DNA of 46,609 nt from Oscillospiraceae bacterium (GTDB lineage: Bacteria > Bacillota > Clostridia > Oscillospirales > CAG-272), in contig SVTS01000013.1 of NCBI GenBank assembly GCA_015063645.1, positions 1 through 46,609 of the forward strand, in the 5' to 3' direction. Below are positions 1 to 46,609 of the stretch, piece after piece. How positions within the stretch are numbered: the first letter of the stretch is position 1; each line of letters begins with the position of its first letter. A program made the translations under genes and the position numbers. Below the pieces are notes generated by a model. That model was not told the origin of the DNA and ran no database searches. It worked only from the letters and a program-made list of their open reading frames with translations.

Positions 1-125
1 CAAGGAGATTGGGGTAGGGGGTTCGGGGGGAGGGGAAAGGAACTTCGCCGATTGAGATGGTCCTTTCCCCTCCCCCCGAGCCGCGGCGTAAGCCGCGGAA
101 AAAGCTGCACAGCAGCAAATCCCCC

Positions 126-1286
126 TTACCCCGCGAAAACCTCCGCGGCGCGCTTCATCCTTGCGATCACATCCACGTCAAAGGGACAGCGTTCCTCGCA
201 TGCGCCGCACTGCAGACATGCCTCCGCCGTATGTTCCAGCGCGCCGTAGTGCTGACGGACGCTGTCCGCCGCCTTTCCGTCCAGCTCCACCAGATCCAGA
301 TACTTATTCACCGCTGCGATGTCGATCCGTGCGGGACAGGGCAGACAGTGATTGCAGTACATGCACCGTCCGTCCGCGCGGAACATGCCCAGAGATGCCA
401 GCACCTCGCTGTGATCCCGCTCTTCTTTTGTGAGATCATAATACGCCGCGGCGCTCTCCACATCGCTGATCCGCTGCATGCCCACCATCACCGCCGCGAC
501 GGCAGGACGGTCCAGCGCGTAGCTGATACACTGTGCTTCCGTCAGCGCAATGCCCAGAGGAGACCGCTCCGCGCTGAGCAGCGTGCCCATCGCCAGAGAT
601 TTCATCACCGTGATGGCAGTGCCCTGCGCCTCGCAGGCGCGGTACAGCTCCGCCCGTGCCGGCTCCAGCGTCATGCCGGTGTAATTCTGCTTCTTGCCCT
701 CCAGCACCTCCGCGAATACCTCCGTCATGTCCTGATCCTTCGGAACCAGATCATAGGCGGGATTCAGGGAGAACATGAGCACGTCAATGTACCCGCTCTC
801 CACCGCTTTTTTGGCGGTAACAGGATTGTGGGAGCTCATGCCGATAGCACGGATCACGCCTTTTTCCTTCAGGGAAAGGGCGTACCGCATCATCTCGCTC
901 TGAGAGAGCGCATCCCAATCCGTTTCCTTATCCACAAAATGGAGCATGCCGATATCGATGTAATCCGTCTGCAGACGGCTGAGCAGATCTTCAAAAGCGG
1001 CAACGCACTGCGTGATATCCCGGCTGACTGTGTACTGTCCATCCAGCCAGCATGAGCCGATATGCCCCTGAATGACCACTTTTTCCCGCCGTCCGAGAAG
1101 GGCTTTTCCGATATCCGAGCGCACGTTCGGCTCGCTCATGAATACGTCAAGAAAGTTGATCCCCGCGTCCAGCGCGGCATCGATCACGCTTTTGACGAGC
1201 GTATACTCCTTGCCCTGCAGATGCTCGCATCCCAGGGATATTTCGCTGACCGTCATGCCGGTTCTGCCCAGTTTTCTGTACTGCAT
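126..1286 (-). CDS. Aldo/keto reductase with C-terminal 4Fe-4S ferredoxin-like domain
   Basis: N-term MQYRKLGRTGMTVSEISLGCE typical of AKR family; C-term CMYCNHCLPCP...CLQCGACEERCPFDVDV cysteine clusters. Confidence 0.88.
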   Translation of the reverse strand: MQYRKLGRTGMTVSEISLGCEHLQGKEYTLVKSVIDAALDAGINFLDVFMSEPNVRSDIGKALLGRREKVVIQGHIGSCWLDGQYTVSRDITQCVAAFEDLLSRLQTDYIDIGMLHFVDKETDWDALSQSEMMRYALSLKEKGVIRAIGMSSHNPVTAKKAVESGYIDVLMFSLNPAYDLVPKDQDMTEVFAEVLEGKKQNYTGMTLEPARAELYRACEAQGTAITVMKSLAMGTLLSAERSPLGIALTEAQCISYALDRPAVAAVMVGMQRISDVESAAAYYDLTKEERDHSEVLASLGMFRADGRCMYCNHCLPCPARIDIAAVNKYLDLVELDGKAADSVRQHYGALEHTAEACLQCGACEERCPFDVDVIARMKRAAEVFAG

Positions 1287-1389
1287 AGTATTCCTCCGAA
1301 GTTTTGGTTATGGGAGCCGTGTACTGCATCGGGCGCGTTTCCGCCCGCGCAAAAGGCTGATGCTCTCCTGAAAATGTTATAAAGTAAAT

Positions 1390-1550
1390 ACTGATTAACG
1401 TACAGCTTTTCTCCTGCTGCGTAACGCGTAACTGCACATTCCCTCAAGGGGGCTTCGCCCCCTTTGGAACCCCCACTTGTTTAGTTGTAGTCGGGGGCTT
1501 CGCCCCCGACACCCCCGGGACAACTTCCGTTTTCCGGCTGCCTGCCAATC
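1390..1550 (+). repeat. Intergenic GC-rich repeat (family R1), + orientation copy
   Basis: attaacgtacagctttt...gggggcttcgccccc...agtcgggggcttcgcccccgacacccccgggacaactt; reverse-complement relatives at about 9265-9415 and 10312-10396. Confidence 0.65.
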
Positions 1551-1560
1551 GGCATTCGTT

Positions 1561-3147
1561 TTATTTCTTTCTCTCAAAATACGTTCCGTAGTGAGCCTTG
1601 ACTTCTCTTTCCCTGCAGAATTCGTTGTAATCCCAGGAAAGCCCCGCTTCCTTCAGACGCTCCACTTCCCGCATGCTTGCCAGCGGAAATGCAATGTCAA
1701 AATTGTCGAGGAATTTCGGATGCTTCTTCGCGATACCCTCCGTCACCTCCGGATTCAGATCGTGCGCTTCGATGCGCACGCCCTTGGCGAGCACCATGAA
1801 ATCCACCACGTGCATCAGGAATTTCCGCTCCAGATCCCGGTACTCCGGGCGTCCGCCCAGATTCACCAGCTCGCGGGGATCTTCCTCACGGTCAAAGAGG
1901 CAGGTGACCCCGGTGAAGGGATAATAGGTGAAGGTGTAGCGCTTATCCACCAGCGTCTTGCAGCTGTCGCAGAATTCGCTCATGTTGATCTCGCGCTCCG
2001 GCACCGAACCATCCGCCAGACCGAGCATGGAGCGGGATACGCCGAACGCCCGGTCGTCCCCGGCGATATCCAAAGCGGTGGCACCGATATCCAGATTGCC
2101 GCAGAGGGCGTCGCAGTGACTGCCCTTCTTCAGCCGCGGATCACCCGCGATGATCATGGGGATAAAGAGCTGGGGCTTATAGGGCCAGGGACCCTTGGTC
2201 AGCACGTTGTAGTCATTCTCCACACTGCCGTGATCGGAGGTGAAGATGATCGTCGTGTTCTCGTAGATGCCGTTGTCCTTCAGGGATTTTACCACTCTGC
2301 CCACCAGGCGGTCAATCTCCACGATCATCTCCGCATACAGCACGCGGCTTCTGCGGCGCTGCTCGGCAATGGCGGGAGAATCCGTGAACGCCTGGGGAGG
2401 ATTGAGGAAACGGCGGCGGTAGCGTTCCACCGCCGGAATATCTTCGTCGGGACGCTCGGAGACGATCACCTCGGGAATCTTCGCGGGATCCACCGTACCG
2501 GCAACCTCCGCCGGCGGGATCAGCGGACCGTGGGGAGAGAGGAATCCGCAGTAGAGGAAAAACGGCGCACCCGCATCAGCAGGTGCGGTGCCGTCGGGGG
2601 CTTTGCCCGTTTTCGTGTAGCTTTCGATAAATTCCACCGCGCAGTCGGCACTCCAGCGGTCATAGAAATCCTCCTCGGGATAGAGGAAGCGGCTGTCCGG
2701 GGTGTGGGGATATTTGCCCGGCACGTCAGGATGCCGTTTTTTCAGTTCTCTCGTGTAGTCGCAGGTGGGACCGCCGCCGGTTTCCAGCTTCCGGTACTGA
2801 TAGCCGTAGGGCTCCTCCAGCGGTGCATGGTCATAATCGCCCACCGCCGCGGTCATGTAGCCCGCCGCGTTCATTCTCTCGGGCAGAAATTCCACGCCGT
2901 CCCGAGGAAGCATGGTGTTCGTCCAGGCATCGTGCCCCGATACGAATTCGCCGGTCAAAAATGACATGCGCGCCGGGGCGCACACGGTGGATGCGGTGAT
3001 GGCGTTGTCAAAAACGGTGCCGTCCGCCGCCAGCGCATCGATATGGGGCGTGGGGATGAAATCCGCACCGTACGCGCCGAGAAAATCAGGACGAAGCTGA
3101 TCGCACATGATGAGCACAATATTCCGTCTGTTCTGTTTGTCTGCCAT
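1561..3147 (-). CDS. Sulfatase (Cys-type, S1-like alkaline phosphatase superfamily)
   Basis: MADKQNRRNIVLIMCDQLRPDFLGAYG start; C-x-P-x-R signature TVCAPARMSFLTG; metal-site TSDHGSVEND; Met at 3147 has good RBS. No signal peptide seen. Confidence 0.93.
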   Translation of the reverse strand: MADKQNRRNIVLIMCDQLRPDFLGAYGADFIPTPHIDALAADGTVFDNAITASTVCAPARMSFLTGEFVSGHDAWTNTMLPRDGVEFLPERMNAAGYMTAAVGDYDHAPLEEPYGYQYRKLETGGGPTCDYTRELKKRHPDVPGKYPHTPDSRFLYPEEDFYDRWSADCAVEFIESYTKTGKAPDGTAPADAGAPFFLYCGFLSPHGPLIPPAEVAGTVDPAKIPEVIVSERPDEDIPAVERYRRRFLNPPQAFTDSPAIAEQRRRSRVLYAEMIVEIDRLVGRVVKSLKDNGIYENTTIIFTSDHGSVENDYNVLTKGPWPYKPQLFIPMIIAGDPRLKKGSHCDALCGNLDIGATALDIAGDDRAFGVSRSMLGLADGSVPEREINMSEFCDSCKTLVDKRYTFTYYPFTGVTCLFDREEDPRELVNLGGRPEYRDLERKFLMHVVDFMVLAKGVRIEAHDLNPEVTEGIAKKHPKFLDNFDIAFPLASMREVERLKEAGLSWDYNEFCREREVKAHYGTYFERKK

Positions 3148-3173
3148 ATATTTTCTCCTTTTCACAGGATGAA

Positions 3174-4295
3174 TTACTGTTTTCCCCGTGCGGCAAGGGA
3201 ACGCCGCACCTGCCCGGCAAGGCGGCTCAGCACGCCGCCCCATTTATCCAGAAAATGCTGATATCCGCAGAAATCATCCGCGCCGGAGCAGCAGATCTCC
3301 CCCTGCATCCGCTTGCAGTTTCCTCCGCAGAATTGCCGGTAGCGGCATTTTTTGCAGAGATCCGGCATCCGGTGAGGACGGTGCAGGAAGGCGCTCAGCG
3401 CCGGGGACTGCATCAGCTCCGACAGGGGCTGTACGGTGATATTGCCCAGTTTATATTCGTCCAGACAGTAGAAATCGCAGGGATAGACGCTTCCGTCCGC
3501 CTCCACCACAAGCTGCGGATGGCAGGCGCCGTTCATGCCGCAGGAAGTGGGCACGCCCAGCACCAGCAGATTCACCACGTCATCAAAGAATTTGATACTG
3601 CGGTGCTTCCCCCGCTGGAAATCGGCGTACCAGTACGCGAACAGTTCCGTATAAAAAGATGCAAAAAGCCGGGGTGACAGGGCGTAGGGCGTATCCCCCT
3701 CCAGATTGCCGAGGCAGGGGGTGAACTGAGTAAAGTCGATCCCCAGGCGGACGATCTGCTCCCAGACCTGCTTCGGATGGCGCGCCGCCTCATCTGTCAG
3801 GGTACAAAGGACGTTGAACTCCACACCGTACTTTTTCATGCACGCCATACCGGCGCAGATGCGCTCATAGGTACCCGCGCCCCGCTCATCGACGCGCACC
3901 GCGTCATGGGCATGAGGCAGAAGATCCAGCGAAAGCCCCACGAGAAAACGGTGCTCCGCCAGAAAGGCGCACCAGCCGTCATCCAGAAGCAGACCGTTGG
4001 TCTGCAGGGCGTAGGAGACGCGCACATCCTTCCAGTCGGAGGTCAGGGATACGAAGCGGCGGAAGAAAGGCAGTCCCGCCAGCGTCGGCTCACCGCCCTG
4101 AAAGGTGAACTGCACGCTGTCGCCAGCCTCTGTCTCGCCTCTGACGTTCGTCAGAATCGCGATGAGAGTCTCATCGGACATGATGCCGAAGGAGTGGACA
4201 TCGCGCATGGCGGACACGTCGGCGTAAAAACAGTATCGGCACCGCATATTGCAGAGGGACGATGCCGGTTTCAGCATAATATTGATTGTTTTCAT
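3174..4295 (-). CDS. Anaerobic sulfatase-maturating enzyme (radical SAM/SPASM)
   Basis: CNMRCRYC (CxxxCxxC) radical SAM motif, FTFQGGEPTLAG, C-terminal CKKCRYRQFCGGNCKR SPASM cysteines; 26 bp upstream of the sulfatase on the same strand. Confidence 0.93.
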   Translation of the reverse strand: MKTINIMLKPASSLCNMRCRYCFYADVSAMRDVHSFGIMSDETLIAILTNVRGETEAGDSVQFTFQGGEPTLAGLPFFRRFVSLTSDWKDVRVSYALQTNGLLLDDGWCAFLAEHRFLVGLSLDLLPHAHDAVRVDERGAGTYERICAGMACMKKYGVEFNVLCTLTDEAARHPKQVWEQIVRLGIDFTQFTPCLGNLEGDTPYALSPRLFASFYTELFAYWYADFQRGKHRSIKFFDDVVNLLVLGVPTSCGMNGACHPQLVVEADGSVYPCDFYCLDEYKLGNITVQPLSELMQSPALSAFLHRPHRMPDLCKKCRYRQFCGGNCKRMQGEICCSGADDFCGYQHFLDKWGGVLSRLAGQVRRSLAARGKQ

Positions 4296-4502
4296 AGATG
4301 CACAATACCGCGCGGCGCAAGTCCGCGACAAAAAAGAGTGTTCGGATGAGGGTATTATAGCACAGATCGGCGGCGGTGTCAATGAAGGAGGGGGCGAGTT
4401 CGTGCACTTAACGCGTAAACTTGTACGCTGTACGTTAAGCGTGCCATCTCCCCCAGCATCCTTGCCTCGCGGCAAAAGACCGTCCTCCACATAAAAACTT
4501 TT

Positions 4503-4539
4503 GCGCCGGAAGATTTTGCAACGCAAAATCTTCCGGCGC
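4503..4539. repeat. Perfect 17-bp-stem hairpin (family H1)
   Basis: gcgccggaagattttgc-aac-gcaaaatcttccggcgc. Confidence 0.7.
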
Positions 4540-4625
4540 GAATTTATAAGGGAAAGTTATATATTCGGCGAAAGCCAAGGAGATTGGGGGATGAGAGGGT
4601 GCACAGCAGAATATGTAAGCAACCC

Positions 4626-7361
4626 TCACATCGTTATATCATTCTTGTTCATCGCCTCATTCTCGTTCTGCGCCGCCTGCACAGGCGAGGCTTTGCAGAG
4701 CAGGGCGAGCTGTTCCTCGCTGAGATTCCGGGCAGGCGCAAAATCATCGCTTCCCGCATACGCGATCATCCGCGCCTTCAGCCATCGCGCCGCCGGATCC
4801 GCATCCGTCAGACGAAGCGTGCAGAGCAGCAGCTTTCCCGCTCCGATCCGGTATTCAGCCAGCATCGCTTCTCTGTGGGCGTTCTTGTAGGAGGACGCAA
4901 TATCCACAATCGGTCGGTGCGGCATCTCCATCAGATCAAACACCGCGGATTTGCTTCCGTTCATCATCGTCTCAAACTGCCGTCCGCAGTATCCGTCGTG
5001 GGGAAAATCCGCCATCAGCGGATGATCCGCCACCACCGTCGCCAGATGACCCGTAGTCCGTCCCGCGATGGACAGCTGGAAGGACACGTCATACGCCGCA
5101 AAAGGTCCTGTGCCAAGGAGCACCACGTTCTTGCCTTCGCGCATCAGGCGGAGCAGATCACTGCCGGTGCAGTCGCTGAGAACCACGGTATTTTCGTCCG
5201 CTTCGGCTGCATCCGCTTCCGGGAACACATACAGATCCCACATGTTGTCGCAGTCCGTGTCATCCCCGGAGAGGGAAACATGCAGAGTCAGCGCCATGGG
5301 TTTTGCACACATCGGCATGGTGAATCGGATGCGCTGCAGCTCGCTGATTGCCCCGCGGGGGATCTCACCGGTGCGGATCTCCTGCCGGTAAAGCACCCTG
5401 CCGCCGCCGCTCAGGCGGATCTGCAGAAGCGCGTCCCGGATCGGCTTTCCGTAATGGGATACCAGTACGGGAATCTCCGCCTCAGCTCCTGCGGTGTAGT
5501 TCACGCATCGCGGCAGATCTGCCAGCAGAACCGTATCGCCGTTGTAGCGGCGGACGTTCTCCGCGCTCTCACCGGGCTTCAGCTCGTAGAATTCGTTCAT
5601 CATGCCCACGCAGTAGCCGAAGGTGTGCCAGTGGGTATCGATATCGCCGAGGAAATCGTAGCCCGCAAAGGTCTCGCATCGGCGCACCGTCTCAAAGCAG
5701 TGCTTGCGCAGAATCCTCTGCCACTGGGCGGAGTTGCGGTAATAAAGATTCGCCCGGTCGGCAAGTCCCTTGTCCGTGAGATGCTTCCTGACGGAGGACA
5801 TGAACTCCGTATCCCCGATCCGGGTACCTTTGTAGCGTTCCTCAAGGGAGAGATCGATGTAGGTGCCGTGGATGCAGATCTCGTGGGTGAGCAGGGGTTT
5901 TCCGTAGACCGCGTTGCGGCGGTCGATCACTTCCTTTGTGCCGGAAGCGGAGGAATAACTGGTCAGCCCCAGAGAATAGCTGTTGTACACATCGCAGAAT
6001 CTGCCCACGTCGCCCAGCCGGCGGGGATTGTATTTGAACGGCTCGTCTGCGAATTCGTCATCCCTGATGCAGTATTCGATGCCGCGCATGGCGGACATGG
6101 GGGAGAAAAGCGAATCCGTTTCGCCGTGCACCAGTGCGGCGCACGCTTCCAGATGCTTTTCGTAATCCGCGTCGATCTGCAGTTCGTTTCCGGTGGAGTA
6201 CAGATTCACCGCCGCGTGACGGCGGCAGAAGCGCACAATCTCCCGCCACTCCGCAAGGGAGGTATTGTTGGGCGATTCTATCTCCATCAGCATGCCGAGC
6301 TCGTCCGCCGCTTCCATGTATTCCTCCGGGGGAACCCATGTGTGGAAGCGGATGGAGTTGAAGCCCAGCTCCTTCAGCGTGCGGATCACGGAGCGGTAGT
6401 AATTCTTCTCCCGGGTGGGATGCACCGTCACGGGCTGATAGCAGTGTTCGCAGCTTCCGCGGAAGAAATACGGCTCGCCGTTCAGGTGCAGGCGGATACC
6501 GTCTGCGGTGAGGCGGCGGATGCCGAAGCGGCAGGACAGCGTCTGATTTTTCGTTTCGATTACGGCGGTGTACAGCTTCGGCGCATCCGGCGACCACAGC
6601 GCAAGCCCCTCCGCGCCGATCACGCAATACTCCTGCCCGGCGGGAATCTCCGCCGTCCGGACGCAGATGTCCCCATCCAGAATGCGGACGCTGATTACCG
6701 CATCCGCCGCGCCGTCGGTGTGCACCGTAAAGGATGCGCAGTCCTGCGCCGTGGTGATCCACAGATCCCGCAGACCGTCCGGGCAGAAACACAGTGCCGC
6801 ATCGCCCCAGATGCCGCCGGTGCATTCGTTTGCCGCACGGGAGGTCAGTCCGGAGACGGGATGACCGTTATATCCCGCCAGACGGTTATTGGACACCGCC
6901 AGCGTGATGCGGTTTTCCCCGGCGATCAGCACGCCGGAGGGCACGGAGAAGGCGAAAGGCGCGGAATATCCCTCGTGCCGTCCCAGATATACGCCGTTGA
7001 TCCAGGCGGAGACGGCATTCTGCGCGCCGCCGATACGCAGCTCCGTTTTGCAGGCGGGAGCCTCATCCAGCACGGCGGTTTTCCGGTACACAAAGCACCC
7101 CACGGGATTGGGCAGAGCCATATCGGGCACATAGCCCGCCTGGGGATAGCGCTGAAGCGTGTACAGGGGATTGTAACGCAGTTTCGTGTGCAGTGCCGTG
7201 GTGCGGAACAGATCCGCCATATCCTCCCAGTATCCCGGGACGGGCACATCCACGGCGCTGTCTGACTGCGGGGAGATCAGCGGCTCCGCCTCCGAGGTAT
7301 ACGGCTGATCGGAAAGCCAGTCAAAGTGCCATTTTCCATTCAGATTCATGGTGTTGTTCAT
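4626..7361 (-). CDS. Glycoside hydrolase family 2 protein (beta-galactosidase/beta-glucuronidase-like)
   Basis: NLNGKWHFDW start, jelly-roll and TIM-barrel GH2 motifs (FNSIRFHTWVPPEEYMEAADELGM, STGNELQ acid/base region, LLTHEICIHG nucleophile region). Confidence 0.88.
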   Translation of the reverse strand: MNNTMNLNGKWHFDWLSDQPYTSEAEPLISPQSDSAVDVPVPGYWEDMADLFRTTALHTKLRYNPLYTLQRYPQAGYVPDMALPNPVGCFVYRKTAVLDEAPACKTELRIGGAQNAVSAWINGVYLGRHEGYSAPFAFSVPSGVLIAGENRITLAVSNNRLAGYNGHPVSGLTSRAANECTGGIWGDAALCFCPDGLRDLWITTAQDCASFTVHTDGAADAVISVRILDGDICVRTAEIPAGQEYCVIGAEGLALWSPDAPKLYTAVIETKNQTLSCRFGIRRLTADGIRLHLNGEPYFFRGSCEHCYQPVTVHPTREKNYYRSVIRTLKELGFNSIRFHTWVPPEEYMEAADELGMLMEIESPNNTSLAEWREIVRFCRRHAAVNLYSTGNELQIDADYEKHLEACAALVHGETDSLFSPMSAMRGIEYCIRDDEFADEPFKYNPRRLGDVGRFCDVYNSYSLGLTSYSSASGTKEVIDRRNAVYGKPLLTHEICIHGTYIDLSLEERYKGTRIGDTEFMSSVRKHLTDKGLADRANLYYRNSAQWQRILRKHCFETVRRCETFAGYDFLGDIDTHWHTFGYCVGMMNEFYELKPGESAENVRRYNGDTVLLADLPRCVNYTAGAEAEIPVLVSHYGKPIRDALLQIRLSGGGRVLYRQEIRTGEIPRGAISELQRIRFTMPMCAKPMALTLHVSLSGDDTDCDNMWDLYVFPEADAAEADENTVVLSDCTGSDLLRLMREGKNVVLLGTGPFAAYDVSFQLSIAGRTTGHLATVVADHPLMADFPHDGYCGRQFETMMNGSKSAVFDLMEMPHRPIVDIASSYKNAHREAMLAEYRIGAGKLLLCTLRLTDADPAARWLKARMIAYAGSDDFAPARNLSEEQLALLCKASPVQAAQNENEAMNKNDITM

Positions 7362-7376
7362 ACAGTGATCCTTTTA

Positions 7377-9107
7377 TCAGAGAATTTCGGGGCCCTCGTC
7401 CGACCAGTGTTCCAGATATTCCGTAGCACGCCATTTGTCATCCAGCAGAGCGCGCAGAGTGGACTGATGGGACACCCATTCATCGATGCGGGTCAGACCG
7501 AAGGAGCGCCAGTCCGTGTAGAAGGCGTTGATCGCCTCCGCATCGTGCTCATGGCGGAACATGCCCGCCCGCTTGAGGCGAACCCAGCGGATCGAGAGCC
7601 GGGCTTTCTGCACACGGCGGCGGCAGAGGGGATCGTCCGCCACTGCCTGCTCCGCTTTTTCCAGAATTCCGTCGTAGATATCCAGCATATCCTCATGGAA
7701 GAGAGGAGAGGTGGGCATATCGTTGAAGCCCACGTGGATATTGTCCCGCTCGGCTTTGCCGCAGAGCGTTTCGATATACTCTCTGATATACACGCCGGCG
7801 GCGCCGTAGTAGTAATCCGTGAATTCCTCCATATGCCGCTGCACGTCCGTGTCCGCATCCCACAGCAGTTTGGTAATCAGATAACAGCGCAGTTCGTTCA
7901 GATCCACGCCGCCGCCCTGGGCGCCGTTGCCCTGCTCAAACACGCCGCGGACATTATTGCGCACGAATGCCTTCATATTGGGCTGCAGAACGTGCCAGTT
8001 GGGATGGGGCGCGGGATAATGGGCGAAGCAGGTGGTGTAGTCCCAGATGTAATTCCGTCCGCTGACCTCGCCCCACTCCCTCAGATCGTGTATAAAGGTG
8101 GATTTTGTTCCGTCAGGACGAGTCACCCGGCGGGATTCGTCGTCACAGCTTTCAAAAGGATGGGCGAAGCACGCCTCAATGGAGCAGAGCCGCACGCAGA
8201 CGTTGCGGCGGGGACGGGTGATCTTCGGCGCGGGACGGGTGTACTGATAGGCAAGCGTATCAAAGATCACGTCAGGGAATTCACCCTCCAGCCGCTCGGC
8301 GACGGCATTGACAAAGCGGAGCAGCGTTCCCGCAGGGGATCCCTCCTCCCGGTCGATGGCAAGGCATTTTTCGCACTGGCATCCCCGGGGATAATCGTTC
8401 TGGGAGACGGAGATGATCTTCGCCCGGGGATTCTCCCGCAGTCCCCGTCTCACGCTCTCCACGGCGATCTCCAGCACCTCCGGATTGCTCAGGCAGAGCT
8501 GGAAGCGCTCATACAGCTGGGGACGCGTTCCGTCGGCACGCATGGCGTAATATTCCGGATGCTCCTTTCCGTAGACGGACGGCGGAACCAGCCGCTGGAA
8601 AGTATGCACAAACCAGGCGTAGGGCAGATGTCCGCCCATCTTCTCCGGAATCATGTGGCGGGAGCCATTAACGCGGCTCTTCACGGCAAAGCGCGGGGAG
8701 CGGCGCAGATCCGTGTAGCTGTGCTCTCTGTATTCCAGACGCGGAATCTGCTCGACAGTTTTGTCCAGCGTAAGGGAAATCCCGCTCACCACGGGCACCT
8801 TCTCGCACTCGGGGGTAAAAAATCGGCAGCCCAGCATTTCCAGCAATTCGTATGCGCCGTAGATGATACCGCGCACACCACCCTGAATACGGATCGCTCC
8901 CTCCTCGGGGATCAGGCGGAAGCCCTCCTCGCCCAGCACGCCCCCGGCGGTCTGATCAAGGATCACAGACCCCTCTGCGGCACAGTTCTCCACAGGGAAG
9001 GGACGTGCGCACATCAGCGCGAGGTAATACCGCAGCTCCTCTGCGGCGTATTTCGCCTGCTCGGGCGCGCCGTCTGGCAGACAGATGCGGCGAATTGTAT
9101 ATGTCAT
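7377..9107 (-). CDS. DUF4838 domain-containing protein (GH67-N-like N-terminus)
   Basis: AKYAAEELRYYLALM..., FRLIPEEGAIRIQGGVRGIIYGAYELLEMLGCRFFTPECEKVP, CQCEKCLAIDREEGSPAGTLLRFVNAVAERLE typical of DUF4838; 15 bp upstream of GH2. Confidence 0.85.
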   Translation of the reverse strand: MTYTIRRICLPDGAPEQAKYAAEELRYYLALMCARPFPVENCAAEGSVILDQTAGGVLGEEGFRLIPEEGAIRIQGGVRGIIYGAYELLEMLGCRFFTPECEKVPVVSGISLTLDKTVEQIPRLEYREHSYTDLRRSPRFAVKSRVNGSRHMIPEKMGGHLPYAWFVHTFQRLVPPSVYGKEHPEYYAMRADGTRPQLYERFQLCLSNPEVLEIAVESVRRGLRENPRAKIISVSQNDYPRGCQCEKCLAIDREEGSPAGTLLRFVNAVAERLEGEFPDVIFDTLAYQYTRPAPKITRPRRNVCVRLCSIEACFAHPFESCDDESRRVTRPDGTKSTFIHDLREWGEVSGRNYIWDYTTCFAHYPAPHPNWHVLQPNMKAFVRNNVRGVFEQGNGAQGGGVDLNELRCYLITKLLWDADTDVQRHMEEFTDYYYGAAGVYIREYIETLCGKAERDNIHVGFNDMPTSPLFHEDMLDIYDGILEKAEQAVADDPLCRRRVQKARLSIRWVRLKRAGMFRHEHDAEAINAFYTDWRSFGLTRIDEWVSHQSTLRALLDDKWRATEYLEHWSDEGPEIL

Positions 9108-9163
9108 GACAAGTTCTCCTCCCGGTTGTTTTTTCTTTTTTCCGGCTCCCCCGGTATGAGTTG

Positions 9164-9192
9164 ATTATACCTGTCTTCACACAGGATGTCAA
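9164..9192 (-). promoter_or_regulatory. Consensus sigma-A-type promoter for DUF4838-GH2 operon, with palindrome in spacer
   Basis: Minus strand TTGACA-17 bp-TATAAT; spacer holds CCTGTGTGAAGACAGG (CCTGT-N6-ACAGG inverted repeat). Confidence 0.7.
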
Positions 9193-9210
9193 GATAAAAG
9201 AGAAAAAAAC

Positions 9211-9239
9211 TTGCACCTGCGCCGGATTGGTGCTACAAT
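9211..9239 (+). promoter_or_regulatory. Sigma-A-type promoter
   Basis: TTGCAC-17 bp-TACAAT, divergent to the 9164-9192 promoter. Confidence 0.5.
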
Positions 9240-9264
9240 ATAGAAAAGGGAGATAATCCCCGAC

Positions 9265-9415
9265 CCGAAAAGCAGGAAGCTGACCCAGGGGTGTCGGGGG
9301 CTGTGCCCCCGACCGTAACCCAAAAACGGGGGAAAAAGGGGGGCAGAGCCCCCCTGAGAAAACGTGTAGTTACGCTTTATGCAACAGGAAAAAGCTGCAC
9401 GTTAATGTGCCTACT
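9265..9415 (-). repeat. Intergenic GC-rich repeat (family R1), reverse copy
   Basis: Reverse complement reads cattaacgtgcagctttttcctgttgcataaagcgtaac...gggggctctgccccc...ggtcgggggcacagcccccgacacccc, homologous to 1390-1550. Confidence 0.6.
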
Positions 9416-9468
9416 ATAGAATAAGGGGAATCATCCCCCGCCAAAACCGATCATACGGAGGAAATACC

Positions 9469-10308
9469 ATGAACAGAAACGAACTCACAGAACTGATCCG
9501 TGCGCTGTACAGCGCGGATAAAGCCAACTTCGTCCGTCCGGAGGACGCAATCCGCCCGGAGCTTGCGGGCATGAAAATCTTCGATGAGCCGCTCTGCGGC
9601 ATCGGCGCGGCGGATGACGCGCTGTTCGCGGAATATAAGAAACCGGGAATCATCGGTCCCTGGTTCAAGACCCCCGAAGAATGGCTGCCGGGGGCAAAGA
9701 CCGTCGTAGCCCTGTTCTTCCCCTTCTCAAAAGAAGTGCGCCATTCCAACCGGATGTACGCGGACCGTCCCTCCGATCCGTGGCTCCACGGACGCATCGA
9801 GGGACAGATTTTCCTGCGCGGATTCATCGATTCCCTGCGGGAAGCGCTGACAGCCCGGGGCATCGCGGCGTGCACGCCCATGACTGACGCCCGCTTCGCC
9901 AATGCGCAGGGCAGCAAATCCATCGCCGGATACGAATCCACCGAAGAGATGTACACCAGCAACTGGTCGGAACGCCACGCGGCGTATGTGTGCGGTCTGG
10001 GCACATTCGGTCTGCATAAGAGCCTCATCACCGAAAAAGGCACCGCGGGACGCTTCACCTCCGTCATTATCGACGCACCGCTCACCCCCGACACCCGGGA
10101 TTATACGGGTATCTATGATTACTGCATCCGCTGCGGCGAGTGCGCCCGCCGATGCGCCGGACACGCCATCACCCCCGAAACGGGGAAGGATCACAGCGCG
10201 TGCCGGAAATGGGTCAGCGAATCCAGCCGTCCGTTCCTCCCCCGTTACGGCTGCGGACTGTGCCAGACCGGCGTCCCCTGCGAGGACCGCAATCCCTCCC
10301 GGAAATGA
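9469..10308 (+). CDS. Epoxyqueuosine reductase-like 4Fe-4S protein
   Basis: YCIRCGECARRCAGHAI and CGLCQTGVPCE Fe-S clusters; QueG-like central region (SNWSERHAAYVCGLGTFGLHKSLITEKGTAGRFTSV). Confidence 0.78.
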   Translation: MNRNELTELIRALYSADKANFVRPEDAIRPELAGMKIFDEPLCGIGAADDALFAEYKKPGIIGPWFKTPEEWLPGAKTVVALFFPFSKEVRHSNRMYADRPSDPWLHGRIEGQIFLRGFIDSLREALTARGIAACTPMTDARFANAQGSKSIAGYESTEEMYTSNWSERHAAYVCGLGTFGLHKSLITEKGTAGRFTSVIIDAPLTPDTRDYTGIYDYCIRCGECARRCAGHAITPETGKDHSACRKWVSESSRPFLPRYGCGLCQTGVPCEDRNPSRK

Positions 10309-10311
10309 TAT

Positions 10312-10396
10312 TTCGGCAGGCGAGACCGGAGCCCCCTTGGGGAACGTGCAATTTCGCTTCGCATAACGGGAAAAAGCTGCCCGTCAGCCACCACCA
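10312..10396 (-). repeat. Intergenic repeat (family R1), partial reverse copy
   Basis: Reverse complement ggctgacgggcagctttttcccgttatgcgaagcgaaattgcacgttccccaagggggct resembles the first half of 1390-1550. Confidence 0.5.
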
Positions 10397-10421
10397 ACAA
10401 AAATATAGAGGAAAACCAACC

Positions 10422-11222
10422 ATGACCTACCTGCCATCGCTTTTCGCCTTTCTGATCAGCCTCTTCGCCTCCGTGATCGGTGCCATCTGCGGCATCGGCG
10501 GCGGCGTGATCATCAAGCCCGTGCTGGATCTTTTCTCCATCGCAGACGTGGCAGCCGCCAGTTTTCTTTCCTGCTGCACGGTGTGCTCCATGAGCTGCTA
10601 TTCCGTGATCCGATCCCTCCGCGCCGGCGGCGGTGAGGTGGATCTGAAAGTCAGTACGCCGCTGTCCGTGGGTGCCGCCATCGGCGGCATAGCCGGCAAC
10701 CGCATTTTCTCCCTGGTGAAATCCCTGTTCGATGATCCCGACACCGTCGGCGCTCCTCAGGCGCTCTGTCTGGCGCTGATCACCGTGGGAACGCTGATCT
10801 ATACCCTGAACAAGGAGAGAATCCACACCCTCCGCGTTACGAATAAAGCCGTATGCCTGCTTATCGGCGGCGGGCTGGGCATTATGTCCAGCTTCCTCGG
10901 CATCGGCGGCGGACCGATCAATCTGGTGGTGCTCTTCTTCTTCTTCAGCATGGAAACGAAGATCGCCGCCGCAAACAGTCTGTACATCATTCTGTTCAGT
11001 CAGGTGCTCAATCTGATCACCACCCTGATCAGCGGAAGCGTGCCCGCTTTCGCATGGTCCATGCTTCTTCTCATGATCACCGGCGGTATCGCCGGCGGCA
11101 TGATCGGACGCGCCGTGAACAAAAAGATCGACGGAAAGACCGTTGACAAACTCTTCATCGCGCTGATGGCGGTGATCATTCTCATGAGCATCTACAATAC
11201 GCTCAAATATTCCGTCCTCTGA
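10422..11222 (+). CDS. Sulfite exporter TauE/SafE family membrane protein
   Basis: Multiple TM helices; repeated GAICGIGGGVIIKPVLD and SSFLGIGGGPINLVVL motifs characteristic of TauE/SafE. Confidence 0.88.
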   Translation: MTYLPSLFAFLISLFASVIGAICGIGGGVIIKPVLDLFSIADVAAASFLSCCTVCSMSCYSVIRSLRAGGGEVDLKVSTPLSVGAAIGGIAGNRIFSLVKSLFDDPDTVGAPQALCLALITVGTLIYTLNKERIHTLRVTNKAVCLLIGGGLGIMSSFLGIGGGPINLVVLFFFFSMETKIAAANSLYIILFSQVLNLITTLISGSVPAFAWSMLLLMITGGIAGGMIGRAVNKKIDGKTVDKLFIALMAVIILMSIYNTLKYSVL

Positions 11223-11357
11223 ATAAAGCAGGAGACCCCGCTGCAAAAACGAACGAATTGCACACAAAAAGCGCAATATCCCGCGTGTTTTGCAAACCGG
11301 GTCTCCTGTATTTATGCTACAATATTGTTGGGATTTTCCGCGTCGGTTCCCCGTCGG

Positions 11358-12233
11358 TCACCTTTTCCCCGTTCTGTTTTCAGAGGGAGAAAACCTCCGC
11401 CGGTATTCCGTGGGCGTGCATCCGTAGAACCGGTCGAATATCCGCTGGAAACTGCGCTCGGAGCCGAATCCGCTTGCCAGCGCAATGTTCAGATTGGATT
11501 CGTCCGTGGTCTGCATAAGCTCTTTGGCATGCTCCAGACGGAAACTGGCAAGCGCCATCGGAAAATTCATGCTGCTCGTTTTCCGTATGCTGTGGGACAG
11601 ATAATTCGCGCTGTAGCCCAGCGCGGCGGCGGCAGAGCTCAGCGAGATATCCTCCAGATAGTGATCGTGCAGATAGCTGAACAGCTTTACCATCACGTTC
11701 TCGTCCCGGGAACAATTGATCATCGGCACCGTGCGCAGGTATTCCCCGATGACCGCCATGAGGCAGGACTGCAGCCGGCACCGCACCGCGGGATCGCTGT
11801 AATCCACATAATGCCTGTCCACGCTGAAGGGGATTCTGCCGTCATCCCGCATGCCGATGCCGTCGATCTCCCCGTCCACGAAGGTGGCACGGAAATACTG
11901 TTCCACGCTGGGGCTGCAGCGGAACACCGGTGTCTCCCCCACTTTATCCGCCGGAGGAAGCACGCCGCCCGCCAGACTGGTGGGAAACGCGCTGACCACG
12001 CAGTTGCATGAGGCAAAGGTATAATATTCGTGGATCTGCATGGGATGGATGAAGATAAAATCCCCTGCGCTGAGCATATAATACTCATCCCCCAGCCGCA
12101 GACGTACGCTTCCGTCCATCACATAAAGCAGCTCGGGAAAGCGGTGCAGATGCTGGCTGAGATTGAAGCGGCGGATCTGATAATTGTACTGGAATATATT
12201 GCTCTCGATCATGTTATTTGCCTGAATTCTCAT
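11358..12233 (-). CDS. AraC family transcriptional regulator (cupin + HTH)
   Basis: N-term HLHRFPELLYVMDGSVRLRLGDEYYMLSAGDFIFIHP cupin; C-term LGYSANYLSHSIRKTSSMNFPMALASFRLEHAKELMQTTDESNLNIALASGFGSERSFQRIFDRFYGCTPTEYRR. Confidence 0.92.
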   Translation of the reverse strand: MRIQANNMIESNIFQYNYQIRRFNLSQHLHRFPELLYVMDGSVRLRLGDEYYMLSAGDFIFIHPMQIHEYYTFASCNCVVSAFPTSLAGGVLPPADKVGETPVFRCSPSVEQYFRATFVDGEIDGIGMRDDGRIPFSVDRHYVDYSDPAVRCRLQSCLMAVIGEYLRTVPMINCSRDENVMVKLFSYLHDHYLEDISLSSAAAALGYSANYLSHSIRKTSSMNFPMALASFRLEHAKELMQTTDESNLNIALASGFGSERSFQRIFDRFYGCTPTEYRRRFSPSENRTGKR

Positions 12234-12272
12234 AAGAATCCCTCCCCGCGCGGACATCACTTTCTGTCGCAT

Positions 12273-12301
12273 ATTATACACGAAATGTCATGTATTGTCA
12301 A
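12273..12301 (-). promoter_or_regulatory. Promoter of AraC gene 11358-12233
   Basis: Minus strand TTGACA-17 bp-TATAAT; -35 overlaps the divergent + promoter -35. Confidence 0.65.
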
Positions 12302-12323
12302 TATGGATGTGGTAACATATTAT
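12295..12323 (+). promoter_or_regulatory. Promoter of solute-binding protein gene
   Basis: TTGTCA-17 bp-TATTAT. Confidence 0.6.
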
Positions 12324-12394
12324 GTAGGAAAATTGCGCCGCTCTGCGGTGCTTTACACCTTTAAATCTGTTACTTTATTCAAAGGAGAATCCAT

Positions 12395-13888
12395 ATGAAA
12401 CGTACACTGTCTCTCATTCTGGCTGCGTTGTCCCTGGCGGGCATTCTGGCATCTGCCGCCTGCAGCAATTCTGCACCGACCGATGACACAACCGACACTA
12501 CCGCCGACACCACTGCACCGGCGGAAACCACCACTGCCGAACCCGAAACCACCGCCGATCCTCTGGCGGACAATCTGCCCGATGATGTATCCTATGACGG
12601 ATATGCCTTCCGTATCGGCGCGATCTCCGCAGATCTGCAGTGGATCAAATACCTGATCCGCACCGAGCAGACGGGCGAAGTGCTCAATGACACCATCTAT
12701 GAGGCAAACAACGCAGTGGCGGAGCGTTTCGGCATCACCTTCAAACACATCCCCTACTCCGGCACCAACTACTCCTCCTACAACGAGATTCTTGCCAGCG
12801 CCCGCGCCGGCGATGACAACGTGGATATCCTGACGCTCCACGACCTGCGCTCCGGTCAGGCAGCACTGCAGGGCGTTTTCCGCAATGTCTACGATCTGGA
12901 ACACGTGGATTTCGAGAAACCCTGGTGGCCCCGCTTCACAACGAACGCGCTGACCATCAACGGCAAGATGTACAACATCTCCAACTCCATGTCCTACTAC
13001 AATATCTACGCAGTCCGCTGCCTGATGTTCAACAAGGGTCTGATGAAGAATCTGGGCATCACTTTCCCCTATGACGACGTACGCGCCGGCACCTGGTATT
13101 TCGATGATCTCATCAACATGACCAAGGACGTCTACAGCGACGTGGATAACAACGGAGCACGTTCCACCGCCGACCGCTACGGCATCGCCATCACCGGTAC
13201 GGCATACTGCTTCCTGGAATGCTTCGGCGTGGACGTATACGGACGCGATGACAAGGGTCTGATCAAGGACGATTTCTATAACGAACGCACCGTGAACATC
13301 GTGGAAAAATCCAACTCCTGGTTCAACGGCGGCTCCAAGGGCGCATATTTCTCCGCAAGCGGAGACGCCCTCAAAATGTTCGCCGGCGGCAACGTCCTCT
13401 TCGCCTTCCGCGGTCTCGGTCAGATCGTGGACGCCTGCATGGATTCCGATGTGGAATACGGCGTTCTGCCCATGCCCAAGCTGGATGAGAATCAGAAGGA
13501 ATACATCAGCGGCACCGTGGATAACCCCATCAGCGTGCCGATCACCAATAAAAACATGGACCGTACCGGTATGATCATCGAGGCGATGAGCGCCGAGGGC
13601 TACCGCCGCGTACAGCCCGCTTACATGGAAACGGTTATGAAGAACCGCTACGCATCCGACAAGGATTCCGTGGAAATGATGGACCTCGTCTTCAACAACC
13701 GTATGCTCTCCGCAGGTTATCTGTTTGCCAACTCCGACAAGACCTACCGTCTGCAGACCGTACATGACGATATGTGGCGTCAGGGCAGCTCCAACATCAA
13801 CCTGACTTCCCACTACGAATCCGTCAAGGGTCAGTTCCAGGGATATATCAACACAATCAACGAATTCTTCTCCCGCACGGATGAGTAA
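12395..13888 (+). CDS. Extracellular solute-binding lipoprotein
   Basis: Signal peptide MKRTLSLILAALSLAGILASAAC, Thr/Ala-rich linker, SBP-like body (AVAERFGITFKHIPY..., FNKGLMKNLGI..., VEYGVLPMPKLDENQKEYIS). Confidence 0.82.
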   Translation: MKRTLSLILAALSLAGILASAACSNSAPTDDTTDTTADTTAPAETTTAEPETTADPLADNLPDDVSYDGYAFRIGAISADLQWIKYLIRTEQTGEVLNDTIYEANNAVAERFGITFKHIPYSGTNYSSYNEILASARAGDDNVDILTLHDLRSGQAALQGVFRNVYDLEHVDFEKPWWPRFTTNALTINGKMYNISNSMSYYNIYAVRCLMFNKGLMKNLGITFPYDDVRAGTWYFDDLINMTKDVYSDVDNNGARSTADRYGIAITGTAYCFLECFGVDVYGRDDKGLIKDDFYNERTVNIVEKSNSWFNGGSKGAYFSASGDALKMFAGGNVLFAFRGLGQIVDACMDSDVEYGVLPMPKLDENQKEYISGTVDNPISVPITNKNMDRTGMIIEAMSAEGYRRVQPAYMETVMKNRYASDKDSVEMMDLVFNNRMLSAGYLFANSDKTYRLQTVHDDMWRQGSSNINLTSHYESVKGQFQGYINTINEFFSRTDE

Positions 13889-13971
13889 ACACACCCAGGC
13901 ATTTGCGGTTACGGAAACAGGCGGTATCCCCGAACACTCCGGTAACCGAATTTCAGAAAGGATCTTACAGT

Positions 13972-15822
13972 ATGAAAAAACTCGCATGGCTTCTGGCTGT
14001 GCTCATGCTGCTTTCTGCGCTGCCGCTGACACCTCTGGCGGCAGACAGCGATGCAGGCATGACATTCACTGCCGGCAAGCTCTATTCCCTCTCCAAGAAT
14101 CTGGAAAAGGCTCCGCTGACCTTTGAGGCAGTCATCCGCCTTCCCAAGGGCTATACGGACCGCGCCGGTATGATCATCTCCAACTACGCCGGCAACTCCA
14201 AGACCGGTATCACCCTGCAGTTCAACTCCGGCAAGCAGCTGGAGCTGTACTATGAATTGAACACCACAGCGTTCAAATCCATCCGTCACAAGTTCACGCA
14301 GATCCCCGTCTCCGCCGTTGCTACCGGTGAGTGGGTACATATTGCCGTAATCAAGGACGATGCCGCCGGCAAGGCGCACGCCTACATCAACGGTGAGTTC
14401 GTACAGACTGCCGACGCCGCAACGGGCGAGTACGGCTACTTTACCTCCGGGATGGATACGCCTGCCCTCTGCATCGGCGGCGACCACCGCAGCGGCAACA
14501 GTCAGTACTTCAAGGGGGAGATCCGCGAGATTGCGCTCTATTCCGACATCCGTACCGCTGACGAGATCAAAGCGGACTATGCCGGCATCAAGGCGGAGAA
14601 CGACAATCTGATGGTGTGGCACAAGCTGTCCGCCGGCACCACCGAAGCCAAGGACCTCAGCGGCAACGGATACGATTTCGGTCCCAACAAGTCCAAAGTA
14701 AGCTGGCTGAAGGACAAGAAGCCGGTAACCGATTACGCATACTCCTTTGCCGTAGTGGGCGATACTCAATATATCGCACGGGACAATCCGGAGCACATGA
14801 CGAAGTACTATCAGTGGATTCTGGACAACAAGGAATCAAGGAAGATCGAGTGCGTCATCGGTCTGGGTGACATCACGGACGGCAACAAGACCGAGCAGTG
14901 GACTCCCGCCAAGAAATCCATCTCTCTGATGGACGGAAAGATTCTCTATACCCTCGTCCGCGGCAACCACGACAACGCCGCATCCCTGAACAGCTATCTG
15001 GGCACGGACGCTTACTACAATCAGCTGAAATCCCGGGGTGAATCCGGCGTGTTCAAAGAGGGACAGCTGGAAAATGCCTACTGCACCTTCACCGTCGGCA
15101 AGACGAAATATCTGATCATCATGCTGGACTTCGGCGCCAAGAACGATGTTCTGGAGTGGGCAGGCGGCGTTCTGGAGAAATACTCCGACCACCGTGCCAT
15201 CATCACCACCCACGCCTACATGAACAGCGACAAAACCACGCTGGATCCCGCGGATAAGTGGGCGCCTACCACCTACGATTCCTCCTTTAATGATGCCAAC
15301 GTCATGTGGGATAAGCTGGCTTCTCAGTATGAGAACGTCATCCTCGTGCTTTCCGGTCACATCCCCTATGACAACATCGTTACCCTGCAGCAGAAGGGCA
15401 AGCACGGCAACACCGTTACCCAGATGCTCATCGACCCTCAGGGGCTGGATAACAGACACAAGGATATCGGCTCCATCGGCATGGTCGCCATGTTCTACTT
15501 CAACGAGGACGGCTCAAAGGTTTCCGTTGAGTATTATTCCATCCTCCACGATGAGTATTTCGGAGCGGTGAATCAGTTTGATCTGGTGCTCATCCCCGAG
15601 GAGCCCAAGCCGGTTGAGACAACCGCCGCCGTCACCACGGCAGCCCCCGAAACAACCACCGCCGCTCCCGAAACGACCGCTGCTCCCGATACCGATCCCG
15701 TATCCGATCCCGAGCCCTCTGAGGACGGCGCATCCGGCACGGTGTGGGTCATCGCCGGCATTGCCGCCGCAGTGATTATCGCGGCTGCCGCAGTGATCGT
15801 GATCAGAAAGAAGAAAAAATAA
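13972..15822 (+). CDS. Secreted LamG-domain + calcineurin-like metallophosphoesterase with C-terminal TM anchor
   Basis: Signal peptide MKKLAWLLAVLMLLSALPL; LamG region (GEWVHIAVIKDDAAGKAHAYINGEFVQ, KGEIREIALYSD); metallophosphoesterase motifs VVGDTQY, GLGDITDG, RGNHDN, LSGHIPYD; Thr/Ala/Pro linker; TM and KKKK tail. Confidence 0.88.
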   Translation: MKKLAWLLAVLMLLSALPLTPLAADSDAGMTFTAGKLYSLSKNLEKAPLTFEAVIRLPKGYTDRAGMIISNYAGNSKTGITLQFNSGKQLELYYELNTTAFKSIRHKFTQIPVSAVATGEWVHIAVIKDDAAGKAHAYINGEFVQTADAATGEYGYFTSGMDTPALCIGGDHRSGNSQYFKGEIREIALYSDIRTADEIKADYAGIKAENDNLMVWHKLSAGTTEAKDLSGNGYDFGPNKSKVSWLKDKKPVTDYAYSFAVVGDTQYIARDNPEHMTKYYQWILDNKESRKIECVIGLGDITDGNKTEQWTPAKKSISLMDGKILYTLVRGNHDNAASLNSYLGTDAYYNQLKSRGESGVFKEGQLENAYCTFTVGKTKYLIIMLDFGAKNDVLEWAGGVLEKYSDHRAIITTHAYMNSDKTTLDPADKWAPTTYDSSFNDANVMWDKLASQYENVILVLSGHIPYDNIVTLQQKGKHGNTVTQMLIDPQGLDNRHKDIGSIGMVAMFYFNEDGSKVSVEYYSILHDEYFGAVNQFDLVLIPEEPKPVETTAAVTTAAPETTTAAPETTAAPDTDPVSDPEPSEDGASGTVWVIAGIAAAVIIAAAAVIVIRKKKK

Positions 15823-15905
15823 TCCCCGCGGCTGACCGCCGCAGATGACATCTGTTCTTTACAGAGCATTGCTCTGAAGAAAAAATACAAAAAAGGAGAA
15901 ACATC

Positions 15906-16760
15906 ATGAAAAAACTCGCACTTATCCTCATGTCCCTGCTCATGCTTGTAAGCCTCGCAGTTCCCGCAATGGCTGCAGATGAAGGCATGACCTTCTCCGC
16001 AGACAAGACCCATCCCATTAACAAAGATCTGGCAAAAGCTCCTCTGACCTTCGAAGCCGTTATCCGTCTTCCCAAGGATTACACCGCACGTGCCGGTCTG
16101 ATCCTGAGCAGCTACGATGCAAACGGCAAGGATGCCATTTCCCTGCAGATCAACTCCGGCAAGCAGCTGGAGCTGTACTATGAGCTGAATACCGACGCAT
16201 TCAAGTCCGTCCGTCACAAATTCACCGATGTTCCCGTAACCGCCATCGCTACCGGCGAATGGGTACATATCGCCGTTGTAAAGGATGAGGCTGCCGGCAA
16301 GGCACACGCCTACATCAACGGTGTATTCGTGCAGACTGCCGACGCCGCTGCCGTTCCCTACGGTTGTTTCGAAGCCGGCGTGGAAAAACTTCCGATCTGC
16401 ATCGGCGGTGACCACCGTAAAGACAACGGCCAGTTCTGGAAGGGCGAGATCCGCGAGATCGCTCTGTATTCCGATGTCCGTTCCGCTGACGAGATCAAGG
16501 CTGACGCCGCCGGCATCAAGGCTGACAAGGATATGCTGATCTGGTATCAGCTCTCCAAGGGCATGACCGCTGCCAAGGACCTCAGCGGCAACGGCAACCA
16601 CATGGGTGACTACAAAGAGCCCGAGACCACCGCTCCCGTAGCTACTCAGAAGCCCACCACCACCCCCAAGGCTCCTCAGACCTTTGACGCTGCCGTTATC
16701 CTCGCAGTAACCGCAGCTGCCGCAGGCGCAGGCGCAATCGTAAGCAAAAAGAGAAAGTAA
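15906..16760 (+). CDS. Secreted LamG-domain protein with C-terminal PQTFD-TM-KKRK tail; paralogue of the preceding protein's N-terminus
   Basis: Near-identical blocks KAPLTFEAVIRLPK, SGKQLELYYELNT, TGEWVHIAV, KGEIREIALYSD shared with 13972-15822; signal peptide; C-term APQTFDAAVILAVTAAAAGAGAIVSKKRK. Confidence 0.85.
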   Translation: MKKLALILMSLLMLVSLAVPAMAADEGMTFSADKTHPINKDLAKAPLTFEAVIRLPKDYTARAGLILSSYDANGKDAISLQINSGKQLELYYELNTDAFKSVRHKFTDVPVTAIATGEWVHIAVVKDEAAGKAHAYINGVFVQTADAAAVPYGCFEAGVEKLPICIGGDHRKDNGQFWKGEIREIALYSDVRSADEIKADAAGIKADKDMLIWYQLSKGMTAAKDLSGNGNHMGDYKEPETTAPVATQKPTTTPKAPQTFDAAVILAVTAAAAGAGAIVSKKRK

Positions 16761-16792
16761 TTTCCTGCAGAGACAGATCTTTTCATGAACAG

Positions 16793-16818
16793 ATACGGGA
16801 GGCGCAAGCCTCCCGTAT
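16793..16818 (+). terminator. Rho-independent terminator
   Basis: atacgggagg-cgcaag-cctcccgtat followed by T-rich ttgtttt. Confidence 0.8.
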
Positions 16819-16846
16819 TTGTTTTCCGCGGCAATCCCAAAGCAGA

Positions 16847-16895
16847 AAAACGCATCGGGACGGAGCACAGTGTGCATTCCGTCCCGATGCGTTTT
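16847..16895. terminator. Bidirectional terminator between convergent genes
   Basis: aaaacgcatcgggacgga ... tccgtcccgatgcgtttt perfect 18-bp stem with an inner gcaca/tgtgc pairing. Confidence 0.8.
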
Positions 16896-16910
16896 ACTTA
16901 TTTATCCGAT

Positions 16911-17852
16911 TTACTTATTCACATACGATCCAATATCCGGCTCGCCGTGCAGCTCCTCATAATCGGGACCGAGATAGCAGGCGAAGGTCGTTGCGGCGTC
17001 AAATCCCAAATCGTCATAGAACACCAGATCCGCGTCGGTCACATCCGCCATGTGGGTGAATGCCTTGGGCGGCTTCGTGTAGCGGGAGTACATGGAGTTG
17101 TCCAGCCAGTATTCGCACGCCATGGCATCCGCTTTTCCGAAGCAGGCGAAGAGATCGGGCAGCACTGCCGTCTGGGAGCGGTTCTTCTCCACGGAGGAAT
17201 CTGCCAGCGGCGCGTCAAACTGCCGGTCCATCGGTGCATATTCCAGGAAGATGCCCGTCTCCGGCTCCACCGTGCGGGGCGCTTCCAGCGTCGCGTGATA
17301 GGAGAGATAGCACTGCTTCGCCTCCGGATCCGTGCGGCGCAGTCCGCGCAGGATGGCGTTGTACATGACCATCGCCTGATCGGACACACTGTATTTTTTG
17401 CACTCCGGGCAATGACAGAACGCGGTGCGCACGTCATCGATCCAGAAATGGTAGCGATGGCTGGACGCCGGCAGAATCTTTGCCGTCAGCGCAGCGCGCT
17501 CGGAGAGATATTCCAGCGCATCTTTGTTTGAGGAGCAGAGATTGTAATCCGCCACGCGCTCGCCCTTCTCATCCATGCGGAACCAGTCGGGATGCTGCGC
17601 AAACAGATCCGCGGGAAGCATCCAGCGGAGCGCGTGCATCTCATGCTCCACGGCAATGCCGGCAGCCTCGATCCGATCCAGACGGGGTTTCAGCAGGGGG
17701 AGATTGCGGATCAGATCCTCCATGCTTTCGTTGGCTTTTCCGCCGCCTACGGGATGAAGCCCGAAGAGGGAAAGGGTCGAATTGCAGACCCGGTCCGTCC
17801 ATTTTTCGCTCAGCTCAGCGGTATGAATAAGAAGTCCGCGTCGAATGTGCAT
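16911..17852 (-). CDS. DUF4838-like / putative glycoside hydrolase-associated protein
   Basis: RYHFWIDDVRTAFCHCPECKKYSVSDQAMVMYNAILRGLRR and YLSYHATLEAP resemble the DUF4838 barrel region. Confidence 0.6.
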   Translation of the reverse strand: MHIRRGLLIHTAELSEKWTDRVCNSTLSLFGLHPVGGGKANESMEDLIRNLPLLKPRLDRIEAAGIAVEHEMHALRWMLPADLFAQHPDWFRMDEKGERVADYNLCSSNKDALEYLSERAALTAKILPASSHRYHFWIDDVRTAFCHCPECKKYSVSDQAMVMYNAILRGLRRTDPEAKQCYLSYHATLEAPRTVEPETGIFLEYAPMDRQFDAPLADSSVEKNRSQTAVLPDLFACFGKADAMACEYWLDNSMYSRYTKPPKAFTHMADVTDADLVFYDDLGFDAATTFACYLGPDYEELHGEPDIGSYVNK

Positions 17853-17899
17853 AATGTGTTTCTCCTTTAGTCTCAGTTAATATCAGTCAGAATCAACTG

Positions 17900-17990
17900 A
17901 ACAGGCGGGCGATTCGTGAATCGCCCCTACCGGTTTGCGGCAGAATTTCGCTGGCAAATATGCCCGACACCCCCGGAACCGCTGCCTGTT
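17900..17990. repeat. Small palindromic intergenic element
   Basis: aacaggcgg...ccgctgcctgtt ends; internal gggcgattc-gt-gaatcgccc hairpin; cccgacacccccgga module shared with R1 repeats. Confidence 0.45.
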
Positions 17991-18003
17991 AATCAATGCT
18001 TCC

Positions 18004-19011
18004 TTATTTCATCAGCGTATCCACAAAATACGCATTCGTGTACGCGCATTTTCCCGCTTCGTCCACGACGGTGATGTAGAAATATTCATCCTCCGGATAC
18101 AGCGCGAAGCTTGCCTCACGCAGCGGCTCCTCCTTTGCCAGAACACGTCCGCTGCGGCGCACTCCGCGGGTGATGCGGATCTCACGGGCACCCTCCGTTG
18201 TGACGCTCACCTTGCCGTCCTCATACCACAGGTCCCGGATCACCGGTCCCTCGGAGCAGTAGAAATCGCCCCGCTCCAATGCGGACGTGACCGTGCGGTA
18301 CTCCAGCTCAGGTGCACGGATCACGGTGTATCCGATAAAGAGATCCTGCGTGTTGTGGGTGTCATCCGTGGCAGTACAGAAGATCCGCTTGCCGGAGCGG
18401 AGAATATCGTTGTATACCCGCTCGTTGTGCTCCTCAAATCCCATGCGGACGCACGCGCCGTTCACCATCTCCATGGCGTTCATGCCCTCGTAGCCGATGT
18501 ACTGGGGATAGCTCTCCTGGGACCAGGTGGGATGGTTATAGGTGACGAAGAATCCGGCATCGCGCATGATGTGCATCATCTCGCTGATTCCCTCCGCCGA
18601 GTAGCGGCGGATGTAATCCGGTTTTGAATCGTCGAACTTCACCTGTTCACGGCTGATTTTGGCATTGCCGAACTGATAGAGGGAGCGGTGCCAGCAGGGC
18701 TGGATTACGTTGTCCGGCTCCAGCGCGATCATGCACATGTGGCAGGTCTTGCGCTTCTGGGCTACGGGATCCGCATCGGCACTCTCGTTGATCTCCACCT
18801 CAAAACCGACCAGCGGCAGAAAGTCCTCCTGCGCCAGATCGTGGTGGGGAATCAGCACGTCATGATCCGTGTAGGCGATGATGGAGTAGCCCTGCGCCAT
18901 GTACGCCGCTTTTATTTCCTCGGGAGACAGTTTTCCGTCGGAAAGCGTGGTGTGACAGTGGAGATTGGCTTTGTAGTCCGTTCCGGACTGCGGCAGAAGA
19001 TATGTTCTCAT
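18004..19011 (-). CDS. PHP-domain metal-dependent phosphoesterase
   Basis: KANLHCHTTLSDGKLSPEEIKAAYMAQGYSIIAYTDHDVLIPHHDL PHP motif; NHPTWS. Confidence 0.87.
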   Translation of the reverse strand: MRTYLLPQSGTDYKANLHCHTTLSDGKLSPEEIKAAYMAQGYSIIAYTDHDVLIPHHDLAQEDFLPLVGFEVEINESADADPVAQKRKTCHMCMIALEPDNVIQPCWHRSLYQFGNAKISREQVKFDDSKPDYIRRYSAEGISEMMHIMRDAGFFVTYNHPTWSQESYPQYIGYEGMNAMEMVNGACVRMGFEEHNERVYNDILRSGKRIFCTATDDTHNTQDLFIGYTVIRAPELEYRTVTSALERGDFYCSEGPVIRDLWYEDGKVSVTTEGAREIRITRGVRRSGRVLAKEEPLREASFALYPEDEYFYITVVDEAGKCAYTNAYFVDTLMK

Positions 19012-19146
19012 GGGAAATTACCTCGCAAATATGAATTGGTTAAGTAGGTATATACATTATACCACCAAAAGGCACCTCTGTACAGTCATATTCTGAAAAA
19101 AACACGACAGATTCCCGTATGGCGGGGATGGGATACCGCTCACGCC

Positions 19147-19986
19147 TCAGAAAACTCCCCCACCGAGTCCATCCCCCTTCCGGCGGGAGGCACTGCGGCG
19201 GCATTCACCGGGCGTCATGCCGGTTTTCCGCTTGAAAATGCCGGAGAAATAATACTCATCGGCAAAGCAGAGCTTGTCTGCAATCTCGCCGACGGACAGA
19301 CTGGTATCCTCCAGCAGCCGCCGGGCGAATGCCAGTTTTTTATCCAGCACATAACCGTACGGCGTGACGCCGAAGGCACGGCGGAAGATCCGGATCGTCT
19401 GGGATTCGGAGCGCGCGATGCGGCGGCACAGAAGTTCCAGCCGGAACGGCGAGGTGATCTGGGTATCCAGAAAATCCTTCATCTCGCGGGCAATGCCGGA
19501 CGGCTCCGCGCTCTCGCGGACATGTCCGTGCATCTTCAGAAGAATCCCCGTGAGGACGGCGGTTATCTCCGCCGTGCAGTCCCCCTGTCCCGCGCGCCCC
19601 AGGGTCAGGATCTGCGCCATTTCGGCGCGGAGATCCAGCCCGCGGAAATAGTAAATACCCCGCAGACCGCAGCTCTCCGTCATACTGTCCAGAAGCGGTC
19701 CGGACAGATTCAGAAAATGCTTTTTCCACGGTCGCTCAGCGTCCGAGAAGTAGCGGTGCTCATGTCCCGCCTGCAGAAAATAGCTGTCCCCCTCCGCGGG
19801 ATAAAAGGTCTCCCCGTCTATCGTCACCGTGCCGCAGCCCTCCTCGATGTACTCGATGCAGGCGATGGAGGAGGCGACGCGATCGATGCGGTAATGGGGA
19901 TTGGGATGCGTTGTGCCGCAGATGGTATAGCGGATCAGCTCCTGTGATCCGCTGCTCTGGTTCAGGCGGTATATTTCTTCTTTCAT
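19147..19986 (-). CDS. AraC family transcriptional regulator
   Basis: N-term cupin EEGCGTVTIDGETFYPAEGDSYFLQAGHEHRY; C-term ARRLLEDTSLSVGEIADKLCFADEYYFSGIFKRKTGMTPGECRR; Met at 19986 chosen on the basis of GAGG upstream. Confidence 0.92.
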   Translation of the reverse strand: MKEEIYRLNQSSGSQELIRYTICGTTHPNPHYRIDRVASSIACIEYIEEGCGTVTIDGETFYPAEGDSYFLQAGHEHRYFSDAERPWKKHFLNLSGPLLDSMTESCGLRGIYYFRGLDLRAEMAQILTLGRAGQGDCTAEITAVLTGILLKMHGHVRESAEPSGIAREMKDFLDTQITSPFRLELLCRRIARSESQTIRIFRRAFGVTPYGYVLDKKLAFARRLLEDTSLSVGEIADKLCFADEYYFSGIFKRKTGMTPGECRRSASRRKGDGLGGGVF

Positions 19987-20042
19987 GCGTGTTTTCCTCA
20001 TTTTTATGCCGGGAATGCATATTGTTTTTTCACCATGACAGC

Positions 20043-20071
20043 AGTATAATCAATTTACACACATATGTCAA
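20043..20071 (-). promoter_or_regulatory. Promoter of AraC gene 19147-19986, overlapping the + strand -10
   Basis: Minus strand TTGACA-17 bp-TATACT; the + strand TATAAT at 20045-20050 overlaps the minus -10. Confidence 0.6.
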
Positions 20072-20089
20072 TACATAAGGAGAAATTCT

Positions 20090-22024
20090 ATGAAAAAATT
20101 CAGACCTGCAGCGGCACCGCTTATCACGGTGGATCCGTTTCTGTCCATCTGGTCCTGCGACGATGCGCTCTACGGCGGCCCCACGGAGCACTGGTGCGGC
20201 AGACCCTGCCCCATTCTGGCGGGCATCTACGTGGATAACGCGTTCCACGCCATCGCCGCCGCGGATGAAAACGGCAAGGTACTGCGCAGCCGTGTCTACC
20301 AGACGGATCTGGAGATCACGCCTCTGAGCACAATCTACACCTTTGAAAACGAAGCGGCTCTGGTAAAGCTCACCTTCACCACGCCTCTGCTTCCCGACCG
20401 CCCCGACATTCTCGCCCGTCCTGTCAGCTACGTCCACTATGAGGTGAAGCCGAAAACCGCCAAACCGGTGCGTTTCCTCTTCGGCATCAGCGCACGCGCC
20501 TGCGTGGACAACAAATATCAGTCCGTCTCCTTCCGCCGCTCCGTAAATTCCCTTGCCTGCGGCAACACGGTGCAGAATCCCCTGGCGCAGTCCGGCGACA
20601 ACGTGTTCATCGACTGGGGCTACCTCCACCTGCACGGCGGTGAGGATGTGAAAGTCGGACGCTTCACCGACGGAACCCGCCTGGAATTCCTGCCCGTAAA
20701 CGGCATGTACAACGCCTATGCGGAGAATCCGTTCCTTCTGACAATCCGCAATGAGCACGAGGGCGTGATCACAATCGGCTACGACGAGATCAAGCCCATC
20801 GAATATTTCGGCACGCAGCTGGATGAGTATTACACGAAATATTTCGGCAGCTTTGAGGAGATGCTCGACGCGGCTGCGGCAGAGTACGGCGAAATCCGTG
20901 CCCTGTGCGATGCGTTTGACGCATCCCTGATGGCGGAAGCCGGTGCAAAGGGCGAGGATTACAAAAACATCGCCGCGCTGGCATTCCGGCAGGCAGTTGC
21001 CGCCCACAAGCTCGTGGCGGATCCCGAGGGCAATATCCTCTTCCTCTCCAAGGAAAACGATTCCAACGGCTGCATCGGCACGCTGGACGTGACCTACCCC
21101 TCCATCCCGCTGTTCCTCAAATACAATCCCGAGCTGGTAAAAGGCATGCTCCGCCCCATCATCCGCTACGCAGAGTCCGATGCGTGGCAGTATGATTTCA
21201 CCCCCCACGATGTGGGACGGTATCCGCTGGCGAACGGTCAGGTCTACGGCGCCTCTCCCTTTGCGCCCAACGGCAATCCCCAGTACCGCTTCTGGGGCAA
21301 AATGCTCTTTGAAAAGCAGATGCCCGTGGAGGAGGCAGGCAACATGCTCCTCTGCCTGGCGGCTGTAAAGAAATACGCCGGCGGCGATCAGACGCTCTTC
21401 GACGCGCACACCGCCACCATGAAGCTGTGGGCGGATTATCTGGTGAAATACGGCTACGATCCGGAGAACCAGCTCTGCACCGACGACTTTGCGGGACATC
21501 TGGCACGCAACTGCAACCTGAGCCTGAAAGCCATCCTCGGCATCGCCGCCTACGCGGAGCTGTCGGGCGACGCATCCTACATGGACATCGCCCGGGAATA
21601 CGCAAAAAAGTGGGAAGTGGATGCCAAATCCAGCCACGGCGGAACCCGTCTGGTCTTCGGCGCGGACGACGGCTGGAGTCTGAAATACAACATCGTATGG
21701 GACAGCCTGTTGGTCTACAATCTCTTCTCCGACGAGGTGAAGAAAGCCGAGATCGCCCTCTATAAGACGAAGATGAACCGCTACGGCGTTCCGCTGGACA
21801 GCCGTTCCGACTACACGAAGATCGACTGGCTCATGTGGTCCACCGTGATCTGGGACGATGAGGCGTATTTTGCCTCCGTCTGCGAGAGCATCGCGAACAT
21901 GATCAATGAAACCACCGACCGCGTACCCATGACCGACTGGTACTATACCTCCACCGCGGCATACCGCGCATTCCGCGCACGCTCCGTTGTGGGAGGACTG
22001 TATATCCCGCTGCTGCAGAAATAA
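20090..22024 (+). CDS. DUF4965/DUF5127/DUF1793 glutaminase-A-like (glycosidase-clan) protein
   Basis: PLITVDPFLSIWSCDDALYGGPTEHWCG; FLSKENDSNGCIGTLDVTYPSIPLFLKYNPELVKGMLRPI; DDFAGHLARNCNLSLKAILGIAAYAEL; NMINETTDRVPMTDWYYTSTA hallmark motifs. Confidence 0.85.
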   Translation: MKKFRPAAAPLITVDPFLSIWSCDDALYGGPTEHWCGRPCPILAGIYVDNAFHAIAAADENGKVLRSRVYQTDLEITPLSTIYTFENEAALVKLTFTTPLLPDRPDILARPVSYVHYEVKPKTAKPVRFLFGISARACVDNKYQSVSFRRSVNSLACGNTVQNPLAQSGDNVFIDWGYLHLHGGEDVKVGRFTDGTRLEFLPVNGMYNAYAENPFLLTIRNEHEGVITIGYDEIKPIEYFGTQLDEYYTKYFGSFEEMLDAAAAEYGEIRALCDAFDASLMAEAGAKGEDYKNIAALAFRQAVAAHKLVADPEGNILFLSKENDSNGCIGTLDVTYPSIPLFLKYNPELVKGMLRPIIRYAESDAWQYDFTPHDVGRYPLANGQVYGASPFAPNGNPQYRFWGKMLFEKQMPVEEAGNMLLCLAAVKKYAGGDQTLFDAHTATMKLWADYLVKYGYDPENQLCTDDFAGHLARNCNLSLKAILGIAAYAELSGDASYMDIAREYAKKWEVDAKSSHGGTRLVFGADDGWSLKYNIVWDSLLVYNLFSDEVKKAEIALYKTKMNRYGVPLDSRSDYTKIDWLMWSTVIWDDEAYFASVCESIANMINETTDRVPMTDWYYTSTAAYRAFRARSVVGGLYIPLLQK

Positions 22025-22044
22025 CGCAGCCTTATCAAAAAATG

Positions 22045-22083
22045 TACGCCGGAGGATTCTATACTGCAGAATCCTCCGGCGTA
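22045..22083. terminator. Bidirectional hairpin terminator (family H1)
   Basis: tacgccggaggattct-atactgc-agaatcctccggcgta between convergent genes. Confidence 0.75.
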
Positions 22084-22085
22084 TC

Positions 22086-23453
22086 TTACTTGCGGACCTT
22101 CTCTTTCTTCCAGAGCCCCGTCATATAAAACACAAGCCCGATCCAGAACGGCGTGAATCCCGCCAGAGCATCGCCCAGCCAGAAGCCGTAATGCTCCAGC
22201 CCCAGCCCGAGACCGAACAACAGGGACAGACCGACCCGGAGCACGATTCCGTCCAGAATCGCCGTGACGAAATTGATCCGGTGATTGCCGCTTCCGTTGA
22301 TCAGGGCATTCATGACCGCACGGAGTGCGCTTCCCGCGAACAGCAGAACGGCGATGGGAATATATCCGGGCACGATCGCCAGCACGTCCGAGTCCGCGTC
22401 ATCCATGAACAGACCGAAGATCTCCTCGGGGAAGAGACAAATTACAAGGGAGCACACAGCCGCCACCGCCAGCGTGATGACCGCCAGACTCCGGAGGATG
22501 CTCCGGACGCGGTCATATTTCACGGCGGCAATGTTCTGCCCCACCATGGTGGAACCGGCGGTGTTCATCGCCATGGAGATCAGGTTGGCGATATTGGAAA
22601 TCTTGTTGGCAATGCCCGCAAAGGCGGAAACCGCCACGCCGTAGCCGTTGATGAACGAATTGACGAACAGCTTGGAGAACTGGATCGACGCGGATTTGAT
22701 CGCCATGGGCGTTCCCAGCTTCACCAGATCCGCCAGCATCTCCCTGTCCGGATGCAGAAAATCCTGCCAGGACATGTGCAGGGAAAACTGATCTCTGTGC
22801 GCGGCGAGAAATCCCACACAGCAGAGAAAGCTGACCGTCTGACTGATCACGGTGGCAAGAGCCGCGCCTCCGCTGCCCATGCCCAGACCGATGACGAAAA
22901 CCACGTCCAGAACCAGATTCAGAACGGCGGAAATGCCGATGAAGATGAACGGATGGCGGGAATCGCCCATACCGCGCAGGATGGCGCTGACCGCATTGTA
23001 TCCGTAGATGAACACCAGTCCCACCATGGAGATCACCGAGTATGCCAACGCGCCCTCATACGCCTCCGCGGGGGTATTCATGATCTGCAGAAGGGGATGA
23101 CGGAAGATCAGTCCCAGCGCCGACACGGCAACTGCGCTGCAGAAGAGAAAGAAGCTCATGGTGCCCACGAAGCGGCCGATCTTCTCTCTTTGATCCGCGC
23201 CGATATATTTGGCGATGAGGACCTGTCCGGCGCTGGCAAATCCCATGGCGATGAAGGTAAGAAAATGGGTGACGTCCCCGCCTACGGAGACGGCGGAGAT
23301 ACCGGCCTTGCCCAGCAACTGTCCCACCACGACCATATCCACCATGTTGTACACAACCTGCAGCAGATTGGCGAGGAACAGAGGCAGCGCAAAGACGATC
23401 AGCTGCCGAGGGACATTACCGCTTGTAAAATCCCGGATGTGCGATTTAGTCAT
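22086..23453 (-). CDS. MATE family efflux transporter
   Basis: GNVPRQLIVFALPLFLANLLQVVYNMVDMVVVGQLLGKAGISAVSVGG; 12-TM MATE pattern. Confidence 0.93.
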   Translation of the reverse strand: MTKSHIRDFTSGNVPRQLIVFALPLFLANLLQVVYNMVDMVVVGQLLGKAGISAVSVGGDVTHFLTFIAMGFASAGQVLIAKYIGADQREKIGRFVGTMSFFLFCSAVAVSALGLIFRHPLLQIMNTPAEAYEGALAYSVISMVGLVFIYGYNAVSAILRGMGDSRHPFIFIGISAVLNLVLDVVFVIGLGMGSGGAALATVISQTVSFLCCVGFLAAHRDQFSLHMSWQDFLHPDREMLADLVKLGTPMAIKSASIQFSKLFVNSFINGYGVAVSAFAGIANKISNIANLISMAMNTAGSTMVGQNIAAVKYDRVRSILRSLAVITLAVAAVCSLVICLFPEEIFGLFMDDADSDVLAIVPGYIPIAVLLFAGSALRAVMNALINGSGNHRINFVTAILDGIVLRVGLSLLFGLGLGLEHYGFWLGDALAGFTPFWIGLVFYMTGLWKKEKVRK

Positions 23454-23564
23454 TCAAATACACTCCTGCTGTAATTTCTTTTATTAGTATAGCAGAAAAT
23501 CCCGCAGGATGCAAAGGGCAATTTACACAAAATCGGCGAATCTTTTCCGCCGGGGGACTTTTCC

Positions 23565-23593
23565 TTGACTTGGAGGCGGCGGACCGCTATAAT
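23565..23593 (+). promoter_or_regulatory. Sigma-A-type promoter about 400 nt upstream of the second MATE gene
   Basis: TTGACT-17 bp-TATAAT. Confidence 0.55.
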
Positions 23594-23620
23594 ATATAGC
23601 AGATTTTCCCGGGAATTATC

Positions 23621-23860
23621 CATGTCATTAACTAAGACGTAATACATGTACATTCTGCACAAGTGCGGATTTTTCCGGAGCGAATGCCTCGGGCAAGGAG
23701 CGGTCTCACCTGCCGGCTCGGTCAGCGCTTCAAAATGCTTTGCATTTTGAGGTCTCCACCGGAGACCCGCGCCCCCCCTTGCATCCCCCCCCGTATATTG
23801 GGTTCAGTCGGGGGCTTCGTCCCCGACGCCCCCAGGACAGTTTTCTATCCTTGGTATAAC
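23621..23860 (+). repeat. Degenerate copy of the MITE-like element at 26076-26351
   Basis: catgtcattaactaag...gcacaagtgcgg...gggcaagg(a/g)gcggtctc(a/g)cctgccggctcggtcagcgcttcaaaatgctttgcattttgaggtctccaccggagacccgcgccccc shared almost base for base. Confidence 0.8.
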
Positions 23861-23996
23861 TTGGTATAAATTGTTCAATATACTCTTTTACCCCAATGAA
23901 ATTCCCCCCGGAAAAGCGTATTTTTCAACCGTATTCCACACATTCCCGCTTTTTTGTGTTATAATTATTACATTCCCACTGCCTGAGAGGATTATC

Positions 23997-25358
23997 ATGT
24001 TTACCAAACGCGACCTTCTGAAAATGATGCTGCCGACGATCATCCAGAATATTCTCTCCATCACGCTGAGCACGGCGGATTCCATTATGGTGGCGAGCGC
24101 GGGTGAAGCGGCTGTGTCGGGCGTGTCCCTTGTGGGTACACTGGATACCCTCCTGATCATCACCTTCTCCTCCCTTGTGGCGGGCGGATCGGTGGTCGTC
24201 TCCCATGCGCTGGGCAACGGGGATCACGCATTCGCACGGAAATGCGCGGCGCAGCTGCTCTATGCGGCGGCGGGCATCGCTCTCGCAATCACGGTGCTGG
24301 TCAGCCTGTTCCGCGCGCCGCTTCTCACCCTGCTGTACGGCAGCGCCGAGGCGGACGTACTGCACAGCGCGAACAACTATCTGCGCGTGATCGTGCTCTC
24401 CTTCCCATTGCTGGCGCTGTATGACTGCGGCGTCTCCCTCTTCCGTGTGATGGGCAACACCGTGATCGCCATGATCCTGTCGTTTGTCATGAACATCATC
24501 AACATCGCAGGCAACGCGATTTTTATCTTCGGATGCGGCATGGGCACGGCGGGCGCTGCTCTTGCCACGCTGATTGCGCGCATCGTAGGCGCGGCGGTGA
24601 TCATTTTTCTTCTGCACAACAGAAAGAACGCTGTCTATTTTGAAAAACTGTACTCCTGGCGTCCGGATTTCTCCGTGATCCGGAAGATCCTGCAGATCGG
24701 CGTGCCGCATGGGCTTGAAAGCAGCATGTTCCAGTTCGGGCGGCTGGTGATGCAGGTACTTATCTCCTCCATGGGCACCGCCTCCATCGCGGCGAATTCC
24801 GTGGCGGGAACTCTTGCCGGCTATCTGTACATGCCCTCTTCCTCCATTGAAAACTGCGCCGTCACCGTCGTCGGCAGATGCGTGGGCGCAGGCGAAAAGA
24901 AGCAGGCGAAGAAATACGCGAACATGCTGCTTCTGTGGACGTACATTGCCATGTGGGCGGTATCGCTGATCCTGTTTATCTGCATGTCCCCGATCATCTC
25001 CCTGTACGATCTCTCCGAGGAAGGGGCGCGGATCGCACTGCAGCTGACGGTGTTCCACGCCATCTGTACCTCCCTCATCCGTCCGCCGGCATTCGTGTTC
25101 TCCAGCATTTTCAAGGCGGCGGGGGATGTGTGGTATTCCCTGATTGTATCCACCGTATCCATGTGGGTCGTCCGGGTGGGATGCGCCTATCTGCTGGCGC
25201 TGGAAAGCTTTTCCCTCGGATTTGTCACGATCCCCGGTGCGGGGCTGGGCATTTTCGGCGTATGGATCGCCATGATGGGCGACTGGGTTGTGCGGGCGGT
25301 GCTCTTCACCGTACGCTATCTCCGGGGAAAATGGCTGGAAAGAAAAGCGTTGGTGTGA
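23997..25358 (+). CDS. MATE family efflux transporter
   Basis: MFTKRDLLKMMLPTIIQNILSITLSTADSIMVASAGEAAVSGVSLVGTLDTLL; 12 TM. Confidence 0.92.
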   Translation: MFTKRDLLKMMLPTIIQNILSITLSTADSIMVASAGEAAVSGVSLVGTLDTLLIITFSSLVAGGSVVVSHALGNGDHAFARKCAAQLLYAAAGIALAITVLVSLFRAPLLTLLYGSAEADVLHSANNYLRVIVLSFPLLALYDCGVSLFRVMGNTVIAMILSFVMNIINIAGNAIFIFGCGMGTAGAALATLIARIVGAAVIIFLLHNRKNAVYFEKLYSWRPDFSVIRKILQIGVPHGLESSMFQFGRLVMQVLISSMGTASIAANSVAGTLAGYLYMPSSSIENCAVTVVGRCVGAGEKKQAKKYANMLLLWTYIAMWAVSLILFICMSPIISLYDLSEEGARIALQLTVFHAICTSLIRPPAFVFSSIFKAAGDVWYSLIVSTVSMWVVRVGCAYLLALESFSLGFVTIPGAGLGIFGVWIAMMGDWVVRAVLFTVRYLRGKWLERKALV

Positions 25359-25409
25359 GGTACATCCGATCATCTGAGAAAAACATGCGGGCAGAGGAGG
25401 GAATTGCGC

Positions 25410-26036
25410 ATGATCTACCTGTTTGAACATCCGGATGCATATCCGGATGCGCTCCTTGAAGCGCGGCTGCGGCAGATTCCCCCGTGGCGCCGTGATAAGG
25501 CACTGCAGTACATCCATCCCGGGGACAGAAAACGTTCCGTGCTGGCGTTTCTGCTTCTGCAGCTGGCTCTGCGCGAAGAATACGGCATCACGGAGATATC
25601 CGGATTTGCATACAGCGCATGGGGAAAACCGTTTCTGCGTGATCACCCGGTCCACTTCAGTCTGAGCCACTGCCGGGACGCCGTCGCCTGCGCCGTCTCC
25701 GATCAACCGGTCGGCATCGACGCGGAATGCATCGTGCCGTATGATCCCGCCCTTGCCCGGCGGGTCTGCTCCGGAAGGGAGACGGAGATGCTGGCGCGGA
25801 GTAAAAATCCGGCGGATGATTTTATCCGGCTGTGGACAATGAAAGAGGCAATCTCCAAATGGGAGGGCAGGGGGATTTCCATGCCCTTTGAGGAGATCGA
25901 TGTGTCCCTGTACCGGACGGAAACATGGATTCTGCCCGGCACAGATACGGTTCTGTCCCTGTGCCGGGGCAAAACTGGCGACAGCTGCGGTCAGTCATCC
26001 CCCGTAATGCGGTACGTCCGCACGGATGAGCTGTGA
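25410..26036 (+). CDS. Sfp-type 4'-phosphopantetheinyl transferase
   Basis: WGKPFL...HFSLSHCRDAVACAVSDQPVGIDAECI and FIRLWTMKEAISKWEGRG (PPTase core motifs); 51 bp after MATE. Confidence 0.93.
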   Translation: MIYLFEHPDAYPDALLEARLRQIPPWRRDKALQYIHPGDRKRSVLAFLLLQLALREEYGITEISGFAYSAWGKPFLRDHPVHFSLSHCRDAVACAVSDQPVGIDAECIVPYDPALARRVCSGRETEMLARSKNPADDFIRLWTMKEAISKWEGRGISMPFEEIDVSLYRTETWILPGTDTVLSLCRGKTGDSCGQSSPVMRYVRTDEL

Positions 26037-26075
26037 GACGTTGAGGACAGCGGAACAAATATGCTATGCGTTGCC

Positions 26076-26351
26076 CAATGTCATTAACTTAAGCACATAC
26101 TGTATACAATATGCACAAGTGCAGCTTTTTCCGCCGCTAACGCGGCGGGCAAGGGGCGGTCTCGCCTGCCGGCTCGGTCAGCGCTTCAAAATGCTTTGCA
26201 TTTTGAGGTCTCCACCGGAGACCCGCGCCCCCCCTTGCATCCCCCCCTATATATTGGGTTAAGTCGGGGGCACAGCCCCCGACACCCCCCGGGACAGCTT
26301 TCCACCCTTTGTGCAAATTGTACAATGATCTTTCTTAAGTTAATGACATTG
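26076..26351. mobile_element. MITE-like non-coding element with 18-bp perfect TIRs and 10-bp flanking direct repeat
   Basis: CAATGTCATTAACTTAAG (26076-26093) / CTTAAGTTAATGACATTG (26334-26351); ATGCGTTGCC directly abutting on both sides (26066-26075, 26352-26361). Confidence 0.82.
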
Positions 26352-26358
26352 ATGCGTT

Positions 26359-26400
26359 GCCGGAGGATTTTGCAGTGCAGAATCCTCCGGCACTGTTTTT
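26359..26400 (+). terminator. Hairpin terminator (family H1), inferred original terminator of MATE-PPTase operon
   Basis: gccggaggattttgc-agt-gcagaatcctccggc then actgttttt. Confidence 0.7.
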
Positions 26401-26517
26401 GCGGATCAGTCAGAAGATTGCCCACGCTTATTTCCGGACACATCCCCGGCAGCAGCATTTACTCTTAACGTATGTTTTATTGCCGTCACACGAAAAAGAT
26501 ACTCCCGAGATTCTTTG

Positions 26518-26609
26518 GGGGACGGTACCCTCGATGTCCCGACACGAACGATTACAGACATAAAATGTGTTTTAAGCTGACGTAACGGGACGTCGTGGGC
26601 GCCGTCCCC
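26518..26609. repeat. Imperfect 24-bp inverted repeat element
   Basis: GGGGACGGTACCCTCGATGTCCCG (26518-26541) vs CGGGACGTCGTGGGCGCCGTCCCC (26586-26609): 20/24 complementary positions by eye. Confidence 0.55.
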
Positions 26610-26700
26610 TACAAGACTGATGTTTGTTTTGCTTCTGATCCATTCCTTCTGTTTTCCGTATAAGTATATGCTGTTTCCGCACGGACACGTCTCCCCTCTG

Positions 26701-26729
26701 TTGACAAGTCCCGGAAAATGTGGTATTAT
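26701..26729 (+). promoter_or_regulatory. Promoter of transglutaminase-pilus operon
   Basis: TTGACA-17 bp-TATTAT, 53 nt before the 26783 ATG. Confidence 0.7.
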
Positions 26730-26782
26730 GGAAATGTATGCGAAAATTGTACATTTATGACGTATTCTGAGAGAATGGAAAC

Positions 26783-28165
26783 ATGAGAAAAAAATATATC
26801 CCCGCGCTGGCACTTCTGGCAGCCGCGCTGATCCTCATCGGCATCGCAGCCGGCCAGTTGATCCGCCGCGGGAAGGACACCGATACCGGCGAAGCCCTGC
26901 CGACAGATATTCAGGTGACCGAGCAGGAGACCACCGCACCGGTGACTACAGTTCCGGAGACTTCCGCGCCCGATACTACTGCTCCGGTGACTTCCGCGCC
27001 GGTGACCACCGCACCCGATACCACCGCGCCCGATACTACCGCGCCCGTGACCACCGCGCCCGATACTACCGCTCCGGCGACTTCCGCGCCGGTGACCACT
27101 GTGCCCGATACCACTGCTCCTGAGACCACTGCGCCGCCGCATTCCCATGCGCCGGCGGGAAATGTGCTCTGCGATGCGGATCGGCACTGGTATCTCTGTT
27201 CCTGCGGAATCACGCTCCGGGAGAGCGCCCATGCCGATTACAATCTGTCCGGGAAATGCGATCTCTGCGGCTATCCCATGCCTGTGGAGACACAGCCGCC
27301 GCAGACGTCTCCGGCGGAAACACAGCCGCCCATCCTTCAGGAAGGGGAAGCACTGCAGGAGATCCTGCAGCCTGCACAGATCACCCTGCTGCGCCCGGAA
27401 GCCAGCGGAACGCTTACCGCTGAAACAAAAACGGCTGTGCTGGATTATTCCCACACCGGGGACGGATATATCATGATCCGCTTCACCGAAGAGGTGACCG
27501 AACGGCTCAAGGTCAAGCTGGAAGGCCCGACAACGACCTACACCTACAACATAAAGCCGCTGGAATGGACCGTGTTCCCCCTGTCGGACGGAAACGGGGA
27601 ATACCGGGCGACAGTCTACCGCAACATATCCGGCAGCCGCTACGCCGCCGTGCTGGCACAGCGGTTCACCGCTCAGATGGAAAACGAATTCGCGCCGTTT
27701 CTGCGCCCCAATCAGTATGTGAATTACGAAAACGCCGTGAACACCATGAACAAGGCGGCAGAGCTGTCGGCGGGCATCACCGACACGCTGAAAAAAGTGG
27801 AAGCCATCTATTCCTATGTGACCCGGACAATCACGTACGATTATGACAAAGCCGGCTCGGTGCAGAGCGGCTACCTGCCGGATCTGGATCGGGTTCTGGA
27901 GGAAAAAAAGGGCATCTGCTTCGACTACGCCGCGCTGATGACCGGCATGCTCCGCTCCCAGAATATCGCCTGCAAGCTGATTGTGGGATATGCCGACAGT
28001 CAGTACCACGCCTGGATCAGCGTCTGGACGCCGGACAAGGGCTGGATCGACGGCGCGATCTTCTTCGACGGCGAAAAATGGCAGCGCATGGATCCCACCT
28101 TTGCCTCCGCAGGCGGAAGCAAGGCAATGGAGGGCGTCGTCTACACGTCCAAATATATCTACTGA
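26783..28165 (+). CDS. Membrane-anchored/secreted transglutaminase-like protein with Thr/Pro repeat stalk
   Basis: N-terminal TM; TTAPDTTAPVTT repeats; Cys-rich HWYLCSCG...CDLCGYP; transglutaminase core KGICFDYAALMTGMLRSQNI...YHAWISVW...MDPTFA (Cys-His-Asp triad). Confidence 0.88.
   Translation: MRKKYIPALALLAAALILIGIAAGQLIRRGKDTDTGEALPTDIQVTEQETTAPVTTVPETSAPDTTAPVTSAPVTTAPDTTAPDTTAPVTTAPDTTAPATSAPVTTVPDTTAPETTAPPHSHAPAGNVLCDADRHWYLCSCGITLRESAHADYNLSGKCDLCGYPMPVETQPPQTSPAETQPPILQEGEALQEILQPAQITLLRPEASGTLTAETKTAVLDYSHTGDGYIMIRFTEEVTERLKVKLEGPTTTYTYNIKPLEWTVFPLSDGNGEYRATVYRNISGSRYAAVLAQRFTAQMENEFAPFLRPNQYVNYENAVNTMNKAAELSAGITDTLKKVEAIYSYVTRTITYDYDKAGSVQSGYLPDLDRVLEEKKGICFDYAALMTGMLRSQNIACKLIVGYADSQYHAWISVWTPDKGWIDGAIFFDGEKWQRMDPTFASAGGSKAMEGVVYTSKYIY
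26929..27138 (+). repeat. Coding tandem degenerate repeat encoding T-[TS]-[AV]-P-[DVE]
   Basis: Translated TTAPVTTVPETSAPDTTAPVTSAPVTTAPDTTAPDTTAPVTTAPDTTAPATSAPVTTVPDTTAPETTAPP. Confidence 0.85.
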
Positions 28166-28183
28166 TCACCGCGGGAGGAACTT

Positions 28184-29230
28184 ATGAAAGCCTTGCAACT
28201 GACCCACACAGAGTATGCCGGCATTTTCGGCAGGCTTGCTCTGCTGCTGCGAAGCGGAATCCCTCTCGGAGACGGGCTCCGGCTTCTCGGCGAGGAAGAG
28301 AAAGACGAATCCCTTGCCGCCGCTCTCACCGGTATGGCAGACCGGCTGGATACGGGTGAATATCTGTCTGACGCCATGGACAAAGCGGAATGCTTCACCG
28401 CGGCGGACACCGGCATGATCCGTGCGGCGGAAGCCGCCGGCAATATGGAGCAGGCACTTGCCTCCCTCGGCAGCTATCACGAGAGACAGGAGCGTCTGCG
28501 GGGCGTGATCCGCCGTTCGCTGACCTATCCGGCGGTTCTGGGCATTGTTATGCTCGCCGTACTGGTGCTTCTTGTGACGGAGGTTCTGCCGGTTTTTGAC
28601 GGAGTCTACCGTTCCCTCGGCGGAAGCATTTCCGGCCCTGCCGCCGGACTGCTTGCCTTCGGAAACGCGCTGGGAGTGATCCTGCCGTATATCGGAATCG
28701 TGCTTGCCGCCGTTGTCGCAGCTGCTGCCGTCATTGCACTGATCCCCCGGGCATCGGATGCCGTCCGGTCGGCTTTCCGCCGCCGATTCGGGGATCGGGG
28801 CATTTTGCGGAAAATGAACAACGCCCGCATGGCGCAGGCACTCGCCGCCGCCCTGAGCAGCGGTCTTCCCGCGGAGGAAGCGCTCCTTCTGGCAGAGGGG
28901 CTGATGAGCGACTGTCCCGGCGCGCTGCAGCGCTGCCGCGACTGCCGGGAAATGCTCCTCTCGGGACAGGATCTGACGGATGCTCTGGAAAAAGCAGAGC
29001 TTTTCTCCCCCGCAGACTGCCGGATGCTGTCCGTGGGACAGCGCACGGGCAATCTGGAGGAGGTCACGGATCATCTGGCACTCCGGATGGCGGAGGACGC
29101 GGAGAATGCGCTGGAAGAGCGGATTCTGCAGATCGAGCCTACCCTGATCCTTCTCACCTCCATTCTGGTGGGAATCCTTCTGCTGACAGTCATGCTTCCG
29201 CTGATCGACATCATGAATGCCATCGGGTGA
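28184..29230 (+). CDS. Type II secretion/type IV pilus assembly F/PilC-like protein
   Basis: LALLLRSGIPLGDGLRLL..., LERRIRR-type TM organisation, LSVGQRTGNLEEVTDHLALRMAEDAENALEERILQIEPTLILLTSILVGILLLTVMLPLIDIMNAIG typical of the GspF C-terminus. Confidence 0.9.
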   Translation: MKALQLTHTEYAGIFGRLALLLRSGIPLGDGLRLLGEEEKDESLAAALTGMADRLDTGEYLSDAMDKAECFTAADTGMIRAAEAAGNMEQALASLGSYHERQERLRGVIRRSLTYPAVLGIVMLAVLVLLVTEVLPVFDGVYRSLGGSISGPAAGLLAFGNALGVILPYIGIVLAAVVAAAAVIALIPRASDAVRSAFRRRFGDRGILRKMNNARMAQALAAALSSGLPAEEALLLAEGLMSDCPGALQRCRDCREMLLSGQDLTDALEKAELFSPADCRMLSVGQRTGNLEEVTDHLALRMAEDAENALEERILQIEPTLILLTSILVGILLLTVMLPLIDIMNAIG

Positions 29231-29234
29231 ATCC

Positions 29235-29549
29235 ATGAGAAACAACACACGAAAACAGCTGCAGGTTTTTCTGCCGCTTCTGCTTGCCCTTGCGGTTCTC
29301 CTCGGATTTCTGGCGGCAGTCTCCCGTCTGGATGCGGGAAACCGCCGGGAGGAACAGCTCCGCCTGGAAGAGACGCTGAAGCGGGCAGCCATTGCCTGCT
29401 ATTCCCTGGAAGGGGCGTATCCGGTCTCGGCAGAGGCACTGGCGGCGTCCTCGGGGCTGTCCTGGAATACGAATCACTACGACGTGAAATACGAATACTG
29501 CGGCTCCAACCTGATGCCCGACATTACGGTGCTTATACGAAGAAAATGA
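29235..29549 (+). CDS. Small pilin-like protein (single N-terminal TM)
   Basis: One TM then LKRAAIACYSLEGAYPVSAEALAASSGL, pseudopilin-like; context. Confidence 0.5.
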   Translation: MRNNTRKQLQVFLPLLLALAVLLGFLAAVSRLDAGNRREEQLRLEETLKRAAIACYSLEGAYPVSAEALAASSGLSWNTNHYDVKYEYCGSNLMPDITVLIRRK

Positions 29550-30049
29550 AGACGAAACGAACCAACATCACCGCCGCGGCGCCCCTTGTGCTCCTCGCTT
29601 TTTTCGCGGTGCTGGCGGCGACCGTCCTGCTGACGGGAGCCACCCTGTACCGATCCCGGACGGAATCCGGGCAGATCGCCTGGGAAAAGCGTACCGCATC
29701 CCGGTATCTGTCGATGCGGATCCGCCAGAGCGATACGGCAGGCGCGTTCTTCGTGGGGGATTTTGACACAAAAGCCCCCGGCGGAAGCGGCGACACCTTT
29801 TTCGCCCTTGAGATGCATGACGGCGTGCTGTATTCCACCCGGATCTACGTCTGGGAGGGAAAGCTCTGCGAGCTGTTCGCCCCCCACGATGCCGATTTTG
29901 ACAGAGGGGACGGGGAAGTGCTGACTGCCCTGTCGGATCTGCATTTCACACTGGCGGGGGATCGCCTCGGCGCGCGTCTCCGCTTTGCGGACGGAACGGA
30001 GCAGGAGCTTTTTTTCACAATGCGCTCCTCCGGGGAGGCTCTGCCATGA
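29546..30049 (+). CDS. Small membrane protein, DUF4860-like, pilus-associated
   Basis: Single TM, ATGA overlap with preceding gene, position in pilus operon. Confidence 0.5.
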   Translation: MKTKRTNITAAAPLVLLAFFAVLAATVLLTGATLYRSRTESGQIAWEKRTASRYLSMRIRQSDTAGAFFVGDFDTKAPGGSGDTFFALEMHDGVLYSTRIYVWEGKLCELFAPHDADFDRGDGEVLTALSDLHFTLAGDRLGARLRFADGTEQELFFTMRSSGEALP

Positions 30050-30453
30050 AAAACAAATCCTATCTGCTCCTTCTGGAGCAGATGTGCATGATCCTTGTCT
30101 TTGCCCTTGCCGCCGCGCTCACTCTGCAGGGCTTCGCCCTGTCCGGGGAAATGATCCGGGAGAGCCGCACGCTGGAAAGCGCCTCTCTGGCGGCACAGAA
30201 TATGGCGGAAATCCTCAAACAGAGCGAGGGTGATCTCGCCTGCGCCGCCGAAATGCTGGGCGGCACCGCGGACAGCGCGGCGCGCCGCGTGATCTGCACC
30301 GATGAAGAAAACCGCTTCACGCTGACCGCAGAACTGACCGACACGGACAATCCCCTGCTCGGAGCCGCGCAGATCCGGGCGGAAGCCGCGGACGGCGGGA
30401 CAATTTATTCTCTGCGCGTTTGCTGGCAAAGGAGGGATCCCCTTGAAACATGA
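30046..30453 (+). CDS. Type IV pilin/pseudopilin-like protein
   Basis: LLLLEQMCMILVFALAAALTLQGFALSGEMIRESRTLESASLAAQNMAEILKQ; ATGA overlap. Confidence 0.55.
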   Translation: MKNKSYLLLLEQMCMILVFALAAALTLQGFALSGEMIRESRTLESASLAAQNMAEILKQSEGDLACAAEMLGGTADSAARRVICTDEENRFTLTAELTDTDNPLLGAAQIRAEAADGGTIYSLRVCWQRRDPLET

Positions 30454-30802
30454 TCGCGTCCCCCTCCCGACCCCCGTTGGCGTGACCACGCTTTTTGTGA
30501 TCTTCGCCGCCCTTTGCCTGACTGTTTTCTGCCTGCTTTCTCTCAGCACCGCCGACGCGGATCGCCGCCTTGCGGCATCCTCGGCGCAAGCCGCCGCGGC
30601 TTATTACGCCGCCGACTGCGAAGCGGAGCGGATCTTTGCTGAGCTCCGCGCCGGAAGAATGCCCGCCGGAGTCACGGCGGAGGGAAGCCGGTGCAGCTAT
30701 GTCTGCCCGATCACAGACACGCTCGCCCTGCACGTGGAGCTGATCCGCACGGAGAGCGGATGGAGCATCCTGCAGTGGCAGGCTGTATCGGAAAATCGAT
30801 AA
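30443..30802 (+). CDS. Small PilX/pseudopilin-like membrane protein (TTG start)
   Basis: N-terminal TM, AAAAYYAADCEAERIFAELRAG resembles PilX-type proteins; RBS aggaggg before TTG. Confidence 0.5.
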   Translation: MKHDRVPLPTPVGVTTLFVIFAALCLTVFCLLSLSTADADRRLAASSAQAAAAYYAADCEAERIFAELRAGRMPAGVTAEGSRCSYVCPITDTLALHVELIRTESGWSILQWQAVSENR

Positions 30803-30822
30803 TCCCGGAAAGGAACCATACC

Positions 30823-31878
30823 ATGAACCAGCTGATATATTACCTGAAGCACGCGGTAGCGGAATGCGCATCGGATATTTTCTTCGTCGCCGGCGGACCT
30901 GTCAGCGAAAAGCGGGACGGTCACATTCTGCCGCTTGAGGAAGAGCGGCTTCTGCCGCCGGATACCGAGCGTCTGCTCCGTGCAATCTACGAAGCCGCCG
31001 GACGCTCCATCGACCGCTTTCTTGAGACGGGCGACGACGATTTTGCCTTCTCCATCCCCGGTCTCTCCCGCTTCCGCGTGAATGCCTACCGGCAGCGGGG
31101 CTCCATGGCTGCCGTGGTGCGGGTGGTCTCCTTTGACATCCCGGACTGGCAGCAGATCCACATCCCGGAGGCTGTTATGAAGCTCTCCGACATCACCCAC
31201 GGACTGATCCTCTTCACGGGCACCGCGGGCAGCGGCAAATCCACCACCCAGGCGTGCATCATCGACCGCATCAACCGGACGCGGGACTGCCACATCGTAA
31301 CGCTGGAGGATCCCATCGAATATCTGCACCGGAATCAGAAGAGTATCGTGAGCCAGAGAGAAATCGCCGTGGATACGGGGGATTATCTGTCGGCTCTGCG
31401 CGCCTGCCTGAGACAGGCGCCGGACGTCATTCTCCTCGGTGAGATGCGGGATCCGGAGACGATCCGCACCGCCATCACAGCCGCCGAGACCGGTCACACC
31501 GTTATCGCCACCATGCACACCAAGGGTGCCGTCAACGCCATCGACCGGGTGATCGATATCTTCTCCGGCTCCTATCAGGAGCAGTTCCGTTTTCAGCTGG
31601 CAACCGTTCTGCGGACGGTGGTCTCCCAGCAGATGCTCCCCGCAGGGGACGGCAGCAGCATCCCTGCCTTCGAGATCATGCACAACAACAGTGCCATCCG
31701 CAGCATGATCCGGGACAACCGCAATCACCAGATCGAAAACGCCATCCTCACCGGCCGTGCGGAGGGCATGGTTTCCATGGATGCCGCCATCCTCTCCCTC
31801 TGCCGGGACGGACTGATCACAAAAGAAACCGCCCTCGCCTACGCGGATCATCCGGACACGCTGGCAAGGCAGATCTGA
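30823..31878 (+). CDS. PilT-type retraction ATPase
   Basis: Walker A GTAGSGKST, LEDPIEYLH, LLGEMRDPETI, TGHTVIATMHT, AIRSMIRD (PilT AIRNLIRE-like) motifs. Confidence 0.92.
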   Translation: MNQLIYYLKHAVAECASDIFFVAGGPVSEKRDGHILPLEEERLLPPDTERLLRAIYEAAGRSIDRFLETGDDDFAFSIPGLSRFRVNAYRQRGSMAAVVRVVSFDIPDWQQIHIPEAVMKLSDITHGLILFTGTAGSGKSTTQACIIDRINRTRDCHIVTLEDPIEYLHRNQKSIVSQREIAVDTGDYLSALRACLRQAPDVILLGEMRDPETIRTAITAAETGHTVIATMHTKGAVNAIDRVIDIFSGSYQEQFRFQLATVLRTVVSQQMLPAGDGSSIPAFEIMHNNSAIRSMIRDNRNHQIENAILTGRAEGMVSMDAAILSLCRDGLITKETALAYADHPDTLARQI

Positions 31879-31912
31879 TTTATTTGCTTCAATAAATTAA
31901 CAATTTTGGCAG

Positions 31913-31958
31913 AACAAGGATATCCCACAAAAAACTACGGGGATATCCTTGTTTTTTT
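31913..31958 (+). terminator. Rho-independent terminator of the pilus operon
   Basis: aacaaggatatccc ... gggatatccttgtt then ttttt. Confidence 0.88.
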
Positions 31959-31981
31959 GTTGTAAAAGTTCAGGAAAACCC

Positions 31982-32010
31982 TTGAAACTTTTTGTAACTT
32001 GTGCGATAAT
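31982..32010 (+). promoter_or_regulatory. Promoter of NRPS operon
   Basis: TTGAAA-17 bp-GATAAT, about 100 nt upstream of the GTG start at 32108. Confidence 0.65.
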
Positions 32011-32107
32011 ATAGTATCCCCATTTATACATATTACATTGTGCGTCATATCGGCATACATACTTTTGAAAAATTACAAAAAAACGGTCTGATCCGCAGGA
32101 AAGGCAG

Positions 32108-33334
32108 GTGGTAGCTGTGCCAAAAATTTACGTGAACATGTTCGGCGAATTCTCCCTTCACACGGACAATGCAGAAATACGCGAAACCGACAGCAGATCC
32201 CGGAAAGTCTGGCTTCTTCTGGCGTATCTGCTCTTTCATCACGCACGCCCGGTCAAGCCCGGCGAGCTGATGAATATGCTGTGGTCGGAAGGCGAAAAGG
32301 CACCCGGAGCACTCAAGACACTGCTGTACCGTGTCCGGACGGAACTGGACAAGCTGTGGGAGGGCGCAGGCAAGGAGCTGATTCTGTTCCGGCAGAACGG
32401 CTATATCTGGAACAGCGATATTCCGCTGCAGCTGGACTACGAGGAGTTCGACCGCCATTATGATACGCTTGCCGCATCCGGAGAAAGCAGCACGGAGGAG
32501 ACCGTCGCTCTGCTGGATCTGTACCGCGGAGATTTTCTGACGCATTTTTCCACCGAATTATGGGTGACGCCCCACGCCGTATATTACCACAATCTCTATA
32601 TTGAATCCCTGCTGGGCATCCTTCCGGTGCTGGAAGAGAACCGGCAGTTTGACGATATGCTCCGGCTCTGCCGGGCGGCAGCCGCAGGGGAGCCTTTCCA
32701 CGAGGGGATCCACTGCTGCCTGATGAAAGCGTACATCGGTCAGAAGAAATACAAGGAAGCGATGGAGGTCTACACCGAGCTGCGGGACCGCTTCCAGTCG
32801 GAATTGGGCGTTGTCCCCTCCGAGGAGATCCGGAGCATTTACGCCGAGGCAGCCCGCTGCGGCAGTCAGCACATACTCAATGCAGAGTCCCTGCGGGAGA
32901 ATCTGAACGAGAAGGATTCCCTTGCCGGCGCTCTCATCTGCGATTACGATTTCTTCCGCGTGCTGTATCAGTCCATGGCGCGCTCCGTCCTCCGCAGCGG
33001 CATTGCCGTCCATCTGGCGCTCCTCACTATGAAGGGCAGACGCGTGGAAATCACAAACGAAAAACGCTGGGAAAAGCTGAGCGCTCATCTGGAGGAGACG
33101 ATCCGTCACTCTCTGCGGCGGGGTGATTCCGCTGCCGCCTGCACCACCTCGCAGTATGTGATCATGCTGCCCCAGGCGAATTACGAAAACAGCTGCCGGG
33201 TCTGCGAGAGGATCATCAGCGGATATTATAAAAAAGTATCCCGTCTGGATATCGATATAAACTACGAAGTCTTTCCCATTCAGCCGGACAGCAAGGAGAA
33301 TTACCAATGGATAAGAGAACCGGATCAGCCCTGA
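32108..33334 (+). CDS. BTAD/SARP-like transcriptional regulator with degenerate GGDEF-like C-terminal domain
   Basis: OmpR-like wHTH (KIYVNMFGEFSLHTDN...VWLLLAYLLFHHARPVKPGELMNMLW...LKTLLYRVRTELDK), BTAD region (LLDLYRGDFL...YIGQKKYKEAMEVYTELRDRFQSELGVVPSEEIRSIY), C-term RGDSAAACTTSQYVIMLPQANYENSCRVCERI. Confidence 0.85.
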   Translation: MVAVPKIYVNMFGEFSLHTDNAEIRETDSRSRKVWLLLAYLLFHHARPVKPGELMNMLWSEGEKAPGALKTLLYRVRTELDKLWEGAGKELILFRQNGYIWNSDIPLQLDYEEFDRHYDTLAASGESSTEETVALLDLYRGDFLTHFSTELWVTPHAVYYHNLYIESLLGILPVLEENRQFDDMLRLCRAAAAGEPFHEGIHCCLMKAYIGQKKYKEAMEVYTELRDRFQSELGVVPSEEIRSIYAEAARCGSQHILNAESLRENLNEKDSLAGALICDYDFFRVLYQSMARSVLRSGIAVHLALLTMKGRRVEITNEKRWEKLSAHLEETIRHSLRRGDSAAACTTSQYVIMLPQANYENSCRVCERIISGYYKKVSRLDIDINYEVFPIQPDSKENYQWIREPDQP

Positions 33335-34245
33335 GGTTTCCGATCATCGCGGAATACCGCTGCGATGCGGAAGAGGGAAGACTGATCGGCGACTGCAGTG
33401 CGCTGGGTACATGGCTGGGCTATCCCCCGCAGGAGCTGCAGTCCCAGCGTATATCCCGCATTCTGACGCCGGATTCCCGCGAGGAAGCCCGCGCCATACG
33501 CAGCGCGCTGACAGAATCCTCCCCGCGGACAGATCGGCTTCTGGCGTTCCGGCACAGGGACGGACACGTTCTCTGGGCTCTGGTCTTTGCCGAGATTGTG
33601 AAAAATCCGGCGGGGGGGATCGAAATACTGCATTCACTGATCCCCGCTCCCGGAGCGGGGACTGTCTGTGAAACGGTGCAGGATGAGCTGGAAACCCAGC
33701 GCCTGCAGCTGATACAGAACCGGCGGACAATCGGCTCCCTGAGCCTGCGCGTCTCCCAGGATCCGCTGACACAGATCTACAACGCCGCATCGGTGCGGGA
33801 GCTGTCCGAGGAATATCTGGCATTCCCTGAGCGGAATTGTGCCGTTCTTGTGATCGACATCGACGATTTCAAGAAAATCAACGACTGCTACGGACATATT
33901 TTCGGAGATTCGGTGCTGATCTGCATTGCCGAAGCGATCCGGAAGCTTTTCCGCTCGCAGGATATCGTGGGCCGCGTGGGCGGCGATGAATTTTTTGTTC
34001 TGATGAAAGATACGGCGGACACCGCCATCATCCGGCGCCGCTGTGAGAAAATTGTCGAAACCTTCCGGGATATGCGTTTCCCCGGCAGGGAGGATGTCCG
34101 CATCTGCTGCTCGGTGGGCGCCGCTGTCTGCCCGCAGCAGGGGAAGAATTACACCACCCTCTTCCACGCGGCAGATCTGGCAATGTACCGCGCCAAAGCA
34201 TCCGGCAAAAACCGCTGCTGTCTGGCAGGCGAAGCGGACGGATGA
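33307..34245 (+). CDS. PAS-GGDEF diguanylate cyclase
   Basis: PAS-like N-term; VLVIDIDDFKKINDCYGHIFGDSVL and GRVGGDEFFVLM (intact GGDEF), ADLAMYRAKASGKNR. Confidence 0.92.
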   Translation: MDKRTGSALRFPIIAEYRCDAEEGRLIGDCSALGTWLGYPPQELQSQRISRILTPDSREEARAIRSALTESSPRTDRLLAFRHRDGHVLWALVFAEIVKNPAGGIEILHSLIPAPGAGTVCETVQDELETQRLQLIQNRRTIGSLSLRVSQDPLTQIYNAASVRELSEEYLAFPERNCAVLVIDIDDFKKINDCYGHIFGDSVLICIAEAIRKLFRSQDIVGRVGGDEFFVLMKDTADTAIIRRRCEKIVETFRDMRFPGREDVRICCSVGAAVCPQQGKNYTTLFHAADLAMYRAKASGKNRCCLAGEADG

Positions 34246-34287
34246 TATCCGTTCTGCGGCAAGAAAACGAAAAAAGGAATATGGCTT

Positions 34288-37200
34288 ATGTATCATTCCT
34301 CTGACGGACAGCGCTTTCCGCTGTCACTTAGCCAAATGAATATATGGAATCTCGAGCATGCGCTGCGGGGAACCTCCGTCAACAACATCAGTACCACGGT
34401 ACGGATCGACGGACGGCTGGATTTTCCCGCTCTGCAGAAATGCCTCGGACTGATTCTGGAAAGTGATGCATCCCTGCGCACCCGTCTGGTCGAGGAGGAC
34501 GGCAGGATTCTGCAGTACCACGCCCCCTATGAGGCGGAGGAGTTCCCGGTGTACGATTTTTCAAGCACCGGAAGCGACGGCGTTTCCAACTGGGAAAATG
34601 CCGTGACCCGCGAGCCCATTCCCCTCTTCGGCGGACCGCTCTACCGCTTTATCCTGTTCAAGGACGGCGAGCAGGGCGGCGGTATTCTGGTGAAGCTGCA
34701 TCACATCATCGCCGACGGCTGGACCCAGATCATGCTCTGCAACAAGATCGCCTGCGTGTATCTGGATCTGCTGGCAGGCAGGGAACCGCAGCTGCCCGAA
34801 GCCCCCGACTATGAACTGCACGTCAGGGAAGAGCAGGAGTATCTGGCGTCCAAAGCGTATCTGCGGGACGAAAAATACTGGAAAGATATCGTGCGCATGG
34901 CGGGTGAGCCATCCGTGCTGAAATCGGTGAGCAGTGCCTCCGTCAGCCCGGTGGGCAGGCGGGTGAGTTTTACACTGCCCGACGTCCTCAATCATGCGAT
35001 CTATACATACTGTGAAGAGAAGCGCGTCGCGCCCTTCGCTGTCTTCTATATGGCGCTGGCGATCTATTTCAAGCGGATCGGCGGTGCGGATCCCTTTACC
35101 ATCGGCGTTCCGATCTTCAACCGCACCAATTACACCTTCAAGCAGAGTACGGGCATGTTCGTCACCACGCTCCCTTTCTTCAATGAGATCGATTCCGCGT
35201 GGTCCCTGAACGAATTCAATAATGTGCTGACCGAGCGCTGGCTGGAGCTTCTCCGCCATCAGCGCTATCCTTTCACGTCCATCACCGAGCTGACGGACGG
35301 CGGACGGCTCTTCCACATCGCTCTCTCCTATCAGGACAGTAAGATCTACGAAAGCCGGGATGCGTCCGTGACGTTCAGCGGCCGCTGGCATTACTGCGGC
35401 TATCAGGCAGAACAGCTGACCATCCATCTGACCAATCTGACCAATCACCAGCGCTATGCGGTGGATTATGACTATCTGGCGCAGTTCTTCTCCGAGGAGG
35501 AGATCGGCGCACTGCACCGGAACCTCTGCCATATTCTGGCGGAGGCGCTGGCGGAGCCCGACCGCCCGATCCACCGGCTGAATGTCCTTTCGCTGGAGCA
35601 GAAGGAAGAGCTTCTGTACACCTTCAACCGCACGGAGCGGTATCTGAAGGAGCAGTCCCTGTATGAAGCGCTGATAGAAAACAACGCCCGTCATCCGAAC
35701 CGCGCCGCGCTGATATACGGCGGCGAGCGGATGAGTTACGGCGCTCTTTTCCAGAGAGGCATGGCATTTGCCTCCCGCCTTGCGGCACTGAAGCCGGACG
35801 GCGAGGTGCTGATCGCCATCCTGCTCCCCCGTTCCTTCGATCTGATTGCAGCCATGGTGGGCACACTGCAGATGGGGGGCGCTTTCCTGCTGCTTTCCCC
35901 GTCTCTGCCCGATGAGCGGATCCGGCGCATTCTGGAACAGAGCGGCGCTTCCGCCCTCGTTACCCTCCGCGAGAATCGGAAGCGGATTCCGGAGGAGACA
36001 CTGCCCGTTCTGTACAGCGATGAGATCACCGTAACATTCCCGGAGCCGATCCGGAATGAAATACCCGAAGGCGTGCTCCCCGGCGACCGTCTTGCCTACG
36101 TTGTGTACACATCCGGCAGTACCGGCGAGCCGAAGGGCGTGGAAATCACCCAGCGCAGCGTGCTGAATCTGGCACAGGAGATGGAGAATGTGTACGGTCA
36201 GGGTGCTGTTCTGTCCGTGTGCAATATCGGCTTTGATGCCTTCATGCTGGAAAGCATCGCCGCCCTTCTCAACGGAAAAACAATCGTCCTTCCCCAGGAC
36301 GGCGAGACGGATTCGCCGGAGCGGCTTGCCTCTCTGATGAACGGCTACGCGGTGGATTTCCTGGCGACCACCCCCTCCCGCCTGTCCGCGCTGCTGAATC
36401 ATGAATGCTTCCGCCGGGTGATGTGGCGCATGTCCGCCATCGTCTGCGGCGGCGAGCCGTTCCCCGCAGAGCTTCTGAAAAAGCTCAAAGCCTGCACCAA
36501 GGCACGGATCTACAATCAGTACGGACCCTCCGAAACCACGGTAGCGGTCAGCATGAAGGAAATGTCCGCCGCCGACAGGATCACCATCGGCACGCCGCTG
36601 GGCAACTGCCGGCTGTACGTGCTGGATCCGTGGATGAATCCCCTCCCCATCGGCGGCAGCGGCAAGCTGTTCGTCGGAGGCACCTGCGTCGGTCGTGGAT
36701 ACCGCGGACGTCCCGATCTGAGCGAAGCGGTATTCCGCCGCAATCCCTTTGTATATAACGACCGGATCTACGATACCGGCGATATGGCATACTGGACCCC
36801 CGAGGGCGAGATAGTCCTGACAGGGCGGGCGGACCGCCAGATCAAGCTGCGCGGTCTGCGGATCGAGTTGTCCGAGATCTCCTCCTGTCTGGAATCGTTC
36901 CCCGGTGTGACCGCCGCACACGCGCGCCTCTGTGAAATCGGCGGACAGCCCGTTCTGGGCGCCTACTATTCCTCCGCAAATGAGCTGCGGGAATCCGATC
37001 TGCTGGCGCACGCCGCCACCTATCTTCCCACCTATATGATCCCGGCATTCCTGATGCGCGTGCCGGAATTCCGTGTGACTGCCAACGGAAAGATCGACGA
37101 GAGTCTGCTTCCCATGCCGGATCGGAAACGGACGGAATCCGGCGGCGCGACGGAATGCGCCCGCCGTGTCACGGAAATCTTCGGGGAAGTGCTCGGATGC

Positions 37201-40200
37201 GGCGATCTGTCCCCGGAAAGCGACTACTTCCTCTCCGGCGGAGATTCGCTCAATATGATGAGCTGCCTCATCCGTCTGGAAAAATCATTCGGCGTCAGGC
37301 TGCGGCCGGGCGATCTGTATGCCTGCCGCACGGCTTCCCGTCTGGCAGAGAGAATCGACACGCTCCGCGGTGTCACATCCGCGGCAGCGCCGACCGCGCA
37401 CACCCTGCGCAAAACCGCAAAGCAGAGCCGCTATCCCCTGATGCCGCTGCAGCAGGGCATCTATATCCAGTCGGTACTGGATCCCAGCGGTCTCACCTAC
37501 AATATGCCCGGCGCATTCCGTCTGGCGGAGGAGCCGGACAGAGCCCGTCTTACCCGTGCGTTTGAGAATATCATCCGTCAGGATCCGATCTTCCGCACGT
37601 CCTTTGTACAGCATGCGGACGGCGTATACGCTGTGATCGCCGATGAAGTCCCCTTCACCCTGGAGGAGATCACGGCTTCCTCCTTTGAGGATGCCGGCGC
37701 ACAGTTCCTTCGTCCCTTTGATCTGACGGCGGCACCGCTGCTGCGGGGCGCCGTATGGCAGTCCCCCGAGGGAGACTGGTATCTGCTGATGGACAGCCAC
37801 CACATCATCGGCGACGGCATGAGCACGCCGCTGGTGCTGCAGAGGCTGGATCAGGCGTATACCGGCACGGAATCTGCCGCAGAATGGGATTTTTACGACT
37901 ATATCTCCGCCCGTCAGGGGGAATCAGAGGAGGAAAAGGCGGCTGATCTGCAGTACTGGATCAAAGAGCTTGCCGATCTTCCCGAGCCGCTCGTGCTCCC
38001 GGGTGATTATCCCCGGGCAAAAGAATTTGATTATGCCGGCGGCGAATGGGAGCATCCCCTTCCGGATGCGCTCTGCCGCAGTATCGGGGAATTCTGTGCG
38101 AAATCCGGTCTCTCGGAGTTCGTGCTCTTCCTCTCCGCCTATGCCCTCCTTCTGTCCGCCGTATCGGGCGAGAGCGATCTGGTAATCGGTACGCCGTCCG
38201 CAGGACGGGATTATCCGGGTACCGACACCGTCTGCGGACCGTTCATTCAGACGCTTCCTCTCCGCCTCCGCCTCGATCCGGAGTGTACGGCTGAGGACTG
38301 GATGAAGCGCGTCGCCGGAACCGTATCCGGCATGCTGGATCACCGGCAGATCGGTCTGGAGGACATCATCACCGCCCTGGATCTGCCACGCGGCGCCCAG
38401 AATGCGCTGTACCGCGTCATGCTGACCCAGAGCCCCGTGGATGAAAATGCCTTCCGTCTGGGCGGAAAACCCATGAACTTCCGCGCCATTCCCACAGGAG
38501 CGGTCAAAATGGATATGATCCTGGAGATCGCCCGGAAAGAACACAGCCGGACGCTCCGCTTCTCCTATGCCCGCTCGATATTTGCCGAGGAGACGGTCGC
38601 CTTCTGGGGCAGATGCCTTGAGCAGGCACTGCGGGAGCTGATCCGCGGCGGCGATCGGAAGATCACCCCTGCCGCACTTCTTTCCCCCGCCGATCGGGAA
38701 ACGTACTGGGAGGAGCCGCTTTACCGCACGACTCCCTTTGTGAACCGTCCCATCCATCAGATGCTGAAAGCAAAAGCCGCCGCATCCCCCGAGGAAACGG
38801 CTGTCATCTGGCATGGGGAAACGGTCTCCTTTGCCGCAATCGAGGGCAGAGCCTGTGCCATCGCCCGCTTCCTTGAGGAAAGCGGTATTGCCGCCGGCTC
38901 CTGCGTAGCCCTCTGCCTGAAACGCACGCCGGATATGATCGCCGCCATGTACGGCGTTCTGAAAGCCGGATGCGCCTATCTGTTTCTGCTGGACACCTTC
39001 CCCGAAGCCAGACTCCGCTCCATGCTGGAATTGTCCGGCGCGGCAGCCGTGCTCTGCGGCGATTCTGTTCCGCCGGTGCTGGCTGAGAGTATGGTACTGT
39101 ATCCCGTTCTCTGCCTGCCTGCGGGATATGAGGACAGCTATACCGACCGACCGGTCATGGACGACAGTCTGGTAAACGTACTGTTCACCTCCGGTTCCAC
39201 CGGTCAGCCCAAGGGCGTTATGCTCCGTCACCGTTCCGTATCCAATCTCTGCAGTCAGATGAAATCCCTGCTCGATCCGCTGGACGGACGGGTGCTCTGC
39301 TCCACCAATGCGGTATTCGACTGCTTCATCGTGGAGACACTGATCGCCCTGGCGCTGGGACGCACGGTCGTGCTGGCGGACGAGGAAGAGATGCTGCTCC
39401 CGTGGAAGCTGGGACAGCTGATCACCGAGTACGGCGCCGGCATCACGGAAATGACCCCCTCGCGCCTGTGGATGTGCCTGGGAAGCGAGGATTTCCGCCG
39501 CGCGGCGCGGGATATCCGTATCGTACTGCTGGGCGGCGAAGCCGTCACCCGCAGTCTGGCGGACAAATTCCTCTCCTGCAGTGACGGAATTCTGATGAAC
39601 ATGTACGGACCCACCGAAGCCACGGTCTTCACCACCATGGGTCCTGTCCGCGCGGACGAGCCGATCACCATCGGCGCTCCGCTGCAGAATACACGCACCT
39701 ACGTTCTCGATGAGAACCGCAATCCGGTGCTCCCCACCGGCTGCGGCGAGTTGTACATCGCGGGCGAATGTCTCTCCGCCGGATATATTTCCTGCCCGGA
39801 TATGACGCAGGCATCGTTCACGGACGATCCCTTCTTCCCCGGTCAGAAGATGTACAAGAGCGGCGATCTGGTCCGCCTCCGCACGGACGGCAGATTCGAT
39901 TATATCGGACGCAGGGATCAGCAGATCAAGCTGAACGGTCAGCGTGTGGAGCTGAGCGAAATCTCCGGCGCGCTGGAGCAGATCGACGGCATCCGTCAGG
40001 CGGCCGCCGATGCTCTGCGGCATGAAAACGGCACGCAGGAGCTGTTTGCGTTCTGCGTATGCGCCGAGAATGCGCCGACGGACGAGGAGATCCTCCTCCG
40101 TCTGGGCGAAACGCTGCCCCCGTACATGGTGCCCTCCCGGCTGATCCGGATCGGTGCCATGCCGCTGACGTCGACAGGCAAGATCGACCGACAGACCCTG

Positions 40201-41667
40201 CAGAAATGGGCGGCTCTGCCTCCCTCCGACAAGTCCGCCGATGCGCAGAAGGATGTCCCCGCTGAAATTCCCGCGGAAATCCATGAGGAAATCCCCGCGG
40301 AAGTGACCGTCCCCGGAAGCGAAGCGTATGTACGGGGCATCTGGTCGCAGGTGCTCAGCCACAGCGATCCGGATCCGGAGATCTCCTTCTTCAAGCAGGG
40401 GGGAACCTCCCTTGCGGCACTGACGGTTCTCAGCCATTATTATAACGATCATATGGAAATGTCCCTCGCGGAATTCTACGAGAATCCCACCGTCCGCGCC
40501 CAGGCAGCTCTGCTGAGCCGCGGCAGAAATTCCGGGGACAAAACGCAGGAAGCTGCCGACGGGGAGAATGCTCCCGACGGGGAGGAAGACAGGCAGACCG
40601 TTCTGCTGACCGGTGCAACTGGCTTCTTCGGCAGTCATCTTCTGCAGGCACTCTATGAGGAAAACCGCTCCCGGATCATCTGTCTGATCCGCGGCGGAGA
40701 CCGGACGCGTCTGCACCGTATGCTCGCCTTCTATTTCGGTGAGGAGACTGCCTCCGCCATGACGGCGGACACGGATCACCTGCGCGTTCTGGACGGCGAT
40801 CTTACAAAGGAACGCCTCGGTCTCGGAGAGGATGCATACGCGGAGCTCGCCGGATCGGTGCGGGAGATCTATCACTGCGCCGCCGATGTACGCCATTACG
40901 CCGCCGACGATTCCCTCCACAGACAGATCAACGCAGAGGGAACCGGACGCCTGCTTGCGCTTGCACGTGAAGCGGATGCGGCATTCTATCACATGTCCAC
41001 CTGCAGTGTCAGCGGGGACGTGATGAAGGACGGCTCCCGCGGTGTACGCTTCACCGAAGAGGATCTGGATATCGGACAGATCTGGGAACGCAATGTCTAC
41101 GTCCGCACGAAATTCCAGGCGGAGCAGCTGGTCACAGCTGCCATGGAGCAGGGACTGCGCGCCCGCATCTTCCGTCTGGGACGTCTGGTCGGACGGATGA
41201 GCGACGGCAAATTCCAGATCAATCCGGAAGAGAATGCCTTCTGGCTGTTTATGCGCGGCATGATGCAGCTCGGACAGATTCCCCTCTCGGCAGCGGAGAT
41301 TTCTCTGGATCTGATGCCGGTGGATCTGGCGGTACAGCAGGTGATGACGCTCCGTCATGCGCCGGGACCCGTATTCCACATTATGAACGGCAATCCGCCG
41401 ACTCTGGCGGAGATTCTGCAGGCTATAAGCGGATCCGCCAAAACCGTGGAGGATCATGTATTCCGTCAGGCACTTTCCCGGGAGAATGCCGGCATGGATC
41501 CCACGCAGACGGCGCTGGTGATCAACAACTGGCTGCAGCTGAAAGCGGTCCGGGACGGCATTACGGTGGACTGCAGCCGGACGCAGGCTGCCCTCAAGGC
41601 GCTCGGATTTGACACTCCGTCTTTCTCACCTGCGACGGTGCTGCGCGCATTCAAAAATGAGGTGTGA
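34288..41667 (+). CDS. Dimodular NRPS, C-A-T-C-A-T-R (terminal thioester reductase)
   Basis: C1 HHIIADG; A1 VYTSGSTGEPKG, NQYGPSETT; T1 GGDSLN; C2 HHIIGDG; A2 FTSGSTGQPKG, NMYGPTEAT; T2 GGTSLA; R domain VLLTGATGFFGSHLLQAL, YHMSTCSVSG, YVRTK. Confidence 0.97.
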   Translation: MYHSSDGQRFPLSLSQMNIWNLEHALRGTSVNNISTTVRIDGRLDFPALQKCLGLILESDASLRTRLVEEDGRILQYHAPYEAEEFPVYDFSSTGSDGVSNWENAVTREPIPLFGGPLYRFILFKDGEQGGGILVKLHHIIADGWTQIMLCNKIACVYLDLLAGREPQLPEAPDYELHVREEQEYLASKAYLRDEKYWKDIVRMAGEPSVLKSVSSASVSPVGRRVSFTLPDVLNHAIYTYCEEKRVAPFAVFYMALAIYFKRIGGADPFTIGVPIFNRTNYTFKQSTGMFVTTLPFFNEIDSAWSLNEFNNVLTERWLELLRHQRYPFTSITELTDGGRLFHIALSYQDSKIYESRDASVTFSGRWHYCGYQAEQLTIHLTNLTNHQRYAVDYDYLAQFFSEEEIGALHRNLCHILAEALAEPDRPIHRLNVLSLEQKEELLYTFNRTERYLKEQSLYEALIENNARHPNRAALIYGGERMSYGALFQRGMAFASRLAALKPDGEVLIAILLPRSFDLIAAMVGTLQMGGAFLLLSPSLPDERIRRILEQSGASALVTLRENRKRIPEETLPVLYSDEITVTFPEPIRNEIPEGVLPGDRLAYVVYTSGSTGEPKGVEITQRSVLNLAQEMENVYGQGAVLSVCNIGFDAFMLESIAALLNGKTIVLPQDGETDSPERLASLMNGYAVDFLATTPSRLSALLNHECFRRVMWRMSAIVCGGEPFPAELLKKLKACTKARIYNQYGPSETTVAVSMKEMSAADRITIGTPLGNCRLYVLDPWMNPLPIGGSGKLFVGGTCVGRGYRGRPDLSEAVFRRNPFVYNDRIYDTGDMAYWTPEGEIVLTGRADRQIKLRGLRIELSEISSCLESFPGVTAAHARLCEIGGQPVLGAYYSSANELRESDLLAHAATYLPTYMIPAFLMRVPEFRVTANGKIDESLLPMPDRKRTESGGATECARRVTEIFGEVLGCGDLSPESDYFLSGGDSLNMMSCLIRLEKSFGVRLRPGDLYACRTASRLAERIDTLRGVTSAAAPTAHTLRKTAKQSRYPLMPLQQGIYIQSVLDPSGLTYNMPGAFRLAEEPDRARLTRAFENIIRQDPIFRTSFVQHADGVYAVIADEVPFTLEEITASSFEDAGAQFLRPFDLTAAPLLRGAVWQSPEGDWYLLMDSHHIIGDGMSTPLVLQRLDQAYTGTESAAEWDFYDYISARQGESEEEKAADLQYWIKELADLPEPLVLPGDYPRAKEFDYAGGEWEHPLPDALCRSIGEFCAKSGLSEFVLFLSAYALLLSAVSGESDLVIGTPSAGRDYPGTDTVCGPFIQTLPLRLRLDPECTAEDWMKRVAGTVSGMLDHRQIGLEDIITALDLPRGAQNALYRVMLTQSPVDENAFRLGGKPMNFRAIPTGAVKMDMILEIARKEHSRTLRFSYARSIFAEETVAFWGRCLEQALRELIRGGDRKITPAALLSPADRETYWEEPLYRTTPFVNRPIHQMLKAKAAASPEETAVIWHGETVSFAAIEGRACAIARFLEESGIAAGSCVALCLKRTPDMIAAMYGVLKAGCAYLFLLDTFPEARLRSMLELSGAAAVLCGDSVPPVLAESMVLYPVLCLPAGYEDSYTDRPVMDDSLVNVLFTSGSTGQPKGVMLRHRSVSNLCSQMKSLLDPLDGRVLCSTNAVFDCFIVETLIALALGRTVVLADEEEMLLPWKLGQLITEYGAGITEMTPSRLWMCLGSEDFRRAARDIRIVLLGGEAVTRSLADKFLSCSDGILMNMYGPTEATVFTTMGPVRADEPITIGAPLQNTRTYVLDENRNPVLPTGCGELYIAGECLSAGYISCPDMTQASFTDDPFFPGQKMYKSGDLVRLRTDGRFDYIGRRDQQIKLNGQRVELSEISGALEQIDGIRQAAADALRHENGTQELFAFCVCAENAPTDEEILLRLGETLPPYMVPSRLIRIGAMPLTSTGKIDRQTLQKWAALPPSDKSADAQKDVPAEIPAEIHEEIPAEVTVPGSEAYVRGIWSQVLSHSDPDPEISFFKQGGTSLAALTVLSHYYNDHMEMSLAEFYENPTVRAQAALLSRGRNSGDKTQEAADGENAPDGEEDRQTVLLTGATGFFGSHLLQALYEENRSRIICLIRGGDRTRLHRMLAFYFGEETASAMTADTDHLRVLDGDLTKERLGLGEDAYAELAGSVREIYHCAADVRHYAADDSLHRQINAEGTGRLLALAREADAAFYHMSTCSVSGDVMKDGSRGVRFTEEDLDIGQIWERNVYVRTKFQAEQLVTAAMEQGLRARIFRLGRLVGRMSDGKFQINPEENAFWLFMRGMMQLGQIPLSAAEISLDLMPVDLAVQQVMTLRHAPGPVFHIMNGNPPTLAEILQAISGSAKTVEDHVFRQALSRENAGMDPTQTALVINNWLQLKAVRDGITVDCSRTQAALKALGFDTPSFSPATVLRAFKNEV

Positions 41668-41670
41668 TTC

Positions 41671-43548
41671 ATGATTTCCAACACATCCGTTGCTGTCTTT
41701 CTGATAGCGCTGTTTATTCTGCTTGTCTTCTTTCTGTGGAGTATGACGGTGCAGAAGAAACGCCGCTGGCTGCACAAACTCTATCTGATGCTGGCAACCG
41801 CCTACGCAAGCTGGATTCTGCAGCTGATCGTTATGCGGTTCATTCCGGAGGACAACCGTCTGGCGTTCTACGTACTCGACTGCCTGATGCAGCCGGGCGG
41901 CGCGCTGTGCGCTCCTCTGTATCTGTGCATCGCCGTCACCTTCGTAACCGGACGGGAGACTCCGCCGCGCTGGTTCCGGCTCCTCTTTGTGGTGCCGGTT
42001 CTGACGATTCTCATCGCCTGGACGAATCCGCTGCACCATCTGTATTATCAGAACTTTTCCGTGGTCCGCAGTGAGATCGTCTTCGGTCCGTACATCATCG
42101 TCAGCGGTCTGTTCAGTTATATTTTCCTGCTCGGCGCCATCGTTTACATGGTCGTGTTCGGACTGCGGAACAAAAGCGCCCTGTACTGGAAGCAGTTCGC
42201 CATGCTGGCGATCAGCGGACTCTGCCCCCTTGCGGTGAGCATGTTCGCCACCTTCAGCGGCAGCGAAGTGCCCATCACCGCCACGCCCATGAGCTTCATG
42301 GTGACGCTGGTGCTGAACGGCATCGCCATCTTTCAGCTGAACATGCTGGATATCGTGCCCATCGCCACCCAGCACGTTCTGGATGCTTTCTCGGACGGCT
42401 ACATCGTCCTCAGCGAGGACGGCATCGTCATCAAATACAACAGGATTTTCGAGGAGCTGTTCGCAAGGCGGTACGGCATCACCGAAAACAAAAAGCTCAT
42501 CGACTGCATTCGTCAGGAAGACGGCATGCAGAAGAGCCCCGTATACAGCATGCTGTCGGCGCTGGAATCCGGCAGCAGGGAAAACACGCATATCTCCTAC
42601 GAGCAGACGCTGACTGTGCAAAGCGGCGACGCGGTAAGCAAAAAATACTTCGTTGTGGATCTGACGCCGCTGGTGCTGAACGGCAGAATCTCCGGCTTCG
42701 TCATCGTATTCAAGGATGTCACGCAGCTGCGGGACAGCCTGAAGCGCCTGCAGGACAGTCAGGAACGCATGCTGGAACAGGAGCGTTTCGCATTCCTCGG
42801 TCAGATGATCGGCGGTCTCGCCCACAACCTGAAGACACCGATCATGAGCATCTCCGGCTGCATTTCCGCCGCGGAGGCACTGGTGGACGAATGCACGGAA
42901 AGCCTGGACGATCCGGAGGTCACAAAAGAGGATTATCTGGAAATCTACGGGGAAATGCGGGACTGGTTCGCCAAGGTCCGCGAATCCACCGCCTATATGT
43001 CGGATATCATCACGGCGATCAAGGGGCAGGCGACCAACATCGGCACCGATGACAACGTCACCTTCACCATTGAAGAAATGCTCAAGCGGAGCATGCTGCT
43101 GATGCGCCACGAGCTGCTCAACAGCGGCTGCCGCCTCAAGCTGGATTACAACCGGGACGAGGAGATCACCCTGCAGGGCGATATCAACAACCTCGTGCAG
43201 GTCATCGGCAATCTGCTCAGCAACGCCATCTACGCCCAGAAGGAAATGGGCGGCGGCGAAATCGAGATCCGGATCCGCCGGGATGAGGAAAAACTGGACA
43301 TCTGCGTCATGGACCGCGGCTCCGGCATCCCCGAAAACGTACAGCAGAAGCTGTTCAAATCCATGATAACGAGCAAGGGAACCATGGGAACGGGACTGGG
43401 ACTCTATATTTCCAACGCGGTGATCCGCAGTAAATTCAACGGTGAAATGCGCGCGGAAAACCGTGAGGGCGGCGGAAGCACATTTGTGATTTCGATTCCT
43501 GCCGAACTGGTGAATGTCCGCACTGCTAAGACCGCAAGGGAGGGATAA
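41671..43548 (+). CDS. Sensor histidine kinase with N-terminal 7TM-type sensor, PAS, HATPase
   Basis: About 7 TM N-term; DGYIVLSEDGIVIKYNRIFEELF PAS; GQMIGGLAHNLKTPIMSI H-box; NLVQVIGNLLSNAIYAQKE N-box; DRGSGIPE; GTGLGLYIS. Confidence 0.93.
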   Translation: MISNTSVAVFLIALFILLVFFLWSMTVQKKRRWLHKLYLMLATAYASWILQLIVMRFIPEDNRLAFYVLDCLMQPGGALCAPLYLCIAVTFVTGRETPPRWFRLLFVVPVLTILIAWTNPLHHLYYQNFSVVRSEIVFGPYIIVSGLFSYIFLLGAIVYMVVFGLRNKSALYWKQFAMLAISGLCPLAVSMFATFSGSEVPITATPMSFMVTLVLNGIAIFQLNMLDIVPIATQHVLDAFSDGYIVLSEDGIVIKYNRIFEELFARRYGITENKKLIDCIRQEDGMQKSPVYSMLSALESGSRENTHISYEQTLTVQSGDAVSKKYFVVDLTPLVLNGRISGFVIVFKDVTQLRDSLKRLQDSQERMLEQERFAFLGQMIGGLAHNLKTPIMSISGCISAAEALVDECTESLDDPEVTKEDYLEIYGEMRDWFAKVRESTAYMSDIITAIKGQATNIGTDDNVTFTIEEMLKRSMLLMRHELLNSGCRLKLDYNRDEEITLQGDINNLVQVIGNLLSNAIYAQKEMGGGEIEIRIRRDEEKLDICVMDRGSGIPENVQQKLFKSMITSKGTMGTGLGLYISNAVIRSKFNGEMRAENREGGGSTFVISIPAELVNVRTAKTAREG

Positions 43549-43553
43549 CAGCC

Positions 43554-44612
43554 ATGAGACGAAACAAAACCGCCGTTCCCGCGCAGATCTCCATTCTGAC
43601 GGTTGACGACGATCCGATCATAACCTCAACCATAAAGGACTATTTTGAACGTCTCGGCTATGAGGTGGATATCGAAAACAACCCGGTGAATGCCATCGAA
43701 CGGGTACGCGGCGGCAAATACGATATTATGCTTCTGGACTTTCTCATGACGCCCATCTGCGGCGATCAGGTCGTCGAGGAGATCCGTAAGTTCAACAAGG
43801 ATCTGTTCATCGTTCTGCTGACCGGTCACAAGAGCATGGCTCCGCCGGTCAAAACCATCCGTCAGCTGGATATCCAGGGATATTACGAAAAAGATGACCG
43901 CTTTGACCAGCTGGAGTTGTGGGTGGAATCCTGCGTGAAATCCATCCGCCATCTGCGCACGATCAGAGAATATCAGAAGGATCTGATGCACGCCTACATG
44001 CAGACCATCGAAACCCTGCGCAGCGTGGTGGAAGCCCGTGACTCCGAGACCCGCGGTCACTCCGAGCGCGTATCCTGTCTGGCGGGAGCGCTTGCCGCAC
44101 AGCTTGCACTCTCCGAAAAAGAAATCGAGCAGATCACCACCGCCGGTCTCTTCCACGATATCGGCAAAATTGCCGTTCCCGACGCGGTTCTTCTGAAGCA
44201 GGGACCGCTGACAGAGGATGAATTCGCACAGATCCGCCTGCATCCCGGCAGCGGTGAAATGATCCTCAGCACGTTTACCCCCTTCCGCGAACTGCTCCCC
44301 ATCGTCCGCGGTCACCACGAACGCCTGGACGGAAGCGGCTACCCCGACAAGCTGAAAGCAGATGAAATCTGCATCGGCGCCAGGATCATCGCGGTGGCGG
44401 ATTCGTTTGATGCCATGGTATCCAACCGCGTCTACCGTCCCGGTCTCGGCGTGGACCGGGCGCTTCAGGAGCTGATCCGCAGCCGCGGCGTTCAGTTTGA
44501 CGGCGAGGTTGTGGATGCCTTTCTCCGCATGATGGAGGAGATGGGACGGGATATGTTCTGCCGGAAATTCTGTGCACATACCCTTGATGAGGGTGGAAAG
44601 GAGCCTGTATGA
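43554..44612 (+). CDS. Response regulator with HD-GYP c-di-GMP phosphodiesterase domain
   Basis: ILTVDDDPIITSTIKDYF...MLLDFLMTP receiver; RGHSERVSCLAG...GLFHDIGKIAVPD...HHERLDGSGYPDKLKADEI. Confidence 0.94.
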   Translation: MRRNKTAVPAQISILTVDDDPIITSTIKDYFERLGYEVDIENNPVNAIERVRGGKYDIMLLDFLMTPICGDQVVEEIRKFNKDLFIVLLTGHKSMAPPVKTIRQLDIQGYYEKDDRFDQLELWVESCVKSIRHLRTIREYQKDLMHAYMQTIETLRSVVEARDSETRGHSERVSCLAGALAAQLALSEKEIEQITTAGLFHDIGKIAVPDAVLLKQGPLTEDEFAQIRLHPGSGEMILSTFTPFRELLPIVRGHHERLDGSGYPDKLKADEICIGARIIAVADSFDAMVSNRVYRPGLGVDRALQELIRSRGVQFDGEVVDAFLRMMEEMGRDMFCRKFCAHTLDEGGKEPV

Positions 44613-46252
44613 GAAAATACCCGCTCAACCCGGTCGGATACTACCCCACTTTCCGGGAGATGATCGAGCAGCTTCCCGCAGGACGGGAGGATAAACCCGC
44701 AATCTCCTGGTTCACGCGCAAGGGCGAAGAGCACGGTGTCACGCTGGGTCAGCTGCGCGAGGATGTCCGGAATCTGCAGGCTCTGCTGACGGCACGGGGA
44801 CTTGCCGGCAGGCACATCGCCATTCTCGGCGAAAACAGCTACGAATGGCTTCTCGTCTTCTTTGCCTGCACCTACTGCGGCTCCGTAGCCGTCTGCGTGG
44901 ACATCGAGCAGTCGGATGACACCATCCGCCAGATGCTGGACATGACGGATATCAGCGGCATGTTCTACTCTCCCACAGTGGAGGAGATCTGCGTGCAGTA
45001 TCCCCTGCCGGAGGACAACGCCTTTCTGCTGAGCGGCAAAGGCGCATCTCCCTCCGTCGCCGATCTGATCGAAGAAGGTCGGAAAATCAGAGAAAAATCC
45101 CCCGATGCGGCGGATACCGCGCCCACCCCCGACTCGGTCGCGTCCATCGTCTTCACATCGGGCACCACCAGCTATGCAAAACCGGTAATGCTTTCCCACC
45201 GCGCCATTCTGACCAACGCCTCGGATGCGCTTGCCAACGTGGCGATCGGTGAGATCGCATTCACCGCGCTCCCGTTCTATCACACCTACGGCATGACATG
45301 CTCGGTGCTGTCCATGCTGATCGGCAAGGCGCACCTGTACATCAACGGAAATCTGAAAACCGTCATGCGCGACATTCAGCTGGCGCATCCCCATACGATG
45401 CTCACCGTTCCGCTGATGCTGGAGACGATCCACAGCAAAATGTGGTCCACCGCCCGAGAAAAGAACATGGAGGGAAAGCTGAAATTCCTCTTCGCGCTGC
45501 AGCGCATCCTCTTTGCGCTGGGCCTGAAACACTGCGGTGCTCCCATGACCCGTCTGCGTGAAAGCATCTTCGGCGGCATCCGCCTGATCATCTGCGGCGG
45601 CGCCCATATGAACCGGGAGATCATGCAGCAGTTCGGTTACATGGGCGTGCAGGTTCTGCAGGGATACGGCATCACGGAATGCGCGCCCCTCGTCAGCGTG
45701 AACCGCAACCGCGCCAACAAGCTTGACTCGGTAGGTCTGATCTCCGCCAACTCGGAGGTGAAAATCGAGGACGGCGAAATCCTCGTCCGGGGCAAAAACG
45801 TGATGAGCGGCTACTATAAGCTGCCGCAGCTGACGGAAGAAGCACTGCGGGACGGCTGGTTCGCCACGGGAGACATGGGATATCTGGACAAGGACGGATT
45901 TCTCTTCATCACCGGACGCAAAAAGAATCTGATCGTTTTCAAAAACGGCAAAAAGCTGTCTCCGGAAAAACTGGAAGAGCTGATCCGGGAGATCCCGCTG
46001 GTGCAGGATGTGGTGGTGTACGGCGCCGTAAGCGGTCTGTCCACCGATGACGTGCAGGTGGCAACCAGCATCTATCCGAACAGGGAAAAATGCGAGGGCA
46101 TGATGCAGTATGAGATTCTGGAAGTGATCCAGAACGAGATCAACCGCATCAACCGCAGTCTGCCGCTCTATCAGCAGATTCAGATGGTGAACATCCGCGA
46201 GACGGAGTTCTCCAAAACCGCACTGCAGAAAATCAAGCGGCATATGATATGA
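44609..46252 (+). CDS. AMP-dependent acyl ligase (fatty acyl-AMP/ACP or CoA ligase)
   Basis: ANL motifs: FTSGTTSYAKPVMLSH, QGYGITECAPLVSVN, GWFATGDMGYLDKDGFLFITGRKKNLI, C-terminal SKTALQKIKR; ATGA overlap with HD-GYP gene. Confidence 0.9.
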   Translation: MRKYPLNPVGYYPTFREMIEQLPAGREDKPAISWFTRKGEEHGVTLGQLREDVRNLQALLTARGLAGRHIAILGENSYEWLLVFFACTYCGSVAVCVDIEQSDDTIRQMLDMTDISGMFYSPTVEEICVQYPLPEDNAFLLSGKGASPSVADLIEEGRKIREKSPDAADTAPTPDSVASIVFTSGTTSYAKPVMLSHRAILTNASDALANVAIGEIAFTALPFYHTYGMTCSVLSMLIGKAHLYINGNLKTVMRDIQLAHPHTMLTVPLMLETIHSKMWSTAREKNMEGKLKFLFALQRILFALGLKHCGAPMTRLRESIFGGIRLIICGGAHMNREIMQQFGYMGVQVLQGYGITECAPLVSVNRNRANKLDSVGLISANSEVKIEDGEILVRGKNVMSGYYKLPQLTEEALRDGWFATGDMGYLDKDGFLFITGRKKNLIVFKNGKKLSPEKLEELIREIPLVQDVVVYGAVSGLSTDDVQVATSIYPNREKCEGMMQYEILEVIQNEINRINRSLPLYQQIQMVNIRETEFSKTALQKIKRHMI

Positions 46253-46271
46253 GTTCAGGAGCATATAAATT

Positions 46272-46514
46272 ATGGAAGAAAAACTGTTTGAGGTCGTCGA
46301 GGACATCGTGTTTCGGGTGACCGGGAAAAAAGGGCTGGTCATGGAAACCGATTTTGTGAAGGATCTGGGACTGACCTCGCTGGATGTCATGAATATGATC
46401 TGTGCATTCGAGGACCGTTTTGACATGGAGATCCCGACCCGCGAGGTCTGGAAGCTGCATTACGTCAGGGACGTCATCGATTATATGATCAAAAAGGGAA
46501 TTACCGAAGTGTGA
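46272..46514 (+). CDS. Discrete acyl/peptidyl carrier protein
   Basis: 80 aa, DLGLTSLDVMNMICAFEDRFDMEIP; Ser of LTSLD is the Ppant site. Confidence 0.93.
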   Translation: MEEKLFEVVEDIVFRVTGKKGLVMETDFVKDLGLTSLDVMNMICAFEDRFDMEIPTREVWKLHYVRDVIDYMIKKGITEV

Positions 46515-46520
46515 TTCCGC

Positions 46521-46562
46521 AAAGAGGATGCCGCATCTTTTCCGTGCGGCATCCTCTTTTTT
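46521..46562 (+). terminator. Rho-independent terminator of NRPS operon
   Basis: aaagaggatgccgca-tcttttccg-tgcggcatcctcttt followed by ttt. Confidence 0.93.
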
Positions 46563-46609
46563 CCGGTATCGCATTCACGTTTTATCCGGATTAAGGCTCC
46601 CCGTTCGCT

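Follow-up and report, generated by a model that had tools for sequence, protein, structure and literature searches.

Several kinds of mobile DNA are found at transcription terminators. Group IIC introns favour the 3' side of terminator hairpins; they are retroelements without terminal inverted repeats (TIRs) or target duplications. The insertion sequence IS1630 (IS30 family) reportedly goes into terminator-like inverted repeats; it makes longer duplications and belongs to a family other than IS4. For E. coli IS4 an AAA-N20-TTT rule has reportedly been described, and an insertion of this element in the pheST attenuator is also said to be known. IS1272/TnSha1, from the IS1182 family, inserts into hairpins, several of which are proven transcription terminators, without duplicating the target and with loss of part of the stem (PMC4923244). 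The elements of the IS4 subgroup have ends of the form -AATR--------WTW---- and direct repeats of 10-13 bp, and a strong specificity of their target arms was noted by De Palmenaer et al. 2008, in whose text the word terminator is absent (PMC2266710). Also cited there are MIC231 and other IS4-family mobile cassettes, which are non-autonomous, carry IS4-family ends and are moved in trans (PMC2266710).

The element described here was found in a window (the whole stretch of DNA that was analysed, 46,609 nucleotides) from an Oscillospiraceae bacterium. It is most like the IS4 subgroup, whose type element is E. coli IS4, in its terminal consensus, 10-13-bp duplications, A-tract phase and terminator targets, and differs in that the window copy is 276 bp long and non-coding, with a helper transposase not found in its own 83%-complete assembly. 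MIC231, in contrast, is of the IS231 subgroup, and the window element has no passenger gene. The IS1182-type mode of hairpin targeting, with no duplication and partial deletion of the hairpin, is not what is seen here: the targets are kept whole and exactly duplicated, and the transposase families differ. The type of element, the insertion into terminator hairpins and the arm specificity of IS4 are known; the family of miniature inverted-repeat elements (MITEs) is new, and its terminator target rule is made explicit here.

A foldback element between a gene and its terminator

The features of the window that matter here are the following, with approximate limits where stated.

23620..23880, plus strand: older, degenerate copy of the MITE family upstream of the MATE-PPTase operon, 85% identical; end approximate
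25404..26036, plus strand: 4'-phosphopantetheinyl transferase (PPTase) gene, whose 3' end adjoins the insertion (PF01648, E = 7e-14)
26066..26075, no strand: left copy of the target-site duplication (TSD), ATGCGTTGCC, 10/10 identical to the right copy (from the sequence)
26076..26093, plus strand: TIR, A-type end, CAATGTCATTAACTTAAG and then CACATACTGTATACAATATGCACAAG (repeat search, end typing)
26094..26333, no strand: GC-rich non-coding interior with several nested hairpins (RNA folding)
26160..26227, plus strand: palindromic module of about 68 bp (copy comparison; boundaries approximate)
26334..26351, minus strand: TIR, C-type end, the exact reverse complement of CAATGTCATTAACTTAAG (repeat search, end typing)
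26352..26361, no strand: right TSD copy, ATGCGTTGCC, 10/10 match (from the sequence)
26358..26401, plus strand: intrinsic terminator of the MATE-PPTase operon, a 16-pair stem (26358-26392) and then the tail CTGTTTTT; intact

Sequence reading and a repeat search of the window agree that the 276-bp segment 26076-26351 is bounded by perfect 18-bp TIRs. For 46.6 kb, the number of perfect inverted repeats of 18 bp expected by chance within 300 nt is about 2e-4, and this figure does not yet require the 10-bp duplication. The sequence-only reading of this DNA had proposed just such an arrangement of perfect TIRs and an exact 10-bp TSD around a non-coding segment, and the sequence matches it exactly at a negligible chance expectation. 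The weaker similarity that it had seen to continue inward from the TIRs is also real, with pairing of the arms running inward to 43 nt at 79% complementarity. There is no convincing open reading frame for the 276-bp element in the ORF list, where two 90-aa frames cross it.

If one TSD copy and the element are excised, the PPTase stop codon (26036) is followed after about 30 bp by the 16-pair terminator hairpin and its T tail. The sequence-only reading had described this restored order, and both the hairpin at 26358-26392 and the tail CTGTTTTT are found as it claimed. It had further held that the insertion separated the MATE-PPTase operon from its terminator. The geometry bears this out, since the terminator is now 286 bp farther downstream of the stop than before the insertion, but the hairpin is intact and a loss of termination is nowhere indicated. 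When the flanks were used to look for an empty orthologous site in the genus, only repeat matches came back, with no alignment of the flanking DNA beyond the repeats.

Copies and duplications in the genome

In the 3.03-Mb assembly the exact 18-bp TIR occurs 46 times, and there are at least 29 copies of the MITE. The sequence-only reading had suggested a search for copies elsewhere, and BLASTN of the 276-bp segment against its own genome gives 57 matches. Among 397 members of the family, the own genome included, only five have the exact TIR. The copies form a recent burst that is nearly absent from relatives, including sister species.

Many copies break contigs, and in these cases ends on different contigs were paired by their TSD alone. 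Allowing up to three mismatches in the TIR, 60 ends were read, of which 29 are of type A, 20 of type B and 5 of type C, with 6 others. Elements with an A and a B end are 192-420 bp long, those with an A and a C end 206-276 bp, and the interiors differ among copies with identical ends. Complete copies on a single contig have TSDs of 10-11 bp. In total there are 14 end pairs with an exact TSD of this length, several of them spanning contig breaks, where about 0.002 chance 10-bp pairs would be expected among 1,770 comparisons. The exact pairs among A, B and C ends always join A with B or C and never A with A, and the remaining exact pair joins two ends with a variant TIR. This consistency validates both the pairing of ends and the length of the duplication. 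Most complete copies carry TSDs, one complete end pair (on contig C10) being without.

The window element is a MITE by every test made, as had been proposed from its letters: it is short, lacks a transposase, has perfect TIRs, a near-constant TSD length and a high recent copy number, and has its TIR in common with autonomous IS4-family elements. It might instead be a domesticated regulatory or RNA gene that does not move, and the predicted fold of the whole element is indeed very stable (MFE -132 kcal/mol, z = -11 against shuffles). This is very improbable, given that it falls in no Rfam family (the search of the window at the gathering score gave no match), that the copies have TSDs and the numbers of a burst, and that they are nearly absent from sister species and vary in their interiors while keeping the same ends. 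A conserved position and sequence across species, together with an abundant stable transcript, was not seen either.

Target sites are mostly terminators

To describe the target, the flanks of 17 sites in the own genome were joined with one TSD copy removed. Most of the joined sites are intrinsic terminators whose loop holds the TSD, for instance AAAAAGATGCGCAT-GCCG-TATGCGCATCTTTTTTT at C18 and AAAAAAGCACCGCATTATGATAATGCGGTGCTTTTT at C111. When loop-centring is measured as the number of complementary mirror positions around the TSD centre, 11 of the 17 sites reach the threshold of at least 10 of 12, a score found at 0.3% of 32,231 sampled positions and, where ORF-free positions (1,393) are counted, at 1.3%; at the other six a good palindrome is absent. 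At least four A on the left combined with at least four T on the right are found at 65% of the sites, compared to 0.5% of the sampled and 2.0% of the ORF-free positions. The A-tract has a fixed phase, lying at -18 to -22 from the element, and over 53 flanks the share of A at -18 to -20 is 81-83%. Unpaired flanks have an A run of at least four in 13 of 20 cases (background 7% per 18 nt). Terminators are the rule for this MITE family and not an accident of the window copy, a point that the sequence-only reading had missed.

The window copy itself is a family member in a terminator region and a weak example of the loop rule, as it shows the A/T-arm part only. Its joined site is aacAAAtatgct-ATGCGTTGCC-ggaggaTTTTgcag, with the A and T arms at the expected distance; the T's of the right arm are part of the terminator stem, whose first position is 26358. 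The TSD abuts this stem rather than lying on the loop, and the mirror-pair score of the region is 5/12. The other sites with poor palindromes (C24 and the ends on C95 and C119) are similar in that they keep the A-tract, the T-tract or both at the expected distance.

Affiliation with IS4

The TIR CAATGTCATTAACTTAAG fits the terminal consensus of the IS4 subgroup at every stated position (PMC2266710), and the 10-11 bp of the 14 exact pairs lie within the direct-repeat range of that subgroup, 10-13 bp. A search of the own assembly (G000) for the DDE_Tnp_1 domain (PF01609) found none; the same search works in nine of 14 control genomes. This absence says little, because the assembly is 83% complete and broken at the MITE repeats, and repeats are often lost from such bins.

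Transposases with the matching TIR, which the sequence-only reading had advised looking for, do exist in other genomes. An exact-TIR scan of 85,462 species genomes gave at least 116 stretches, and among the 80 loci listed there are two elements of insertion-sequence length with long, intact transposase frames: L202, of 1512 bp, with exact TIRs at both ends and a 453 aa transposase, and L163 (from Lachnoanaerobaculum), of 1718 bp, with a frame of 447 codons. Two others with the exact TIR, L144 and L189, are broken relatives, and L117, from the same family as the window species, is an insertion sequence with one TIR mismatch. The proteins of L163, L202 and L117 score above the NCBIfam cut-off for the IS4 family, carry DDE_Tnp_1 and have a readable YREK motif with the Y-R-E-K spacing of IS4, though none of them comes from the own genome. 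Their identity to the E. coli IS4 transposase is 20-21%, which is low but significant. With the L117 and L163 transposases as queries, one match (40% identical, in G027) was found among 29 relatives and none in 377 genomes of the order, which means that the autonomous form is rare near the window species. The window element is thus a non-autonomous member of the IS4 subgroup, and the transposase that moved the copies in its genome is inferred from those of other genomes.

The MITE-family TIRs also lie beside genes for ECF sigma factors (PF04542/PF08281) at L121 and L122 (both in G282) and at L091 (2376-2393). The L121 and L122 ends have a common exact 10-bp TSD, ATGGGTATGG, and may together delimit a single larger element that carries passenger genes.

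The same rule in E. coli IS4

The generality of the target was examined in E. coli IS4, for which the left end served as query. It occurs at 4,861 places in 2,560 genomes; 24 of these places were read and reduce to 11 sites that are distinct and complete, all with an exact TSD of 11-14 bp. At eight of the 11 the TSD is centred on a terminator loop; these lie beside or after glcA, eno, tynA, glgP, rpsO, ogrK, adhE and bamD. The other three, which are not of this kind, lie near nanX (an old site), at ynbB/ynbC and within bcsG. At an equal threshold the local background is 0.8% (p ~2e-15). The A-tract is also present, with 73-85% A at -18 to -20, in the same phase as in the MITE. Terminator targeting of the IS4 type, with an A-tract at -18 to -22 and a loop-centred TSD, is therefore a property of the MITE family as a whole and of E. 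coli IS4.

One way to arrive at such a distribution is survivorship, where the transposase inserts widely, insertions into genes and promoters are lost, and harmless ones at 3' ends remain. Many sites do lie 12-30 bp past a stop codon, where damage would be small. This explanation is improbable, since 65% of the sites and 1.3% of ORF-free positions are loop-centred, and the phase of the A-tract is fixed to the base pair and equal in E. coli IS4, and the TSD is loop-centred; a register exact to one base is not something that selection on fitness would produce. That two distant transposases have this register in common points instead to recognition by the transposase, which probably exerts the target preference.

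What the transposase would recognise is a separate matter. It could be the hairpin or cruciform formed by terminator DNA, as reported for IS1272, and in favour of this the TSD sits on the loop at 11 of the 17 own sites and at eight of the 11 in E. coli. We consider it rather unlikely, as the sites with poor palindromes in the window and at C24, C95 and C119 keep an A-tract, a T-tract or both, which makes the arms seem a more general feature than the stem. The A/T arms are the better candidate for the signal because these poor palindromes retain at least one of them.

Among the elements with the exact TIR, L202, L163 and L144 are also in terminators. Other targets are used by elements that carry this TIR in Desulfobacterales and some Lachnospiraceae; the target is thus not set by the TIR alone, and specificity varies within the group. 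In L131, L138, L140, L179, L180, L206 and L209 (Lachnospiraceae and a Eubacterium MAG) the 10 bp next to the same TIR are repeatedly like GTTCACTCC or GGAGTGAAC; here identical ends go with another target rule.

Proposed mechanism

Taken as a whole, the best explanation, and a highly probable one, is that of an IS4-subgroup MITE mobilised in trans into A/T-armed sites, mostly terminators, where foldback would make it near-neutral. An IS4-type DDE transposase acting in trans would recognise the 18-bp ends, make a staggered cut of 10-11 bp and paste the element into a target where the TSD is flanked, at a distance of about 8-12 bp, by an A-tract on one side and a T-tract on the other. The commonest site of this kind in a bacterial genome is a bidirectional intrinsic terminator, which would place most copies in a terminator loop. 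There the element would fold back on itself through its TIRs, leaving the arms of the terminator to pair around it in the transcript. RNA folding of eight complete inserted sites predicts that the flanking arms re-pair around the element in most, with 25 of 30 left-flank bases re-paired at C18 and 26 of 30 at C111, and by this model termination may still work when such a foldback element sits in the loop of a terminator. If it loops out in this way, an insertion would be almost neutral, which would partly account for the high copy number.

What had been a loose remark on the arm specificity of IS4 becomes a rule with a register: an A-tract, 10-14 duplicated bases centred on the terminator loop, and a T-tract. 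As it holds for E. coli IS4, it can be tested directly in the laboratory. From it one can predict the places where such elements should turn up and the genes whose read-through is at risk of change, and it offers a reason why foldback derivatives may become more numerous than the autonomous elements they came from. A wider and more tentative idea, possible but short of probable, is that IS4-subgroup transposons use terminators as a safe haven across phyla, where foldback derivatives are transparent to termination and can rise in copy number without cost.

Other repeats in the window and the genome

The older copy at 23620-23880 lies between divergent MATE genes, so that the MATE-PPTase operon is flanked by a copy at either end. 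It has a left TIR with four mismatches, and its right TIR and TSD are unrecognisable. A composite transposon made of the two copies around the operon was considered and ruled out because of the decayed state of the 23620 copy and its lack of a TSD.

The palindromic module of about 68 bp (26160-26227) is present in the 276-bp form of the MITE and missing from the form of 206-208 bp. It is 97-98% identical in the otherwise diverged 23620 copy, and occurs without TIRs at C116, C49, C60 and C86, beside other G-rich hairpins; the comparison also took in L012, L013, L030 and the loci L281-L284. The module seems to be a second repeat that is spreading or converting on its own.

A longer type of element has the variant TIR CAATGTCATTTAGATAAG and an inner repeat, GTTTAGATAAG, and is found at L077 (3146) and L103 (200), on contigs C74 and C114, and at L104 (345) and L105 (559). 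Its TSD, GTGAAAGCTC, lies in a perfect terminator, and one short element is nested 138 bp inside it. On C106 a span of 3.3 kb between two TIRs was considered as a full element and rejected: the ORF list shows an ORF of carbohydrate type there but no transposase, and the span represents two separate insertions or a chance pair.

Downstream of the terminator, a 27-bp stretch of the window (26585-26612, the GGGACGTCGTGGGCGCCGTCCCCTA region) recurs at several places in the sister species G004 and is a dispersed intergenic repeat. The ORF that follows, at 26783-28165, has a long repeat rich in Thr, Pro and Ala (TTAPDTTAPVT...) ahead of its C-terminal part.
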